Positions 1 to 64,000 of a stretch of 64,000 nt of DNA are shown here, piece after piece. Source of the DNA: Lachnospiraceae bacterium (GTDB lineage Bacteria > Bacillota > Clostridia > Lachnospirales > Lachnospiraceae); contig JAFUFL010000044.1 in NCBI GenBank assembly GCA_017469935.1, positions 39,264 to 103,263 of the forward strand, given 5' to 3'. Under the pieces are notes generated by a model. That model was given only the letters and a program-made list of their open reading frames with translations, had not been told where the DNA came from and ran no database searches. Each line of letters opens with the position of its first letter. The first letter of the stretch is position 1. The translations under genes and the position numbers were made by a program.

Positions 1-1389
1 GATGCAGAACCATACGGCACTGCCGGCCAGGTTCAGGCGGGAGAACTGAAACCCGTTCATAAAGAGGGCGACCAGAACCGGAAGGAATAAGACCACAAGA
101 GCTGTCAGGATCATCCCGGCGATCCGAAGCGGCGAAGAAAAGCGCAGCACCACTTCTTCTCTTTTCCCGTTCAGGGTCTTGAAGAAGACCGGCGGCGTGA
201 TATTCCTCGCGGGAGGGGTTGTCCCGGTCAGCTTGCCGCCCACTCTTGTAAACGCCTCATCGCCGGAGGTAAAGATCTTCCTTCCGCTCTCGACACGAAA
301 GCGCAGGCGGTCCGTATCGCTGTAGGCGCACAGCGTCACGATCAGTGTAAAGAACGCCAATACGGCGGTCATAAGAAGACTCTGCCCTCTTTCCATCCCG
401 AACAGGGAAAAGCCTGCGAAGGCTGCCGCACTGACCGCCAATGTCGCAAGTAGTGACTTCAGCCACCAGGGCAAAAAATAGTAATGCGATTCCTCTATAG
501 CACGAACACTGACTTTCCCTGTCTGCCCGTTGACCGCTGCCATCAGCTGCCCGTCGGACAGATAGTAGACCGGAAGGAGCGCCGGCATTCTGACGACCGA
601 AGATACATCCGCGTCTACATGGACGGCCTTCGTCTCCAGCACTTTTCGGACCGCGGGCGCGTAGGATTCCCCGACTTCCTCGCGGATCCTTTTCTCCAGT
701 TCCTTGCCGCTGATATTGTCAGTCTTCACCTTGTGACCCGCGACATAGCCGAAATCAAATTCGGTCAGTGCGCTCAGGTCAAAGGGCTCCATGCCGTCCA
801 GCAGCAGGTTGTCCAGCTGTTCGGAGCAGTTCACGAGCACCTCGTCGATAAATCCGCCGCAGGCGTAGGTGCCGCCGTCGGCAAATCTCCTGACGCTGCA
901 GGAAACCGGGCCACGAACGAATTCATAGGGCAGATAGAATCCCTTTAAGCTGCCGGCCTTCTCTTTCAGAAGACCGGCCTCTTTTTTTCCGCGATTCTTT
1001 TCGCACCAGTCCAGAAGTAATTTCTGCGCCTCCTCTTCCGTGATCCGGAAAGGGATGACGATCTCCGGCAGATCCTTTTTGTGAAGGAATTTTTTCCTGA
1101 CCAGCGCGCGCCCGCAGAAGGCGCAGTTCGCAAGAGCTTCATTTTCTTCGAAAACGACTTCCGCCCCGCAGCCGGAGCAGGATGCCCGGTCCAGTCTGTA
1201 TTTTGGCGCCATTTCACGCATCTTCGTCTGCTGAAGACTGCGGAATCCCCGCTTCTCTTCCAAAGCCTGTCCGACCGTCACCTTGCCTCCGCAATGCTGA
1301 CAGGCGTAGATGCCCTTTCGAATATCATAAGAGGCGGGCGCGCCGCAGTTCGGACAATGTATATCCGTGATCTTGTTTGTTGTACTCAT
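1..1389 (-). CDS. Zinc-ribbon membrane protein of unknown function (3' end outside window)
   Basis: The frame is open from the ATG at 1389 to the window edge, giving 463 codons with the C-terminus missing. The N-terminus carries three CxxC pairs (CPNC, CQHC near residues 12-34, then CSGC and CAFC near 68-88), typical of stacked zinc ribbons. A soluble middle domain follows, then hydrophobic stretches near residues 310-330, 338-355 and 430-450 that look like membrane segments. The start sits 12 bases after the upstream oxidoreductase stop and has an AGGAAGG ribosome site, so the two are probably co-transcribed. No enzymatic motif is visible. I do not recognise a named family beyond zinc-ribbon membrane protein. 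Confidence 0.8.
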   Translation of the reverse strand, partial: MSTTNKITDIHCPNCGAPASYDIRKGIYACQHCGGKVTVGQALEEKRGFRSLQQTKMREMAPKYRLDRASCSGCGAEVVFEENEALANCAFCGRALVRKKFLHKKDLPEIVIPFRITEEEAQKLLLDWCEKNRGKKEAGLLKEKAGSLKGFYLPYEFVRGPVSCSVRRFADGGTYACGGFIDEVLVNCSEQLDNLLLDGMEPFDLSALTEFDFGYVAGHKVKTDNISGKELEKRIREEVGESYAPAVRKVLETKAVHVDADVSSVVRMPALLPVYYLSDGQLMAAVNGQTGKVSVRAIEESHYYFLPWWLKSLLATLAVSAAAFAGFSLFGMERGQSLLMTAVLAFFTLIVTLCAYSDTDRLRFRVESGRKIFTSGDEAFTRVGGKLTGTTPPARNITPPVFFKTLNGKREEVVLRFSSPLRIAGMILTALVVLFLPVLVALFMNGFQFSRLNLAGSAVWFCI

Positions 1390-1401
1390 CACACCTTCCT
1401 T

Positions 1402-2454
1402 TTACCTCCAGGGCATTGGCTCCGCGTGAATTTCTTTCCAGGGATCGGCGAGCGCCTCCTCCATGAGAATTCGGAACCAGGCGTCCTCCAGCGCTTCCTG
1501 CAGCGGATACACTTCGGTCCCGTTTTCGATAAACTCCTTCATATCGTAAAGCATGGACGCGATCGCAAACTCATCCTGCAGGTTGTCCATGGACAGGGCG
1601 GCGCCGGGCGCTCTCCTGGCATCTCTGAGCATCGCGGTATCCAGTTCCCTGTATCGGGAAGGCACCACCGGAGAAAGCATTTCCCGGATCGGCTGTCCGC
1701 TCTCATCGAGACCGTACAAAACAGTGTCGCACCACTCACCGCGGTCTCCCCGCACAATGACATGGCGGGACCGGATAAAGGAGTGATACTGTACCCCGGA
1801 GAAATCATAAAGAGCCGTCTTTCCCGACGCAAACGTGATCCAAACTGTATCCCTCGCTTTATCCCGCACGGGATTGCCCGGAATCGGCCCCGTCCTGGAA
1901 TCCGTCTCCGTCACGGGATGCATGGTCCGCTCGCCGCGGATCGTATAGGACTCCCCTTGTGTGAGAAGCATTCTCCGAAGGAGGCTCATTCCGTGATAAT
2001 CATGTGCCAATGAAAGGTAGGCGGAGCCGGGCGTCCCGATCTTCCCCGCTGCCACAGCCTCCAGCCCGGCGATCAGTTCCGGATAGCGATGATACTGCTC
2101 GGCGACCGCTATTTTCGCGCCCTTCTGCCGCAGCTCCCACAGCCGCAGCAGCTGTTCCCTTGTCATCCCGGCCGGCGTCTCCATGAGAACGGGGTAGCCG
2201 CGCTCGACCCACTCGGCGCAGACGTCGGTAATGGATGCCTTATTTACGGCAATGACCACAAAATCCGGCTTGAATGCTTCCCCTTCTTCGATCGACCACA
2301 CTGCGGGAATTCCGGTCTCCCGGGTCATCAGGGCGGCTTTTTCTTCTGACCGGCACAGGAACATGGCGGAGAACAATGAGGGATAGGTCCCTGCGATACG
2401 CGCATAAAACTTTGCGCGGTAGCCGGATCCGACGATTAAATAAGATAGATGCAT
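1402..2454 (-). CDS. Gfo/Idh/MocA-family NAD(P)-dependent oxidoreductase, atypical
   Basis: A 350-residue protein with an N-terminal Rossmann start (LIVGSGYRAKFYARI, residues 6-20) and a C-terminal alpha/beta domain, the layout of sugar and inositol dehydrogenases of the Gfo/Idh/MocA family. The usual EKP motif reads METP (residues 91-94), so the lysine normally close to substrate and cofactor is threonine. This may mean altered chemistry or a non-catalytic role. The start has an ideal AGAAGGAGG site. The substrate cannot be read from sequence. It is followed after 12 bases by the zinc-ribbon membrane protein on the same strand. Confidence 0.75.
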   Translation of the reverse strand: MHLSYLIVGSGYRAKFYARIAGTYPSLFSAMFLCRSEEKAALMTRETGIPAVWSIEEGEAFKPDFVVIAVNKASITDVCAEWVERGYPVLMETPAGMTREQLLRLWELRQKGAKIAVAEQYHRYPELIAGLEAVAAGKIGTPGSAYLSLAHDYHGMSLLRRMLLTQGESYTIRGERTMHPVTETDSRTGPIPGNPVRDKARDTVWITFASGKTALYDFSGVQYHSFIRSRHVIVRGDRGEWCDTVLYGLDESGQPIREMLSPVVPSRYRELDTAMLRDARRAPGAALSMDNLQDEFAIASMLYDMKEFIENGTEVYPLQEALEDAWFRILMEEALADPWKEIHAEPMPWR

Positions 2455-2496
2455 GGATTCCTCCTTCTATAGCGTGAATGCTGCATTAAGGATGGG

Positions 2497-2553
2497 TTAG
2501 CTGCTCTGATGACTTAGTTGCTCTGCCTAGCTATTTGGTTTAGTTGCTCTGAT
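2497..2553. repeat. Three short direct copies of TTAGYTGCTCTG at a gene 3' end
   Basis: The 12-mer TTAG(T/C)TGCTCTG occurs at 2497, 2514 and 2540. The copy at 2540 is the reverse complement of the last codons and stop of the metallophosphoesterase gene (Q-S-N-stop). The other two lie just beyond it. This looks like a small local duplication of the gene end. No hairpin terminator was seen here. Confidence 0.6.
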
Positions 2554-4465
2554 CCCGTCTTACTCTGACGACAACGGCCGCCTGCATTGCCAGACACATG
2601 ATAACGAGCCACATCGGCCACTGATCCTGGTCGGCCGTCCGGGGCGAAGCCGCCGTTCTCGGATTTTCTGTTTCTACTTCTTTTGTCTGCTCGCCGGCTC
2701 CCGAGTCCTTTGTCTCTTCGGAAGAAGCAGGTTCACTCGTCTTCTCCGCTTCTAGCTTCGGAATGGGACGGGTCTCTTTTTTGCCGCATTCGCTGCAGGT
2801 TCTGACTTCCTCCCCTTCCACTGTCTGCGTGGCTTTTCGTGCCACGGTCCACTCGCCCCAGCTATGGCCGAGCGCTTCCGTCTCGATGTGAGTGCAATGC
2901 AATTCCTCTCCGCAGACGGAGCAGCAGATGACAACGTCATAAGCGCCGCCGTGCTCACAAGTCGCCGCCGTAACATTCTGCTCGAGAGCCGCTCCATCGC
3001 GGTGCCTCTGCGCAGCAATCGTCAGGCTTTCGCCCATCGGGTCGCTTGTGACGCCGTTGCTGCCCAGACTCACGGTCTGTCCCCCGTTGAACTTCGTCAG
3101 GTTCAGGGCCCCGTTGGCGATTGAGACCAGCGTCGCATTTCCGCTCGTCTTCAGATATCCCGCCGTCAGATACGTATAGTAAATGTTGGAGAGTATTCCT
3201 TCCGCCTTCCCGTGCGGAGGCCGCTCGTGTCCGCCCGAAGGGTTCGCAGGATCGCTCGACGACTCCGATGATTTGTCAACCTGAACGCTCAGCGTAGTAC
3301 CCGCGCCAAAATAGTGCTCCACCGGATCATTCGTGTGATTATGGCCGTGCAGGAAGAGAACGTTTCGGGTTATATCGGCCGTCACGTCGGTCGTCGTGAT
3401 TCCTTCCACTCCCGTCGCCGCATAATTCAGCGCCTCGTTCCAGTAAGAAGCTCCGTTGTTGTCGCCGCGGCTGGCCTGGATCGGCATATGGCACAACACG
3501 ATCACAGGAATCGTGTGATTGACCTGGTTCACCCACTTCTTAAAGACGGAAGCCGCTTCCGCGCTGGTCGAGTTCCCCTTTTTCATATCGTAGAAGCCGA
3601 TGCCGTAAATATAGTAGGCGGGAGTATTGTCTTTGTTGATCCCTTCTCTGATCAGTTCCGACACTCCGTCCATACACTTGACAATTCCGGTCCCCTCGTC
3701 ATCGACACTTGCGTCGTGGTCCGCCCAGACGATGGAAACGCTCTCGTTGTCCAGTTCGGGAAATACTTCCTGGACAAGGTCCAGAATCTGTTCGGACTCA
3801 TACTCCGGATGGGAGCCGCCCCTGTCTCCGACCATGTCGCCGATCAGGCTCACATATTCCACGTCCTCCGGCATTCCTTCCATGGCGTTCTGGATGCTGC
3901 CTTCCGTGTTGTGGTAGTCGGAGGCGAAGGCAAGGTGGTGTTCTTCTGGGGCGGATGCCGATGGCACTGCGGCCAGTTCTGCGGCTGCGGGTGCCGCAGC
4001 AGGTTCTGCTTTTGCTGTTGTCGCGGTCAGTTTTGCGGCGGCGGGTGCCGCAGCAGGCATAGAAGTTGGCTCGTCAGAGACGTTTGTTGCAACAAGTGTT
4101 TCACCTGCGTTCTCTGCGGCAGGTTCAACATTTTCATTTTCTGCAGCAATCTCTTCACTTGCGTTCTCAGTGGCAGGTTCCTCACTCATTTTCTCTGAAA
4201 CAGGTGCTTCACTTGTCTTCTCTTCTGTCGATTCTTCAGTACCTTCTGACTCATTCGTCTCTTCAGCGCCTGCGTCAGTCTCGGATTCTTCGACATTCTC
4301 CTGCTCATTTTGAACAGAATTCTTCTCTTCTTCCGTACTTTCGGCTTCGTTTTTAATCACGTTTTCTGCTTCCGCGGCAAATGCTGTCGCAGGAAATACT
4401 GCCGTATTTGCACAAACTGCCATAACTAATGCCAGTAATATTTGGGTTGTCTTACTCTTCCTCAT
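2540..4465 (-). CDS. Secreted, probably wall-anchored calcineurin-like metallophosphoesterase
   Basis: The ATG at 4465 (MRKSK) is chosen because AGAGG lies just upstream; it gives 641 residues. A signal peptide spans residues 1-30 (TAFA cleavage) and a Glu/Ala/Pro-rich low-complexity linker runs to about 170. The phosphoesterase domain spans about 175-410 with SDYH, GDMVGDR (about 210), LCHMP and HGHNH (about 374). The usual GNHD block reads ADHD (about 248). A Cys-rich C-terminal domain contains GHSWGEW and CSECG, a common tail in Lachnospiraceae surface proteins. The end SPRTAD, hydrophobic helix and RVRRD resembles a degenerate PKTGD sortase signal. The natural substrate is unknown. It is divergent from the C11 peptidase across the tandem array. 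Confidence 0.8.
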   Translation of the reverse strand: MRKSKTTQILLALVMAVCANTAVFPATAFAAEAENVIKNEAESTEEEKNSVQNEQENVEESETDAGAEETNESEGTEESTEEKTSEAPVSEKMSEEPATENASEEIAAENENVEPAAENAGETLVATNVSDEPTSMPAAAPAAAKLTATTAKAEPAAAPAAAELAAVPSASAPEEHHLAFASDYHNTEGSIQNAMEGMPEDVEYVSLIGDMVGDRGGSHPEYESEQILDLVQEVFPELDNESVSIVWADHDASVDDEGTGIVKCMDGVSELIREGINKDNTPAYYIYGIGFYDMKKGNSTSAEAASVFKKWVNQVNHTIPVIVLCHMPIQASRGDNNGASYWNEALNYAATGVEGITTTDVTADITRNVLFLHGHNHTNDPVEHYFGAGTTLSVQVDKSSESSSDPANPSGGHERPPHGKAEGILSNIYYTYLTAGYLKTSGNATLVSIANGALNLTKFNGGQTVSLGSNGVTSDPMGESLTIAAQRHRDGAALEQNVTAATCEHGGAYDVVICCSVCGEELHCTHIETEALGHSWGEWTVARKATQTVEGEEVRTCSECGKKETRPIPKLEAEKTSEPASSEETKDSGAGEQTKEVETENPRTAASPRTADQDQWPMWLVIMCLAMQAAVVVRVRRDQSN

Positions 4466-4501
4466 TCTTCTACCTCTGTCATTTATATAGTGAAAGCTCT
4501 T

Positions 4502-4531
4502 TTTATAATACAACAATATCTTCCTATTCAA
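4502..4531 (-). promoter_or_regulatory. Candidate sigma-A promoter of the metallophosphoesterase
   Basis: On the minus strand TTGAAT (4526-4531) and TATAAA (4502-4507) are separated by 18 bases. They lie about 40 bases upstream of the chosen start and directly beside the tandem array. Confidence 0.45.
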
Positions 4532-4540
4532 CCATGGACA

Positions 4541-5110
4541 CCCCTACGAGATTAAAAATCTTGATTTTTGTCGGTTATCCATAACCGAGACTTGCTGTGT
4601 GCAGCCATACGATATGATAAAAACTTGTTATTCGTCGGTGTTCCCCGCCGGAACTTGACCTGAACTAATTAAAACCGCCATACGAAATGAGAAAAACTTC
4701 TTATTCGTCGGTGTCTCCTGGCTGAACTTAACCTGAACAAACTAAACATGCCCCTACGATATGAGTAAAACTTGTTATTCGTCGGTGTCCCTCAAGCTAA
4801 ACTTGCCTGGCACGCCCCTACGATATGAGAAAAACATCCTATTCGTCGGCGTCCCCCGCCGGAACTTAACCTGAACAAACTAAACACACCCCTACGATAT
4901 GAGAAAATCTTGTTATTCGTCGGTGTCCCCCGCCGAAACTTGACCTGAACAAACTAAACACACCCCTACAATATGAGTAAAACTTGTTATTCGTCGGTGC
5001 TCCCCGCCGGAACTCAATCTGAACAAACTAAACACACCCCTACGATACGAGAAAAACTTCCTATTCGTCGGTGCCCCCCGCCGGATTCGGACTGAACTTG
5101 CCGGCACACG
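4541..5110. repeat. Tandem array of about eight 74-bp units between divergent genes
   Basis: This stretch holds no credible gene. The block TACGATATGAG begins at about 4608, 4681, 4755, 4819, 4893, 4967 and 5041 (first base of TACG or its variant), with a decayed copy at 4545, so the period is 73-74 bases with two 63-64 base units. Each intact unit continues with TTATTCGTCGGTG, CCCCGCCGGAAC and CTGAACAAACTAAACACA. CGGTG and CGCCG can pair as a small hairpin in most units. The units abut without unique spacers, so it is not a CRISPR array. Because 74 is not a multiple of three, any reading frame shifts from unit to unit, which argues against coding. Confidence 0.85.
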
Positions 5111-5131
5111 ATGAGTTTCATTTTAACGTAC

Positions 5132-5151
5132 ATCATTATATAATAAATGAT
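5132..5151 (+). promoter_or_regulatory. -10 element and overlapping inverted repeat upstream of the C11 peptidase
   Basis: A consensus TATAAT lies at 5139-5144, about 35 bases before the start codon. It sits inside the perfect inverted repeat ATCATT-N8-AATGAT (5132-5151). No good -35 box is visible. The arrangement suits a repressor operator over the -10 box. Confidence 0.45.
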
Positions 5152-5178
5152 TAAGAAATAACGTTCAGGAGGTAATTT

Positions 5179-7788
5179 ATGATCCCCTTTTTCTTTACGG
5201 GCTCAATTATTGTAATGCTCATCATCTGGGCTGTGTACGCAGCCTGCTACTCCGGAATCCTCCGGAAGATGGGAGCAGAGACCTGGTACTCTTTCGTGCC
5301 GGTCGCGGCAGAATGGCGCATGTCCAAGGTTCTCTTCGCCGGCATGTGGTCCTTTTACCACGCCGCTCTCTCCGCGCTCGTCTTTCTGGGCGCGTCCTAT
5401 TATGTGGGGAAATCTTCTGTTTACTATGTCATTTTCCGGCTGGCCGGCATTGCCGTGTACAGCATCTTTCTTGAGATACTGAACTGGCGGATCAGCAGTG
5501 CCTTTAACATGGGCATCCTCTTCCATATCCTGATGCTCCTGTTCCCAATCCCCTGCCTGCTCTATCTGGGCTTTAGCAGAGCGCAGTTTACGGCGCCTGA
5601 ATTTATGATCCGGCATGCTCATCCGATCGTGCGCTTTCTCATAAACGGCACAATCTTTCTGTTCACGGCGGCGGAATTTCTCTGCCTGGTGGCGGTAGTC
5701 GGCTTTTTCTCCATCACTGAGAAGATGCCCAGGCCTCTTGTAGAATATCTGATCAATGACACCAATGAAACGATGGGCAATGTGACCGAACAGGGGAAAG
5801 TCATGCGGCGCGAAGATGTGCTGGATGCGGAAAGCGCTAAGGCCGCCGCTGCACAGCGGAGCAGGGACTATTTTGCCCCCGATCACTCCGCGGATCAGAG
5901 CGTCATCGTCATGGAATACATAATCGGGACTGACCTGGAGTCCAAGAAAGGCCTGGCCTCCGTCAATATAGAGCAGATCCGGAAGGCCACCGAGCAGGGC
6001 TCCGATCTGACCTTTGTCCTTGAGGCGGGCGCCGCGGAGCGCATGTTCACGAGAGGCATGGAAGACGGGTCTTATGCGCGCTACACCGTACAGGACGGCG
6101 AAATAGAGAAAGTCCTGGATCTGGACCCTTCCACCAGCATGGCGGAAAAAGAATCGCTCAGCGACTTCATTCGCTGGACCAAGGAAAACTATCCCGCCGA
6201 CCGCTATATGCTCGTCCTGTGGGATCACGGCGGCGGACTCACTTACGGCTTTGGAGAGGAAGGGATCAACAAGAGAGCCGACGGCACCAGCTCCATGCCC
6301 ACCAGTGAGATCGTGGAAGCCGTCAAAGACAGCGGCGTCCGATTTGACCTGATCGGTTTTGACACCTGCCTCATGCAGGATTTCGACCTGGCTTACAAGC
6401 TCGAGCCTTACGCGGATTATTTCCTGGCTTCCGAGGAGACGGAGAGCGGATTCGGCTGGAACTACACCCTCGGCTTCTCCGAGCTGGCAATGAACCCCGG
6501 CATGAACACGGAGGACTTCGGTACCAGTATGGTCGCAAGCTTTGACCCCTACAACACCATAGCGAAGGACGGCCAGGAGGATACGATGTCCACACTGTCC
6601 CTGCTCGACCTGACTTATGTGGCGCCGGCGCGCGACAAGCTGGACACGCTCTTTGAGAACGAACAGAAAGCGATTCGCGAGAATACGGAGAACTATGCCA
6701 ATATTTCCATTGCGGCCTCCGGCGCCTACACATTCACCGGAGATACGCAGATCGACCTCGTCGATTATCTCACAAGGCTTGCGGATTTGGACTATAACAA
6801 CAATATTTTGGCCGAGGCGCAGTACAAGGATCTGATTAATTCCGTCAAGGCCTGCGTGGTGGTCCGAAACGGCAATGCGCCCGAAGGCACCAACGGCGTG
6901 GCCTTCTGCTTCCCCGCGAGAATGATCAGCAGCTACTCTCCCACCTACGAGCAGCTTGACGCCATGGGACTCGAAAATGAGAAGGCCGTGTGCAATGACT
7001 ACTTCAGCATCATGGCCAGTCAGCAGACGAAGGCGTTGAGCAACGATTCTTTCCTGAGTGAGTTTATCCCTGACTTCACGAAGGAACCCTGGTATGTGAA
7101 GGGATTTGAAAACTATGACACGGCGGACGCCTTCATCGACATTCCTCTGAAGGACACAGGCGCCGGTTATCAGATTGAGCTGCCCGATAAAGTATGGAAG
7201 ACGGTCATCGACTGCCAGGTAGGCGTCTATATGCGGACCGGAGAAGGCAGCATGTATCTGGGAAGCGATCACATCGGATCGATCGACCAAAACGGCAATC
7301 CCATGGTCGCCCTGGAAAACTCCTGGCCCCACATTGGCGGCGAGCTCATCTGCTACAACGCGCATCAGGCAAGAGAAACGGAGGAGGGAACCGTCTTCTC
7401 CGGCCGGACCAGAGCTCTCCTTAACGGAAGGGAAGAGATCGAGCTTTTCATCGAGTGCGACCCTGTCAAGGAGGCGTCCGACCAGCCTATGGAGGCCTAC
7501 ATCCTGGGATATGAATATGTCAATGATCCGCTCTCCTTTATGGCCAAAGGCCTGTATACGCTGCAGGCGGGCGACACCCTGCAGTTCCTCTTTGATTTTT
7601 ACGACGATGAGGGAAAACTTGTAAAGACAGACACCTACGGCAAGAAAGTAAGGGTTCTCAGGGACGGCGCACTGTCAGTAAAAGACGAGCCTTTCGGCGA
7701 GTGTGATCTGCAGTTCGGCGGTATGCTGACGGATATTTACCAGAGGACATTCCTCACGGAGACGCTGGAGACACACGTAGAGAAATAA
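5179..7788 (+). CDS. Membrane-tethered clostripain-family (C11) cysteine peptidase
   Basis: An 869-residue protein with a strong CAGGAGG site. The first about 175 residues hold five hydrophobic segments (about 4-22, 50-73, 80-100, 106-130, 148-175), resembling the multi-pass domain found in some Clostridia membrane proteins. The rest is a C11 peptidase: the catalytic pair is seen as LWDHGGG (His350) and GFDTCLM (Cys397). C11 enzymes cleave after Arg/Lys and usually mature autocatalytically. Here the peptidase would be anchored by its N-terminus, probably facing outside. The substrate is unknown. The gene stands alone and converges on the permease gene across a 77-bp palindrome. Confidence 0.85.
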   Translation: MIPFFFTGSIIVMLIIWAVYAACYSGILRKMGAETWYSFVPVAAEWRMSKVLFAGMWSFYHAALSALVFLGASYYVGKSSVYYVIFRLAGIAVYSIFLEILNWRISSAFNMGILFHILMLLFPIPCLLYLGFSRAQFTAPEFMIRHAHPIVRFLINGTIFLFTAAEFLCLVAVVGFFSITEKMPRPLVEYLINDTNETMGNVTEQGKVMRREDVLDAESAKAAAAQRSRDYFAPDHSADQSVIVMEYIIGTDLESKKGLASVNIEQIRKATEQGSDLTFVLEAGAAERMFTRGMEDGSYARYTVQDGEIEKVLDLDPSTSMAEKESLSDFIRWTKENYPADRYMLVLWDHGGGLTYGFGEEGINKRADGTSSMPTSEIVEAVKDSGVRFDLIGFDTCLMQDFDLAYKLEPYADYFLASEETESGFGWNYTLGFSELAMNPGMNTEDFGTSMVASFDPYNTIAKDGQEDTMSTLSLLDLTYVAPARDKLDTLFENEQKAIRENTENYANISIAASGAYTFTGDTQIDLVDYLTRLADLDYNNNILAEAQYKDLINSVKACVVVRNGNAPEGTNGVAFCFPARMISSYSPTYEQLDAMGLENEKAVCNDYFSIMASQQTKALSNDSFLSEFIPDFTKEPWYVKGFENYDTADAFIDIPLKDTGAGYQIELPDKVWKTVIDCQVGVYMRTGEGSMYLGSDHIGSIDQNGNPMVALENSWPHIGGELICYNAHQARETEEGTVFSGRTRALLNGREEIELFIECDPVKEASDQPMEAYILGYEYVNDPLSFMAKGLYTLQAGDTLQFLFDFYDDEGKLVKTDTYGKKVRVLRDGALSVKDEPFGECDLQFGGMLTDIYQRTFLTETLETHVEK

Positions 7789-7792
7789 TGTA

Positions 7793-7869
7793 AGATGTGA
7801 CAAGGGGACGTATCAGCTGACACATTTGGAACAAAATGTGTCAGCTGATACGTCCCCTTTGTCACATCT
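7793..7869. repeat. 77-bp near-perfect palindrome, REP/BIME-like and possible bidirectional terminator
   Basis: The left arm 7793-7827 and right arm 7834-7869 match over about 35 bases with a single one-base bulge; the loop is GGAACA. The core AAGGGGACGTATCAGCTGAC resembles palindromes with GGGGACG arms seen dispersed in many Clostridia and linked to RAYT-type Y1 transposases. That link is from memory, not shown here. It lies between two convergent genes and could stop transcription from both sides. Confidence 0.75.
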
Positions 7870-7879
7870 CAAGTCTGTA

Positions 7880-9295
7880 TTACTGCTCCCGCTTCTTAAT
7901 AATGGGAAGAATAATTCCGAGCGCCGTCAGCACGCAAGGAGTGATGATGTTGAGGCACATCGTAAACAGGTCCGTATCATAGACGCCCAGCAGGCAGCAC
8001 GCCGCCGTGACGAAGAAGCACCAGCCGCCCGCTATGAGCGCCAGCGTGTCATTCTTTACAAACCTGTATTCCGGATTGAACTTATTGCCGGCCTTGCGCA
8101 GCGCAATATAGGCCGTGAACACCCAGAGGTAACGCATGGGCATGCAGACGGAATTGAGTTTGGTGAGCTGCTTGAGTACCGCTGCCGCGCCGGGAACGAA
8201 GGACTGGATCAGGATGATGGAACCGGAAAGGATCGCGACCATCTTGATGCCGTTTACATAGGCGCCCACGTCGTTCTTTTCCAGAAGCTTCGAAGGAATG
8301 AATCTCTGCGCTTCCTCATTGTCCAGAAGCATACGAAGAGGTGCGTCAATACTGATAACAAGTGTGGAGAGCTGACCGACCGCATTGCAGATCGCGTAAA
8401 CGACCAGCAGCGTATCGCCGATGCCGTAGTACTGTCCGAGTTTCTGGAAAGCCCAGTAAGAGCCGTTGGATACATAGGAGTTGAAGCTCTCTTCCGAAGC
8501 GTTGATCACAGCGGGATCGAACATCATTCCCATGGCGATGGTTCCCAGGATCGCGCACACAACGACCATGATGGCCAGCGTGATCATAGCTCTGGGGAAT
8601 CCCTTGCTGGGATCTTTCACCTTGTTAACATAGGGAGAGATCTTCTCGCATCCGCCCACCGCAAATACAAGGATGGACAGAGAGGTAAAGTACTTGACAT
8701 TGAACTCCGGGATCAGGTTCTTCAGGCTCAGGTCCAGAGACACATAGTCGGCGCCGGGATTGATCGCGCGCGCCGCGAAAATCATGATGATGTAGAGAAT
8801 GGACATCACGAACATGCTGGTTCCGGCGATTGTAGCGAGCTGCTTGAGCGGGTTGAGACCGCGGCTGGCGACCCAGCAGAAGATCAGCAGCACCGCGAAA
8901 GTGACCAGCTGCACGCCGATAGTCGGGAATGTATCATAAGTCTCCGCATTTCTGAAGACCGCCCAGCTCAGCGCCTTGAGGCCGCCCGAAGACTTACTGG
9001 CGATATACGTGATGTGGCAGGCCCAGTAGGTCCAGCCCGCATAGTAGGCCAGTTTCGGTCCCGTCGTCTTGAGGATCCAGGAACTGACGCCGCCGCCCGA
9101 CTCCTTGAAGGCCGATCCGAGCTCACCTACCATAAGCGCGTAAGGGACAAAATAGAGAGCGAACATCAGGATCCAGCTGAAGATGACCTGTATTCCGTTA
9201 AAATATACAAAACCGTTTAGAACATTACCAAATCCCCACACTGTGGAAAACGCCATAAATGCGAGCGTTGACCACTTAATATACTTTGTTTCCAT
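7880..9295 (-). CDS. APC-superfamily amino-acid permease
   Basis: A 471-residue integral membrane protein with about twelve hydrophobic segments. An early glycine-rich helix pair (FGNVLNGF near residue 20, then SAFKESGGGVSSW near 65-75) matches the amino acid-polyamine-organocation transporter pattern, close to the glutamate/GABA exchanger group. The start ATG follows AAGGAG. The gene lies 45 bases downstream of the M18 aminopeptidase on the same strand, so uptake or exchange of an amino acid may be coupled to peptide breakdown. The transported substrate cannot be assigned. Confidence 0.85.
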   Translation of the reverse strand: METKYIKWSTLAFMAFSTVWGFGNVLNGFVYFNGIQVIFSWILMFALYFVPYALMVGELGSAFKESGGGVSSWILKTTGPKLAYYAGWTYWACHITYIASKSSGGLKALSWAVFRNAETYDTFPTIGVQLVTFAVLLIFCWVASRGLNPLKQLATIAGTSMFVMSILYIIMIFAARAINPGADYVSLDLSLKNLIPEFNVKYFTSLSILVFAVGGCEKISPYVNKVKDPSKGFPRAMITLAIMVVVCAILGTIAMGMMFDPAVINASEESFNSYVSNGSYWAFQKLGQYYGIGDTLLVVYAICNAVGQLSTLVISIDAPLRMLLDNEEAQRFIPSKLLEKNDVGAYVNGIKMVAILSGSIILIQSFVPGAAAVLKQLTKLNSVCMPMRYLWVFTAYIALRKAGNKFNPEYRFVKNDTLALIAGGWCFFVTAACCLLGVYDTDLFTMCLNIITPCVLTALGIILPIIKKREQ

Positions 9296-9340
9296 TTTCC
9301 TAAAGCTCCTTAGTTCAAGTAAAGATATTCCGTCTTTGCT

Positions 9341-10660
9341 TTAAAATCTGAGTTTATAGTTACCGTTTCCTGTTCCCTCGATCGAGGATGAGAATAAAAC
9401 TTTTGCCGCCTCAATGAGATAGGCTGTATCTTTTGCTCCTGCCGTCTCATAAGGCGAATGCATCGCAAGCTGCGCAAGCCCGATGTCCACTGTGTTGAGG
9501 GCTACCTGGCTCTGTGAGATATTGCCCAGTGTCGATCCGCCGAGCATGTCGGACCGATTTACAAACGTCTGGAAAGGCACCCCGGCCTTTCTGCAGATCT
9601 CGCGCATAATAGCTCCGGAGACCGCGTCCGTCGTGTACTTCTGGTTGGCGCTGTACTTGATGACGATCCCTTTGTTGAGGTAAGGACGGTTGGTCGGATC
9701 CGTCTTCTCCGTATGGTTGGGATGCACCGCGTGCGCGTTATCCGCGGACACAAGGAAGCTGGACGCGATGCTCATCAGATACTCGTCCTCCGTTCTTCCC
9801 ATCGCCCGGTTGATGCGATGAAGCGTGTCGCTCAGGAACGTACCTGCTGCTCCCTGCTTTGTGCCGGAGCCGACTTCTTCATTGTCAAATACGCAGTGTA
9901 CAGCCACGGAATCTTTGGGCGTTGCAGCGATAAATCCCTTCAGCGAAGCAAAGGCGCACTGCAGATCGTCCAGACGTCCGCTGGCGATAAACTCATTATT
10001 CAGCCCCAGGGTCACCGCCGGCATGCGGTTGTAGAGGAACAGGTCCGCATCGATGATGTCCTCTGCGCTGACGCCCGCCTCCGAGGCGATGAGCCCGCGG
10101 AAAGCATCCGTCTCCTCTCCCTTCTCACAGAAAAGGGGCAGCATGTCCACCTGCGCGTTGAACTTGTAGCCGTCATTGACCTGCCGGTTCATATGAATCG
10201 CCAGGTTGGGGATGATCATGAGATCGCGGTCGACATTCACAAGTCTGGTCTCAATCCCCTCCTGCGTCCTTACGATCACTCTTCCCGCGACGGAGAGCGG
10301 CCGGTCGAGCCAGGGGGCACACAGCATGCCGCCGTATTTCTCGACGTTGAGCTTCACATACTGCTTGTCCGCCGCGATCTCCGCATTTGCCTTGATCTTG
10401 AAGACCGGTGAATCGCAGTGGCTTGCCATCATCTGGAATCCCGTATAATCCGCTCTGGGAATACGGAAGGCGATGACCGCGGAGTCATTTCTGGTGACAT
10501 AGTACCCTTTGCCCGCCTCAAGTTTCCACGGCGCGCCCTCATTCAGACGCGTCATGCCGGCCTGCTCCAGGATGCCGCACATGTTGCGGACGGCATAAAA
10601 GGCATTGGGACTATGATCAAGAAATGAAAAGAGTTCCTCATTAACATGATTAATATTCAT
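9341..10660 (-). CDS. M18-family zinc aminopeptidase
   Basis: The ATG at 10660 (MNINHVNEE) has GGGAGG upstream and gives 439 residues, normal for the family. M18 marks are visible: SHCDSP with a metal-binding His near residue 82, the catalytic pair in FDNEEVGS near 260, ASGRLDDLQ, and the C-terminal HPNHTEK and HSPYE blocks with metal ligands. The enzyme removes N-terminal residues, often acidic or hydrophobic, from cytoplasmic peptides and forms large oligomers. The permease follows directly, suggesting a peptide and amino-acid use operon. Confidence 0.9.
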   Translation of the reverse strand: MNINHVNEELFSFLDHSPNAFYAVRNMCGILEQAGMTRLNEGAPWKLEAGKGYYVTRNDSAVIAFRIPRADYTGFQMMASHCDSPVFKIKANAEIAADKQYVKLNVEKYGGMLCAPWLDRPLSVAGRVIVRTQEGIETRLVNVDRDLMIIPNLAIHMNRQVNDGYKFNAQVDMLPLFCEKGEETDAFRGLIASEAGVSAEDIIDADLFLYNRMPAVTLGLNNEFIASGRLDDLQCAFASLKGFIAATPKDSVAVHCVFDNEEVGSGTKQGAAGTFLSDTLHRINRAMGRTEDEYLMSIASSFLVSADNAHAVHPNHTEKTDPTNRPYLNKGIVIKYSANQKYTTDAVSGAIMREICRKAGVPFQTFVNRSDMLGGSTLGNISQSQVALNTVDIGLAQLAMHSPYETAGAKDTAYLIEAAKVLFSSSIEGTGNGNYKLRF

Positions 10661-10790
10661 CTCTTTTCCTCCCTTATTCAATTTTTTTCATGTTGTAGAC
10701 AAAAGCGATTATAGCACTAAAACAAAAAAGCCTCAACTATTACAGGGTTATCCGTTTGTGAGAGAAAATTTTCAGCTCTGTGCATAAGAA

Positions 10791-10826
10791 TACACCCCTC
10801 GGACCGTCACCGGCCCGAGGGGTGTA
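10791..10826 (-). terminator. Hairpin downstream of the SHOCT protein gene
   Basis: Arms TACACCCCTCGG (10791-10802) and CCGAGGGGTGTA (10815-10826) are perfectly complementary. The following minus-strand sequence TTCTTA is only weakly U-rich. Confidence 0.65.
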
Positions 10827-10848
10827 TGAAAGGCGTGTTTCTGCAAAG

Positions 10849-11778
10849 TTACATACCTATCAACTTTTTCTTCATAGCTTCAAACTCTTCCTTCGTGATC
10901 ACGCCGCTGTCAAGAAGTCCCTTTAACCTGCTGAGCTCATCAATTTGTCCCTGGGGTGTATTCATGGGAACATTTCCGTTTGCCCCGTTGTCATTGCGGG
11001 AAGAAGCCGCATTGTTCGGTCCGTAATAATTCGCGGCCTCATTATTCGGAGGATAATTTCCGGAGGCAGGATTATTATTCGGAGGATAATTTCCGGAGGC
11101 AGGATTATTCTGCGGCGCAGCTCCCCCGCCGGGTGCGGAAGCATTATACCGCCTGTACTGTCTTAAAGGCCTGCCGGGCTGGCCGGCCGCGTACTGTCCG
11201 GCTGTCCTTTGCGGCGCATCGACCGAAAAAGGAACGCTGTCACAAGTCAGTCCCAGCAGAACTATTCCGGCTATTAAGAGAGCGGCATAGAAATAGAACA
11301 TGAAGCCATAATGTATTCCGGTTCCGTAGGCTATTTGATTGATAATCATCATCGATGCTCTGCTGGAAGCTATAAGCCCCCCGCCGATGATTCCCAATAT
11401 CTTGCCGAATTTATCCCCCTTGAACGCAATGAGGATGACCATTGCCATAGCGCCGATCATTGTAATGTTTCTGAGCAGTGTCCCCATAAATTGTTGCATG
11501 TTGTAAAAATATCTGAGATTCGTAACAAGGTTATACAAATTGTTTAAAATTGCGACAGCTCCTCCGCAGGCAAGCAGCATAGGATTGGATAAGACTATTG
11601 CCACTGCAATAAGAGCAAACGAAATCATCGGAACCACGTAAACCATGAGCGTATAGCCCATCGGTATAGTATAACTGGAAGATGAAATGATAGTCTGGAC
11701 CAGTTCATACACATTAATCAGAAAACAGGCCCCGAAACAGCCCGCAGAAACATAGCGCAAAATATTTTTGTTCTCCAT
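10849..11778 (-). CDS. Multi-pass membrane protein with C-terminal SHOCT domain
   Basis: A 309-residue protein with about six hydrophobic segments in its first 180 residues. A polar Pro/Asn/Gly-rich linker follows with repeated NYPPNN blocks. The last 32 residues (LSRLKGLLDSGVITKEEFE) form a SHOCT short C-terminal domain, a module thought to mediate oligomerisation. The start has AAAGGGGG upstream. The gene lies alone between the aminopeptidase and the ATP-grasp-like gene. Its function is unknown. The DNA of the linker is itself repetitive (about 11030-11105). Confidence 0.75.
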   Translation of the reverse strand: MENKNILRYVSAGCFGACFLINVYELVQTIISSSSYTIPMGYTLMVYVVPMISFALIAVAIVLSNPMLLACGGAVAILNNLYNLVTNLRYFYNMQQFMGTLLRNITMIGAMAMVILIAFKGDKFGKILGIIGGGLIASSRASMMIINQIAYGTGIHYGFMFYFYAALLIAGIVLLGLTCDSVPFSVDAPQRTAGQYAAGQPGRPLRQYRRYNASAPGGGAAPQNNPASGNYPPNNNPASGNYPPNNEAANYYGPNNAASSRNDNGANGNVPMNTPQGQIDELSRLKGLLDSGVITKEEFEAMKKKLIGM

Positions 11779-11839
11779 ATTGTCCCCCTTTCACAAATGG
11801 AATTGTTTTTTAGAATTCTTTTTCAAAATGTTTTTCAGC

Positions 11840-13183
11840 TTATTTTTTTCCTTTGACGACAAATACGGGAACCGTCCTCTCATTATCGTGAGCCACGATA
11901 ATATTCTCTTCACAGGCCATGCGCATCAGCACGCCGGCGAACTTTCTGTTGTAGACATAGAGCCCCGGCATGTTGATGTAAGGGTGCCACTCTCCGTCTC
12001 CCCAGGCGAAATCAATATTGTCTGTCATATACTGTCTGCAGTATTCCTGGCAGAGATATCCCGTTCCGTAAAGGTCACCGGTCAGTTTGTCCCAGTCCTC
12101 CTGCGAGTAGTCCTTGCCGGCCGCGTAAATTCCCTTAGAGGCATATGCGTCCATGGGTTTGATGATCCACCTGTCCTTGGTGCTGCGCACTTCCTCGAGC
12201 GAGATATACTCGGGTGTCAGCTCCAGTGTGAGCGGGATATGCTTCTCTGCGAAGTCAAATTCCTCCTGCGTCAGTATGGCCTTCGTCATCTCGTGGCGCA
12301 GGACATGGAAAATCCACTTGTTGTGGATGATCTGCGTCACGAAGGCGCCGGCAATAAAGACAGCGTCATCGCGGACGGCATTCACAAAATCCTCCACTTC
12401 TTCAAAGTGGGCCATGATATCCGCCGTAACAGCTCTGCGGTAGATGGCGTCGATCCGCTTTCCTTTCGCCGTGTACAGAGCGCCGCTGGTATATTTGAGT
12501 GTCCTGATATCACAGATTTCACAGTCGATGCCCGCTTTCTTAAAGCTGCGCTCAAACTCCTCGAACTCCTTGATCGTGGCGTTCTCCAGAAAATCCGCCA
12601 TGACGACAAAGGGATTCTCTTTCTTCTTCCCATAAGTGCCGTACAGGGAGAGAAAGGTCTGTACCCAGGAGTCAAACAGTTCGAACGGCTCCAGTTCGAA
12701 GGACTCTTCCACTGCCTTCTGTGCGGGGTTAAAGCCCAGCGCCTTTCGCATCTCCAGATCCCTGTACATGGCCGCCGTGCCGTCCGTATTGATCTCGCAG
12801 AAGCGGAAATCGCCGCTGTCTTTGTCATAGAAAAGATCCAGACGGGCGATGGCAAGATTTCCGTCATAAGCGGGAGGAAGAAGGATCAGTTCCTCCAGCT
12901 CTTTGGAAAAAGGAAAGAGCCTGCGGTATTCCGGGTTTTTCCTGTACTCCTCGATCACCTTGTCGAAGATCCGGATCGTAGTCTCCGTGATAGCCTCAAA
13001 CTGCTCCACCGTCTTCTCATCAAACACCTTGGGGATCTGCAAAGTCTTCTCCAACACTCCGTTGTGATTGAGAGGGGACTTCTCCAGCGCCTCCTTCATC
13101 AGAAGGGCACCTTTGCGGTTTTCCTCCATGTTCTCGTTAATATTATTCTTATAAACTTCGTATACCTGATCCTGCAGTCGCAT
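11840..13183 (-). CDS. Glutathionylspermidine synthase-like (ATP-grasp) protein
   Basis: The ATG at 13183 (MRLQDQ) has GGAGG at ideal spacing; an ATG 18 bases earlier lacks one. It gives 447 residues. The blocks FRFCEINTDGTAAMYRD (about residues 145-161) and DRWIIKPMDAYASKG (about 340-355) resemble the substrate-binding and ATP-grasp parts of glutathionylspermidine synthase-family proteins. These join a carboxylate to an amine with ATP. The amidase half of the E. coli enzyme is absent. The product in this organism is unknown and no dedicated partner gene is adjacent. Confidence 0.6.
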   Translation of the reverse strand: MRLQDQVYEVYKNNINENMEENRKGALLMKEALEKSPLNHNGVLEKTLQIPKVFDEKTVEQFEAITETTIRIFDKVIEEYRKNPEYRRLFPFSKELEELILLPPAYDGNLAIARLDLFYDKDSGDFRFCEINTDGTAAMYRDLEMRKALGFNPAQKAVEESFELEPFELFDSWVQTFLSLYGTYGKKKENPFVVMADFLENATIKEFEEFERSFKKAGIDCEICDIRTLKYTSGALYTAKGKRIDAIYRRAVTADIMAHFEEVEDFVNAVRDDAVFIAGAFVTQIIHNKWIFHVLRHEMTKAILTQEEFDFAEKHIPLTLELTPEYISLEEVRSTKDRWIIKPMDAYASKGIYAAGKDYSQEDWDKLTGDLYGTGYLCQEYCRQYMTDNIDFAWGDGEWHPYINMPGLYVYNRKFAGVLMRMACEENIIVAHDNERTVPVFVVKGKK

Positions 13184-13346
13184 GTAGCTCCTCCGATCCA
13201 TCTGTATTTTGACACTATAGTACCAAAAAAAATGCGAAATTTGTAGACCTTAATCTTCCGCGTGATCAATCTGCTCTTTTTTTTACATAATGAAAGAGAT
13301 CCGGTCTCCTGACGCCCATCTATCTGAGCTTCCGGAGAATAACAAA

Positions 13347-13398
13347 GCGGCGGCCTCCATAACGCAGGATATAATCCATGCGGTATGGAGGCCGCCGC
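13347..13398 (-). terminator. Terminator hairpin after cysK
   Basis: Arms GCGGCGGCCTCCAT (13347-13360) and ATGGAGGCCGCCGC (13385-13398) pair perfectly, with further inner pairing. On the minus strand TTTGTTATTC follows. It starts 20 bases after the cysK stop. Confidence 0.75.
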
Positions 13399-13418
13399 CC
13401 ATTCAATCACTCACTGAA

Positions 13419-14351
13419 TCACTCACTGAACAGCGCCGTAGAATAATACCTGTCCCCGCTGTCCGGCAGCAGTGCAACGATCACTTTTCCTTCGTTCTCC
13501 GGCCGCTTGGCAAGCTCTATTGCCCCGTAGAGCGCCGCTCCGGAAGAGATTCCCACGGAGATTCCCTCCTTGCGGGCGAGAAGCTTGGCTGCCGCAAAGG
13601 CCGCCTCGTTGGGGGCTTTGATGACCTCATCGTAAATCTTCGTATTCAGGACATCCGGCACAAATCCCGCGCCGATTCCCTGGATCTTATGAGCTCCGCT
13701 CTTCCCTTCGGAGAGCACCGGTGATCCCTCCGGCTCAAGCGCCACCACTTTGATCGCCGGATTCTTCTCCTTGAGATACTCCCCGGTTCCCGTCACTGTC
13801 CCGCCGGTTCCTACTCCGGCGATGAAAATATCGACATTTCCGTCCGTGTCATTCCAGATCTCAGGGCCCGTTGTCGCCTTATGGATGGCAGGGTTAGCAG
13901 GATTCACAAACTGCCCCGGGATAAAGCTTCCCGGAATCTCCGCCGCCAGCTCATCCGCCTTGGCGATCGCGCCCTTCATTCCCTTTGAGCCTTCCGTCAG
14001 GACTATTTCCGCCCCGTAAGCCTTGAGGATATTTCTTCTCTCTACGCTCATGGTCTCCGGCATTGTCAGGATGATCCTGTATCCCTTAGAGGCCGCAATA
14101 GAAGCAAGTCCGATTCCCGTATTTCCGGAAGTGGGCTCGATAATGACCGATCCTTCCTTAAGAAGTCCCTTCGCTTCCGCATCCTCGATCATGGCCTTGG
14201 CAATGCGGTCCTTCACACTTCCTGCGGGGTTAAAATATTCCAGCTTTGCCAGGATCGTCGCTTTCAGCCCCAGCTCCTTTTCGATATTGACCACTTCCAC
14301 GAGCGGTGTGTTTCCGATCAGGCCAAGAGTTCCTTTGTAGATATTAGACAT
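13419..14351 (-). CDS. cysK: Cysteine synthase A (O-acetylserine sulfhydrylase)
   Basis: The ATG at 14351 (MSNIYKG) has GGAGG upstream and gives 310 residues, the family length. The PLP lysine is Lys47 in AGSVKDRIAK, and the substrate loop EPTSGNTGIGLA and glycine loop GVGTGGTVTG are present. The enzyme makes cysteine from O-acetylserine and sulfide in the cytoplasm. It lies 85 bases downstream of metY on the same strand and shares its regulated leader. The 3' hairpin closes the operon. The spacer between the two genes shows no second promoter I could defend. Confidence 0.95.
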   Translation of the reverse strand: MSNIYKGTLGLIGNTPLVEVVNIEKELGLKATILAKLEYFNPAGSVKDRIAKAMIEDAEAKGLLKEGSVIIEPTSGNTGIGLASIAASKGYRIILTMPETMSVERRNILKAYGAEIVLTEGSKGMKGAIAKADELAAEIPGSFIPGQFVNPANPAIHKATTGPEIWNDTDGNVDIFIAGVGTGGTVTGTGEYLKEKNPAIKVVALEPEGSPVLSEGKSGAHKIQGIGAGFVPDVLNTKIYDEVIKAPNEAAFAAAKLLARKEGISVGISSGAALYGAIELAKRPENEGKVIVALLPDSGDRYYSTALFSE

Positions 14352-14436
14352 TTTTATCCTCCTTGCTTTTTGCACGCTACGGCTGGCAGCCTGGCCCGGC
14401 AGGCAGTCAGTCTGTGACTTTACGTTAACTGGTTTC

Positions 14437-15720
14437 TTATCCGATCGCCGCAAATCCGTTCTCCAGATCCGCGATGATATCATCTATATGTTCCGTTCCG
14501 ATGGAGAGACGGATCGTATTCTGCTTAATTCCCTGGTCGAGCAGTTCCTCTTCCGAGAGCTGGGAATGGGTTGTCGACGCCGGGTGAATGACAAGGCTCT
14601 TGACATCCGCCACGTTTGCCAAAAGAGAGAATATCTTCAGGTTGTCGATAAACTTCCAGGCTTCTTCCTTTCCTCCTTTGATCTCAAAGGTGAAGATGGA
14701 TGCGCCGCCGTTCGGGAAATATCTCTCATAGAGCGCGTGATCGGGGTGATCCGGGAGAGAAGGATGGTTTACCTTCTCGACCTGCGGATGGTTCCTGAGG
14801 AATTCCACGACCTTCGCGGTGTTCTCCGCGTGCCTGTCCAGTCTCAGGGACAGAGTCTCAACGCCCTGCAGCAGCAGGAATGCGTTGAAAGGAGAAATCG
14901 TTGCACCGGTATCCCGGAGCAGAATGGCTCTTATATAAGTCACAAAAGCAGCCGGTCCTACCGCATCATAGAAAGAGATTCCGTGATAGCTGGGGTTGGG
15001 ATCCGCGATATTGGGATATTTCCCGCTGGCTTTCCAGTTGAATTTTCCGGATTCCACGATTATGCCCCCGAGTGTTGTCCCGTGACCGCCGATGAACTTG
15101 GTCGCGGAGTGGACAACGATGTCGGCGCCGTGCTCGATCGGCCGGATCAGGTAAGGAGTGCCGAACGTGTTGTCGACCACCACCGGAAGTCCGTATTTGT
15201 GCGCGATCTCGGAGATCGCGTCGATGTCCGGGATATCGCTGTTGGGATTGCCCAGTGTCTCAATGTAGATGGCTCTCGTATTCTCTTTAATGGCCGCTTC
15301 GACTTCCGAGAGATTGTGAGCATCCACAAAAGTAGTCTCGATCCCATACTGCGGAAGTGTATGTTCCAAAAGATTGAAGCTCCCTCCGTAGATTGTCTTC
15401 TGCGCCACAATATGTCCGCCGTTTGCAGCCAGCGCCTCAATGGTATAGGTAATCGCTGCCGCTCCGGAAGCCAGGGCCAGGGCTGCACTTCCGCCCTCCA
15501 GGGCCGCCAGTCTCTTTTCCAGTACGTCCTGGGTCGAATTCGTGAGCCTTCCGTAAATATTGCCGGGGTCGGCGAGCCCGAATCTGTCAGCCGCGTGCTG
15601 ACTGTTGTGGAAGACGTAAGAAGTAGTCTGGTAGATCGGCACCGCGCGGGAATCCGTGGCCGGATCCGCCTGCTCCTGTCCGACGTGTAACTGCAGTGTC
15701 TCAAATCTATAGTTTGCCAT
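14437..15720 (-). CDS. metY: O-acetylhomoserine sulfhydrylase
   Basis: The ATG at 15720 (MANYRFET) follows AAGGAG and gives 427 residues. It is a Cys/Met-metabolism PLP enzyme: the cofactor lysine lies in HSATKFIGGHG near residue 208, and the N-terminal QTTSYVF block and C-terminal RLSIGTEHIDDI are typical. Length and the sulfur-operon context favour O-acetylhomoserine (thiol)-lyase over cystathionine lyases. It makes homocysteine from O-acetylhomoserine and sulfide. It heads the metY-cysK operon behind a consensus promoter and an attenuator-like leader. Confidence 0.9.
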   Translation of the reverse strand: MANYRFETLQLHVGQEQADPATDSRAVPIYQTTSYVFHNSQHAADRFGLADPGNIYGRLTNSTQDVLEKRLAALEGGSAALALASGAAAITYTIEALAANGGHIVAQKTIYGGSFNLLEHTLPQYGIETTFVDAHNLSEVEAAIKENTRAIYIETLGNPNSDIPDIDAISEIAHKYGLPVVVDNTFGTPYLIRPIEHGADIVVHSATKFIGGHGTTLGGIIVESGKFNWKASGKYPNIADPNPSYHGISFYDAVGPAAFVTYIRAILLRDTGATISPFNAFLLLQGVETLSLRLDRHAENTAKVVEFLRNHPQVEKVNHPSLPDHPDHALYERYFPNGGASIFTFEIKGGKEEAWKFIDNLKIFSLLANVADVKSLVIHPASTTHSQLSEEELLDQGIKQNTIRLSIGTEHIDDIIADLENGFAAIG

Positions 15721-15800
15721 TGTTTTTCTCCTTTTTATTTCATTACTTTCCGAAATCGGTTCGGGCCGCCCCTCCGCCGGATTTCGCGCATCATTCCGGG

Positions 15801-15840
15801 TAAAAGAAGTGCCCGGGAGTTTCAAAGCGGACTCCCGGGC
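15801..15840 (-). terminator. Intrinsic terminator within the metY leader
   Basis: On the minus strand the arms GCCCGGGAGT (15840-15831) and ACTCCCGGGC (15820-15811) form a perfect 10-bp stem, followed by ACTTCTTTTA. It lies 80 bases before the metY start, so it must be bypassed for expression. The 5' arm can pair instead with the segment at 15941-15956. Confidence 0.8.
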
Positions 15841-15910
15841 AAATGGCTTTCTTAATACTTATCTCAAAGCTTTGCAGCAATCAACATCGTATCGGATCAA
15901 GGCGTACGCA

Positions 15911-16006
15911 TTAAAAGGAAACCGCCTCAGCCATATTACATGCCCGGGAGACTCGCATTCGACACCACATCCCCATGTTCTGATACTGTTTGTTTCTGCT
16001 CTTCAT
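15911..16006 (-). CDS. Candidate Met/Cys-rich leader peptide (31 residues) of the metY-cysK operon
   Basis: The ATG at 16006 is preceded by AGAGGTG seven bases upstream, and the frame runs 31 codons to TAA. Residues 11-17 read MGMWCRM, and five Met and two Cys occur in 31 residues, far above a typical protein. Codons 18-22 contain the sequence that can pair with the 5' arm of the downstream terminator. Stalling at codons 11, 13 or 15 would cover bases 29-37 of the ORF, which can otherwise pair with that segment. This matches a trp-type attenuation layout for sulfur amino acids. Translation is not shown. Confidence 0.6.
   Translation of the reverse strand: MKSRNKQYQNMGMWCRMRVSRACNMAEAVSF
15941..15956 (-). 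promoter_or_regulatory. Antiterminator segment of the metY leader
   Basis: On the minus strand GCGAGTCTCCCGGGCA copies the 3' arm of the leader terminator. It can form at least ten continuous base pairs (TCCCGGGCA region) with the terminator 5' arm at 15831-15841. The two structures exclude each other. Confidence 0.65.
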
Positions 16007-16123
16007 TTTCTGCACCTCTGACCTCGCCTTTGCCTGCGGTCTTATTTGTTGTAAAACCTGCGGCCGGGTCTGTTTTCCTGTACTTCTTTCGTATGGGAAG
16101 CACTTTCTGCTTGATTTATTGGC

Positions 16124-16152
16124 ATTATATTTCTATTCGCCTACTATGTCAA
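16124..16152 (-). promoter_or_regulatory. Consensus sigma-A promoter of metY-cysK
   Basis: TTGACA (16147-16152) and TATAAT (16124-16129) are both perfect and separated by exactly 17 bases on the minus strand. Transcription should start near 16117, giving a leader of about 397 nt before metY. Confidence 0.85.
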
Positions 16153-16210
16153 TAGGTTATTAGTAAAAAATAGTTTTTTGCTCCATCCTTTCCGCACGCG
16201 TGTGCATCAT

Positions 16211-16301
16211 TTAACTCAGTGGGGGATTGTCTCCCGCCACTGAGTAAGATTTGCTTCAAACTCACCGCCTGTAGAGGCGAGAGACTTCCCACCTGAGTTA
16301 A
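16211..16301. repeat. 91-bp multi-hairpin palindromic element
   Basis: Outer arms TTAACTCAG (16211-16219) and CTGAGTTAA (16293-16301) enclose two further hairpins: ACTCAGTGG/CCACTGAGT (16214-16222, 16236-16244) and CGCCT/AGGCG (16266-16279). The right arm overlaps the stop codon of the zinc-ribbon gene. It can act as that gene's terminator. The cloverleaf-like shape suggests a small dispersed or non-autonomous element. No second copy is in this window. Confidence 0.55.
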
Positions 16302-18190
16302 AAATCCTGCCACTCATATTCCGCAGGATTCACTTTTCTGAATTCTGCATTGAACTCGTCCTCGGTGAGTCTCCCTTCTCCGTTATAATAAGGCTCATCC
16401 GGATAATTCTCGAAATCCGCCTCATACAAATCAGTTTTGATCAGTCTGTTTCCGGCCTCATTAAGCGCATGCACTGCGTACTCTCCGTAAAAAGCGCCGC
16501 CGGAGCTGTATCGGATCACGCTTCCGTCTTCACACGCCCAGCAGACAGTTCTGTAAAAGCAATCGGTGATCAGCGGGATCAGCCTGCCTTCTTTCTGTGT
16601 ATAGAGCGAATAGAAATTACCGAGTTCTCTTGTATATTCATCACCTATGAGAAGCTCTTTGGTTCCGTCATTGTTGATGTCGTAGAGGCAGTAACAGAGC
16701 TGCGTCGGATTGGTTGCCCACTCCTGGATCAAATTGAGATTGACCATCGGATATTCCTTATGGAGATAGTACATCTGATCAGCGTCGAAAACGCTCATCA
16801 CTGCCCTGTACTGATCAAGTATATCCTCGTAAGTGTTCCGGGAAAATGCTCTTTCACGCTCTTCCCTTCCCGAAGGAGGTATATTCTGCTCGCCCGCTTT
16901 ATACTCCGAACGGTTTTCAATCTCCGAGTACATCCGGGAGGTCTGTACATAGTCATACGTATTCTCTTCGCTGGCAGTAATAAGTGAGTATCCTCCCCTT
17001 ACCAGGTCTGTTTTCCAGTATTCGGCGCCTTCCGTGAGCTGATTCCTGGGCGCACTCAGCTCCACGCCGATCTGTTTCCAACACACTGTATCGCATTCAT
17101 AGCGATTCTCATAATCGTATATGAGGTAGTCCTCTGCAAATGTCTCCCCTCCGTTATTATACCTTTGGACCGATGTATCCTGTGCACAGTAGACAGTCTT
17201 GTAGTTCTCCTCGTCCGTATAAGTGTTCACAAGAAATTCCATTTCCGCAGAACCCAACCCGAGTTCTCCCAGTTCATAGGCCTTTCTGAAAGTGCCCCCA
17301 TCCAGCGTGTACAATACCCAGTAGCCGGTCTCTCCGTTAGCAAACACGCCGCCTCTGAATTCAAATTGAAAGAGGTACTCTTTTCCTTCCAGACTGATAA
17401 TTCCGAACTGTTCCAGAGAAGCATTGCTCCCTGAGAGTCCATCCGGGAGTCTGATCGAATCAACTTTCTCTACCTCTTTCGCCGCGTTGAACCTGTAAAT
17501 ATCCGTAATGAGATTGACAAGTTTCCAAGAGGAGTTATTGTAAACGTCCGTCTCTGTCACGATTCGATAAATGACCATCTCTTTATTGCCGTCGCTGTCC
17601 AGGTCCGCCAGGTCCATACCGACCACTCCTTCGCGCAGACACCAGTTCTGAGCCTCCGTATAGTAAGTATCGGATGTCAATACAGCTTCTAACCGTGATT
17701 CATCGACTGCGCCGTAGGCGGAAACCTCCTCGGCAAAATATTCTTTAAAGGCCGCGATTGCCTCTTCCTCCTGGGATGTCTCATCTTTTGGCACGTTCCC
17801 GGCATCCGGCCCCGCTCCTCCTCCCCGGTCCGCAGGAGTGTCTTGATCTGTCTCTTTTTTCGGCGTATCGGCAACCGGCACCGTTTCCTGTTTATTCTCT
17901 TTGAGAATAGCGGCCCCGACCAAAATAACCCCGGCAAAAAGCACGGCGATCAAAGACACAAGCGCTATGGTTACGATTCTGGTCTTATTTGTCCCGCCGT
18001 CATTAAAGCCGTCATAATCGTTCGGCATATTCTGCCTGTTCGGCGGCATCTGCCGGTTTGGTCCGCCGCCGGGTGTCATTTTCCTGTATCCGCCGGGCGC
18101 CGATCCGTTTACGAAAAGCTCTTTCCCGCAGTTCTCGCAAAATTTTGAGTCATCGGTATTTTTATGTCCGCATTCTGTACAGAATTTCAT
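16298..18190 (-). CDS. Zinc-ribbon, single-pass membrane protein with extracytoplasmic domain
   Basis: A 630-residue protein starting MKFCTECGHKN with a double CxxC zinc ribbon (CTEC, CENC), then a Gly/Pro/Asn-rich linker, one membrane helix near residues 72-94 and a long acidic exterior. The exterior contains EF-hand-like segments such as DLDSDGNKE and DINNDGTKE, seen in many Clostridia surface proteins. The start overlaps the dinB stop by four bases (ATGA), so translation is probably coupled. Function is unknown. The 91-bp palindrome begins at its stop codon. Confidence 0.75.
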   Translation of the reverse strand: MKFCTECGHKNTDDSKFCENCGKELFVNGSAPGGYRKMTPGGGPNRQMPPNRQNMPNDYDGFNDGGTNKTRIVTIALVSLIAVLFAGVILVGAAILKENKQETVPVADTPKKETDQDTPADRGGGAGPDAGNVPKDETSQEEEAIAAFKEYFAEEVSAYGAVDESRLEAVLTSDTYYTEAQNWCLREGVVGMDLADLDSDGNKEMVIYRIVTETDVYNNSSWKLVNLITDIYRFNAAKEVEKVDSIRLPDGLSGSNASLEQFGIISLEGKEYLFQFEFRGGVFANGETGYWVLYTLDGGTFRKAYELGELGLGSAEMEFLVNTYTDEENYKTVYCAQDTSVQRYNNGGETFAEDYLIYDYENRYECDTVCWKQIGVELSAPRNQLTEGAEYWKTDLVRGGYSLITASEENTYDYVQTSRMYSEIENRSEYKAGEQNIPPSGREERERAFSRNTYEDILDQYRAVMSVFDADQMYYLHKEYPMVNLNLIQEWATNPTQLCYCLYDINNDGTKELLIGDEYTRELGNFYSLYTQKEGRLIPLITDCFYRTVCWACEDGSVIRYSSGGAFYGEYAVHALNEAGNRLIKTDLYEADFENYPDEPYYNGEGRLTEDEFNAEFRKVNPAEYEWQDF

Positions 18191-19503
18191 GTCTTTCCTT
18201 TCCTGAGCGTCCCGCTGCCGTACCTGCCGTTTACCTTATTCATCATATCGTCAAGCTTAGCCTGCCGCGCGCTCCTGGCTTTCTGCGCTCGTCGAATTGC
18301 CTCCTCCGCCAGCCGTGCCTCTTCTTCCGCTTTCCGGGCCTTCTCGTCCTCCTCGTTTCGGTCCGCCCATTCAAACAGGTCCATCTGATGGATCTGCTTT
18401 TCGCTGATCCTGGATACGCCCACGCCGATCAGCCTTATGGTGACTCCGGCTTCGAACAGGCCGTCCGGCCCATTCAGCAGTTTATCCGCCAGTAGAAGCG
18501 CCGCCGCTTCTATATCCTTCGCGCGGTCGGTCATGTCCGGCAGAGACATCTGTCTTGAGTATCGCTCGAAGCCTGACGACTTGACCTGGAAAGTGACCGT
18601 CTGCCCGGTCAGGCCGCTCTTCTGCAGTCTTCCCGCCACTTTTTCCGAGAGCATACGGATGACGGGAACGCCGTCCGTCTGATAATTCTCCCTTGTGATG
18701 TCTTCCGACAGCGTGCGCTCGTTCGAGACGCTCTTGGCCTGCTCCCTTTCCGGATCAACGCGGGATTTGCTGATCCCGTTGGCGCTGTTCCAGATATAGG
18801 CGCCGCTTTTTTGCCCCAGCACAGACTGAAGGAGCGACAGGTCCGCTCCCGCCGCGTCCCCGATCGTGTTGATCCCGATCAGCTGCAATTTCTGCGCAGT
18901 GGACTTGCCGCAGCCGTGCAGCGTGCCGATGGAAAGCGGCCACATCTTGACCGGCACTTCCTCGGGGTACAGCGTGTGCGTCTTGTCCGGTTTTTCAAAG
19001 TCGCTCGCCGTTTTGGCCAGGAGTTTGTTGACCGAGATGCCGACATTGACGGTAAACTTCAGTTCCTCCCGGACATGGTCCCGGATCTGCTTTGCCAGAG
19101 CCAGTGCGCCCTCCCGGTCCGTCGGCGCTATGCGGTCTGTGAGATCCATGTAGGCCTCATCGATCGACACCTGCTGGATCAGCGGCGTATACCCGGCCAA
19201 AATATCCATCAGCGCGCGGGAATACTTCCGGTAGGTCTCAAAATCCGGTGGGACCAGCACCAGCTGCGGGCACTTCTGGAGTGCCTTGACAACAGGTTCT
19301 CCTGTTTGGACGCCGTACTTTTTGGCCGGAATAGACTTCGCAGTGATGATCCCATGCCGCGTTTTCACGTCCCCGCCGACGCCCGAAGGGATGGTCCGCA
19401 GATCTACCGCGCCCGGGTCCTCCGCCAGGATCTTAAGCGCGGACCAGGACAGAAAGGCACTGTTCACATCCACATGAAAGATTGTACGTTCATAGCCGTC
19501 CAT
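18187..19503 (-). CDS. dinB: Y-family DNA polymerase IV
   Basis: The ATG at 19503 (MDGYERT) follows AGGAGAAGG and gives 438 residues. Y-family catalytic blocks are FHVDVNSAFLSW (residues 8-19) and SIDEAYMDL (about 113-121). The thumb and little-finger regions follow. QMDLF near residue 377 is a beta-clamp binding motif. A charged Glu/Arg/Ala-rich tail that may form a coiled coil follows it. The polymerase copies past damaged bases with low fidelity. No LexA-like operator was recognised upstream. It overlaps the next gene by four bases. Confidence 0.92.
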   Translation of the reverse strand: MDGYERTIFHVDVNSAFLSWSALKILAEDPGAVDLRTIPSGVGGDVKTRHGIITAKSIPAKKYGVQTGEPVVKALQKCPQLVLVPPDFETYRKYSRALMDILAGYTPLIQQVSIDEAYMDLTDRIAPTDREGALALAKQIRDHVREELKFTVNVGISVNKLLAKTASDFEKPDKTHTLYPEEVPVKMWPLSIGTLHGCGKSTAQKLQLIGINTIGDAAGADLSLLQSVLGQKSGAYIWNSANGISKSRVDPEREQAKSVSNERTLSEDITRENYQTDGVPVIRMLSEKVAGRLQKSGLTGQTVTFQVKSSGFERYSRQMSLPDMTDRAKDIEAAALLLADKLLNGPDGLFEAGVTIRLIGVGVSRISEKQIHQMDLFEWADRNEEDEKARKAEEEARLAEEAIRRAQKARSARQAKLDDMMNKVNGRYGSGTLRKGKT

Positions 19504-19528
19504 TTTCCTTCTCCTGCTCCATTTTATA

Positions 19529-20017
19529 TCACGCTGTCGCCAGCGCCTGCATGGAATAAATAAGTATATAGAGAGAGAATATAATGATATTTGACCGAAT
19601 CGAGCGCGCCGCTTCCAGCGCAAAATCCTTTCTTTTCCTTCCGTATCTCCATAGATAAAGACACTTGAACCCCTCATAAAAAAGAATACACAGAAAACAG
19701 CCCGTCCAGGAAAACCCGGAAGCTATCGTGATCAGCGACATCACTGCGAAAATAGTCACTTCAATAACTTCATGTTCGGGCGGAATCGGGGCATGACAAT
19801 ACTTGCACTTTCCCCCGTGAACAATAAATGCAAAGATCGGGATCTGTTCGTGGAGGGCAAGCTTATGGCCGCACGACGGGCAATATGCCTGTTTGTCACT
19901 TACGGAGACCCGCGCGCCGTCGCGAAGGCGCAGTATATCTGTAGTGCCGTAAGCTCCTATACAATAATAAACCAGCAGTATGGCACCTCTTACTATGATT
20001 AAGTCTTTATTTAACAT
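19529..20017 (-). CDS. Orphan prepilin-peptidase N-terminal (DiS_P_DiS-like) membrane protein
   Basis: The ATG at 20017 gives 162 residues. CPSC (about 46-49), a central block HEQIPIFAFIVHGGKC and CKYC, then PIPPEHEVIE, match the double-CxxC N-terminal domain of A24 prepilin peptidases, the part linked to methylation. The aspartyl-protease half is absent and no GxGD motif follows. Three or four hydrophobic segments are present. No pilus genes are nearby. It may be a remnant or a stand-alone module. It ends 25 bases before dinB on the same strand. Confidence 0.6.
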   Translation of the reverse strand: MLNKDLIIVRGAILLVYYCIGAYGTTDILRLRDGARVSVSDKQAYCPSCGHKLALHEQIPIFAFIVHGGKCKYCHAPIPPEHEVIEVTIFAVMSLITIASGFSWTGCFLCILFYEGFKCLYLWRYGRKRKDFALEAARSIRSNIIIFSLYILIYSMQALATA

Positions 20018-20036
20018 GTGCAATTAACTTATGTCT

Positions 20037-20045
20037 ATTATACCA
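20037..20045 (-). promoter_or_regulatory. Extended -10 promoter element
   Basis: TGGTATAAT on the minus strand (TATAAT at 20037-20042) is an extended -10 box with no clear -35. It lies about 20 bases upstream of the A24-like gene and may also serve dinB. Confidence 0.4.
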
Positions 20046-20088
20046 ACAGCCAAACGTAATTCCTGATTCTGATGTCACCGGAAGCTCT

Positions 20089-20619
20089 TTACTGAGCCCC
20101 CTGTGACGCCCTCTCTTTCACTACTTTGATAAAAGTCTTCGCGTACATCGGAAGATCCGGAGGTCTTCTCCCCGATACGATATTGCCGTCTACGACCGTC
20201 TCCTCGTCTACCCAGATGCCGCCCGCATTGCTCATATCGTCCTTGATGCCGGGCGTGCTCGTCACTTTTTTGCCGCGGAGTATGTCCGCGCTGATCAGCA
20301 CCCAGCCCGCATGGCAGATCTCCCCGATCGCTTTTCCGTCCGCATTCATCTTTCTGACAATGCTCAGGACTTCGGGGAAACGGCGCAGTTTGTCGGGAGC
20401 CCATCCGCCTGGAACCAGAAGTCCGTCATATTCATCCGGATCGAGATCTTTAAAGCTAAGCTTTACCTCGCAAGGTACGCCGTACTTGCCGTAATAGGTG
20501 CCGGGCTTCTCGGCGGCAAAATCCACCTGCCAGCCTTCTTCTCTGCACCTGTACACAGGATACCAGACTTCCAGGTCTTCAAAATCTGCGCTGATCAGCT
20601 GCAAAATCTTCTTGCTCAT
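20089..20619 (-). CDS. DJ-1/PfpI-family protein
   Basis: A 176-residue protein with AGAAGGGAG upstream. The fold marks are the acidic residue Glu14 (ADFEDLEVWYP), the loop LLVPGGWAPDKLR and the nucleophile elbow GEICHAGW with Cys102-His103. This is the PfpI subgroup, whose members act as proteases, glyoxalases or deglycases. Which one applies cannot be told from sequence. It lies 48 bases downstream of the secreted nucleotidase on the same strand and could be read through from it. Confidence 0.85.
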   Translation of the reverse strand: MSKKILQLISADFEDLEVWYPVYRCREEGWQVDFAAEKPGTYYGKYGVPCEVKLSFKDLDPDEYDGLLVPGGWAPDKLRRFPEVLSIVRKMNADGKAIGEICHAGWVLISADILRGKKVTSTPGIKDDMSNAGGIWVDEETVVDGNIVSGRRPPDLPMYAKTFIKVVKERASQGAQ

Positions 20620-20667
20620 AATCGTTCTCCCTTCTTAATTGATGGTTTTCAGCCTTCTGCTTCCCTC

Positions 20668-22587
20668 TTAAGCCGCATCCGGCAGTTTCAGGACCTGTCC
20701 GGGCAGGATCAGGCCGGGCCTTTTAATAATATCTCTGTTGTTCTCGTAGAGCAGCGTCCACTTGGTGCCGTCGCCGTACAGCTTCTCCGCGATGTTCCAC
20801 AGGCAGTCCCCGCGCTCAACGGTGTAGGTATCTCCCGCTGCCGCGCCGGCTTCGGCGGCCGGCGCATCGCCCGATTGATCCGACGCCCCCGTCTCGCCTG
20901 CGCCTTCCGAGGATGCAACCTCATCCTGCGCAGCATCGCCGTTCTCTGCAAGTATAATGGTCTGCTCCTTGCGGGCCGTGCCGTATTTCTCAGCAGACAG
21001 GACACCCCCCAGCTCATTCGTTATATAATCGATCAAAAGCTCGTCGAACAGGACTCCCGTTTCGATCCCTTCCGTCATCGCAAAGGCGAAGTAGGTATCT
21101 CCGCCCGCCGCCATGAAATCGTTCATGGCTACCGCATAGGTATCATTGGGATCGAAGGGCTTTCCGTTGATGCTCTCAATGCTGACCCTTTGGATGGACG
21201 CGGGGCTGTAATAGGACGATCCGGGATATTGGTCCCCTTTGTCGTACTCCTTGGTCGTATCGAGCGTCATGGTAATGCCTCCGGTCTGCGGATATCCCCC
21301 GATCGGTTCCGGCGTACAGAATGTTGACGCTTCCAGTGCTTCAAGAAGATCTTCTCCGGTCACATACCTTACTACCAGCGAGTTTGTAAAAGGATAGACC
21401 GTATTGACGTCTTCCTTGGTCACCTCTCCGGCCGGAATGGCGGCGCGGATCGATCCGCCGTTTATGATCGCCACCAGATGGTCTTCCGGTACCTCAAGCA
21501 TGCTCGGATCTTCCAAAAAATACCAGCGCATAGCATCCACGATCAGGTCTCCGCTATTCGTCTCCCCGGTCCGGTTGGCGGATTTATCCGCCTCAAAGGC
21601 CACCTCGCTCTCACCGATCTTTACTCCGTATTCCTCGTCGATGCGGGCCTGTATCTCTTTTGCCGCCGCATATGCCGCCGACGATTCGTCCGCCGCGATC
21701 TGGTCCGTGGCGACAAGATAATGGTCCTCCGCTTTTCCGTCTTCGCCAATGACCAAAACACCGATATTTTCGAATTTAGTCCCTGTTGACTGGATGAGGT
21801 CATTCTCCCCGTCTCCGGTCATCACGGTGTGGGAGTGACCGTCGAAGATCGCATCGATCCCGGTCGTATTCTTTACAAGATCAATGGAGCGGTTGCCGCC
21901 CGCGGCGGACTCCTCGTCCACTCCGAGATGCGTGATAGCAATCACAATGTCCGCGCCTTCATCGCGCAGGGCTTTCGCCTCCTCTTCCGCGATCCGGTAC
22001 ATATCACTTCCGCCGTAGAAGGTCAGGCCGATGATCTTGGACGGATTCGCCTTGGTTTGGGACTCTTGAGTGTCCAGTCCGAGAAATCCGATCTTCAGTC
22101 CGGATTTTGCCTCATACAGATAATGAGGGGCTGCGATCGGCGCTCCGTTCTCATAGATGTTGGCGCAGATCACCTTAAACTCGGCCTTTTCCAGATTTTC
22201 CCTGAGTTTATCATAACCGAAGTCGAACTCGTGATTCCCCAGGCCTGCTACCGTGTAGCCCGCCGCGTTCATCATCGTAATCGCATCTACCCCGGAAGAT
22301 ACGTTCACATAGGGGCTTCCCTGACTGAAATCGCCCGCATCGGCCAGGATCACTTCCGCGCCGAGCGCCTCATAGGCCTTGCGAAGAGCGGCCATCTTTG
22401 CGTAGCCTTCAATCGCGCCGTGAACATCGTTGGAATGCAGGATGACGATTTTTCCCATGAGATCCTCCGTGGGAACGGGACGGATATCCTGCGGATAGGT
22501 TCCCTCCGCGTGAACTCCTGTAGAGAGGCACAGCAGCATCAGCGACAACATTAAAACAAATTGTAAAACATGGTGTTTTCTCTGCAT
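20668..22587 (-). CDS. Secreted 5'-nucleotidase/cyclic phosphodiesterase with LysM domain
   Basis: A 639-residue protein with signal peptide (residues 1-27, ending GVHA). The metallophosphatase domain has HSNDVHG, DAGDFSQG, LGNHEFDFG and DGHSHT. The C-terminal nucleotide-binding domain has NGGSIRA and the stacking region MAAGGDTYFAF. A Glu/Ala/Gly-rich linker leads to a C-terminal LysM (YTVERGDCLWNIAEKLYGDG), which would hold the enzyme on peptidoglycan. It is UshA/YfkN-like and would release phosphate or nucleosides from extracellular nucleotides. The start follows AAGGGG. It is divergent from the Rrf2 regulator. Confidence 0.9.
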   Translation of the reverse strand: MQRKHHVLQFVLMLSLMLLCLSTGVHAEGTYPQDIRPVPTEDLMGKIVILHSNDVHGAIEGYAKMAALRKAYEALGAEVILADAGDFSQGSPYVNVSSGVDAITMMNAAGYTVAGLGNHEFDFGYDKLRENLEKAEFKVICANIYENGAPIAAPHYLYEAKSGLKIGFLGLDTQESQTKANPSKIIGLTFYGGSDMYRIAEEEAKALRDEGADIVIAITHLGVDEESAAGGNRSIDLVKNTTGIDAIFDGHSHTVMTGDGENDLIQSTGTKFENIGVLVIGEDGKAEDHYLVATDQIAADESSAAYAAAKEIQARIDEEYGVKIGESEVAFEADKSANRTGETNSGDLIVDAMRWYFLEDPSMLEVPEDHLVAIINGGSIRAAIPAGEVTKEDVNTVYPFTNSLVVRYVTGEDLLEALEASTFCTPEPIGGYPQTGGITMTLDTTKEYDKGDQYPGSSYYSPASIQRVSIESINGKPFDPNDTYAVAMNDFMAAGGDTYFAFAMTEGIETGVLFDELLIDYITNELGGVLSAEKYGTARKEQTIILAENGDAAQDEVASSEGAGETGASDQSGDAPAAEAGAAAGDTYTVERGDCLWNIAEKLYGDGTKWTLLYENNRDIIKRPGLILPGQVLKLPDAA

Positions 22588-22744
22588 AATTTCCCCTTTT
22601 TGAGTCTGTATGTAAACTCTTTTCCTTACAAAACAGTATATCCACTACCTGCAGATTATGAAAAGGGCAAAACATACAGATTTTGTTACTTTTACTGCTC
22701 CGGCTCTATTTTGCCGTATCCGCATGCAAAAAGAACTGCCGCTC

Positions 22745-22773
22745 TTGATTTACCCATTTACCCACTGTATAAT
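22745..22773 (+). promoter_or_regulatory. Sigma-A promoter of the Rrf2 regulator
   Basis: TTGATT (22745-22750) and TATAAT (22768-22773) are 17 bases apart. The spacer contains the direct repeat ATTTACCC twice, a possible operator for autoregulation. Confidence 0.7.
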
Positions 22774-22796
22774 AGGAAAAATAAAGGAGGTACGCT

Positions 22797-23192
22797 ATGA
22801 TTTCAACACGCGGACGATATGCGATCCGGGTTATGCTGGATCTTGCTGAACACGATAACGGAAACTATATTCCGCTGAAAGATATTGCGGCCAGACAGGG
22901 TATATCCAAAAAGTATCTGGAAATCATCGTGAAAGATATGGTCCAAGGAGGTCTGCTCGTCGGAGCCAGCGGAAAAGGCGGCGGATATAAACTGGTTCGC
23001 AAACCGGAAGACTATGCGGTCGGCGAAATTATAGAATTGATGGAAGGGTCCCTCGCTACCGTTGCCTGCCTGGCAGAAGGCGCTGCTCCCTGCCCGCGGT
23101 CTTCTTCCTGTGAGACCCTTCCTCTTTGGACGGAATACGATAAATTGACGCATGACTTTTTTTACGGCAAACGTCTCAGCGACCTGTTATGA
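22797..23192 (+). CDS. Rrf2-family transcriptional regulator
   Basis: A 131-residue protein with an N-terminal winged helix (MISTRGRYAIRVMLDL, then recognition helix ISKKYLEIIV, wing GKGGGYKL). Three cysteines at 91, 99 and 105 are spaced much like the cluster ligands of IscR and other Fe-S Rrf2 regulators, so it may sense iron-sulfur or redox state. AAGGAGG precedes the start. No isc or suf genes adjoin it, so its targets are unknown. The minus-strand NapH-like ferredoxin gene lies nearby and is one possible target. Confidence 0.88.
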   Translation: MISTRGRYAIRVMLDLAEHDNGNYIPLKDIAARQGISKKYLEIIVKDMVQGGLLVGASGKGGGYKLVRKPEDYAVGEIIELMEGSLATVACLAEGAAPCPRSSSCETLPLWTEYDKLTHDFFYGKRLSDLL

Positions 23193-23296
23193 CCGGAGGA
23201 AGAAAGCATTCTTCCTCCATAGCCTGCGGTTGCCTTTTAGAGACTGCGCAGTCAGCAATTCCGTCAAAAAATCATTGCTTCACGGCTCAGCTGCAA

Positions 23297-23623
23297 TCAG
23301 ATACCGATTGCATTTTTCATATAGCTAAGGGTGCTGTCATTTTCGATGCTCCCCTGCAAAACAGCGCATTTCTCTGCCTTCTTACAGATGTCAAACAAAT
23401 CCGGATCCGCCGCTTTAAGAACGGATTCAAACGCACCGGTGAACCATCCGTCGATCCACTCGCCGTGAGCTTCTCTTGTGAAGGTTCGTATATCAAGTGC
23501 TTCCGGAAGCTCATCGACTTTGTGCTTTTTCTGAGACACTTCCAGCTCTTCGCCGGATACACCAAAAATCACATAAAACAGGAACGGCTTATACCCGATG
23601 TCTTGATAATACTTTCTTTCCAT
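23297..23623 (-). CDS. Hypothetical protein
   Basis: The second ATG (23623) is favoured because AGGGAG is at good spacing from it, giving 108 residues. It begins MERKYYQDIGYKPF and contains an aromatic block (WIDGWFTGAF). Two cysteines sit in DICKKAEKC. No membrane segment is evident. I do not recognise the family. It lies downstream of the NapH-like gene on the same strand with a 42-base gap, so it may be co-transcribed with it. Confidence 0.55.
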   Translation of the reverse strand: MERKYYQDIGYKPFLFYVIFGVSGEELEVSQKKHKVDELPEALDIRTFTREAHGEWIDGWFTGAFESVLKAADPDLFDICKKAEKCAVLQGSIENDSTLSYMKNAIGI

Positions 23624-23665
23624 TCTCATTACTCCCTTATCTTTCTGATACAGACTTATTTCATG

Positions 23666-24484
23666 TCACAGTGCCTTTTTCGGACAGTTCCTGACACATT
23701 CCATACAGAGAATACACTCTGTGCCATTCTTTCGGTTCCTTGAGTTGTCCGTGACATCCACATCCATCGGACATACTCTCTTGCACTTTCCACATGACAC
23801 ACACTTTTCCTTATCACATTTTACCCGTATGCGTGCAAAATAGCTCATAGGTTTCAGGAACACAGTGACGGGACAGATATATTTGCAGAAGGCGCGATTA
23901 TCTTTAAAGGCATAGGCCAGAATGATTCCAACGGCATAATACGCCGCATTTCCGACAATAAATGCCCGGAACATGATCTTTTCAAGGTTCCCGACATGGG
24001 CCAGAAAAAGCGATGCCACAAAGATCAGGGACAGAGCAAAAGTGCAGTATCTGATCCATTCGATCTTCTTTCTCGGCTGTGCGGGAACCGGATAGGGAAG
24101 AAAATCAAGCACCATCGCAGTCCAACAGGCATAGCCGCACCATCCGCGCCCGAAGATCAACGGTCCGAAAATCTTGGCCACAGCGTAATGGATCGTCGCC
24201 GCCTCAAATACGCCTGTGAAAAGATAGTACCAGAAGCCCTCGATCTGCATATTTTCCCGGCAGATCAGGCCGAGATAAACAAGCATATATAAACCGACGA
24301 GCAGCTGGACAATGCGCCGCGCATATTTATACTCTTTGATGAACAGGAACATCCCCAGTGCTATCGAACACCCGATGTAACTGAAATTAAAAAGATAAAA
24401 AATATTGCCTTTTGTGAGCCATAGTGTAACAGCGATTGTTTCAAAAACAATCAGCATAAGGATGGGCATGGCATACTTCTTCAT
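23666..24484 (-). CDS. NapH/CcoG-like membrane 4Fe-4S protein
   Basis: A 272-residue protein with about six membrane segments. GRGWCGYACW and KYICPVTVF are the membrane-facing cysteine motifs of NapH/NosR/RdxA-type proteins. The C-terminal part has two ferredoxin clusters (CVSCGKCKRVCP and CILCMECVRNCP). Such proteins carry electrons between membrane donors and redox enzymes. No reductase partner is adjacent. The start follows GGAGG. RdgB lies 17 bases upstream, so these genes probably share one transcript. Confidence 0.82.
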   Translation of the reverse strand: MKKYAMPILMLIVFETIAVTLWLTKGNIFYLFNFSYIGCSIALGMFLFIKEYKYARRIVQLLVGLYMLVYLGLICRENMQIEGFWYYLFTGVFEAATIHYAVAKIFGPLIFGRGWCGYACWTAMVLDFLPYPVPAQPRKKIEWIRYCTFALSLIFVASLFLAHVGNLEKIMFRAFIVGNAAYYAVGIILAYAFKDNRAFCKYICPVTVFLKPMSYFARIRVKCDKEKCVSCGKCKRVCPMDVDVTDNSRNRKNGTECILCMECVRNCPKKAL

Positions 24485-24501
24485 GAATGTTCCTCCGCAA
24501 T

Positions 24502-25083
24502 TTATCGGGACTGAAGATAGCTGATCAATTCCCTTACCGCTTTTGCCCTGTGAGAATAAGTTTCCTTAAAGGAAAGAGGCATGCTTGCTGTCGTTTTTCC
24601 ATTCCCATCCTCTGAGATAAAAATCAGATCATAGCCGAAGCCATTTGTACCTTCCTCTTTTTCGGCAATCACTCCGTTCCAGATACCTGTGAAGAGATGC
24701 GGCTGTCCCTTTTCGTCAATAAAACATATACAAGTTACAAAGCGCGCATTGCGGTTCTCTTTCCCTTCAAGTCCTTTCAGGACGGCGATTCTGCGCTCAT
24801 GCTCAGTCTCCAGACCTTTATATCGGGCAGAATAAAGCCCCGGTTCTCCGCCTAAAGCTTCCACTTCCAGGCCACTGTCATCAGAGATCACACATGAGTG
24901 CGACAGATCGTAGATTGCCTGCGCCTTTAATAAGGCATTTTGCTCGAAGGTGGTCCCGGTCTCCTCCACCTCAAGGTTTATGTTTTCCTCACCTTGGGAC
25001 GTCACCAAAAAGCCAAATGGCTCGAAAATATCTTTATATTCGCGTATTTTCCCCTTGTTATTACTCGCAATGATTAATTTCAT
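24502..25083 (-). CDS. rdgB: XTP/dITP pyrophosphatase (RdgB/HAM1 family)
   Basis: The ATG at 25083 (MKLIIASNNKGKIREYK) gives 193 residues, the normal size. SDDSGLEVEALGG and the C-terminal block FKETYSHRAKA are family signatures. The enzyme removes non-canonical purine triphosphates such as dITP and XTP to prevent mutagenesis. The start follows AGGGAG. Its start lies 17 bases after the upstream hydrolase stop, and the NapH-like gene follows after 17 bases. Confidence 0.93.
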   Translation of the reverse strand: MKLIIASNNKGKIREYKDIFEPFGFLVTSQGEENINLEVEETGTTFEQNALLKAQAIYDLSHSCVISDDSGLEVEALGGEPGLYSARYKGLETEHERRIAVLKGLEGKENRNARFVTCICFIDEKGQPHLFTGIWNGVIAEKEEGTNGFGYDLIFISEDGNGKTTASMPLSFKETYSHRAKAVRELISYLQSR

Positions 25084-25100
25084 TTTGAATCTCCCTGAAC

Positions 25101-25901
25101 CTATCTGCAAAAATCGGATACTCGTTTCAAAAAATCGGGCGCCTCCTCATATAGTCCGTGCCCAAGGCCCTTATACATGTACAGCTTACAGTTTGGGATC
25201 CTTTCCGCCATTTCTACAGAGGCTTGCCCGGTGACGATCTTATCTTCCGCCCCTCCGATCACCAGTGTCGGGCAGACGATATGATCCAGCAGATCATAGG
25301 CATCGTGCGTCGCGCAGGACGCCGCCTGTATTCGAAAGCGTTTAAAGGACCTGGGCTTACCGATACTTCCCAGAAGCCGGTATGTGAGCCTTGCCTGTTT
25401 CAGCCTTTTGTCGGAATAAGAGCGCTCAGCTGTATCCAGCATAATCCCTTTATAATCACCGCGATCAGACATTCCAAGCCATCGTTTAATCACATCCCGT
25501 ATTGTGGCGTTTGGGCGGCTAAGTGTCACAGTCAGCACCAGTTTTTTCACCTTCTCCGGATGGTCAATGGCCAGCCACTGGGCAATCATACCTCCCTGAG
25601 AAACACCGACCACCGAGGCCGAAGACAGCCCGAGAGCATCCATAGCGATGTTCAGATCCTCTGCCATATCCCGTGTGGTCATGCCCGGAGACAGAATCCT
25701 GCGCCTGCTGAACACATACACAGTAAAATGCTCAGCCAGACTTCTGTATAGGAGTGCGAATGGCAGCGCCATCCCTTTGACCGTCTTCAGGCCGTCGCCC
25801 ACACCGGGGAGCAGGATGAGCGGTTTCCGACCGCTGCCAAAACGGATATAATCAACTGTTCCGGTCGGCAAGTTCAAAACACAGTTCTGTGCCTGCAGCA
25901 T
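25101..25901 (-). CDS. Alpha/beta hydrolase
   Basis: The ATG at 25901 (MLQAQN) has GGAGGG seven bases upstream, giving 266 residues. The nucleophile elbow is GVSQGG (Ser101), the acid lies in IGGAEDKIV and the base in GLGHGLYEE. The oxyanion region is LLPGVGDG. These belong to the broad esterase, lipase and peptidase superfamily, and the substrate cannot be assigned. It heads a run of closely spaced genes with rdgB and the NapH-like gene. Confidence 0.85.
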   Translation of the reverse strand: MLQAQNCVLNLPTGTVDYIRFGSGRKPLILLPGVGDGLKTVKGMALPFALLYRSLAEHFTVYVFSRRRILSPGMTTRDMAEDLNIAMDALGLSSASVVGVSQGGMIAQWLAIDHPEKVKKLVLTVTLSRPNATIRDVIKRWLGMSDRGDYKGIMLDTAERSYSDKRLKQARLTYRLLGSIGKPRSFKRFRIQAASCATHDAYDLLDHIVCPTLVIGGAEDKIVTGQASVEMAERIPNCKLYMYKGLGHGLYEEAPDFLKRVSDFCR

Positions 25902-26013
25902 GATATGGCCCTCCATTCAGAATCTTCTGCTTGTCCATGTCTTTTGCTTTCATCTACATACAATTTATCATGAATGCTTATATAGTTCTTAACAAAAAGT
26001 CTTGTCGATCGGC

Positions 26014-26427
26014 TCACATCACCATCAGAAGCGTTCCTGCACCAATCAGTACGCATCCCACAATGGACTTTGCCGTAAACTGCTCGTGCAGAAAGAGAAA
26101 AGCGAGAAAAAGTGTTATAAGTACGCTCAGCTTGTCAATCGGCACCACTTTGGACACATCCCCCATCTGAAGAGCTTTGTAATAGCACAGCCATGATGCT
26201 CCGGTGGCTAGACCGGAGAGGATAAGAAAAAGCCAGCTTTTCTGACTGATCTGCCCTATCCCATTATGCACACCTGTCAGAAAGACCATGCCCCAGGACA
26301 TAACGAGAACAACAGTTGTCCGGATTGCCGTTGCCAGTGTTGAGTCAACGCCCTCGATGCCGACCTTGGCAAGGATCGATGTCAGTGCTGCAAAAACAGA
26401 CGATAGTATCGCAAATAATAACCACAT
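26014..26427 (-). CDS. EamA-family (DMT) small membrane transporter
   Basis: The ATG at 26427 (MWLLFAIL) has GGAG at seven bases and gives 137 residues. Five hydrophobic segments and the end block VVPIDKLSVLITLFLAFLFL match a single EamA repeat. Such half-size proteins work as dimers in metabolite or drug export. No substrate clue is present. KptA lies 36 bases upstream on the same strand. Confidence 0.82.
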   Translation of the reverse strand: MWLLFAILSSVFAALTSILAKVGIEGVDSTLATAIRTTVVLVMSWGMVFLTGVHNGIGQISQKSWLFLILSGLATGASWLCYYKALQMGDVSKVVPIDKLSVLITLFLAFLFLHEQFTAKSIVGCVLIGAGTLLMVM

Positions 26428-26463
26428 TTTTTTCTCCAAAACTTAACAAAATGAGGCAGAGAA

Positions 26464-27039
26464 TCAGTCCTCGTGATCCGGCTCCTTATGCAGATATTCC
26501 GGCGGCACGCTCTTTGTCAGCCAAACGCCGTTTGCTGAAAGAAAGAATTTGTAGCCGTCCTCGCTCATTTTTTTGCAGTCAATCCCGTAGATCACTGGTC
26601 TTCCATGCCGGCTGCCGACTTTTCTGGCCGTTTCTGTATCTTTCGAGAGATGAACATAAAGACGGCTCTTCGGAATAAGGCCCTGCACATCGATGGATGG
26701 TACGAATTTCTCTCCCGTCCCATGCCACAATACATCCGGCGGGATCTTTTCTTCCAGTTCGACATCTACCGGTATGGAATGTCCCTGGTTTGCCCGGATC
26801 AGCGAATGGTCATCGTTAAAAGAATACCGCTGTTTCTCGTCAGTCCGGACAATCTCCTCCAGCGTTTCCATGTCGATCTCATTTCCCGGAGTATTATTGA
26901 TTCCGGCGATCAGCTCGCCGACATCCGCCCAACCGTGTTCATCTAAGGTGATCCCGATTGACTCCGGCTTATGGCGGAGAATCAGGGATATGAATTTGCT
27001 CAAGTTCTTTTTCTGTTTGTCGGATTTCTCATTTCTCAT
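26464..27039 (-). CDS. kptA: RNA 2'-phosphotransferase, Tpt1/KptA family
   Basis: The ATG at 27039 has GGAGG ten bases upstream, giving 191 residues. LSKFISLILRHKPESIG at the N-terminus, then LWHGTG, YVHLS and GRPVIYGID are the Tpt1/KptA signature blocks. The enzyme transfers a 2'-phosphate from RNA to NAD+, producing ADP-ribose 1'',2''-cyclic phosphate. In eukaryotes it completes tRNA splicing. Bacteria lack that pathway, so the natural substrate here is open. No ligase or RNA-repair partner is adjacent. Confidence 0.92.
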   Translation of the reverse strand: MRNEKSDKQKKNLSKFISLILRHKPESIGITLDEHGWADVGELIAGINNTPGNEIDMETLEEIVRTDEKQRYSFNDDHSLIRANQGHSIPVDVELEEKIPPDVLWHGTGEKFVPSIDVQGLIPKSRLYVHLSKDTETARKVGSRHGRPVIYGIDCKKMSEDGYKFFLSANGVWLTKSVPPEYLHKEPDHED

Positions 27040-27237
27040 TGGTTGTCTTTCCTCCGCCATTTTGGCTCTCGACTGTCTGATACATGCTTTCTTATCTCCG
27101 TCCCATTATAACATTAATAAAAAAACGTACACCGTTATTATGGCAATAAGCGCGAATTCCTGTTCACAGATCTCTGAAAACATGTCAAAATGGGAAGAGG
27201 CGCACGCGGCAGCAAAGACACTCCTTGTAACTGACTC

Positions 27238-27375
27238 ATGCATAAATTATATGATCGCGATTGCACCGAAGAGGAATTCCGGAACCTGAAGCATGTCATC
27301 TACGCCTGCACACTGCGAGTACATGATCCGGAATATAGCCATAGAAGAGAAGAAAGCAAAGGAGAATGGTTATGA
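27238..27375 (+). CDS. Possible small ORF or gene remnant overlapping the aldo/keto reductase start
   Basis: An ATG at 27238 opens a 45-codon frame (LYDRDCTEEEFRNLKHVIYA inside) whose TGA overlaps the next start codon by four bases (ATGA). No ribosome site is visible. The composition looks protein-like. A frame at 27139-27289 that overlaps in the next phase could be the other half of a frameshifted gene. I recognise no family. Apart from these frames I see nothing in 27040-27371. Confidence 0.3.
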   Translation: MHKLYDRDCTEEEFRNLKHVIYACTLRVHDPEYSHRREESKGEWL

Positions 27376-28493
27376 GCATTGATTTGAGTAGAATGCCGAA
27401 GCTTGGCTTTGGTCTGATGAGACTGCCGGAGAAGGACGGCGTAATCGACATTGCGCAGGTCTGCAGCATGGTTGATAAGTATATGGCTGCCGGCATGAAC
27501 TATTTTGACACTGCGTATGTGTATCACAGCGGCAAGTCGGAAGGCGTAGCAAAGGAAGCAATCGTTACGCGCTACGACAGAGACAAATTCATGCTGGCCA
27601 CAAAGCTTCCGGCATGGGAGATCAAAAAAGAGTCGGATGTGGACCGCATCTTCAACGAGCAGCTGCAGAGGGCCGGAGTGAATTATTTTGACTTCTACCT
27701 GCTGCACTCCATCGAGGACGGATCGAATTATGACACCTATGTCAAATATGACTGCTTCAAGTGGGGCATCGAGAAAAAGAAGGAGGGAAAGATCAAGCAC
27801 TTTGGCTTCTCCTTCCATGGAAGCCCGGAACTTCTTGAACAGATCGTGGATTCCCATCCTGAGATCGAATTTGTACAGATCCAGTACAACTATCTGGACA
27901 GGACGAATCCGGTGGTGAGAAGCCAGAGGCTCTACGAGATTCTCAGCAGCAGAAATATCCCGATTATCGTCATGGAGCCTGTGCGCGGCGGAAAGCTGGC
28001 AAATATGACGCCGGAGATCATGGAGAAGTTTGAAGCCGCAAGACCCGGCGCGTCAGCTGCCTCCTGGGCGCTCCGTTTTGTCGGCTCGCAGCCCGGCGTG
28101 ATGACAATCCTGTCCGGCATGTCCACCGAGGCACAGATGGAGGACAATATCAGGACCTTCACGAACTTTGAGCCGATGAACTCAGAGGAGTTTGCGCTTA
28201 TTGATGAGGTGACTTCCGAGCTCCTCAAAGTGCCCCAGATCGGATGTACGTCCTGCAAATATTGCTGTGACGGATGTCCTTCCGGAATCAGCATCCCTGA
28301 CGTGTTCCGCACGATCAACACGCTGCGGCGCCATCCCGACGACTGGAGATCCAAGAATTTCTATTCGGGTCTGATCAAGAGAAGCGGAAAGGCTTCTGAC
28401 TGCATCGCGTGCGGGCAGTGTGAGAGCGTATGTCCGCAGCACCTTCCGATCATCGAGCTGATGAAGGAAGCGGCGGAAGTTCTTGGAAAATAA
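27372..28493 (+). CDS. Aldo/keto reductase with C-terminal 4Fe-4S domain (copy 1)
   Basis: The ATG at 27372 (MSIDLSRMP) has GGAG seven bases upstream; an ATG six bases earlier is too close to it. It has 373 residues. The AKR barrel begins LGFGLMRLP and has the catalytic Asp and Tyr in FDTAYVYHSG. The C-terminal third carries CTSCKYCCDGCP and CIACGQCESVCPQH, a ferredoxin-like 8Fe domain found in anaerobe AKRs. The electron donor and substrate are unknown. A paralogue lies at 39115-40248. Confidence 0.9.
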   Translation: MSIDLSRMPKLGFGLMRLPEKDGVIDIAQVCSMVDKYMAAGMNYFDTAYVYHSGKSEGVAKEAIVTRYDRDKFMLATKLPAWEIKKESDVDRIFNEQLQRAGVNYFDFYLLHSIEDGSNYDTYVKYDCFKWGIEKKKEGKIKHFGFSFHGSPELLEQIVDSHPEIEFVQIQYNYLDRTNPVVRSQRLYEILSSRNIPIIVMEPVRGGKLANMTPEIMEKFEAARPGASAASWALRFVGSQPGVMTILSGMSTEAQMEDNIRTFTNFEPMNSEEFALIDEVTSELLKVPQIGCTSCKYCCDGCPSGISIPDVFRTINTLRRHPDDWRSKNFYSGLIKRSGKASDCIACGQCESVCPQHLPIIELMKEAAEVLGK

Positions 28494-28561
28494 TACAGGA
28501 ACAGATATTTTGACGGGTCTGTCGCGTTTTGTAAAAATGCGACGTCCTTGAATAAGCACTG

Positions 28562-28590
28562 AAACTCCGGCCAAATGGCCGGAGTTTTGC
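28562..28590. terminator. Bidirectional terminator
   Basis: AAACTCCGGCC (28562-28572) pairs with GGCCGGAGTTT (28577-28587) around AAAT. It sits between the convergent aldo/keto reductase and MoxR genes, with GCGTTTTATG following on the plus strand. Confidence 0.75.
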
Positions 28591-28609
28591 GTTTTATGTT
28601 ATCGTTATT

Positions 28610-29674
28610 TTAATGATTCTGCCCAAACTGCTCGGTGGGAACTGCCACCGTGCGCAGGATATCTTCCATCACCGCTTTTTGGCCCGCCGTCCGCCCTATG
28701 TGACGGGTGAGCACGAGCCGGTGCGCACAGACCGAAACGGCCAGCCTGGTGATATCTTCCGGAACGACGTAAGTCCTGCCCTCGAGAAAAGCCAGGCTCT
28801 GCGAAGCGTGAAGGAGGGCGAGCGTACCGCGAGGGCTTACGCCCGCCTCGATATCCGGCCTCTCTCGTGTAACCTTGACCAGCGCCGAAATATAGCGGAT
28901 CAGGTCCTGTGACACCTGCACCCTTCCTGCCTCCTGCCGCGCCAGTCTGATCGTCTCGGCGTCGGCAACCGGAAAAATATCTGTTTCCCAGCTGCTCCTG
29001 CGGATCTCCTGCCCGGCGCTGTGCCCGTCGCCGTTTTTCTGCCCGGCGCTGCTCCCGTCTCCATTCTCCTGCCCTTGGATCCTTTCTCTCCTGGCCAGCG
29101 ACCGCGCCATGATTCTGCACTCGTTCTCCTCATCCGGAAGTCCTATAGACAATTTCATCAAAAAGCGGTCCATCTGCGCCTCCGGCAGCGGAAAAGTGCC
29201 GCCGGTCTCAATCGGGTTCTGGGTCGCGATCACGAAGAACGGCTCCGGCAGCGGCCGCGTGACTCCGTCGGTCGTCACCTGCTTTTCCTCCATGCACTCC
29301 AAAAGCCCCGCCTGTGTTCTGGGCGTCGCCCTGTTGATCTCATCCGCCAGCAAAATATTGCAAAAAACAGGCCCCGGCCGAAACGTAAATTCCCCGCTCG
29401 CCTGACTGTATACGGAAAGGCCTGTCATGTCCGTCGGCAGAAGGTCCGGCGTGAACTGAATCCTCTGATACCGCATAGCCAGAGATCTTGCCAGCGTCCT
29501 CGCCAGTGTTGTCTTTCCTGTCCCCGGAAGGTCTTCGAGCAGCACATGCCCGCCGGTGATGAGCGCCGTCATGATCATCCTGGTCACATCCTCACATCCG
29601 ACCATGACCTTCGCGATATTGTCTTCGATGGACAATATTTTGGCGCGTACAGATTCGCTCTGCCTGTTCTCCAT
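28610..29674 (-). CDS. MoxR-family AAA+ ATPase
   Basis: A 354-residue protein: Walker A LPGTGKTTLART (about residues 44-55), Walker B ILLADEINRA, sensor ATQNPIE, and the MoxR block QAGLLECMEEKQVT. MoxR ATPases act as chaperones that help assemble or activate partner complexes, typically with DUF58 and VWA proteins. An insert near residues 200-225 consists of two copies of NGDG..SAGQ encoded by a DNA minisatellite (about 29010-29072). It is the last gene of the DUF58/DUF4129-like/MoxR operon. AGGAGG precedes the start. Confidence 0.92.
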   Translation of the reverse strand: MENRQSESVRAKILSIEDNIAKVMVGCEDVTRMIMTALITGGHVLLEDLPGTGKTTLARTLARSLAMRYQRIQFTPDLLPTDMTGLSVYSQASGEFTFRPGPVFCNILLADEINRATPRTQAGLLECMEEKQVTTDGVTRPLPEPFFVIATQNPIETGGTFPLPEAQMDRFLMKLSIGLPDEENECRIMARSLARRERIQGQENGDGSSAGQKNGDGHSAGQEIRRSSWETDIFPVADAETIRLARQEAGRVQVSQDLIRYISALVKVTRERPDIEAGVSPRGTLALLHASQSLAFLEGRTYVVPEDITRLAVSVCAHRLVLTRHIGRTAGQKAVMEDILRTVAVPTEQFGQNH

Positions 29675-29756
29675 GGCTTTCCTCCTGAATTTCTATTTAG
29701 AAGAAATGGCACCGGGCTGCTTCGCCAGGTCAGCACAGATTCCCTCCAATTCCTTA

Positions 29757-31079
29757 TCACACCAGTTTCCGCTTAACCATTTCCTGCCGGCGCAGCTCCG
29801 CTTCACTCCTTCGCCGCACCAGTTCCCGCATGCGCTGCAAGTCACCGCGGTCCGTGAGCCCGGGCGCGAATCTTGCCTTTTCGTAGAGCCGGTGGATTTC
29901 CTGCCACTCCTCCTCCAGGGCCTCGTCTCCGGCCACCGCAAGCTCGATCTGCGACGGCGTGTAGGAGGCGGGTACCTTGGTTCCCTCCGGGTACAGGCGG
30001 ACCAGCGAGATATACGCCCTTCGGATCCCTGCCGCCGGCCCGAGCCCTGCGAGCAGAGGCAGCCGCTCAGGCAGCCGCCCTTCTCCGGTGCGGATTTTCC
30101 GACGCTTTTCCCTGGTGTGATAGCGCTTCCTCGTGTCGACGGTCTCCGGGTCCACGGAAAGAAAACTGTAGTACAAGTTGTACAGACTCCAATAGATCAT
30201 GTATAGGATCAGCGCTGCGCCGGCTGCGATAAGAACCCACTCCACAACGGTCCAGAGCGTTTGAAGCCATGGATACGCCTCCTCTGCCGCCTCGATGTTG
30301 AACGGATTGAACGGTCCCGCAGTTCCCCCTCCTCCGCCGCTCATCCAACCAAACAGCGTAATAAAAAGCCACAGGATCGCCCCGACGATCAGGCCGATCA
30401 GCATCACGACTCCATCTATAAGCCAAAATACAGTTCCCTCATCGGAACACACCGCCGTGAGGCATACGCACAGGACCAGCGCTGCGGCCAGATAGAGGAA
30501 CAAAAGACCGGCGTTGAGACGCCGGATCTTCCCATACGGCACTCGCGCCCTCTCAGAGGCGGCGTAATATGTGCGATCCAGACTTTTTTGGTTGTGCCAG
30601 GCCAGAAAAAGGAGTACCAGAGCAGTCTCCATGCAAAAAGCCAGAGCCAGCAGTTGTTTGACATCACTGAAAGTACCCAACATCCAAATGAGGATCGGAA
30701 GCACCAGGTAGTACGGGCTTGGAACGAAGACCGGTCTCTGCCCGATCCGCCCCTCGTACAGGCACCAGACCTCTGCCAGGCTGATCACAACGAGCGGGAT
30801 CAGGAATTTCGGGACCGTCAGGCTGCTCACAAGCGCCGTCAGGGCGACAAAACCAATACAGGAAATCGTGAAGACCGGAAAGGAGCGAACCCTGTGCCGC
30901 AGTTGGTCGGCTGCCAGCGCGACTGCCGTCATAAACAGACAAAGGGCCAGAATCGCAAAGCGCGAAGCACCGGCGAGCATTCCGAGCGCTGCTGCCGAGC
31001 CCGCCAGCATCACGATATTGGTTATGATCCGGATCACGCGCAGTCCTGTACGCTCCCCTGCCGTTCGATCGTTCCCCAT
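29757..31079 (-). CDS. Multi-pass membrane protein with DUF4129-like C-terminal domain
   Basis: A 440-residue protein with eight or more hydrophobic segments in its first about 300 residues. An Arg/Lys-rich cytoplasmic tail has the pattern AYISLVRLYPEG, SYTPSQIE and WQEIHRLYEKARFA, which resembles the DUF4129 domain normally attached to transglutaminase-like proteins in MoxR clusters. No Cys-His-Asp transglutaminase triad is visible, so only the membrane and tail parts are here. The start has GGAGAG and lies 27 bases after the DUF58 stop. Confidence 0.7.
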   Translation of the reverse strand: MGNDRTAGERTGLRVIRIITNIVMLAGSAAALGMLAGASRFAILALCLFMTAVALAADQLRHRVRSFPVFTISCIGFVALTALVSSLTVPKFLIPLVVISLAEVWCLYEGRIGQRPVFVPSPYYLVLPILIWMLGTFSDVKQLLALAFCMETALVLLFLAWHNQKSLDRTYYAASERARVPYGKIRRLNAGLLFLYLAAALVLCVCLTAVCSDEGTVFWLIDGVVMLIGLIVGAILWLFITLFGWMSGGGGGTAGPFNPFNIEAAEEAYPWLQTLWTVVEWVLIAAGAALILYMIYWSLYNLYYSFLSVDPETVDTRKRYHTREKRRKIRTGEGRLPERLPLLAGLGPAAGIRRAYISLVRLYPEGTKVPASYTPSQIELAVAGDEALEEEWQEIHRLYEKARFAPGLTDRGDLQRMRELVRRRSEAELRRQEMVKRKLV

Positions 31080-31106
31080 GAATTAACTCTCCATTAGTCC
31101 CAGCGG

Positions 31107-32315
31107 TCAGATTCCTATAAACCGGATGCTCGCGGGCACTTCCTTGCGCTCCACCTGCGGGTCCAGAATACAGATCCAGAGCAGGCCTGCATCCTGTCCC
31201 GAGAATCCGCCCCCGGAAGGTCCGTACTGCCCGGCAGTAAACCCGCTGCCCTGCCCGGCGCATAGTGCGGCGAGCGCATCTGCCTCCGCCAGGAGCGCAT
31301 CGGTCTGGCCGGAGGAAATCATGCACAGGGCTGTATTTTGACACGCGTCTGTGCCGGAAGTGGAAACTCCTGCCATTCTGTTCAATCTCTCTTCCCGGAG
31401 AAGTTCCGAAAATGGCCGCGGCTTCACAGACAGGCTGACCCTGGCCAGCGCCTCACCGATGGCGCCGAGGTGCCGCTCTGAACTGCCCGATGACGTCGCC
31501 ACTTCCTTTCCCGTGATGACGTCTCTTCCGTTGGAAGCGATGCTGACCGGGATCTGCGCCTGTATGCACCGCCCGGCCAGTGTGTAGGCGAGCCGGATTC
31601 CCTGCTCCAGCAGTTCTTCACTGTAGCGGATCGATGGTGGCTCCACATCGAGCAGAAACCGGATATGCTGACCGCACGTGTAATCCCTGATGTTTACCAT
31701 GTATTCGCCTGTCCTGGCAGACGCCTTCCAGTTGATGGCGCTGAGCGGGTCCCCGCGCGTGTACTCTCGAATTCCTCTGAATGAAAATGCGTCCTGATAC
31801 AGCCGGTTTCTCGATACGATTTCCCCTACGATCTGCCTTGAGATTTCCAAAGTCACATCATCTTCCAGCATCCGCGGGCAGACCAGCAGCGAAGCCGCCT
31901 GGCTCATGCTCAGGTACCGAACCCCTTCCGTGAAGAAATCCGGAAGGGCGATGGCGGCCTCGCTGATCAGGTAATATCCCCTTTTGCCAGCCCGGACAGG
32001 CTGCCTTCTTGTGACCTCTTCAAACCCGCTCATGCCAAAATATTCCGACACGTTCGTTCTGTCCGACACCGTCGCGTTTCGGTCATCGTCAATCTCCAGC
32101 GAGCGATCCATCTTAAAGGACAGCTTGATAACAGGCAGCGGAAGGAACTTGTCATTCGTCACTGTTTCCACCAGTATTGTTTCGTCGCCCTCTTCCACAT
32201 CCCGCTCCTCAAACCGCAGTTCTGCCTGCAGGCCGTTCTTCCAGAGCTTTCCGTAGACAATATTCAGGACAAAATACATGGCCAGAACGCTGACCGGGAT
32301 CCAGATAAGAAGCAT
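31107..32315 (-). CDS. DUF58-domain membrane protein
   Basis: A 402-residue protein with one N-terminal membrane helix (residues 1-22). The signature FRGIREYTRGDPLSAINWKA (about residues 180-200) marks the DUF58 family, whose C-terminal half resembles a von Willebrand A fold. DUF58 proteins accompany MoxR ATPases and are thought to be their partners at the membrane. It is the first gene of the three-gene MoxR operon. The C-terminal region is Gly/Ser-rich and variable. Confidence 0.88.
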   Translation of the reverse strand: MLLIWIPVSVLAMYFVLNIVYGKLWKNGLQAELRFEERDVEEGDETILVETVTNDKFLPLPVIKLSFKMDRSLEIDDDRNATVSDRTNVSEYFGMSGFEEVTRRQPVRAGKRGYYLISEAAIALPDFFTEGVRYLSMSQAASLLVCPRMLEDDVTLEISRQIVGEIVSRNRLYQDAFSFRGIREYTRGDPLSAINWKASARTGEYMVNIRDYTCGQHIRFLLDVEPPSIRYSEELLEQGIRLAYTLAGRCIQAQIPVSIASNGRDVITGKEVATSSGSSERHLGAIGEALARVSLSVKPRPFSELLREERLNRMAGVSTSGTDACQNTALCMISSGQTDALLAEADALAALCAGQGSGFTAGQYGPSGGGFSGQDAGLLWICILDPQVERKEVPASIRFIGI

Positions 32316-32372
32316 TTCTGTCTACCTTCACCAACAAAAAGGCATCCGATGTCAAGGAGATTCCACCGGTTT

Positions 32373-32810
32373 TCACGGATGTCCGTAAGGGCCCTGTTTT
32401 CCGTCTACTGCCGGATATGTCTGGTGCGGCAGGTGACGCAGATGTCTTTCGGCGATCGCGAAACGGGTCTTTCTGATGATATCCACAGTTCTGCATACCA
32501 TCTCATCGGATTTCCCAAATGGCGACTCCACCTCAAAATATTCCGTTTCCGTGAACTCTCCCTGTACCATACCGCTGACGTGATGGGCTGTCACAAAAAG
32601 TTCCCAGCACAGAACGCCATCCTCACGCAGAGTCCCTTCGCCGGCTTCAATTTGGACTGTGAGCTGTGCCGGCCACGCGTAATCGAAGACCACCACGTCG
32701 TCTTCTTTGTTCTGTAAAGCACGCCTGAAAATGCGGGCGTGTGACTGATTGTTCTCTGTTTCCGTACTCAGGACATATTCGTAGTCACTATTCTTGTATA
32801 TTATCTTCAC
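32373..32810 (-). CDS. Conserved hypothetical protein
   Basis: A GTG at 32810 with GGGAG upstream starts a 145-residue protein; no ATG fits. It contains FDYAWPAQLTVQIE and FEVESPFGKSDEMV and looks like a soluble alpha/beta protein. No catalytic motif is visible and I do not assign a family. It starts two bases after the stop of the 60-residue gene upstream, so the pair is probably translated together. The DUF58 gene follows 57 bases later. Confidence 0.65.
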   Translation of the reverse strand: MKIIYKNSDYEYVLSTETENNQSHARIFRRALQNKEDDVVVFDYAWPAQLTVQIEAGEGTLREDGVLCWELFVTAHHVSGMVQGEFTETEYFEVESPFGKSDEMVCRTVDIIRKTRFAIAERHLRHLPHQTYPAVDGKQGPYGHP

Positions 32811-32812
32811 CG

Positions 32813-32995
32813 TTACGCTTCTCCCTCCAGATAATCAGATATGATATCAACCACATCATCCAGGCCTTCCAGTGCTTCGCCAAGCCCTTCTGTCTCTTTT
32901 CCTTCTTCGTCCATCTCCATCGTGATCCCTGCCAGTCTGTTTTTGGCAAATCTCACCTGTGCCAGTACTTCCTTTACTTCTTTCTTATAGTCCAT
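32813..32995 (-). CDS. Small acidic helical hypothetical protein
   Basis: Starting at the ATG at 32995, eight bases after AGAGG, this encodes 60 residues, strongly acidic and helical (MDYKKEVKEVLAQVRFAKNR start). It could form a coiled coil or bundle. It lies two bases upstream of the conserved hypothetical gene. A function is not evident. Confidence 0.6.
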   Translation of the reverse strand: MDYKKEVKEVLAQVRFAKNRLAGITMEMDEEGKETEGLGEALEGLDDVVDIISDYLEGEA

Positions 32996-33075
32996 CACAT
33001 TTTCCTCTTTGTCTTATTTAGGGTTCGTAGAGCGAGCCGTTGTGCTGCGTGCGGGCTGCTTTTCTAACAGATTCC

Positions 33076-33966
33076 TTAACCTGCATACTTCTTTAGAATC
33101 CATCTTACATCCGGCAGGTATCCGCGACCGAACATGTTCAGATGGTTGAGCAGCTGGTACAGGTTATACAGATCTTTCCGGTCCCCATAACCCGGCTGCA
33201 GCATCCCGGTGTCTCTGTAAGCTTCGTAAAAGACCTGCGGGAATCCTCCAAACAGTTCTGTCATGGCGATGTCAATCTCGGGATGCCCGTAGTAGACGGC
33301 CGGATCGATAAGCCATCCTTTCCCGTCATCCCCGGTGATCATATTTCCCGACCACAGATCTCCGTGGACAAGGGAAGGCCTGTCCGGCTCCACAAGAAAC
33401 CGGTCAAGATGATCCAGAAGATACTCTGCTCTTCTCCTGTCCTCCGCCATGAGATAGTTTCCGGCTGACTTTATCTGCGGTGCAAGACGGCAGTCGCGGA
33501 AAAAGGGGATCCATTTGTCGTGCGGAGTATTGATCTGTTTTCTTGCGCCGATCCAGTTGTTCTCCTCGAATCCGTATTTCCCAAATTCGGGAAGATCAGC
33601 CTTATGTACAGCTGCCAGTTCTTCTGCGAATGTTTCCCAATAATGGCTGATCCGGCCGCCGCCCCGGATATATGTGAGGAGCAAGAAAGAAAAACCTGTA
33701 TCCGTCCCTGCACCGAGAACAGCAGGCACTCCGATCGCACCTGTTGCTCTGATTGCTTCTAAGCCTGTCGCTTCTGCCTTGAAATTAGTCAGAAAAGCCG
33801 GGAGGTTTGACTTCATGAACAGAATAGTACCATCATCCAACGTAATGGTGCAGGCTTCATTGATATCGCCTCCTGCCACATAGTTCTTTTTTACAACATA
33901 CCGACTTTCTCCGAAGATGCTCTTTACAGCTTCGGAGACAGAGGTAAATAACTTGATATCAGGCAT
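33076..33966 (-). CDS. Fructosamine kinase-family protein
   Basis: The ATG at 33966 (MPDIKLF) follows GGAGGAG and gives 296 residues. The block LVHGDLWSGN (about residues 193-202) holds the catalytic Asp and Asn of the aminoglycoside-phosphotransferase fold, and GWLIDPAVYYGHPEIDI is the metal-binding Asp region typical of fructosamine-3-kinases. These phosphorylate ketosamines on glycated proteins or amino acids so that they break down. Its start overlaps the end of a truncated acetyltransferase start. Confidence 0.88.
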   Translation of the reverse strand: MPDIKLFTSVSEAVKSIFGESRYVVKKNYVAGGDINEACTITLDDGTILFMKSNLPAFLTNFKAEATGLEAIRATGAIGVPAVLGAGTDTGFSFLLLTYIRGGGRISHYWETFAEELAAVHKADLPEFGKYGFEENNWIGARKQINTPHDKWIPFFRDCRLAPQIKSAGNYLMAEDRRRAEYLLDHLDRFLVEPDRPSLVHGDLWSGNMITGDDGKGWLIDPAVYYGHPEIDIAMTELFGGFPQVFYEAYRDTGMLQPGYGDRKDLYNLYQLLNHLNMFGRGYLPDVRWILKKYAG

Positions 33967-34027
33967 ACACTCCTCCGGAGTCACTATCCTCCCAGCGGCG
34001 CAGGATCAGTCGTTTTGTTTCAAGCAT
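33959..34027 (-). pseudogene. Remnant of a GNAT acetyltransferase N-terminus
   Basis: The ATG at 34027 starts MLETKRLILRRWEDSD, the classic first strand and loop of GNAT acetyltransferases, then stops after 22 codons. The stop overlaps the fructosamine kinase start by eight bases. The rest of the acetyltransferase is gone, as if a deletion joined the two genes. The same frame is open upstream to an ATG at 34144 (total 61 codons); that portion is not recognisable. Confidence 0.5.
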
Positions 34028-34204
34028 TTGTACCCCCGCTTCTCCGAACATCTCTATGATTGCTTTAACGCTCTTCGAAGAACAAGGATAATATGATCCG
34101 TTAAAACCGTCATCGGCCACATTAAAGTGTTTTTCGTATTGCATTTTTCCCTCGATAAACCGCACCAATGTTTTCTTCTATATTCTCGCATTCACAGCCG
34201 CTGC

Positions 34205-34405
34205 TCACTTAAGCAAATCAAATATAGAAAAGGTGGTCTTTTTATAAATCTTATTATATAGGGCTCTCTTAGGATTTCTGATCCATCCCCTTCCCTTTTT
34301 CCCATAACCGGGAATAACAGCCCTCTTTAATGACCTCTTGAGCTTTCCTGTTGTGCGGGCTTTCAGACTCTTTTTGATGCTGGGTTTCCTCATTCCAATC
34401 TTCAT
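34205..34405 (-). CDS. Small, strongly basic conserved protein
   Basis: The ATG at 34405 (MKIGMRKPS) lies after AAGG and gives 66 residues. About one third are Lys or Arg, with VIPGYGKKGRGWIRNPK as the conserved-looking core. Similar small proteins occur in many Firmicutes and in some mobile regions, so binding to nucleic acid is possible but unproven. TATAAT at 34428-34433 lies just upstream on the minus strand. The surrounding DNA is AT-rich compared with its neighbours. Confidence 0.65.
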   Translation of the reverse strand: MKIGMRKPSIKKSLKARTTGKLKRSLKRAVIPGYGKKGRGWIRNPKRALYNKIYKKTTFSIFDLLK

Positions 34406-34548
34406 TGCTTCCATCCTTTCAAGTAAAATTATATATTGTCTATTGTTGCTTTCATAAGTTACCGATCACCGAATCTTTTCCAAGACCTTGATGATATTGT
34501 CATGGAAAACAGAGTCTGCCGTCCCTTCTATTCAGCCTGGTCCTCACC

Positions 34549-35430
34549 TCAGTAAAAATGTGCAAAGTTTCGGGAAAACTCCTTGAAATTGTACTGATTG
34601 GCAGAATGATCCATGACTGCGAAGTCGATCCTGTCGAACATATCCTTTTCTTTCATCCCGTCATAGTCAAATTCCTTGAGCGCCTTGTAAAACAGATCGG
34701 AGACAATCCGGGCATCATTTCGAAAAGCCCCGCAGCCAAATGCTCCCAGGACAAGGCGATTGTACCCCAGATAGGCCGCCACCTTCAGCATTCCCGTGAT
34801 CCGCCGGTATACCATTGCCTCATATTCTGACCGGTTCATCCCCTCCATGCCGTAGGTCAGCATAGGCGCAGCACAGGTCATCACGGCCACAATGACGGTA
34901 TCCTCCAGAAGGTCGCCATTTTCATCTTTGATGATCTCGACCTGAGGATGGATGATCACGGCATCGGATCCCATATACGTATGCAGGGAACGGTTATATT
35001 TATAGTAAGGAAGGGAGTTCCTGCTTTCAAGAGACAGAAGCAGGGAACTCTTTCTGCACAGGTCTTCTTCCTGTGCTTTTGCGCCTCTTCTCACCCCGCC
35101 TCCCGGATTTACCGGATTGGCCAGATTCAGCACAAGTACCGGCTTAGCATCTTCTTCTGCAAGGTCATTGGAAAACTCTTCTGTCCTCTTTCTGGCCAGC
35201 GTAAAAGAATCTGCATTTACACAGCTGTACTCGCAGCGGCCCATTACGTGAACATGCTGAAAATCTTTATATTCAGAAACAGCCCGGATCTCCTTAGGAA
35301 GAAATACCCTGGCTTCCTCCATCTGCTTCCTTGTCAGTTTCAGTTTTTTCTTCTCATTATCCTTTACATACCACCCCTGCTTACAGATATTCAGCGTATC
35401 CTGCAAAACCGCGATATTATCCTGTCTCAT
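34549..35430 (-). CDS. Bacterial-type poly(ADP-ribose) glycohydrolase-like protein (TIGR02452)
   Basis: The ATG at 35430 (MRQDNIAV) follows AAGGGGG and gives 293 residues. The PARG signature is seen as NPGGGVRRGAKAQEEDLCR (about residues 106-124), with the catalytic Glu pair, and the downstream macrodomain part has LGAFGCGAFRND. Such enzymes remove ADP-ribose from proteins or act on free derivatives. No ADP-ribosyltransferase is adjacent. KptA, which produces an ADP-ribose phosphate, is about 8 kb away. Confidence 0.88.
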   Translation of the reverse strand: MRQDNIAVLQDTLNICKQGWYVKDNEKKKLKLTRKQMEEARVFLPKEIRAVSEYKDFQHVHVMGRCEYSCVNADSFTLARKRTEEFSNDLAEEDAKPVLVLNLANPVNPGGGVRRGAKAQEEDLCRKSSLLLSLESRNSLPYYKYNRSLHTYMGSDAVIIHPQVEIIKDENGDLLEDTVIVAVMTCAAPMLTYGMEGMNRSEYEAMVYRRITGMLKVAAYLGYNRLVLGAFGCGAFRNDARIVSDLFYKALKEFDYDGMKEKDMFDRIDFAVMDHSANQYNFKEFSRNFAHFY

Positions 35431-35479
35431 ATAAGCCCCCTTTAGTGGAATGCTTTTCTCATCCGCTACCACCATTTTA

Positions 35480-36016
35480 TCATTTCTCGCAAATCACAGC
35501 CTCACCATTGGCGTAGTTAAGGCGCTCGTGGTCCAGGCGAAAGCCCTGTTTTTTCAACTCCTGCATGAGCGTGATCATAAAGAAACCGTGCGTAAATACG
35601 GCGCAGTCTTCATTCTGCCGGATCAGATGGCGGACAAATTTCTCAGCGCGGCGCCTGGTCTGTGCCCGTGTTTCGGGCTGGCGCCGCATATTTGTGAGCC
35701 ATTGAATCCTACAGGCCGCTGACCATACAACTCCGGGCAGTTTCATCTCCGTGTCAAATCCCGACCTTGCCGGAACTTCGTTAATCAGCGAAGTGGCGTG
35801 GAACTCCCTATCTCCGACCACCTGCCTTGCCGTCGCTGTTGTTCTCGGTAACGTGCTGACATAGATTTTCCGAAACTCGACAGAAGGCAGGTTGACCGTT
35901 ACCGGCATAACGGGGGCCGCATCATAATCAGCACACCCTTTGTCATATTCGGCGGAAGTCATTCGGGATTTCCATTTCATATCCACTTTTGCATGTCTTA
36001 TCACAGCTACGATCAT
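35480..36016 (-). CDS. Histidine phosphatase-family protein
   Basis: The ATG at 36016 (MIVAVIRHAK) gives 178 residues. The phosphohistidine is in RHAK (His8), with STLPRTTATA and the second histidine in FTHGFFM. The first motif has Ala in place of Gly of the RHG signature, as in SixA-type members. The substrate is unknown. It begins 10 bases after the ArsC-like gene stop and lies 49 bases before the PARG-like gene. Confidence 0.82.
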   Translation of the reverse strand: MIVAVIRHAKVDMKWKSRMTSAEYDKGCADYDAAPVMPVTVNLPSVEFRKIYVSTLPRTTATARQVVGDREFHATSLINEVPARSGFDTEMKLPGVVWSAACRIQWLTNMRRQPETRAQTRRRAEKFVRHLIRQNEDCAVFTHGFFMITLMQELKKQGFRLDHERLNYANGEAVICEK

Positions 36017-36026
36017 CTCATCGTCC

Positions 36027-36383
36027 TCACTGTTTAAGTTTTGCCTCCCATTCCTCGACTTTGAACCCCACCAGCACAAAGTCATTACCGACAACCAGCG
36101 GACGCTTCACCAGCATACCGTCGGTCGCGAGAAGCTCTAACTGCTCTTCATCGCTCATATTCGCCAGTTTTTTGGAAAGGCCAAGTTCACGGTATGGGAT
36201 GCCGCTCGTGTTAAAAAAGCGTTTCAAAGGCAGGCCGCTCTGAACATAATATTTCTGCAGAGTATCCTTATCGGGGTGAGAGGTTTTGATATCGATATCC
36301 TCATGTTCTATGTTGTTCTCATCCAGCCATTTCAGCGCTTTTTTGCACGTGCTGCACTTGCTGTAACAATATACTTTAATCAT
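36027..36383 (-). CDS. ArsC/Spx-family thioredoxin-fold protein
   Basis: A 118-residue protein beginning YCYSKCSTCKKA, with Cys10 and Cys13 as a CxxC pair. KRPLVVGNDFVLVGF near the C-terminus is the usual family block. It resembles the YffB/ArsC group more than the regulatory Spx, and a true arsenate reductase role is not supported by any ars gene. AAAGGAGG precedes the start. It is 31 bases downstream of the D-2-hydroxyacid dehydrogenase. Confidence 0.85.
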   Translation of the reverse strand: MIKVYCYSKCSTCKKALKWLDENNIEHEDIDIKTSHPDKDTLQKYYVQSGLPLKRFFNTSGIPYRELGLSKKLANMSDEEQLELLATDGMLVKRPLVVGNDFVLVGFKVEEWEAKLKQ

Positions 36384-36414
36384 TGTCAGCCTCCTTTTAT
36401 AATTCCTGCTCCAT

Positions 36415-37386
36415 TTAATCCTTATTTACTACATTGATCGGAGCGCCTTCTATAAATGCCTTGATATTATCCGCCGTAATATCCATGATCCTCTGGCGCG
36501 CCTCTTTGGCTGCCCAGGAAATATGAGGGGTAATCAGGCAATTCTTCGCTCCAAGAAGCGGATTGTCTCCCTTGATCGGCTCTGTGGAAACTACGTCTAA
36601 TCCGGCCGCATAAACCTTGCCGCTGTCAAGCGCGTCCGCCAGGTCCTGCTCCACGACCAGCTGGCCGCGGCTGTTGTTGATCAGGATCACTCCATCCTTC
36701 ATCTTTGCGATGTTTTCTTTGTTGATCAATCCCTCTGTGTCCGGGAACAGAGGACAATGCAGGAAAATAACGTCCGCCTGAGCGAAGAGTTCGTCTCTCT
36801 CCACATATTCATCGGCAATCGCTTTGCCGCTCTCAGACTGGTATATGTCATTTACGATTACTCTCATTCCCAGCGCCTTCAGTATTTTGCCCGTTGTCTG
36901 ACCAATCCTGCCAAATCCAATAATACCGACTGTCTTGCCGTACAACTCGATCATAGGATAATCCCAGAAACACCAGTCCACGTTCTTTTCCCAACGGCCT
37001 TCCTTGACCGCCCTGTCATGGGCGCCGTAGTGTGCACAGATCTCAAGAAGAAGACCGACAGCATACTGCCCTACGATCTGGGTTCCGTAAGTCGGTACAT
37101 TAAGAACGACGATTCCTTTCTCCTTGGCGGCCGCGCAGTCAACTACATTGTATCCTGTTGCGAGCACTGCTACAGCCTTGAGATCGGGACATTTTTCCAT
37201 CGTCTCTCTTGAAATCGGGGTTTTATTGATCACTGCAATCTCGGCTCCCTGCAGTCTCTGCGCAATCAGCGGCGACTCCTCGTAGGATGTCCTGTCATAA
37301 ACGATGACTTCACCAAATTTCTCAAGTGATTCCCATGAGAGATCTCCGGGGTTCTCTGTATAACCGTCTAATACTACAATTTTCAT
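36415..37386 (-). CDS. D-2-hydroxyacid dehydrogenase (glycerate/hydroxypyruvate type)
   Basis: The ATG at 37386 (MKIVVLDGYTENPGDLSW) gives 323 residues. The opening is characteristic of glycerate dehydrogenase-like members. The NAD site is GIIGFGRIGQTTG (about 150-162), with the catalytic Arg in NNSRGQL and His in TPHISWA. It reduces 2-keto acids such as hydroxypyruvate with NADH. A likely promoter (TTGAAA, TATATT) overlaps the terminator at 37478-37510, so it is probably transcribed from there. Confidence 0.85.
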   Translation of the reverse strand: MKIVVLDGYTENPGDLSWESLEKFGEVIVYDRTSYEESPLIAQRLQGAEIAVINKTPISRETMEKCPDLKAVAVLATGYNVVDCAAAKEKGIVVLNVPTYGTQIVGQYAVGLLLEICAHYGAHDRAVKEGRWEKNVDWCFWDYPMIELYGKTVGIIGFGRIGQTTGKILKALGMRVIVNDIYQSESGKAIADEYVERDELFAQADVIFLHCPLFPDTEGLINKENIAKMKDGVILINNSRGQLVVEQDLADALDSGKVYAAGLDVVSTEPIKGDNPLLGAKNCLITPHISWAAKEARQRIMDITADNIKAFIEGAPINVVNKD

Positions 37387-37477
37387 ATTATTCTCCATTC
37401 TTTGAAATGGGGCTGCCTGTATCTGCAGACACCCCATATCCAGCACTCTGTTTACTGTCTTTTAATAATAATAATAT

Positions 37478-37510
37478 AAAAAACTCCCGGATTTTCAAGA
37501 AATCCGGGAG
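37478..37510 (-). terminator. Intrinsic terminator in the spacer upstream of the dehydrogenase
   Basis: On the minus strand CTCCCGGATTT and AAATCCGGGAG form an 11-bp stem followed by TTTTTT. It closes an upstream minus-strand transcript that would carry the 22-codon ORF at 37532-37600. Confidence 0.8.
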
Positions 37511-37531
37511 ATACTGTAATCTATGGAATTG

Positions 37532-37600
37532 TTATTTGAAGAGCCGAATCAGAGTTTTCTTGAGCCCACGTTCTGCATATGTTTTACTGTGCTTTTTCAT
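37532..37600 (-). other. Possible small transcript with a 22-residue basic ORF
   Basis: An ATG at 37600 opens 22 codons (MKKHSKTYAERG at the start, Lys/Arg-rich throughout), followed within 25 bases by a strong terminator. No ribosome site is visible and the promoter is weak, so it could equally be a small RNA. Nothing else gene-like is present between 37387 and 37691. Confidence 0.3.
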
Positions 37601-37691
37601 CGTCAGGCGGCATGGACAGGCCCGGTAATCTTTGTAATACTATTAGTAAATATTTTTCATAGCTTTATTATTTCAGCCAAAGGAGTTATTT

Positions 37692-38345
37692 ATGTACCAA
37701 TACCTTCTGTTTGACCTTGACGGCACACTGACAAACCCCAAAGAAGGGATCACTAAAAGTGTACAGCATGCACTGCGCCATTTCGGGATCGAAGTTGCGA
37801 ACCCCGATACCCTGACACCCTACATCGGCCCGCCGCTCATCCCCTCTTTCATGGAATTCCACGGACTCACCCAGGAACAGGCCCTGGAAGCGCTTCAGGT
37901 TTACCGCCAGCGCTTTTCGTCTGTCGGCTTATTTGAGAACGAAGTATTGGACGGCGTCCCGGAGATGCTTCGTGCTCTAAAGCAAAACGGCAGGTTTGTC
38001 GCCGTCGCATCTTCCAAGCCTGAGCCGTATGTGATCAGGATTCTGGAACATTTTGACCTCCTGCAGTACTTCGATGAGGTCGTCGGTGCCAGCATGGATG
38101 AAAAGCGCTCCGCAAAAAAGGATATCATCGAAGAGGCCCTGCGCCGGATGGGAAAAGCTCCCGGGGACCGGGACGTCCTGATGATCGGGGACCGCATGCA
38201 CGATGTTGAAGGTGCGCAGCTGTGCGGACTTGACAGCCTTGGTATCTATACGGGTTTTGCTCCCGAAGGCGAACTGGAAGATGCCGGTGCAACTTATGTG
38301 TTTCACACGATCGGGGAAATGGCAGATTTTCTGCTGAATAAGTAA
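37692..38345 (+). CDS. HAD-superfamily hydrolase, phosphoglycolate phosphatase-like
   Basis: A 217-residue protein with AAAGGAG upstream. HAD motifs are DLDGTLTNP (nucleophile Asp9, acid Asp11), VASSKPEPY (motif II) and MIGDRMHDVEGA (motif IV). The cap domain between residues 15 and 85 is the C1 helical type. It probably dephosphorylates a small phosphorylated metabolite. It is divergent from the dehydrogenase group. Confidence 0.88.
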   Translation: MYQYLLFDLDGTLTNPKEGITKSVQHALRHFGIEVANPDTLTPYIGPPLIPSFMEFHGLTQEQALEALQVYRQRFSSVGLFENEVLDGVPEMLRALKQNGRFVAVASSKPEPYVIRILEHFDLLQYFDEVVGASMDEKRSAKKDIIEEALRRMGKAPGDRDVLMIGDRMHDVEGAQLCGLDSLGIYTGFAPEGELEDAGATYVFHTIGEMADFLLNK

Positions 38346-38542
38346 TTAGATATGCACCCGCGATGATTCGGCTGGGTTGTGCTCTTCCAATGCCGCCATT
38401 CTTTATCTTAAAATTCCATTTCCGATATTCCAAATCCGAATATCCGGAAATTCAAAATAGCAATTGGACATTTCTCCGTGTTAACGGTATTCTTCCATTA
38501 GAATTAGAAAGAAAACATTTTTCAAAAGAAGGAGACCGTACT

Positions 38543-39082
38543 ATGGACGATGCCAATACTAAAACCGAATGTCTGAGACAAAACCTGTTGGGCATCATGA
38601 CAAAACGACCAATAATGATGGTCCTTCTAATAGGAATCATCCTTTCACTTTCCTCATGCGGTACAGCTCAAGCGGCATCCGGTCCGAAGGAATCCCCCGA
38701 TACGCAGGAGGAACCGGAAGCAATGCTGCAAATGAAGATCGGTGAGACAAAAGTTAAAGTCAATTGGGAGGATAATGACTCTGTAGCAGCGCTGAAAGAG
38801 CTTTGCAAGGATGCGCCGCTTACCATACAGATGTCTATGTACGGCGGCTTTGAGCAGGTGGGTCCGATCGGTACCCGCCTTCCCTCCGACGATATCCAGA
38901 CCACAACGGCTTCCGGAGACATCGTGCTCTATTCCGGCAGCCAGATTGTCATATTCTATGGATCCAATTCCTGGGCTTATACAAGGCTCGGACATATTGA
39001 AGACCAGGATTCTGCCGGCATGGCTGCTCTTCTTGGCAACGGAGATGTGACAATCACTATCAGTATGGAAACTGTAGAATAA
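38543..39082 (+). CDS. Cyclophilin-like fold lipoprotein
   Basis: The ATG at 38543 (MDDANTK) has AAGGAG and gives 179 residues; an internal ATG (MTKRPIMM) would also leave a normal lipoprotein signal. The lipobox is LSSC. After a short acidic linker, MKIGETKVKVNWEDNDS through TITISME fits the bacterial cyclophilin-like domain. Its role is unknown. The aldo/keto reductase follows after 32 bases, suggesting an operon, and similar lipoproteins are often found with redox enzymes. Confidence 0.75.
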   Translation: MDDANTKTECLRQNLLGIMTKRPIMMVLLIGIILSLSSCGTAQAASGPKESPDTQEEPEAMLQMKIGETKVKVNWEDNDSVAALKELCKDAPLTIQMSMYGGFEQVGPIGTRLPSDDIQTTTASGDIVLYSGSQIVIFYGSNSWAYTRLGHIEDQDSAGMAALLGNGDVTITISMETVE

Positions 39083-39114
39083 CTCGATCTGTCAATAACA
39101 GAAAGGAGAAACTC

Positions 39115-40248
39115 ATGAACTTCATTCCCGAAAAAAAACTGGGCTTCGGCCTCATGAGACTGCCTCAGAACTCACCAAATGCAGCGGATATCGATCTGGA
39201 ACAGGTAAAGCAGATGGTGGATCTGTTCCTGGAAAAGGGCTTCACATATTTTGACACCGCCTGGATGTACAACGGCTTTGCCAGCGAAAACGCGGTAAAG
39301 AAAGTCCTGACCTCCCGCCATCCGAGAGAATCTTTCACCCTGGCGACCAAGCTTCACGCCGGATTCGTGCACTCCTTCGAAGACCGGGACAAGGTTTTTA
39401 ATGCACAGTTGGAGAAAACCGGGGCCGGTTATTTTGATTATTACCTTCTCCATGGCATCGAGGCGGGAATGCTCCCGGCTTATGAAAAATACGACTGCTT
39501 CTCCTGGCTGCTGGGCAAAAAAGCAGCTGGTCTGGTAAAACATGCAGGATTTTCCTTCCATGACCAGCCGGAGCTTCTGGACCGGATCCTTACAGAACAC
39601 CCGGAGATGGAATTTGTCCAGCTGCAGATCAATTATCTGGACTGGGAAAGCGAATGGGTAAAGAGCCGCGCCTGCTACGAGGTCTGCGTAAAGCACGGCA
39701 AGCCTGTCATTGTCATGGAGCCGGTAAAAGGCGGGACCCTGGCAAATGTACCGGAAGAAGCAGAGAAACTGTTTGCTTCCGAAAATCCTTCCATGTCTGT
39801 CCCCAGCTGGGCGATCCGCTTTGCCGCATCCCTGCCCAATGTGATGGTGGTTCTTTCCGGAATGAGCACACTATCGCAGATGCAGGACAACCTGAGCTAT
39901 ATGGCAGATTTTAAGCCTCTGACAGATGCGGAAAAGGACGTCTGTTTCAAGGTTGCCGACATCATCAATAACCAGATTACGGTGCCCTGCACTGCCTGTC
40001 ACTACTGCACACCGGGATGTCCCATGGACATCGCCATCCCGGAGTATTTCTCCCTGTATAACGAGGATATGAGGGAGAATCTTGAGGAGAAGGGCTGGAC
40101 GATCAATTTCACGAACTACGATCTTCTTTCTGAAAAGAGGGGAAAGGCGAAAGACTGTATTGCCTGTGGCCAGTGCGAAAGCGTATGCCCCCAGCACCTT
40201 ACGATCATTGACTTCCTGAAAGATGTCTCTGCGCACTTTGACCATTGA
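39115..40248 (+). CDS. Aldo/keto reductase with C-terminal 4Fe-4S domain (copy 2)
   Basis: A 377-residue paralogue of the gene at 27372. It has the same start pattern (LGFGLMRLP), the catalytic FDTAWMYNG, and the cluster motifs CTACHYCTPGCP and CIACGQCESVCPQH. Compared with copy 1, the region after the first cluster is rearranged in sequence but of the same length. AAAGGAG lies upstream. It is followed by a bidirectional terminator. The substrate is unknown. Confidence 0.9.
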   Translation: MNFIPEKKLGFGLMRLPQNSPNAADIDLEQVKQMVDLFLEKGFTYFDTAWMYNGFASENAVKKVLTSRHPRESFTLATKLHAGFVHSFEDRDKVFNAQLEKTGAGYFDYYLLHGIEAGMLPAYEKYDCFSWLLGKKAAGLVKHAGFSFHDQPELLDRILTEHPEMEFVQLQINYLDWESEWVKSRACYEVCVKHGKPVIVMEPVKGGTLANVPEEAEKLFASENPSMSVPSWAIRFAASLPNVMVVLSGMSTLSQMQDNLSYMADFKPLTDAEKDVCFKVADIINNQITVPCTACHYCTPGCPMDIAIPEYFSLYNEDMRENLEEKGWTINFTNYDLLSEKRGKAKDCIACGQCESVCPQHLTIIDFLKDVSAHFDH

Positions 40249-40275
40249 TTATCGTATAAGCAAGACCAAAAGAAA

Positions 40276-40313
40276 AAAGCACCTGACGGATTATCATCCT
40301 CAGGTGCTTTTAT
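40276..40313. terminator. Bidirectional terminator
   Basis: AAAGCACCTGA (40276-40286) pairs with TCAGGTGCTTT (40300-40310), with extra inner pairing GGAT/ATCC. U-rich tracts lie on both sides. It separates convergent genes. Confidence 0.85.
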
Positions 40314-40366
40314 TTGACGTTCATTATGATGCGATTAAGCTTTTTGCAATTCTCTTTCCCGGAACC

Positions 40367-40558
40367 TTACTTGTTCTCCTTCAGTGCGGGAAGAACATAT
40401 TTTGTAAAGGAATAGAGCGAACCACTCATGATTGCATTTGCTGACGCAAAATAAATAATGTTATCGTTCAGATACTGCATAAATCTCTGTCCAAGGTTCT
40501 GAGGCTTTTTAGCCGTTTTCTCCGCTTCATAATATTTTAATGCACTTGCTGCTGTCAT
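40367..40558 (-). CDS. Small hypothetical protein
   Basis: A 63-residue protein with a strong AAGGAGG site. It is Lys/Ala/Asn-rich at the start and has a moderately hydrophobic stretch (IIYFASANAIMSGSLYSF, residues 34-51) that might insert in or touch the membrane. I recognise no family. It stands alone between the bidirectional terminator and a 279-base spacer in which I see only weak hairpins. Confidence 0.55.
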   Translation of the reverse strand: MTAASALKYYEAEKTAKKPQNLGQRFMQYLNDNIIYFASANAIMSGSLYSFTKYVLPALKENK

Positions 40559-40837
40559 ATTCTTTTCCTCCTTATGTTTACGGATCTCGTTAAAAGATCC
40601 TGTCGCTTTTCAAGCTGCAAGTGAGATTTTAGTCTCAAAACAGAATTTAGAGAAGGAAAGTATTTGACTTATTTTTGCGCGTTTTTGACCATGCCGGGCA
40701 TTCTCCATTTCTTTTTCCTAAGGTTCTTCTAATGTTTCGGTTTTAAAGTATTAAACGAAAAGACACCTGGGGGGAGATCGAAACAGGCGGTATCCTTCAT
40801 TTTGAGAAGGAAAAGCAGAAAGGAGTATTGACCTGAA

Positions 40838-41749
40838 ATGTTCAGAAAACACTATTTTGCAATTTTCTACAGCATACTGCTGACAGCTTTTACTGTTTAC
40901 ATGGCTTTGGATACTTTCGTGATCACCCGGGTTTACGCCGCGGTACCTTCCGCAGAGGCTTCTTCCATTGAAACGGAGGCAGAGGAAGAATCGGCGGAAA
41001 CCAATGCAAGCTGGTCCTCTGTATCCACAGAGACTGCGTATCAGGACGAGAACATCTCCGTCACGATCACTGAGTACCGGGAATACGACAGCTCGATCTA
41101 CGTCGCAGATATCCGGCTCTCCTCTCCCGAATACCTTAAAACGGCACTGGCACAAAATGCATATGGCAAAAATGTGACAGACAAAACATCTGAAATGGCT
41201 CTCGAAAATAATGCTGTACTGGCCATAAACGGAGATTACTATGGCGCGCGGGAGACCGGATATGTCTTAAGAAATGGCGTTCTCTACAGAGATACGGCAC
41301 AGAAGGGACAGGAGGATCTTGTTATTTACGAAGACGGCAGCTTTGAGATCATCGTTGAAGACCAGGTCACAGCGCAGGAACTTCTGGATAAAGGAGCGGT
41401 TCAGATCCTCTCCTTTGGCCCGGCGCTAGTGAACGACAGCGAGATCTCCGTAACCACAGATGAAGAGGTCGGAAAAGCCAAAAGCAGCAATCCTCGCACC
41501 GCGATCGGCGTGATCGATGACCTGCACTATGTTTTTGTCGTGTCGGACGGCCGGACCGATGAGAGCGAAGGCCTCTCCCTCTATCAGCTGGCACAGTTCA
41601 TGTCGAGTTTGGGCGTCAGGACCGCCTATAATCTGGATGGCGGCGGCTCATCGACAATGGTCTTTAACGGCACTGTTATCAATACCCCGACAAATACCGG
41701 GAAGAGGAGCAAAGAAAGGAGCGTGAGCGACATTGTTTATATCGGATAG
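40838..41749 (+). CDS. Phosphodiester glycosidase-family protein (NAGPA domain)
   Basis: A 303-residue protein with one N-terminal membrane helix (residues 3-27) then an acidic linker. The domain has AINGDYYG, LRNGVLYRD, NPRTAIGVI and NLDGGGSSTM (about residues 264-273), the signature of N-acetylglucosamine-1-phosphodiester alpha-N-acetylglucosaminidase-like proteins. It would act outside the membrane, perhaps on wall or capsule polymers. The C-terminus overlaps the next gene by 17 bases. Confidence 0.88.
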   Translation: MFRKHYFAIFYSILLTAFTVYMALDTFVITRVYAAVPSAEASSIETEAEEESAETNASWSSVSTETAYQDENISVTITEYREYDSSIYVADIRLSSPEYLKTALAQNAYGKNVTDKTSEMALENNAVLAINGDYYGARETGYVLRNGVLYRDTAQKGQEDLVIYEDGSFEIIVEDQVTAQELLDKGAVQILSFGPALVNDSEISVTTDEEVGKAKSSNPRTAIGVIDDLHYVFVVSDGRTDESEGLSLYQLAQFMSSLGVRTAYNLDGGGSSTMVFNGTVINTPTNTGKRSKERSVSDIVYIG

Positions 41750-42119
41750 GAAAAAAGACCAGGCAGTTCGGATTGCCAGAAACTACGCAGCAGCCTCCCT
41801 GTTCTGCGCTTTGTTCGGAGCCGTCTATGAGATTTTCAGTCATGAAGTATACTCCTACAGTATGATCTATGCCTTTATTATCCCGCTCGCAGGAGGAGCA
41901 CTGCCCTTCCTGGCGATTGCTGCCGGGCACATCAAACGTTTCCCCGGCCGTATATCCCGCAGTCTCTATCATGCAGCGATCGCCACACTTACTATCGGAA
42001 GCATTATGAAAGGCGTCCTGGAAATCTACGGAACTACAAGCGTGCTCCTTCCCGCGTACTGGATTGCCGGAGGATTGCTGATCGCCGGCGCCGTCATTCT
42101 CAACATCGCGGTTTATTGA
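41733..42119 (+). CDS. Four-segment membrane protein with TTG start
   Basis: The frame has an in-frame TGA two codons upstream, so TTG at 41733 is the earliest start. GGAG lies eleven bases before it. It encodes 128 residues with about four hydrophobic segments (about 20-40, 45-65, 77-95, 105-125). Its start lies inside the phosphodiester glycosidase gene, overlapping by 17 bases, so coupling is likely. The family is not recognised. Confidence 0.65.
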   Translation: MFISDRKKDQAVRIARNYAAASLFCALFGAVYEIFSHEVYSYSMIYAFIIPLAGGALPFLAIAAGHIKRFPGRISRSLYHAAIATLTIGSIMKGVLEIYGTTSVLLPAYWIAGGLLIAGAVILNIAVY

Positions 42120-42128
42120 TATAAAATT

Positions 42129-42155
42129 AAGAGCAGGAACATGTGTCCTGCTCTT
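42129..42155. terminator. Bidirectional terminator
   Basis: AAGAGCAGGA (42129-42138) pairs with TCCTGCTCTT (42146-42155). It sits between the convergent membrane protein and azoreductase-like genes. Confidence 0.75.
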
Positions 42156-42179
42156 TATCATTTTACGCCTGTCAGAGGC

Positions 42180-42743
42180 CTAAACTTCTATCGTTGCCTC
42201 AACCGCACACAAAATCGCCTCTACATCCGCTCCGTAAATATCAAGACCGGTTGCCACGACCGATCTGACATCCTGAATACCGTAGAAGTTCTGCGCCAGT
42301 GCTTTTACATACCCGAAACCGTATTCCTGCGGGGCAAACCCGCCGCCGGCCGTTGTCACGTAAAAAAGCTTTTGTGCCTTGCAAAGTCCCATCGGGATGC
42401 CCTCTTCCGTGTATTTGAAGGTAATCCCTACAACATTAATCTGTTCAAAATATTGCTTAAGCGCTGCAGGAAAAGAGAGGTCCCAATAGGGCGCTGCGAT
42501 CACAATTGTCTCTGCCTCGGCGAACTTCCTTGCCTGATCAAACAGAACGTTATTGAATTCGCGCCCGGAAATCAGCCTGTCACGCATTTTCAAAAACTCT
42601 TCGTCAGTGAAAGGAAACCCGATCTTATCCAGTCGAAGTTCCTCATAAGGCCGGTTCAGTTTTGCGAGCAGCCGATCCGCAAGTCTTCTGGTTCTTGACT
42701 CACTGCGCACACACGCATTTATGAAAAGTACCGGTTTTTCCAC
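42180..42743 (-). CDS. FMN-dependent NAD(P)H oxidoreductase, azoreductase-like
   Basis: A GTG at 42743 with GGGAGG upstream gives 187 residues. The flavodoxin-like start VLFINACVRSESRTRRLAD, the AAPYWDLSFPAALKQYFEQIN block and TTAGGGF match FMN-dependent azoreductases and quinone reductases. It would reduce quinones or azo compounds two electrons at a time in the cytoplasm. Only a non-ATG start fits the ribosome site. It is a single gene. Confidence 0.85.
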   Translation of the reverse strand: MEKPVLFINACVRSESRTRRLADRLLAKLNRPYEELRLDKIGFPFTDEEFLKMRDRLISGREFNNVLFDQARKFAEAETIVIAAPYWDLSFPAALKQYFEQINVVGITFKYTEEGIPMGLCKAQKLFYVTTAGGGFAPQEYGFGYVKALAQNFYGIQDVRSVVATGLDIYGADVEAILCAVEATIEV

Positions 42744-42807
42744 CTTTCTTTACCTCCCTTTATTCATCTGTAAACATTGCCTGAGCTGCAAAGCTTCGGA
42801 ATATGAC

Positions 42808-43311
42808 TTATTTCGAGACTTTTACGAACACCGCATCCGCACTGTTCTTTGAATCCTGCCAGCGGAGTTTCTCGCCTTCCTTCAGCAGGGCGCCGCTGGT
42901 CTTCTCCTCACCGGAAATCGTCTCCTGATCCTTGTCGTCCCAGGTGTGAACGTAGTATTCTCCGTCCTCATAAGTCAGCATACCGGAAGTCTCATCATAG
43001 GTTCCGCTGATTTCCCAGGTAGACGCTTCTTTGGCACCTGATGACCAGTTGATCATAATGTGGTAAGTTCCGGTCTCGGCTTTTTCGATCTCCATCGTTG
43101 CGCGCTGGCTGACCTCGTCCTGCCAGCTTCCGGTCAGGTCCATCTCACCTGTGAAATCGCCCAGAATTTCCTCCTGCGTTCCGACTGCTTCACTGACTGC
43201 TTCCTTCGCGGTCTCCACTGTTCCTGCCGCATCTTCCTGCTTTTTGCCGCACGCCGAAATGGCCAGCATACTAATGATAAGAGCTCCCGTAATCAGATAC
43301 TTTATTTTCAT
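42808..43311 (-). CDS. Hypothetical lipoprotein
   Basis: The ATG at 43311 follows AAGGAGG and gives 167 residues. The signal peptide ends with ISAC-GKK. The mature part has an Ala/Glu/Val linker, then a beta-rich domain (ITHM-like alternation: LTGSWQDEVSQRATMEIEK, YEDGEYYVHTW). It may be a lipocalin-like or binding protein. The family is not recognised and the partners are unknown. It starts about 80 bases after the sbcC stop on the same strand. Confidence 0.65.
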   Translation of the reverse strand: MKIKYLITGALIISMLAISACGKKQEDAAGTVETAKEAVSEAVGTQEEILGDFTGEMDLTGSWQDEVSQRATMEIEKAETGTYHIMINWSSGAKEASTWEISGTYDETSGMLTYEDGEYYVHTWDDKDQETISGEEKTSGALLKEGEKLRWQDSKNSADAVFVKVSK

Positions 43312-43391
43312 TTTTTTCCTCCTTGTTATGTTTTTACCTGCTGTGTACCTGGTCTTTTTTTCTCTCCGGTGTAGGATTATATCCACCTGAG

Positions 43392-46300
43392 TCATACAAC
43401 AATCTCTATTTTGCTGCCGCCCGATTTTTCTTTGGTGACAACGATCTGCTTATCAATTTTACTCTTCAGCTCGGCAACATGCGAGATAATTCCCACAAGG
43501 CGATTGCTCTCGGACAGAGCCATGAGCGTCTGGATTGCCTGGCGAAGGGATTCTTCATCCAGAGAACCAAATCCTTCATCCACAAACATGGTATCAAGCC
43601 TTATTCCTCCTGCCGATGACTGAATCTCGTCCGAGAGGCCCAGTGCAAGGGACAGCGAAGCTTTAAAGGACTCTCCTCCGGAAAGGGTTTTTACACTGCG
43701 TTCCGTTCCGTTGTAATGGTCGAGGACATCCAGTTCCAATCCGCTCTGAGACTGGTTGCTGTCCGCGGTTTTCCGCCGGCGAAGTTCATACTGATTGTTT
43801 GACATGGCAAGGAGACGTCTGTTGGCGCGTGTAATGATCCGGTCGAAATATGTTGTCTGGACATATGTTTCGAGCATGATCTTCTCTTTTCCCGTCAGCT
43901 TTCCGTTTGCAGTGTCAGATAGCGCCTTAACCCACTGATACCGACGCTCAAGTTTCAAAAGTTCTTCTATTCCTTTTTTTACATGTTTCAGGATTTCCGT
44001 GTTGGTGTTCAAACGGCTGAAGACCTGCTTTTCCTTCTCACTGTCATTCTCGCTGCGTTCTTTCAGGCTCTGCTGTTCTGCAAGCAGTTTTTCTTTCTCC
44101 GGTTTTTCTTTTTCCGAAATCTGCTTCTTCAACTGTTCAATGCGGGCTTTTCTTTCTGCAAGGTCTGTCTTTCCGGCATCGTAGGCATCTCTTGCTTTTT
44201 TAATGGCATCTTCCAGGCTTTCCTTTTCGGCCTTGTCCTTCGACTGCTGTTCCCTGGCTTCCTTTTCACTGGAAAACTGAAGATCTTTGGAATAGGTGTC
44301 GATCTCTGTCTGCCTGCTTTTCTGCTTCGCGGAGAGCTCGTCAACCAATTTCGTCTGTTCGCTGAGCTCCGACTCCCGCTTTTTAAGCGCTTCTTCAACC
44401 TGAGGAAGGTATTCGTCCAGTTCCTTCTTTCTTTTCAGCCGGGCATCCTCTTTTCGGATATCTTCTTCTAACAGTGACAGGTTCAGCTGCTCAGCTTCTA
44501 CTTCTTTCTTCGTTTTGGAGATGATCTGCGGAAGATCTGTCAGCTCTTCTTCGGAAAGCGACAGAAGCATCCGCATCTGGGAGAGCTGTCCGTCCATATG
44601 GCTTACTTCATCTTTACAGGAAGTAAAAGCTTCCTGTGCCTGAACAAGCCTTTCTCTGATCGCATCCCGCTCCGAGGACATTTTTTCTTTTGCCTTTTCT
44701 GCGTCATTCCGGTTCGGATAATGAAGCTTTGAGACGAAATCCTTGAGCTGTGCTTCCAGAGCTTCTTTGCGAACTCCCAGGGTGGTTATTTCTTTTTCCA
44801 GGCTCTGAATAGTATCCTGGCTCACGGTGAATTTTTCATTGAGAGCGGGAAGTAACTCCTCAATCCGGGCTTTTCTGGAGATCCTGTTATTCTGTTCCAC
44901 CAGCTGAGCGGTCAGGGATTCGATCGATTCACGGATTTCTTTTCCCAGTTCAGCAACACGCATTTGTACATCTTCAAAGAAACACTCGCTGAATAGTTCC
45001 TCGATCAGAACTCCGGCTTCTTCCTGCTTTGCCTTCTTGGAAAAGCCGATTTCGCCCGCTTTCCGGCTTGCCGCTTCTTCTGCTTCCTTATCCTTTTTGG
45101 CTTTCTTTTCAGCTCTTTCCAATTCCGCTTCCGTAGGGGCTTCGGGAGATTTGCATGCCGGCAGGGGATGCTCCGTGGATCCGCAGACAGGACACGGTTC
45201 TCCGGGGCGCAAAGTCTCTGCTAAAAGCCCTGCCTGTTCATTCAGAAAAGCGCGATGCATCTGCTGATATATGCGCTGGCTGTCATCTGCGGCCGCGGCC
45301 GCCTTATTATAGCTCTTTTGCGCTCTGTCATGCTGCTCGCTCAGCTCATTATAGTCTTCCAGTATCTCCTGAAGTTTCTTAAGGTGCTGTTCCTTGTCCT
45401 TCTGCTCTTTCAACTGTCCCGTGATCTTCTCGCGGCTGACATCTGCATCTGCAAGATCCCGCAGTTCTTTTTCACTTTCCTCCAAATTTTTCCTGCAGGC
45501 GTCACGTTTTACGGTTTCCTTCTCTTTCAGGGAAACGGCCTTTTTAAGCTTCGCGGTTATCCCGTCAAGTTCCGGACGTAATCTTTCAAGTTTTTCGTAT
45601 TCCGGCAGTTCTGTCTCGATCTGTGCGATCGCTTTTTGAAGTGCTTCCGCCTCTGCCTGTTTTTCCTGTGCTTCTATAAGCGCAGCATTTAATAAGGCCA
45701 GATTCTCCCCCTTCTCACGCCTGATCTTAGATAACCTTTCAAAGCTTCTCGCCTTTTCATAGTACTCATTCAGCTCTTCAAGTTTGTTTTTTCTCTCTCT
45801 TTTCTTTCCTTCCAGCCGCTCTTTATGTTCTCCCGCATCTTCAAGGGCGGTTCGTTCACTGCGCATGTTTTCCAGTGTTTCACGAGCCCTCGTCACGGCA
45901 TTATTTGCCGATGCTTTTTTATTCTCTTCACGTAAAAGGTTCCCTGCGCCCTGCTCCTGCTCTTTCCTCAGCACGTCTCTCCGCTCGTACTTAGGAAACA
46001 GGGAATTACTTGCGGCAATCACTTCTATAAGTCGGTCGATCCTCGGCTGACTCTCTTTTGCGGTATCCCATTCTTCCTTCTTCTTTGCTGTTTCATTCTC
46101 TTTCACCGAAAGCTCTGTCTCTTGTTTTTTCAGCTCAGCGCACCATTTCTCAAGCTGCTCCGCCTGCTGCAGCTCTCCCTGAATGGATTCAAGCCTGTGT
46201 TTTGTTTCGCTGATCCTGATATTGAGTTTTTCCTGAATACTTTCATCTTCACGGATCATCTCATCGAGAAGGACAATCGCATCCTCTCTGCGCAGTTTTC

Positions 46301-46982
46301 CATCCCTTGCCTTATTTGCCTCCAATAAAAGAGAGGACTCTTCGGAGCATTTGATACCGCTCAGATACTGATCCAGACTCTTCTTTTTATCATCACACTT
46401 TCCGTTAAGATCACGTGTTTCCTCCCAGAGTTTATTCTGAAAGAACTGGTAGTATTTTGTCTCGAAGATCTGACGGAAAATAGTCTGTCGTTCCCTGGTG
46501 TCTGCCAAAAGGAGTTTAAGGAAATCCCCCTGCGCAATCATGGCGATCTGTGTAAACTGATTGCGGTCGATCCCCATGATTTCCTGTATTTTGTCCTTTA
46601 CCTCACTCCTTTTTGTGAGTGGTTTGTCTCCATCGGGCAGGATCAGCTCTACGCCTGCCTTCTTGGCGGTCTTTCTGTTCGGACGGCTGTATTCAGGGTT
46701 TCGCCGAATTGTGTATTCTTTTCCGCGATAAAGAAATGTCAGAACAACTTCTGTAGGAGTCTCAGGTGCTGCATATTTTGACCGAAACATCCCGGAATCA
46801 CGAATATCTCCGCTTGCTTCCCCATATAAGGCATATGTAATACCGTCAAAAATCGTTGTCTTTCCTGCGCCGGTATCACCGGTGATCAGATATATGCCGC
46901 TCTTACCCAATTTTTCAAAATCCACCACGGTGCGGTCGGCATACGGACCGAAAGCAGACATTTCCAAACGGACAGGTCTCAT
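43392..46982 (-). CDS. sbcC: SbcCD nuclease, ATPase subunit SbcC
   Basis: The ATG at 46982 (MRPVRLEMSAFGPYAD) gives 1196 residues. Walker A is GDTGAGKTT (about 35-43). Two long coiled-coil arms flank the zinc hook CPVC (about residue 597). The signature TLSGGES (about 1097) and Walker B FVDEGFGSLD (about 1134) close the ATPase head. With SbcD it opens and cuts hairpins and protein-blocked DNA ends. The start overlaps the sbcD stop by four bases (ATGA). Confidence 0.95.
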   Translation of the reverse strand: MRPVRLEMSAFGPYADRTVVDFEKLGKSGIYLITGDTGAGKTTIFDGITYALYGEASGDIRDSGMFRSKYAAPETPTEVVLTFLYRGKEYTIRRNPEYSRPNRKTAKKAGVELILPDGDKPLTKRSEVKDKIQEIMGIDRNQFTQIAMIAQGDFLKLLLADTRERQTIFRQIFETKYYQFFQNKLWEETRDLNGKCDDKKKSLDQYLSGIKCSEESSLLLEANKARDGKLRREDAIVLLDEMIREDESIQEKLNIRISETKHRLESIQGELQQAEQLEKWCAELKKQETELSVKENETAKKKEEWDTAKESQPRIDRLIEVIAASNSLFPKYERRDVLRKEQEQGAGNLLREENKKASANNAVTRARETLENMRSERTALEDAGEHKERLEGKKRERKNKLEELNEYYEKARSFERLSKIRREKGENLALLNAALIEAQEKQAEAEALQKAIAQIETELPEYEKLERLRPELDGITAKLKKAVSLKEKETVKRDACRKNLEESEKELRDLADADVSREKITGQLKEQKDKEQHLKKLQEILEDYNELSEQHDRAQKSYNKAAAAADDSQRIYQQMHRAFLNEQAGLLAETLRPGEPCPVCGSTEHPLPACKSPEAPTEAELERAEKKAKKDKEAEEAASRKAGEIGFSKKAKQEEAGVLIEELFSECFFEDVQMRVAELGKEIRESIESLTAQLVEQNNRISRKARIEELLPALNEKFTVSQDTIQSLEKEITTLGVRKEALEAQLKDFVSKLHYPNRNDAEKAKEKMSSERDAIRERLVQAQEAFTSCKDEVSHMDGQLSQMRMLLSLSEEELTDLPQIISKTKKEVEAEQLNLSLLEEDIRKEDARLKRKKELDEYLPQVEEALKKRESELSEQTKLVDELSAKQKSRQTEIDTYSKDLQFSSEKEAREQQSKDKAEKESLEDAIKKARDAYDAGKTDLAERKARIEQLKKQISEKEKPEKEKLLAEQQSLKERSENDSEKEKQVFSRLNTNTEILKHVKKGIEELLKLERRYQWVKALSDTANGKLTGKEKIMLETYVQTTYFDRIITRANRRLLAMSNNQYELRRRKTADSNQSQSGLELDVLDHYNGTERSVKTLSGGESFKASLSLALGLSDEIQSSAGGIRLDTMFVDEGFGSLDEESLRQAIQTLMALSESNRLVGIISHVAELKSKIDKQIVVTKEKSGGSKIEIVV

Positions 46983-48115
46983 ATCTTTTCCTCCCAAATC
47001 TTCTCCATGATCTCTCTGGTAAAAGCCTTCTGTTCATCGCTCATTGGCCGCCCGTTCTGCTGTTCGTAAAACTCCTCAAAAAGAACGAGCGGGGATTTGT
47101 GCTCAATATCCTCAAGGTCTGACAGCATCCCTTCGGATCTGGTACGGCTGTTGTTGTAGTCCAGATACATCAGATAGGGGTAAATGTTGCGGAGCTTTCC
47201 GATTGCATCCGGGACATCCTCTTCATCCGTAAGTGTGATATGAATATAGTCCTCGACATTAGTCCCCTCATAATTGGGGCGGTATGTCAATTCATCATAA
47301 GTGCCTTCGATCTCGCGCATATCCCGAAGCGGATGCAAGGGGACCGTGCGGACTGAAAGATCCTCTTTTTCCCCGATTTCTATAATTGTGACGGATTTTT
47401 CCTGCTTAGCTTCGGAAAAAGAGTATTTTAACGGTGTTCCGCAATAGCGGATACGCTCACTCCCGATATTCTGCGGGCTATGGATATGTCCAAGCGCTAC
47501 ATAATCAAATCCGGCAAAAACTGCAGCGTCCACATTGTCGGTACCCCCCACTGAAATCTCCTCCGAGTCTGAACGCACAGCTCCGGTAACGAACTGGTGG
47601 GTGACAAGAATGTTTCTCTCTGACTGATCGATATGCAGGGCTTCAACGGCTACGCGGAGGGCCTCATTATAACTATCAATCTGTATGTCCGGATTAAAAC
47701 GGCGCACATGCGCAGGCTTAATAAAGGGAAGCAGATAGACATTTACCGGGCCGTGCTCGTCTGTAAGTACGATCGGTTTAACCGCACCATCATACACCGG
47801 TGACAGGTAAATCCCTGTTGAGGCGATCAGCCGGGATGCAAAAGCAAGCCGCTCGGGAGAATCATGATTTCCACTGATCAGAAATACCTCGAGTTTGCGG
47901 CGCGAAAGCCGGAAAAGGAATTCATCCAATAACTCTACTGCTTCGGTCGAAGGTATGCTTTTATCATAGACATCTCCGGCGATCAGGACAGCATCCGGAG
48001 TCTCATCGTCGATCACTTTCAGAATCTCTTCCAAAATGTACTTCTGATCCTCCAGCAGGTTGTAGTCATAAATCCGTTTCCCGAGATGAAGGTCGGAAAG
48101 ATGTATGAATTTCAT
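46979..48115 (-). CDS. sbcD: SbcCD nuclease, nuclease subunit SbcD
   Basis: The ATG at 48115 (MKFIHLSDLHLG) follows GGAGG and gives 378 residues. Mre11-type metal motifs are SDLHLG (7-12), GDVYD (about 51), GNHD (about 81) and GHIH (about 176). It supplies the manganese-dependent nuclease of the SbcCD complex. It is coupled to sbcC through a four-base overlap. The spacer upstream holds two terminator-like hairpins that separate it from the hydrogenase operon. Confidence 0.95.
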   Translation of the reverse strand: MKFIHLSDLHLGKRIYDYNLLEDQKYILEEILKVIDDETPDAVLIAGDVYDKSIPSTEAVELLDEFLFRLSRRKLEVFLISGNHDSPERLAFASRLIASTGIYLSPVYDGAVKPIVLTDEHGPVNVYLLPFIKPAHVRRFNPDIQIDSYNEALRVAVEALHIDQSERNILVTHQFVTGAVRSDSEEISVGGTDNVDAAVFAGFDYVALGHIHSPQNIGSERIRYCGTPLKYSFSEAKQEKSVTIIEIGEKEDLSVRTVPLHPLRDMREIEGTYDELTYRPNYEGTNVEDYIHITLTDEEDVPDAIGKLRNIYPYLMYLDYNNSRTRSEGMLSDLEDIEHKSPLVLFEEFYEQQNGRPMSDEQKAFTREIMEKIWEEKI

Positions 48116-48277
48116 GTTTATTACCTCCATTAAGTGTTATCGGCTAATCCGCGGCCAGTTTTCTTTCCCGCACTTCGGGCATTTCATCGTTGCTTTTCTT
48201 CTCTCTCAGACTGTTCTGTCTTACTTTTGTCAGAACGGGATCACAGATATCCACAAAGTAAATTTTAACACAAAAAA

Positions 48278-48309
48278 GGACCACAGGCGCTTTAGTGTAC
48301 CTATGGTCC
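48278..48309. terminator. Terminator hairpin between hydrogenase and sbcDC operons
   Basis: GGACCACAGG (48278-48287) pairs with CCTATGGTCC (48300-48309), one mismatch. A6 and T6 tracts flank both sides, so it can act in either direction. Confidence 0.7.
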
Positions 48310-48449
48310 CTCTTTTTTCTGGACTATTCTTTTTCTCAGCCCATTTTATTCTAATTCCGTTATAAGTCTTATTTGCCGGATCTGACTTTAAAGGATTGAT
48401 CATTGAAAATCAGGGTTAAGCAGTGTAAAGCCAGGTGTTGAGCATAAGA

Positions 48450-48566
48450 TTAAGCAATTAAAATGGCCAGTTCGGCGGACCACCTCTTAGCAATCATTGC
48501 TCCTGCTTGTTTTCCCGCTTCCGCAATGCTGAAAAGGGGATTTGAAGAACGGAACCTGTATTCCAT
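48450..48566 (-). other. Possible 38-codon ORF in the spacer after the hydrogenase genes
   Basis: An ATG at 48566 with GGGGG upstream opens 38 codons (EAGKQAGAMIAKRW in the middle). Its first codons lie in a hairpin, and the frame is short. The rest of 48116-48626 shows only hairpins. Translation is uncertain. Confidence 0.2.
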
Positions 48567-48580
48567 TCTTCACATCCCCC
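48535..48580 (-). terminator. Likely terminator of the hydrogenase operon
   Basis: On the minus strand GGGGATGTGAAGAATGGAA pairs with TTCCGTTCTTCAAATCCCC (few mismatches), followed by TTTT. It lies about 50 bases after the hydrogenase stop codon. Confidence 0.65.
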
Positions 48581-48626
48581 TAAAGGTTTACACTATTTTG
48601 GCCCGATTCAGATCAAGCCATTCGCA

Positions 48627-50378
48627 TTACATCATGCCTCTCGCCGTATAGGTCGTATGAAGCAGGCTGTGAGCCTTGGCCTTGCCGGGCTTCTCGAGGA
48701 ACTCATCGTAGAGCATCTGTACGACAGGGCTCTCGTGCGAGCATCTGAGATCGTTGTCCTTGTCCGAATTGTAGAGGACTGCGGATCTGAGAGACTTGAG
48801 GTCCACATAGTTGCGGACGCTGTCGCTCTGTACGGGCTGGCCGCCGCCGTTGATGCAGCCGCCGGGACATGCCATGATCTCGATGAAGAGATAGTTCTTC
48901 TCTCCGCTCTTGACCATTTCCACGACCTTTCTGGCATTTGCCAGGCCGCTCGCTACACAGACGTCTACTTCCTGGCCGGCAATGCGGTAGGTCGCTTCCT
49001 TGATGCCGGGAACACCGCGGACATCCATGAAATCAACCTTCTCGTTGGTGCCGTCGAGGATGTTGGCAGCGGTACGAAGGGCCGCTTCCATAACACCGCC
49101 GGTCGCGCCGAAGATCTTGCCTGCGCCGGATGCGATCGCGAAAGGATTGTCAAACTCTTCGCCCTTAAGATCCTTGAAGGAAATGCCGGCGCCCTTGATC
49201 ATTCTGGACAGCTCTCTTGTGGTGATCGCCACATCCACGTCCGGAATGCCGCGGTTTCCGAGCTCAGGTCTGGAGACCTCGAACTTCTTGGCCGTGCAAG
49301 GGATCACGGAGACGACATACATATCCTTGGGATCGATATGATTCTTCTGGCAGTAGTAGCTCTTGAGGAGCGCGCCGAACATTCCCTGCGGAGATTTGCA
49401 GGTGGAAAGATTCGGGATCATCTCCGGATAGTAGTGCTCTACGAACTTGATCCAGCCGGGGCAGCAGGATGTGAACATGGGCAGCGGCGGCTTGTCGACC
49501 TTGTTGGAAGTGATACGGCTGATCAGCTCGTTTGCTTCCTCCATGATCGTAAGATCTGCCGTGACGTTCATGTTGAACACCTTTACGTCGCCCAGCATTC
49601 TGATGGCCTGAACCATCTTGTCTTCCACGTGGGTTCCCGGAGGCATGTCAAAACATTCCCCGAGCGTAGCTGCGATGGAAGGCGCCGTGAAGAACACGAC
49701 ATGCTTCTTGGGATCGGCAATGGCATCCCATACTTCGTCGATGTTGCTCTTCTCATACAGAGCGCCGACAGGACAGGAAACGATACACTGGCCGCAGCCG
49801 ACACAGGTTGTGGTATCCAGACCCTGGTCGAAGGGAGATCCGACACGAACGTCGAAGCCTCTTCGGATCTGGCCGATCGCGCCGATTCCCTGCACGTTGT
49901 TGCAGGTGGAGACGCAGCGCAGGCACTGGATGCACTTGTTGTTGTCGCGAACGACATAAGGCGTGGAGTCGTCGATCTCGTACTGAGGCTCTTCATCCTT
50001 GAAGTGATCTTCATCGATGCCGTAGTCGTAAGCCAGCTTCTGCAGTTCGCAGTGGTTACCTCTCACGCAGGAAAGACATTTCTTGTGGTGCGTGGAAAGG
50101 ATCAGCTCGATCGTGGTCTTTCTGGACGCGCGGACCGTCGCTGTGTTGGTGAGAACTTCCAGGCCCTCTTCTACAGGATAGGTGCAGGCCGCGGTGAGGC
50201 CGCGTCTTCCCTTGATCTCAACTACGCAGACGCGGCATGCGCCGATGCAGTTGATGTCCTTCAGATAACAGAGAGAAGGGATCTCGATGTTGACCGCTTT
50301 AGCTGCCTGAAGGACTGTGGTGCCCTCCGGGACAGTGACCGGAATATTATTAATCTTTAAATTGATCATTTTTTTCAT
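48627..50378 (-). CDS. hydA: [FeFe] hydrogenase catalytic subunit (HydA/HndD type)
   Basis: A 583-residue protein with AAGGAGG upstream. In order: an N-terminal [2Fe-2S] domain (CYLKDINCIGACRVC), a His-ligated cluster (HHKKCLSC), two [4Fe-4S] clusters (CIQCLRCVSTC, CVGCGQCIVSCP), then the H-cluster domain with TSCCPGW (about 303), IPCTAKKFE (about 357) and ACPGGCINGGGQP (about 500). The second H-cluster motif has Ile where Met is usual. It reduces protons or oxidises H2, exchanging electrons with HydB and ferredoxin. It is the last gene of hydC-hydB-hydA. Confidence 0.95.
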   Translation of the reverse strand: MKKMINLKINNIPVTVPEGTTVLQAAKAVNIEIPSLCYLKDINCIGACRVCVVEIKGRRGLTAACTYPVEEGLEVLTNTATVRASRKTTIELILSTHHKKCLSCVRGNHCELQKLAYDYGIDEDHFKDEEPQYEIDDSTPYVVRDNNKCIQCLRCVSTCNNVQGIGAIGQIRRGFDVRVGSPFDQGLDTTTCVGCGQCIVSCPVGALYEKSNIDEVWDAIADPKKHVVFFTAPSIAATLGECFDMPPGTHVEDKMVQAIRMLGDVKVFNMNVTADLTIMEEANELISRITSNKVDKPPLPMFTSCCPGWIKFVEHYYPEMIPNLSTCKSPQGMFGALLKSYYCQKNHIDPKDMYVVSVIPCTAKKFEVSRPELGNRGIPDVDVAITTRELSRMIKGAGISFKDLKGEEFDNPFAIASGAGKIFGATGGVMEAALRTAANILDGTNEKVDFMDVRGVPGIKEATYRIAGQEVDVCVASGLANARKVVEMVKSGEKNYLFIEIMACPGGCINGGGQPVQSDSVRNYVDLKSLRSAVLYNSDKDNDLRCSHESPVVQMLYDEFLEKPGKAKAHSLLHTTYTARGMM

Positions 50379-50392
50379 GTTCAGATCCCTCC

Positions 50393-52288
50393 TTAGTCCA
50401 TGTAGACTGCGCCGAACTTGCAGTTCTGCTTACAGAGTCCGCACTTGATGCAAACGTTCTTGTCAATATGGTGCGGCTCTTTCACCTTACCGCTGATGGC
50501 GCCGACAGGGCAGTTCCTTGAACAGAGCGTGCAGCCCTTGCACTTCTCGGGATCGATCACATAGTGCAGAAGGTCTTTACACTTCTTGGCCGCGCATCTC
50601 TTATCCTGAATGTGCTCGACATACTCCTCGCGGAAATATCTGAGTGTGGATACGACAGGGTTGGAAGCGGTCTGTCCCAGTGCGCAGAGGCAGGAGACCT
50701 TCATGTGTGCCGCCAGCTCCTCGATCTTGTCCAGCTCTTCCATCGTGGCGTTGCCCTTGGTGATATCGTCGAGCATGTGCAGAAGACGCTTTGTGCCGAT
50801 TCTGCAAGGAGAACATTTACCGCAGGATTCCTCGCAGGTGAACTCCAGATAGAACTTGGCGATATCGACCATGCAGGTGTCTTCGTCCATGATGATCAGT
50901 CCGCCCGAGCCCATCATAGAGCCAATCTTTGCAAGGCTCTCATAGTCAATGGGCGTATCAATGTGCACGGAAGGAATACATCCGCCGGAAGGACCGCCGG
51001 TCTGGGCCGCCTTGAACTTCTTGCCGTTCGGAATGCCGCCGCCGATTTCCTCGATGATCTCGCGCAGTGTCGTTCCCATTGGAACTTCCACGAGACCTAC
51101 GTTTGTGATCTTGCCGCCGAGTGCGAAAACCTTGGTTCCCTTGGAAGTCTCGGTTCCGATGGAGGAATACCACTCCGCACCCTTGCGGATGATCTGGGCC
51201 ACGTTGGCATAAGTCTCAACGTTGTTGAGAACGGTAGGCTTCTTGAAAAGACCTTCCACGGCGGGGAACGGAGGTCTGGGACGAGGTTCGCCGCGCTTGC
51301 CTTCGATGGAGGTCATCAGCGCTGTCTCCTCACCGCAGACGAATGCGCCTGCGCCCAGGCGGATCTCTACGTCGAAATTAAAGCCTGTTCCGAAGATATC
51401 CTTGCCGAGAAGTCCGTACTCTCTCGCCTGCTTGATTGCGATCTCAAGACGCTGTACGGCGATGGGATACTCGGCACGGACATAGACATAACCCTGGCTT
51501 GCGCCAATCGTATAACCGGCAATCGCCATTGCTTCCAGAACTGCGTGCGGATCGCCTTCCAAAATAGAGCGGTCCATGAAAGCGCCCGGGTCGCCTTCGT
51601 CGGCGTTGCAGCAGACATACTTGATGTCCGACTTGGTCGCTTTACAGAAAGCCCATTTTCTGCCGGTAGGGAAGCCCGCGCCGCCGCGGCCGCGAAGGCC
51701 GGAAGCCAGCATCACGTCGATGACCTGGTCCTGGGTCATGGATGTGAGCACTTTGTGGAGTGCCGCGTAGCCGTCCAGAGCGATATACTCCTCGATATTC
51801 TCGGGATCGATCACGCCGCAGTTGCGCAGCGCGATTCTCATCTGCTTGGCATAGAACTTAGTCTGGCTAAGAGGAAGGATCTCTCCGTCGTCATGAACCG
51901 TCTCAGGATACAGAAGATCCTTGCAGATCGATCCTTTGATAATGTGCTCGTCGATGATCCTCTTCGCTCCTTCGGGAGTCGTCTGGGAATAGAAAGCGCC
52001 TTCCGGATATACGATTACGACCGGGCCCAGTGCACAGAGGCCAAAACATCCCGTCTTGACGATCAGTACATCCTTCAGTCCCTTCTCTTTTACCTCGTTC
52101 TCCAGAGCCTCTACGACCTTGTGGCTGCCCGAAGAGGTACATCCTGTACCGCCGCAGACAAGGATCTGCTTGCGGTATGCGGTATGTGCCGCCATCTCCT
52201 CTGCCTTGGAAGCGACTAAGCGTCGGACCATGACCAGCTCTCTGTTCTTTTCCTTGATCTGCATGAGCTTTTCATATGTCATTGTCAT
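50393..52288 (-). CDS. hydB: Hydrogenase NADH-binding flavoprotein subunit (NuoF-like)
   Basis: A 631-residue protein. An N-terminal thioredoxin-like [2Fe-2S] domain (CGGTGCTSSGSHK and GCFGLC) is followed by the NuoF core with GRGGAGFPTG for FMN/NAD. Next come the cluster motif CGKCSPCRIG and a C-terminal double ferredoxin (CKGCTLCSRNCP, CIKCGLCKQNC). This four-part layout matches HydB of electron-bifurcating hydrogenases. It binds NAD(H) and FMN. GAGGAGG precedes the start, and HydC ends three bases upstream. Confidence 0.95.
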   Translation of the reverse strand: MTMTYEKLMQIKEKNRELVMVRRLVASKAEEMAAHTAYRKQILVCGGTGCTSSGSHKVVEALENEVKEKGLKDVLIVKTGCFGLCALGPVVIVYPEGAFYSQTTPEGAKRIIDEHIIKGSICKDLLYPETVHDDGEILPLSQTKFYAKQMRIALRNCGVIDPENIEEYIALDGYAALHKVLTSMTQDQVIDVMLASGLRGRGGAGFPTGRKWAFCKATKSDIKYVCCNADEGDPGAFMDRSILEGDPHAVLEAMAIAGYTIGASQGYVYVRAEYPIAVQRLEIAIKQAREYGLLGKDIFGTGFNFDVEIRLGAGAFVCGEETALMTSIEGKRGEPRPRPPFPAVEGLFKKPTVLNNVETYANVAQIIRKGAEWYSSIGTETSKGTKVFALGGKITNVGLVEVPMGTTLREIIEEIGGGIPNGKKFKAAQTGGPSGGCIPSVHIDTPIDYESLAKIGSMMGSGGLIIMDEDTCMVDIAKFYLEFTCEESCGKCSPCRIGTKRLLHMLDDITKGNATMEELDKIEELAAHMKVSCLCALGQTASNPVVSTLRYFREEYVEHIQDKRCAAKKCKDLLHYVIDPEKCKGCTLCSRNCPVGAISGKVKEPHHIDKNVCIKCGLCKQNCKFGAVYMD

Positions 52289-52291
52289 GGC

Positions 52292-52783
52292 TTACACCTC
52301 CTCGTAGTAGGAATCAATAATCTTAACTGCGGATTCCGGTGTGCATTTGCCGTAAACTTCTCCGTCTACCGTCATAACGGGAGCCAGTCCGCAGGCGCCA
52401 AGACAGCGGCAGCTGTCAATGGAGAAGAAGCCGTCGGGCGTACACTCACCGGCCTTAATGCCGAGGCGTTCTTCGATCGCAGACAGGATTTTGTCAGCTC
52501 CCTTTACATAGCAAGCGGTTCCGAGACATACGCTCACCGTATGCTCTCCTTTGGGTGTCAGTGTAAACTGTGAATAGAATGTCGCCACGCCAAAAACCTG
52601 CGAAAGCGGAACATTCATCTCCTCAGCGATGATCTCCTGCACTTCTCTGGGCAGGTAGCCGTAAATCCCCTGCGCCTCCTGAAGTACCGGCATCATTGCG
52701 CCGGGCTGGTCCTTGTGCTTCCTGATAAACTTACGAAGCTCGCGTTCCTGTTTGGGTGTCCCCCGAAAAGCCATATTAGCCAT
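52292..52783 (-). CDS. hydC: Hydrogenase NuoE-like [2Fe-2S] subunit
   Basis: A 163-residue protein. The thioredoxin-like [2Fe-2S] fold has ligands in CLGTACYVKG and CRCLGACGLAP. GIYGYLPREVQEIIAEEMNVP is the typical NuoE helix region. It is the first gene of the hydrogenase operon and passes electrons between HydB and the rest. AAAGGAG precedes the start. The 5' untranslated region of about 80 bases holds the hairpin GGCATTGCAGG/CCTGGAATGCC (52813-52850). Confidence 0.92.
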   Translation of the reverse strand: MANMAFRGTPKQERELRKFIRKHKDQPGAMMPVLQEAQGIYGYLPREVQEIIAEEMNVPLSQVFGVATFYSQFTLTPKGEHTVSVCLGTACYVKGADKILSAIEERLGIKAGECTPDGFFSIDSCRCLGACGLAPVMTVDGEVYGKCTPESAVKIIDSYYEEV

Positions 52784-52868
52784 CGATCCCCATCTCCTTT
52801 CAGTTGCATTTTGAAGGGCATTCCAGGACTGTAATGAGGACCTGCAATGCCAATGTAATCTCCTTTAT

Positions 52869-52898
52869 ATTTTACAATAATAAACTGTTAATTGTCAT
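52869..52898 (-). promoter_or_regulatory. Promoter of the hydrogenase operon
   Basis: ATGACA (52893-52898) and TAAAAT (52869-52874) are 18 bases apart on the minus strand. The -35 box lies inside the palindrome at 52892-52909, so repressor binding there would block polymerase. Confidence 0.6.
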
Positions 52899-52918
52899 AT
52901 TTTTGACAAATATTTGTC
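52892..52918 (-). promoter_or_regulatory. Two overlapping palindromes, candidate redox-regulator operator
   Basis: TTGTCAAAAATATGACAA (52892-52909, read on the minus strand) fits the TTGTnAAnnnnTTnACAA shape of Rex sites at its outer positions. GACAAATATTTGTC (52905-52918) is a second perfect palindrome overlapping it by five bases. Rex senses the NADH/NAD+ ratio, which would suit an NADH-linked hydrogenase. Confidence 0.5.
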
Positions 52919-52954
52919 GCAACTAACCATTATTTCGCCGATTTGCACAAAAAA

Positions 52955-52980
52955 AACAGAGCACCTTCCGGTGCTCTGTT
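52955..52980 (-). terminator. Terminator of clpB
   Basis: AACAGAGCACC (52955-52965) pairs with GGTGCTCTGTT (52970-52980) around TTCC. On the minus strand a run of eight T follows. Confidence 0.9.
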
Positions 52981-53015
52981 TGCTAATTTAGCTATATTTT
53001 AAAAATTTCTGTTAT

Positions 53016-55622
53016 TTATTCGTCTTTGGCCACATAGGCATCAAGTTTTCCGTCTGTGACACCGATCGTGATCGTGTCGCCTTCGTCCACCTGGTCCCTG
53101 AGAATGAGCCTTGCCGCCAGCGTCTCGACGTGCTTCTGGATATATCTCTTGAGCGGTCTTGCGCCGTAAGAGGGATCGTAAGCGGCGTCGGCCACGAACT
53201 GCTTGGCCTCATCCGTGAGGCTGATGGTGATCTGCCTGTCCTCCAGCCTCTTGTTGAGATCCGCGATGATCAGATCGATGATATTCGCGATATTGTCCTT
53301 CGTCAGAGGTGTGAAGAGGATGATCTCATCCAGTCTGTTGAGGAATTCCGGACGGAAATGAGCATGAAGGAGGTTCATGACGCTCTCCTGCGCCTCGTCG
53401 CTGATCCTGTCCTCACCGGGGTGCGTCTCCAGGTCTGCCAGGATCTGCTGCGCGCCGATGTTGGAAGTCATGATCAGGATCGTGTTCTTAAAGTCGACGG
53501 TCCTGCCCTGAGAGTCCGTGATCCGGCCGTCGTCAAGAACCTGCAGCAGAACGTTGAACACGTCCGGATGTGCCTTCTCGATCTCGTCGAAGAGCACGAC
53601 ACTGTAAGGTTTGCGGCGGACTGCTTCTGTCAGCTGGCCGCCCTCCTCATATCCGACATATCCGGGCGGCGCTCCGATCAGTCTGGATACGGAGAATTTC
53701 TCCATATACTCGCTCATGTCGATACGGACTATATTTTTCTCATCGTCGAAGAGCGACTGGGCCAAAGCCTTGGCCAGCTCTGTCTTACCTACGCCGGTGG
53801 GACCGAGGAACATGAAGGAGCCGATGGGCTTTGTGGGATCCTTGATGCCGGCCTTGCTCCTGAGGATCGCCTCGGAGACCTTGGTGACGGCTTCGTCCTG
53901 TCCGATGACTCTCTTGTGCAGCTCTTCGTCCAGATGCAGGGTCTTGGAGCGCTCACTCTCCGTCAGCTTGCTGATCGGAATGCCGGTCCATCGGGAAACG
54001 ATCCTGCCGATCTCATTCTCGGTCACGCGGTCGTGTACGAGAGAGACGTCCTCGTCCTTCATCTTGCCCTCTTCTTCGGCGAGCTGCTTTCTGAGGGACG
54101 GCAGCGTGCCGTACTGCAGCTCCGCCGCCTTGTTCAGGTCGCCCTGCTGCTGCGCCTTCTGGATCTCTCCGTTTACCTGGTCGATCTGCTCGCGGATTTT
54201 GGAGAGCTGGTCCACGCGTGCCTTCTCGTTCTCCCACTGCGCTTTTTGGGACGCAAACTTATCCTTCAGCTCTGCCAGTTCCTTCTGCAGGTCCGTGAGA
54301 CGCTCCATACTGAGCTTGTCGTCCTCTTTCTTCAGAGCCGTCTCCTCGATCTCCATCTGCAGGATCTTTCTCTGCATCTCATCCAGCTCTGTCGGAAGCG
54401 AGTTCATCTCTGTCTTGATCAGCGCGCAGGCCTCATCCACCAGGTCAATGGCCTTGTCGGGAAGGAAACGATCCGAGATGTAGCGGTTTGAGAGCACGGC
54501 CGCGCTCACCAGCGCGTTGTCCATGATCTTGACGCCGTGGTAGACCTCATACCTCTCCTTTAGACCTCTCAAAATAGAGATTGTATCTTCAACAGTCGGC
54601 TCATCGACCATGACGGGCTGGAATCTTCTCTCCAGAGCCGCGTCCTTCTCGATGTACTGCCTGTATTCCTTGAGCGTTGTCGCGCCGATGCAGTGCAGTT
54701 CGCCTCTGGCAAGCATGGGCTTGAGCATATTGCCTGCGTCCATGGCGCCTTCCGACTTGCCTGCACCCACGATCGTGTGCAGCTCATCGATGAAAAGAAT
54801 GATCTCGCCGTCGCTCTGGCGCACATCCTCGAGCACGGCCTTGAGACGCTCCTCGAACTCTCCTCTGTATTTTGCCCCCGCCACAAGGGAACCCATGTTG
54901 AGGGAGAAGATCTTCTTGTCCTTAAGTCCCTCCGGGACATCTCCCTTGGCGATTCGCTGTGCCAGTCCTTCGACGACAGCGGTCTTGCCGACGCCGGGCT
55001 CACCGATCAGGACCGGGTTGTTCTTGGTCTTTCTGGAGAGAATGCGGACTACGTTGCGGATCTCCGCGTCTCTGCCGATGACCGGATCCAGCTTCTGGTC
55101 CCTGGCTTTTCCGACCAGTTCCTCGCCGTATTTGGCAAGTGTGTCATAGGTAGCCTCCGGATTGTCCGTCGTCACTCTCTGATTTCCTCTCACGGTGGAG
55201 AGCGCCTTCAGGAAAGTATCTCTCGTGATGCTGTACTCCTTGAAGAGCTGGGAGATCACGCGGTCCGCGTTCCTGATCAGGGACAGGAACAGGTGCTCCA
55301 CGCTCACATACTCGTCCCCGAGCTGCTTCGCCTCATTCTCCGCGCCGATCAGGACCTTATTGAGGTCACCGCTCACATACACTCTGGACTCGGATCCTCT
55401 CACCTTGTTGACACCGGCCAGGGCGCGCTCCGCCCTCTGCTTGAATTCATCCGGGTCGATTCCCATCTTCTGGACCAGCTTCAGGATCAGGCTGTCCTCT
55501 ATTGTTAAAAGACTGTAAAGCAGATGTTCCTGCTCGATCTGTTGATTTCCGTACTCATATGCAAGCTTTTCGCACTGATTCACGGCTTCAATAGATTTCT
55601 GTGTGAATTTCTGTATATTCAT
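53016..55622 (-). CDS. clpB: Disaggregase chaperone ClpB
   Basis: An 868-residue protein with AAAGGAG upstream. The N-domain (1-145) is followed by AAA1 with Walker [10 protein letters not shown] (about 205), the middle coiled coil (about 400-525) with [16 protein letters not shown], then AAA2 with [12 protein letters not shown] (about 605) and SNIGAQQIL. It pulls proteins out of aggregates together with DnaK. The promoter overlaps an inverted repeat rather than a CIRCE or a clear CtsR site. Confidence 0.96.
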
Positions 55623-55662
55623 AGCACTCCTTTCTCGCAGTGTTTTGATTTCTTTGTTCTAT

Positions 55663-55694
55663 AACTACTATAACACGTAGTTCTTTCTTGTCAA
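55663..55694 (-). promoter_or_regulatory. clpB promoter with inverted repeat over the -10 box
   Basis: On the minus strand TTGACA (55689-55694) and TATAGT (55667-55672) are 16 bases apart. The perfect inverted repeat AACTAC-N8-GTAGTT (55663-55682) covers the -10 box and much of the spacer. Confidence 0.6.
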
Positions 55695-55772
55695 GCAATA
55701 TTTTACAAATTTTGATAAAGCTGTTTAAAGCCTGCGCAATGAAAATAATGAACACGAAGAAAAAACAAAAGA

Positions 55773-55807
55773 GCCTTTGCCGAACGATCCACGTTTCGGC
55801 CAAAGGC
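55773..55807 (-). terminator. Terminator of the HdeD-like gene
   Basis: GCCTTTG-CCGAA and TTCGG-C-CAAAGGC form a stem with a one-base bulge. On the minus strand TCTTTTGTTTTTTC follows. A smaller hairpin ACTCGTT/AACGAGT (55828-55844) lies just before it. Confidence 0.85.
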
Positions 55808-55867
55808 CCCCTTGCGGTAATGCAAGACTCGTTAAAAACGAGTTGTACTATTTAATCTGAAGCTTCT

Positions 55868-56809
55868 TCACTGTCCGGCTTTACCGGTGCCGGTATTGTC
55901 ACCATCATTTGAATTCCGGCTTGAGTAAAGAAGGAAATCCGTTTCCTGTTCAACCTGTCTCATATACGCGGGAATATCGTCTTGCTCTTCCGTATCGGAT
56001 TGCCCCTTTGCAGAATGCGTGTAAGCAGGTACATGGTTTTCTTTGCCGCTCTCCGCCGCCTCAGGCTTTGCAGAAATCGCGGGATCCGTCGTCCCCTGTA
56101 CAGTCTCCGCTTTCACACTGTCTGAGTCTTTTCTCAATGTTCCCGCCGCATTTGTCGCTCCGGTGCCCTGCGCTTGCGCTCCTGCTGCCGCACTCGCCGT
56201 GCCGCCGCCCACTGTGCCCGCAGCTGCTGCTCCCTCGGCTTTCGGCTCCACTTCCACCGCCGAGCCCTCAACCGTAGTAGCCGTGTTCTTAGAGGATTTA
56301 TAGACTCTCGACGTAACCCAGAGGTGAGAAGCTCCGTCAAAAACCAGGACACCGCCGGCAATCCTCGTGATCAGGGCAGCGAGTCCGAACGCCTTGTTAA
56401 TAATGAAGATTCCGCAGCCGATCGTGATAACAGCAATGATAAGAGAGATCCACCATCTTCCGTACTTACTTCGCGAAAGGATAAAAGTCTCCCCGAGGTT
56501 GATCAGTCCGCTGATCACAATCATGATGCCCAGAATCGTAGGAATCAGCTTGATGAGCTCTTCCGGATGCAGGAAAATCACGGCCCCGCATATGAGCATC
56601 ACAAGAGCCATGACAAGCAAAATTGACTTCAGTGCCGAGTCATGATCCTGAAAGTACATAACTCCGGCCGCAACACCTCCTACCGCGAGAAACACGCCGA
56701 TGAACCTCGCAAGGAAATAGAGACTGTTTGACGGCCAGATGAGAAGAATAATGCCCAGGAGCAGCGCACCTGCAGAAAAAAGCACTCGATTCAACGTGAA
56801 GCTCTTCAT
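55868..56809 (-). CDS. HdeD/DUF308-like membrane protein with long polar tail
   Basis: A 313-residue protein with about six hydrophobic segments in the first 160 residues (helix pairs such as GIILLIWPSN and ILGIMIVISGLINLGE), the DUF308/HdeD pattern. The following about 150 residues are Ala/Gly/Glu/Thr-rich low complexity, ending with an acidic block (DIPAYMRQVEQETDF). The tail is longer than in plain HdeD proteins. Function is unknown; HdeD in E. coli relates to acid resistance. A GGGGG-type site precedes the start. Confidence 0.75.
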   Translation of the reverse strand: MKSFTLNRVLFSAGALLLGIILLIWPSNSLYFLARFIGVFLAVGGVAAGVMYFQDHDSALKSILLVMALVMLICGAVIFLHPEELIKLIPTILGIMIVISGLINLGETFILSRSKYGRWWISLIIAVITIGCGIFIINKAFGLAALITRIAGGVLVFDGASHLWVTSRVYKSSKNTATTVEGSAVEVEPKAEGAAAAGTVGGGTASAAAGAQAQGTGATNAAGTLRKDSDSVKAETVQGTTDPAISAKPEAAESGKENHVPAYTHSAKGQSDTEEQDDIPAYMRQVEQETDFLLYSSRNSNDGDNTGTGKAGQ

Positions 56810-56852
56810 AAAAACACCCCCTGATGAGATCCCTGATGAGTTGATGTGTTAA

Positions 56853-57473
56853 TTATAGCACACCTTCCTCACTCGTAAGGAAGCGATCGAGCAGATTATA
56901 CAGATCTTCTCTTCCGGCTTTGCTGGTACCGGAGAACGGAATCACGTCAAAACTCACATCGTGGCTTACGGTACTCTTTTCCTTGATGGTTCTGCGGATC
57001 ATGGCTGTCTGTTTGGCAATCTGGCTTCTCTTGATCTTGTCGGACTTGGTCGCAATGATGTACGGAGTGAACCCGGCCGCGAGAACCCAGTCGAACATCA
57101 TCACATCGTTGTCAGACGGCTCATGCCGGATATCGACAAGAAGAAAAACAGCCCGGAGCATCTTGCTGGTATGAAGATAGTTCTCAATCATCTTCCCCCA
57201 CTTCTGCTTTACTTTGACGCCGGCTGTCGCATAGCCGTAACCGGGCAGATCTACAAGGTAGAACTCGTCGTTGATATTGTAATAATTGATCGTCTGCGTT
57301 TTGCCGGGAGTGGCGCTGGTCCTCGCATAGGATTTACGGTTCATGAGCGCGTTGATCAGGGTCGATTTTCCCACATTGCTCTTTCCCGCAAATGCGAATT
57401 CGGGCTTTGTGTTTTCCGGGAGCTTGCTGGTGATTCCGCACACCGTCTCCAGATTTACTGTCTTTATGACCAT
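56853..57473 (-). CDS. engB: Ribosome-biogenesis GTPase EngB (YsxC/YihA)
   Basis: The ATG at 57473 (MVIKTVNLETVCGIT) follows AAAGGG and gives 206 residues. GTPase motifs: G1 AGKSNVGKST, G3 DLPGYG, G4 TKSDK. FAFAGKSNVGKSTLINALMN is highly typical. It takes part in 50S ribosome assembly. It follows clpX in the Firmicute order tig-clpP-clpX-(lon)-engB, but lon is absent from this position. It is separated from clpX by a hairpin. Confidence 0.95.
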   Translation of the reverse strand: MVIKTVNLETVCGITSKLPENTKPEFAFAGKSNVGKSTLINALMNRKSYARTSATPGKTQTINYYNINDEFYLVDLPGYGYATAGVKVKQKWGKMIENYLHTSKMLRAVFLLVDIRHEPSDNDVMMFDWVLAAGFTPYIIATKSDKIKRSQIAKQTAMIRRTIKEKSTVSHDVSFDVIPFSGTSKAGREDLYNLLDRFLTSEEGVL

Positions 57474-57525
57474 ACATATCCCTTTCCGTGACTGTACAAA
57501 TCTATTCCTGCAACTATACAAGAAT

Positions 57526-57550
57526 CGCTTCTGCAAATACTGCAGAAGCG
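57526..57550 (-). terminator. Hairpin between clpX and engB
   Basis: CGCTTCTGCA (57526-57535) pairs perfectly with TGCAGAAGCG (57541-57550). On the minus strand ATTCTTGTAT follows, a weak U-tract. It may stop part of the clpX transcript. Confidence 0.65.
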
Positions 57551-57589
57551 ATATTAATGATCGAAGCTATGTCAAAATATTGCGGCGCG

Positions 57590-58885
57590 TCACTTGGCCT
57601 CGAGAAGCTCAATCGTCTTGATCTCCGGAGCCTCCCGGATCACCTTGGGGGATTCCCCGCTGACGACCGACTCTCTCGTAATGATGCACTCCTTAATGGT
57701 CTTGTCGGAAGGAATGGTGAACATGACGTCCATCATGACCTTCTCCATAATGGAGCGGAGTCCTCTGGCTCCGGTCCCGCGCTCCACCGCGAGGTCCGCA
57801 ATGGCCTCGAGAGCGCCGTCCTCGAAGGAGAGCTTGACTTCGTCATAGGCAAACAGCTTTTTGTACTGTTTGCTCAGCGCGTTCTTGGGCTCCTTGAGAA
57901 TGCGGATCAGCGCGTCGCGATCCAGTTCATTGAGTGTGGTGACGACCGGAACACGTCCGATAAACTCGGGGATCAGGCCGAATTTCACGAGATCCTGCGG
58001 GAGCACCTGCGCCAGCGTCTCATCCAGCTTCTTGGACTCGCTGCCTTCCACATTCGCGTGGAAGCCGATGGCTCTCTTGCCTGTTCGGGCGTTGATGATC
58101 CTGTCCAGACCGTCAAAGGCGCCGCCCACGATAAACAGGATATTGGTCGTGTTGATCTGAATAAGTTCCTGCTGAGGGTGCTTGCGGCCGCCCTGCGGAG
58201 GAACCGATGCATTGGTTCCCTCGATGATCTTGAGCAGAGCCTGCTGCACACCTTCCCCCGAGACGTCTCTTGTTATGGAGACGTTCTCGCCCTTTTTCGA
58301 TATTTTGTCAATTTCATCAATGTAAATGATGCCGATCTGAGCTCTCTCGATGTTGTAATCCGCGGCCTGGATCAGCTTCAGAAGAATATTCTCCACGTCT
58401 TCGCCGACATAACCGGCTTCCGTGAGCGTGGTGGCGTCCGCGATCGCGAAGGGAACATTGATGATCTTGGCCAGTGTCTGCGCAAGATAGGTCTTACCGG
58501 AACCGGTGGGACCCAGCATCAGAATATTGCTCTTCTGGAGTTCTACGCCGTCGTCTTCTGTCTTTCCGGGGCCTGCCTTGATGCGCTTGTAGTGGTTGTA
58601 AACGGCAACCGAAAGCGTTTTCTTGGCTTCGTCCTGTCCGATCACATACTCATCGAGAAATTTCTTGATCTCCGCCGGTTTGAGAAGATTGATGCCGTCT
58701 TCGGCGGCTTCCTCCTCCGCGTAATCGCTCTCCTGAAGCGATTCGTCGATGATGTCGGCGCAGATCGCAACGCATTCATCACAGATATAAACTCCTTCGG
58801 GGCCCGCGATCAGCTTGGATACCTGCTTCTCGGTCCTGTTGCAGAAGGAGCATCTGCGCGGCTGCATTTTCGTCTTATCTGCCAT
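57590..58885 (-). CDS. clpX: ATP-dependent protease ATPase subunit ClpX
   Basis: A 431-residue protein. It has an N-terminal zinc-binding domain (CSFCNRTE and CDEC), Walker [13 protein letters not shown] (about 120), Walker [11 protein letters not shown], and the ClpP-binding IGF-type loop as IGRVP with LIPEF near residue 270. It unfolds tagged proteins and feeds them to ClpP. Its first 11 bases overlap the end of clpP, so the two are coupled. The ribosome site lies inside clpP. Confidence 0.96.
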
Positions 58886-59480
58886 CAGTAATCTCCTTGC
58901 GGGTTGTATAGATCCTGTCGATCAGGCCGTATTCGAGGGCCTGCTCAGGCGTCATCCAATTATCCCTGTCAGTGTCCATGACAACCTTCTCGTAAGGCTG
59001 TCCCGTATTCTGAGCGAGGATTCTGTTCATTCTTTCCTTAGTAGCAGCCATGTGCGCCGCCTGAATGGCAATATCAGAGGCCTGTCCCTGTGCTCCGCCC
59101 AGCGGCTGGTGGATCAGGATCTCCGAATGAGGAAGGGAATATCTCTTTCCCTTTGTGCCGCCTGCCAGAAGGAAAGCTCCCATGCTGGCTGCCATTCCCA
59201 CGCAAATTGTCGAGACGTCGCACTTTACGAACTGCATCGTATCGTAGATTGCCATTCCCGAGGAGATGGATCCGCCGGGACTGTTGATGTAAAACTGGAT
59301 ATCCTTGTCCGGATCCTCTCCCTCGAGGAAGAGCATCTGTGCAACGATGAGCTGAGCCGACGTGTCGTTCACTTCATCGCCGAGGAAGATGATCCTCTCC
59401 TTGAGAAGTCTGGAAAAGATATCATAAGACCGCTCTCCGGAGCCTGTCTGTTCAATTACATAAGGGACTAAATTTGCCAT
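58875..59480 (-). CDS. clpP: ATP-dependent Clp protease proteolytic subunit
   Basis: A 201-residue protein. The serine protease triad is Ser99 (GMAASMGAF), His124 (ILIHQPLGG) and Asp173 (TDRDNWMTP). [20 protein letters not shown] is the family block. It forms the tetradecameric chamber that works with ClpX. It is second in the tig-clpP-clpX block, with GGAGG upstream and an 11-base overlap into clpX. Confidence 0.97.
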
Positions 59481-59509
59481 TATTACCTCCGTAAAGTAAA
59501 ACTGTAAGA

Positions 59510-59540
59510 GGCGGAGCGCAGGTCATTTCCGCGCTCCGCC
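59510..59540 (-). terminator. Terminator hairpin after trigger factor
   Basis: GGCGGAGCGC (59510-59519) pairs with GCGCTCCGCC (59531-59540). TCTTACAGTTTT follows on the minus strand. It lies between tig and clpP, so it may lower clpP expression from the tig promoter. Confidence 0.75.
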
Positions 59541-59546
59541 ATCCGA

Positions 59547-60839
59547 TTACTTTTCTACAGCATTATCAGCGACGAAGGATAAAGCCTTCTGTACGGCGAT
59601 GTCCTCCATCATTCTGTCTTTCTCTCTTCCCTCAAAGATTTTCTTCACGGTCTCAAGGTCTGCACCATAAGCCTCTGCGAGCTTTGTGAGCTCTGTCTCG
59701 AAGTCCTCTTCGGTGGCGACGATATTCTCAACCTTTACGATCTCTTCAAGCACAAGGCGAGTGCGGATGCGCTTCTCAGCCTGCTCCTTGGAGTCCTCGA
59801 CCATCTTCTCTCTGGTCATTCCCATGTAAGCGAAGTACTGATCAATGCTAAGGCCCTGAGACTGGAGTCTCTGTGCGAACTCGTCGACGATCTGCTCCTG
59901 CTGTGCTTTGAGCATGGGCTCGGGAATTTCGATCTCGGAATCAGCGATGATGGCGTCGATGACCTTGTTCTCTTTCTCGGTTCTTGCTCTCTCTTCTTTT
60001 CTGGTCTCCAAATTCTTGCGGATGTCAGCCTTGAACTCCTCGAGTGTGTCGAACTCGGAAACATCGTCCGCGAACTCATCATTGAGCTCGGGAAGGATCT
60101 TCTCGGTAATCTTGAGAACAGTGCACTTGAACACTGCAGCCTTGCCTGCCAGATCCTCAGCCTGATAGTTCTCGGGGAATGTGACGTTTACTTCGATCTC
60201 TTTGCCGATCTCCGCGCCGATGAGCTGCTCTTCAAATCCGGGAATGAAAGATCCGGAACCGATGGTCAGAGGATAATCCTCGCCCTTGCCGCCTTCGAAT
60301 GCAACGCCGTCAACAAATCCCTCGAAGTTGAGGTTGATCTGGTCGCCGTCCTTGACTGCTCTGTCGGTCACTTCCTTCATGGAAGCGTTCTTTTCCTGCT
60401 CTCTCTTAAGCTCTTCCTCGACTTCCTCATCCGTGACAGCCGTGTCGATCTTCTCGATCTCTACGCCCTTGTACTTGCCGAGTCCTACCGGAGGCTTCAC
60501 TGCAACAGTTGCTGTATAGATCAAAGGCATACCTGCCTGAGCCTGCTCGAGGCCGATCTCAGGGTTGGAAGAGATCTCGGAGCTGATCTCGCAGTTCTGT
60601 GCAGCTTCGGGATAGGTGCTGTTGATCGTATCGTTGATGGCTTCTTCAAGGAAAATGCCTTCGCCGTACATCTTCTCGATCAGCTTCCTGGGAGCCTTTC
60701 CTCTGCGGAATCCGGGAATGCTCATTCTCTTTCTCTCTTTGAGATATACCTTATCGATTGCTTTATCAAAATCTTCGGCACTCACCTCAATTGTGAGTTT
60801 TGCCATACTCTTTTCCAGTTTTTCAACCGTAACCTTCAT
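59547..60839 (-). CDS. tig: Trigger factor chaperone
   Basis: A 430-residue protein. The ribosome-binding loop is seen as GFRRGKAPRKLIEK (about residues 43-56), followed by the PPIase domain with GDQINLNFEGFVDG and GSGSFIPGFEEQLIG, then the helical C-domain. It binds nascent chains at the ribosome exit. AGGAGG precedes the start. It opens the tig-clpP-clpX group and has its own promoter. Confidence 0.96.
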   Translation of the reverse strand: MKVTVEKLEKSMAKLTIEVSAEDFDKAIDKVYLKERKRMSIPGFRRGKAPRKLIEKMYGEGIFLEEAINDTINSTYPEAAQNCEISSEISSNPEIGLEQAQAGMPLIYTATVAVKPPVGLGKYKGVEIEKIDTAVTDEEVEEELKREQEKNASMKEVTDRAVKDGDQINLNFEGFVDGVAFEGGKGEDYPLTIGSGSFIPGFEEQLIGAEIGKEIEVNVTFPENYQAEDLAGKAAVFKCTVLKITEKILPELNDEFADDVSEFDTLEEFKADIRKNLETRKEERARTEKENKVIDAIIADSEIEIPEPMLKAQQEQIVDEFAQRLQSQGLSIDQYFAYMGMTREKMVEDSKEQAEKRIRTRLVLEEIVKVENIVATEEDFETELTKLAEAYGADLETVKKIFEGREKDRMMEDIAVQKALSFVADNAVEK

Positions 60840-60879
60840 TGACTACTATCCTCCTGTCTGATTTACACAATTACAGAGC

Positions 60880-60909
60880 ATTATAACACAACAGTTTCCA
60901 AAATTCCAA
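60880..60909 (-). promoter_or_regulatory. Promoter of tig
   Basis: TTGGAA (60904-60909) and a perfect TATAAT (60880-60885) are 18 bases apart on the minus strand, about 40 bases before the tig start. Confidence 0.65.
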
Positions 60910-60921
60910 CATGAAAACTGT

Positions 60922-62448
60922 TTATTTGCGGATTCTCCCGTAAATGGACGCGAATTCTCTCATCTTGTCCGCAAGTTCCTGTGTGAGTTCTCCGGGGACA
61001 AGCCTCCAGCACCAGTTTCCGCCCAGTGTAGACGGGGTATTGATCCTGGCCGCGGAGCCGTAATCGAGATAATCCTGGATCGGAATGATCGCCGTATCCG
61101 CGACGCTCTGCATCGCCAGGCGGATCAGTTCCCACGTTGCTTCCTGGCTGCAGCTTATTCCCGCGTATTTATTGATGCGCTCGAGTTGCTCCGAATCTGA
61201 GGACATATACCATCCTCTCGTCGTATCGTTGTCGTGGGTTCCCGTATAGACCACGGCGTTATTGCTGTAATTGTGAGGCAGATAAGCGTTTTCAATATTT
61301 CCATCAAAAGCGAACTGCAGGACCTTCATACCGGGAAAGCCCGTGCGCTTCACCAGTTTTAGGACGGAGCTTGTGAGATACCCCAGATCCTCCGCAATGA
61401 TCTCCTTGTCTCCGAGCCTTTCCTTCATCGCTTTAAAGAGCGCGTATCCGGGGCCTTTGCACCACTTGCCTCCCATCGCGTCCTTATGGCCGTAAGGGAC
61501 GGCCCAGTACTCGTCAAATCCTCTGAAGTGATCGATCCTGACCACGTCATAGAGCCGGAACATCTGCTCCAGTCTCTGCATCCACCAGTCAAATCCCGTC
61601 GCTTTGTGGAACTTCCAGCGGTAGATGGGGTTGCCCCAGAGCTGTCCGGTTTCAGAGAAGGCATCCGGCGGCACGCCGGCGACCACTGTCGGGAATCCCT
61701 TCTCATCCAGCTCGAAGAGTTCCGGATGGCTCCAGGTGTCCGCGCTGTCGAACGCGACGTAGATCGGAATATCTCCGATGATCTTTATGCCTTTATCATT
61801 GGCGTAGGACTTGAGCTTCTTCCACTGCTTCGCGAATAAGAACTGCAAAAACTCGTAGAATCGGATCTCCTCGTCCAGTTTGATCCTGTAGCTGTCCATG
61901 GCTGCCGTATTTCTCAGGCGGATCTCTTCGGGCCACTTTGTGAACATGTCCCCGTCAAAATATTCCTTCACAGCACTGAAGAGCGCGTAATCGGGAAGCC
62001 ATTCCAGGTTGTCCCCTATGAAGTGGTTCAGCTGCATCCTGTCGTCGTCATAAGCGTCATCCGCCCATTTTTCCGAAGGGTTAATGCAGAAAGGGCTGTT
62101 CGCGTAGGCTTTGCGCAGCAGTGTATATCGGTTTCTGTAGATCATCTCGTAGTCAACGGTGCGCGGCTCTCTGCCGAAATCAAACTGACCCGCCGCCTCC
62201 GCGCTGATGTAACCGGCATCGATCAGCTCCTGCGGATCGATGAAATACGGATTTCCCGCAAACGTCGAAAAAGACTGATAGGGAGAGTCCCCGTAGCCGG
62301 TCTGTCCCAGCGGCAGGATCTGCCAGTATGTCTGCCCTGCCTCAGCCAGAAAATCGACAAATTCAAAGGCTTCTTTTGAAAAGCACCCGATCCCGTACCG
62401 GGATGGAAGACTTGTAATCGGAAGAAGTATTCCACATTTTCTGTCCAT
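60922..62448 (-). CDS. malQ: 4-alpha-glucanotransferase (amylomaltase)
   Basis: A 508-residue protein of the GH77 family. Marks: SLPSRYGIGCFSKEAF and PLGQTGYGDSPYQS near the start, the nucleophile Asp region YDVVRIDHFRGF (about 285-297), the acid Glu in IIAEDLGYL (about 330-338), and GTHDNDTTRGW. It moves glucan segments between maltodextrins during glycogen or starch use. GAGGA precedes the start. It follows rho on the same strand after 71 bases. Confidence 0.95.
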   Translation of the reverse strand: MDRKCGILLPITSLPSRYGIGCFSKEAFEFVDFLAEAGQTYWQILPLGQTGYGDSPYQSFSTFAGNPYFIDPQELIDAGYISAEAAGQFDFGREPRTVDYEMIYRNRYTLLRKAYANSPFCINPSEKWADDAYDDDRMQLNHFIGDNLEWLPDYALFSAVKEYFDGDMFTKWPEEIRLRNTAAMDSYRIKLDEEIRFYEFLQFLFAKQWKKLKSYANDKGIKIIGDIPIYVAFDSADTWSHPELFELDEKGFPTVVAGVPPDAFSETGQLWGNPIYRWKFHKATGFDWWMQRLEQMFRLYDVVRIDHFRGFDEYWAVPYGHKDAMGGKWCKGPGYALFKAMKERLGDKEIIAEDLGYLTSSVLKLVKRTGFPGMKVLQFAFDGNIENAYLPHNYSNNAVVYTGTHDNDTTRGWYMSSDSEQLERINKYAGISCSQEATWELIRLAMQSVADTAIIPIQDYLDYGSAARINTPSTLGGNWCWRLVPGELTQELADKMREFASIYGRIRK

Positions 62449-62519
62449 TGTTTATATCCTCATAATTGAAAAGCGGTCATTTGTGATAAGTTATGCTGAT
62501 CTCGGGAGAAGCCGTTCGA

Positions 62520-63887
62520 TCAGTAAAACCACTTCTGTTTTTTGACAATGCTCACAAATTCGCCGTTATTGCGCGTCTTGGAGAAGAGATCCAGTACCTG
62601 GTTGACAGCCTCCTCCGATTTGACGCCGTTGAAAGCGCGCCGGATCATGTTGATGGCGTCAAGCTCATCGGGCGTCAGCAGCAGATCGTCTCTTCTTGTG
62701 CTGGACCTTTGCATATCGATCGCGGGGAAGATCCTGCGCTCAGAGAGCTTTCTGTCAAGGACCATTTCCATGTTGCCGGTTCCCTTGAATTCCTCGTAGA
62801 CGACCTCGTCCATCTTGCTTCCGGTCTCTATAAGGGCCGTGGCAAGGATCGTGAGGCTTCCGCCCTCTCTCATGTTGCGGGCCGCGCCGAAAAATCTCTT
62901 GGGCATATGGAGCGCCGCCGGATCGAGACCGCCGGACAGCGTTCTGCCGCTGGAAGGCTCTGTCAGGTTGTAGGCGCGGGTCAGCCTTGTAATGCTGTCA
63001 AGAAGGATCATGACGTCTTTCTTGTGCTCCACCAGCCTCTTTGCTCTCTCAATGACCATCTCCGACACCCTCTTGTGGTGCTCGGGAAGCTCGTCGAAAG
63101 TCGAGTAGATTACTTCCACGTTGGGGCCTTCGATGGCTTCCTTGATGTCGGTCACTTCCTCCGGCCGCTCATCAATGAGCAGGATGATCAGATGGATCTC
63201 CGGATTGTTGGCCTTTACGGATTTGGCGACCTCCTTCATGAGGGTCGTCTTTCCTGCCTTTGGCGGAGATACGATCATTCCTCTCTGCCCTTTGCCGACT
63301 GGACTCAGAAGGTCCATAACTCTCATGGATATGCTTGCCCCGGGCTTCTCCAGGCGGATCCTGTCGTCAGGGAAGATCGGCGTCATATCCTCGAAATTAT
63401 AGCGCTTAGTGGCCTCCTCGGGCTTCATGTTATTGACGGACTTTACGAAAAGGAGCGCTCCGAATTTCTCTCCCTGCGTCCTGACCCTGATATTTCCTTT
63501 GACGATATCTCCCGTCTTGAGGTTAAATCTTCGGATCTGGCTGGGAGCAACATATATATCGTTGTCACCCGGAAGATAATTGGCGCACCTGATAAATCCG
63601 TATCCGTCAGGCATTACTTCCAGTATGCCGTTCGCGATCTGGCCGCTGTCGAGTTCGCTCGCAAATTCATTCTTGTGGACGATCGGCGTGTCGGGCTTCT
63701 TCTGGTCGGCCTTGGGCATACGGCCGCCGTTCTGGGCGGCGAGCTGAGCCGCGTCTTCCTCATCTCTTTTCAGAAGCGCTTCGATCAGTTCTGCCTTCTT
63801 GAGAGTGGAGATTCTCTTCATTCCTCTCTTTTTTGCTATTTCTCTGAGGTTTTGCAGCGCCAGAGATTCATATCTTTCTTTTGTCAT
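62520..63887 (-). CDS. rho: Transcription termination factor Rho
   Basis: The ATG at 63887 (MTKERYES) follows AAAGGAGG and gives 455 residues. An N-terminal SAP-like region ([20 protein letters not shown]) and a short charged insert precede the RNA-binding CSD (about 115-185). The ATPase has [13 protein letters not shown] (Walker A), [11 protein letters not shown] (Walker B) and the Q/R-loop region. It is an RNA helicase that ends untranslated transcripts. The 113 bases upstream to the window end show only a short ACACATGTGC-type hairpin. Confidence 0.96.
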
Positions 63888-64000
63888 GATCCTCCTTTGG
63901 GTATTTCGGGATTCGCGCACATGACGCCGCGTGCGAGCCGCATCTTGACAAGACAATATTTGCCTGCAGGCACATGTGTGCTTTGCTTAACGAAGTTGAG

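Follow-up and report, generated by a model that had tools for sequence, protein, structure and literature searches.

What governs transcription into the metY-cysK gene pair carried by the window, the 64,000-nucleotide stretch of Lachnospiraceae DNA that was analysed here? The pair is preceded by a leader with a short ORF, and a first-pass annotation proposed trp-type attenuation for sulfur amino acids. In attenuators of the trp type, the sensor codons lie in a leader ORF and an antiterminator competes with a terminator. Classical leader-peptide attenuation of this kind is associated mostly with Proteobacteria and Actinobacteria, and the Bacillota are known for T-boxes and riboswitches. We suggest that in many gut and rumen bacteria a short ORF rich in Cys codons very probably allows sulfur-nutrition genes to be on only when cysteine is short. 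The proposal of attenuation is well supported: because of the conserved layout, the reading-frame signals, the covarying antiterminator, the terminators, the Cys codons and the sulfur genes downstream, we consider the leader to be a cysteine-responsive, ribosome-mediated transcription attenuator with a probability of roughly 84%.

In the window, the leader lies entirely on the minus strand and has the following parts, given with the two genes behind it.

16124..16152, minus strand: promoter TTGACA-17-TATAAT, 12 of 12 consensus matches
16015..16019, minus strand: AGAGG, ribosome binding site of the leader ORF by sequence, 8 nt before the ATG
15911..16006, minus strand: leader ORF of 31 codons, ATG at 16006 and TAA at 15911, peptide MKSRNKQYQNMGMWCRMRVSRACNMAEAVSF
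15962..15970, minus strand: putative sensor codons Met13-Trp14-Cys15 (ATG TGG TGT); the Cys position is conserved in relatives
15956..15961, minus strand: conserved CGAATG box (Arg16-Met17), possible 5' strand of a protector hairpin; the partner CGTTCG is found in many relatives and is weak here
15941..15950, minus strand: antiterminator 5' strand CTCCCGGGCA, within the ORF, predicted to pair with 15832-15841; covaries at two pairs
15929..15934, minus strand: second antiterminator strand ATGGCT, within the ORF, predicted to pair with AGCCAT at 15843-15848; both sides change in 5 of 5 tested pairs
15899..15928, minus strand: inner hairpin of the antiterminator conformer, GAGGCG (15923-15928) with CGCCTT (15899-15904); both sides change in 5 of 6 pairs
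15832..15848, minus strand: antiterminator 3' strands AGCCAT and TGCCCGGGAG, identified from conservation, covariation and folding
15811..15840, minus strand: terminator hairpin, -19.4 kcal/mol, z -5.0, 0 of 200 shuffles as stable
15801..15810, minus strand: T-rich tract ACTTCTTTTA after the terminator, by sequence
14437..15720, minus strand: metY, O-acetylhomoserine aminocarboxypropyltransferase/cysteine synthase, over the cut-off of NCBIfam TIGR01326
13419..14351, minus strand: cysK, cysteine synthase A, over the cut-off of NCBIfam TIGR01139

If transcription starts about 7 nt past the -10 box, the metY ATG at 15720 lies about 397 nt from the start. The promoter and this leader length stand as first annotated, with correct coordinates, and so do the ORF with its ribosome site and the intrinsic terminator, which is followed directly by the T-rich tract. 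The terminator is missed by a simple terminator scan because its loop has 10 bases and the scan allows 8. It had also been claimed that an upstream copy of the terminator arm could antiterminate. This copy, CTCCCGGGC, is found at 15950-15942 on the minus strand, and the antiterminator fold from 15950 to 15832 reaches -40.9 kcal/mol (z -3.3, 0 of 200 shuffles as stable). Within this fold, the stop codon of the leader ORF sits in the loop of the inner hairpin, and TGCCCGGGAG overlaps the 5' arm of the terminator. Downstream of cysK, a 453-aa ORF (11840-13201, minus strand) has no match in NCBIfam, Pfam or PADLOC; its match among PDB sequences is weak, to a ligase (9cjn, E 0.29).

The leader has relatives. 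A DNA search of 61 genomes, namely the window's own and 60 others, found the ORF core in five other genomes of the genus and at a second place in its own genome; further matches, to query bases 1-67, fall around the promoter, and we did not take these for leaders. A core pattern was found 24 times among the 62 genomes of the genus, spread over 16 of them, and at 120 or more loci in named genomes. A covariance model (R1) matches in at least 19 of 62 genomes of the genus, at least 26 of 392 of the order and at least 5 of 398 of the phylum, and an improved model (R2) in at least 13 of 391 of the class. The window's genome is included in each of these counts, which are lower bounds because a limited number of candidates was scored per genome (8 in the three largest searches, 52 in the genus), and a few weak matches among them are chance. 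Among the matches listed are records from Lachnospiraceae, Blautia, Ruminococcaceae, Oscillospiraceae, Saccharofermentans and Oscillibacter, and two from Anaerovibrio (Negativicutes).

Pooling candidates that matched the core expression and carried both an ORF and an arm-like match gave 143 distinct candidate leaders; they come mostly from Clostridia records, and two named ones are from Anaerovibrio (Negativicutes). Removing three with odd spacing (L189, L190, L206) and those more than 80% alike left a non-redundant set of 105, in which the window copy, dropped as near-identical, is represented by L028. The divergent L030, L102, L106 and L107, and L109, L123 and L199, which match the pattern and have no fitting arm, stand outside the 143. 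Three weak model matches (L068, L103, L104) and a few pattern matches, among them L123, L189 and L199, look like chance, and matches on the strand opposite true leaders were ignored. R1 and R2 were fitted to the antiterminator and their matches are therefore biased towards it, as is any set chosen by the arm requirement; the raw pattern matches are free of this bias.

All 143 leaders share a common plan: Met/Cys codons, CGAAUG-N5-CUCCCGGGC, AUGGC, a hairpin, GCCAU..GCCCGGGAG and a terminator. In the consensus, about 15 codons lead from the start to CGAAUG, with the Met/Cys run at their end. Five free bases separate this box from CUCCCGGGC, and about seven more lie between CUCCCGGGC and AUGGC. 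Next come a hairpin (GGGGCG...CGCCUC, for example) and a spacer, and then GCCAU-UU-GCCCGGGAG and the terminator. A start preceded by a Shine-Dalgarno (SD) sequence is found in frame in 100 of the 105, compared with 7 and 4 in the other two frames, and CGA most often lies 15 codons downstream of the start. Most often, the stop codon follows the C of CGA by 78-84 nt, and the arm follows the stop codon by 20-35 nt. A short ORF with its own ribosome site, as a ribosome-mediated attenuator would need, thus appears to be a feature of the family. Among 19 close leader pairs, there are 26, 16 and 36 differences at codon positions 1, 2 and 3, and 17 synonymous against 42 non-synonymous codons; this bias is weak and we do not count it as support. 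Identity with a known peptide family was rejected, as six peptides had no NCBIfam match and only weak, unrelated Pfam matches below cut-off were returned, for two of seven peptides.

Some variants were seen alongside this plan. In a sub-family (L119, L121, L141, L170, L178 minus, L184 and L191), several members of which come from Oscillospiraceae or Ruminococcaceae records, the peptide reads NFR(C/F)GRM or close to it and the arm is GTCCGGGAG. Of the 105 peptides, 30 end in Cys-stop, often (by eye) inside a recurring CGATGTTGA, and this terminal Cys is possibly a second sensor codon.

The first-pass annotation named Met and Cys together as the sensed amino acids, and the cysteine part of this stands better than the methionine part. 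Of the four codons that precede CGA, 45.5% are Cys, compared with 7.8% in the rest of the ORFs; the figures for Met are 26.4% and 3.5%. Codons for the amino acid that would be regulated are thus concentrated at one place. A Cys occurs within these four codons in 103 of the 105 leaders, and in 78 of the 103 the nearest one directly precedes CGA. In the remaining two, L141 and L178 minus, a Cys stands right after CGA-AUG. Met is found in 89 and missing from 16, and it is Cys, not Met, that is near-constant, which points to a sensor that is mainly for cysteine. A methionine-responsive or doubly responsive attenuator, in which the Met codons are also a working sensor, is unlikely in our judgement. 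The Met enrichment, the MetQ-like domain and MetN-like ATPases behind some leaders, and the fact that metY makes homocysteine for methionine speak for it. Yet Met is missing from 16 of the 105 leaders and Cys from only 2, and by the geometry a ribosome awaiting Met after CGA would reach into CUCCCGGGC.

The antiterminator arm is conserved independently of the covariance models. The arm GCCCGGGAG, with at most one mismatch, lies downstream of the core in 110 of the 113 distinct pattern matches with room for it, among the matches listed, even though the arm is absent from the search pattern; four further matches are too near a contig end. The same test gives 2 of 113 upstream and 3 of 113 with the reversed sequence. 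A strict terminator test is passed by 88 of the 105 leaders, and 104 have a T run. In an alignment of 72 leaders, 88.0% of the cells in the antiterminator helices and inner hairpin are paired, compared with 33-51% in slid controls. In the same leaders, 12 of 20 pairs of the antiterminator conformer change on both sides, and 0 of 500 shuffles reach any of the five measures used. Relatives thus bear out the check that had been proposed, with conserved Cys codons and covarying antiterminator stems. Taken together, the sequences suggest a mutually exclusive antiterminator and intrinsic terminator that share one arm, as in an attenuator.

The covariation also bears on whether the nascent peptide, instead of a lack of Cys-tRNA, could be what halts the ribosome. 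In such an arrest peptide, the chain C-C-R-M-x-x-S-R-A together with a metabolite (cysteine or SAM) would cause stalling in the tunnel. Arg-Met and Ser-Arg-Ala are indeed strongly conserved as amino acids too, a conservation partly imposed by the search pattern and regular expression. However, the residues that would already be in the tunnel (codons -8 to -5 and the N-terminal parts) vary widely. In addition, the first helix changes on both sides at two of its nine pairs, from G-C to A-U, and there the amino acid changes with the strand: in L099-L101, CTCCCAGGC with GCCTGGGAG keeps the pair though Arg becomes Gln, and in L093, CTCCCGGAC with GTCCGGGAG keeps it though Ala becomes Thr. Where the strand changes, the pairing therefore seems to outlast the peptide, and we regard an arrest peptide as improbable.

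Less probable still, to the point of being very doubtful, is an RNA of the riboswitch or T-box type that binds a ligand or tRNA and carries the ORF only incidentally. Its structure would be expected to be well conserved and covarying, as is the case here. However, the SD signals stand in the ORF frame in 100 of 105 leaders, the Cys codons are concentrated at one place, and the window and 20 diverse loci have no match in Rfam release 15 at its cut-offs; lax thresholds give chance-level matches only. A known riboswitch or T-box was rejected, since neither the T-box covariance model nor the Rfam SAM models match, which bears out the original report of no such match. The annotation also took as its premise that Clostridia more often use T-boxes or SAM riboswitches. 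In this genome, the premise holds partly: one SAM riboswitch over cut-off (L254) precedes an ORF read as metK, and a second SAM riboswitch match and five T-box matches are below the Rfam cut-off.

The genes behind the attenuator candidates largely concern sulfur. Taking the largest ORF whose start is no more than 500 nt from the arm and classing it by BLAST to representatives, we find MetY first behind 93 of the 143 leaders, CysK behind 2, a family-3 binding protein behind 26, an amino-acid ABC permease behind 8 and a MetN-like ATPase behind 5. Single leaders precede a sulfate-binding protein (L044), another binding protein (L170) and an M20 peptidase (L183), three have other genes (L078, L146, L189), and three have no ORF in reach. 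One member of the binding-protein class, L178 plus, reaches just 27% identity, and one representative has a family-3 domain fused to a MetQ-like NlpA domain. The transporter substrates must be inferred because the MetN-like, permease and binding proteins score below the curated NCBIfam cut-offs for named transporters. Subject to this, the downstream genes would make or import cysteine, as an attenuator responding to it predicts. Leaders of the same kind stand before M20-type peptidases at L183 (by Pfam) and L106 (by eye), which perhaps serve peptide scavenging for cysteine. L238, before metY, has its stop directly past the core (ICCRMR-stop) and reads as a decayed or altered attenuator. L078 precedes an HD-domain-like protein (by eye) that has no evident sulfur role. 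The early stop of L238, the few members with no evident sulfur gene and the two leaders lacking Cys before CGA count against the attenuator, as do the weak codon-position bias and some of the folding results given below (no sharp switch, a protector hairpin that does not covary, and CUCCCGGGC rarely covered from the stop).

The window's own genome has three leaders at R2 E values below 1e-10, and up to E 1 the model otherwise finds only the opposite strands of two of them. One precedes metY-cysK. Another stands before genes of sulfate uptake and reduction, each scoring above its NCBIfam cut-off: a sulfate-binding protein, CysT, CysW, a sulfate-type ATPase and the alpha subunit of adenylyl-sulfate reductase. 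The third is followed by a binding protein and a permease, by what looks by eye like another permease, and by an ATPase whose closest match, below cut-off, is the cystine transporter TcyN; this leader probably heads a cystine-like importer. From their layout, these gene groups are likely operons.

We propose that the attenuator works as follows. The leader ORF would be translated while it is being transcribed, on the assumption that ribosome and polymerase are coupled. When charged Cys-tRNA is scarce, the ribosome would wait with its A site on the Cys codon just before CGA and mask the CGAAUG box. Going by standard values for the ribosome's edge and footprint, its leading edge would be near base +9 of the box; since CUCCCGGGC begins at +11, it would stay free. 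CUCCCGGGC and AUGGC could then pair with GCCAU..GCCCGGGAG, the would-be 5' arm of the terminator, and RNA polymerase would therefore read into metY-cysK. When Cys-tRNA is plentiful, the ribosome would reach the stop codon and, in most leaders, cover the 3' strand of the inner hairpin, so that the antiterminator is disfavoured and the terminator forms. The stop position could be mapped in 67 of the 72 aligned leaders (the other five could not be mapped); a ribosome there would overlap this strand in 57 of the 67 and CUCCCGGGC in a single one.

Equilibrium folding of 103 leaders gives a mean antiterminator of 0.98 with the ribosome stalled, 0.94 with no ribosome and 0.85 with the ribosome at the stop. 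These modelled means appear to go in the direction expected of attenuation. A sharp equilibrium switch was rejected, as the antiterminator wins in all three states with medians above 0.999, and for this reason a kinetic argument is needed.

Two further pairings were considered. The original proposal paired ORF bases 29-37 with the antiterminator strand. The window copy allows this pairing (-9.3 kcal/mol, compared with a mean of -7.3 for shuffles), but the family does not share it: over 105 leaders, these segments reach only -4.1 kcal/mol where shuffles reach -4.7, and ATGGG occurs there in 1 of 105. A rival, protector hairpin, CGAAUG:CGUUCG enclosing CCCGG:CCGGG, is paired at 75.8% compared with 30-49% in slid controls, with no covariation. 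Over 105 leaders, its outer duplex averages -8.1 kcal/mol compared with -5.7 for shuffles (Wilcoxon p 5e-11). The hairpin of the window copy does not exceed its shuffles in stability (z 0.56). We find it plausible that this hairpin forms in the unstalled state.

The leader resembles several known systems. It is like the trp type in having its sensor codons in a leader ORF and an antiterminator set against a terminator. In contrast to the trp type, the antiterminator strand here lies in the ORF just past the sensor codons with the stop codon beyond it, and a ribosome at the stop would rarely cover CUCCCGGGC itself, as the mapping above indicates. SAM riboswitches (RF00162) and T-boxes (RF00230) likewise control sulfur and amino acid genes in Bacillota by leader RNA, whereas this family has no Rfam match, and the SAM riboswitch of the same genome stands before the ORF read as metK.

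Among reported cysteine leaders, the closest in kind is the uORFC-8-2 motif, found before cysS in Rhodobacterales. In the excerpted account, the motif combines stems and a U run with a short ORF whose tandem Cys codons are usually codons 14 and 15, and ribosome-mediated attenuation is proposed (PMC8632094). Since CGA here is most often 15 codons past the start, Cys likewise falls at about codons 14-15. According to the same excerpts, uORFC-8-2 differs in belonging to Alphaproteobacteria, in being reported only before cysS and in having a first stem that contains the Cys codons (PMC8632094); by that description, the present family is set apart by a pairing strand after the Cys codons, the core CGAAUG-N5-CUCCCGGGC, several kinds of sulfur gene and a mostly clostridial range. 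Actinobacteria also have runs of Cys codons before cysteine operons, and there the excerpts report no conserved terminator hairpins and suggest Rho (PMC1262725), unlike the intrinsic terminator, covarying antiterminator and SD at the start seen here. For mycobacteria, polycysteine short ORFs are named in a title in the reference list of PMC13236596. The excerpts of PMC2965389 and PMC8040213 contain nothing on the leader family, and no report of it was found in the literature searched, which consisted partly of best-ranked papers and lay mostly outside subscription journals and preprints. Thus, the kind of attenuator is known, while the leader family appears to be new, as do the range of hosts that carry it and the size of the gene set behind it.

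A bolder reading, to which we give somewhat less than even odds, is that these leaders are a new RNA family forming a spreading sulfur regulon under leader-peptide control in Clostridia and Negativicutes. One ribosome at two places would select the fold: stalled at Cys, it would mask CGAAUG and free the antiterminator strand; at the stop, it would mask the inner hairpin strand while CGAAUG:CGUUCG re-forms. If this is true, the leader takes the place that T-boxes and S-boxes hold elsewhere, and Cys-tRNA charging alone governs the uptake and reduction of sulfate, the import of cystine or methionine, and the synthesis of homocysteine and cysteine. If a conserved cysteine attenuator acts on several operons of a genome, this would account for the control of sulfur uptake and cysteine synthesis in many gut and rumen Clostridia. 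In addition, the leader would be a marker for annotating sulfur operons and for predicting the roles of unnamed transporters.
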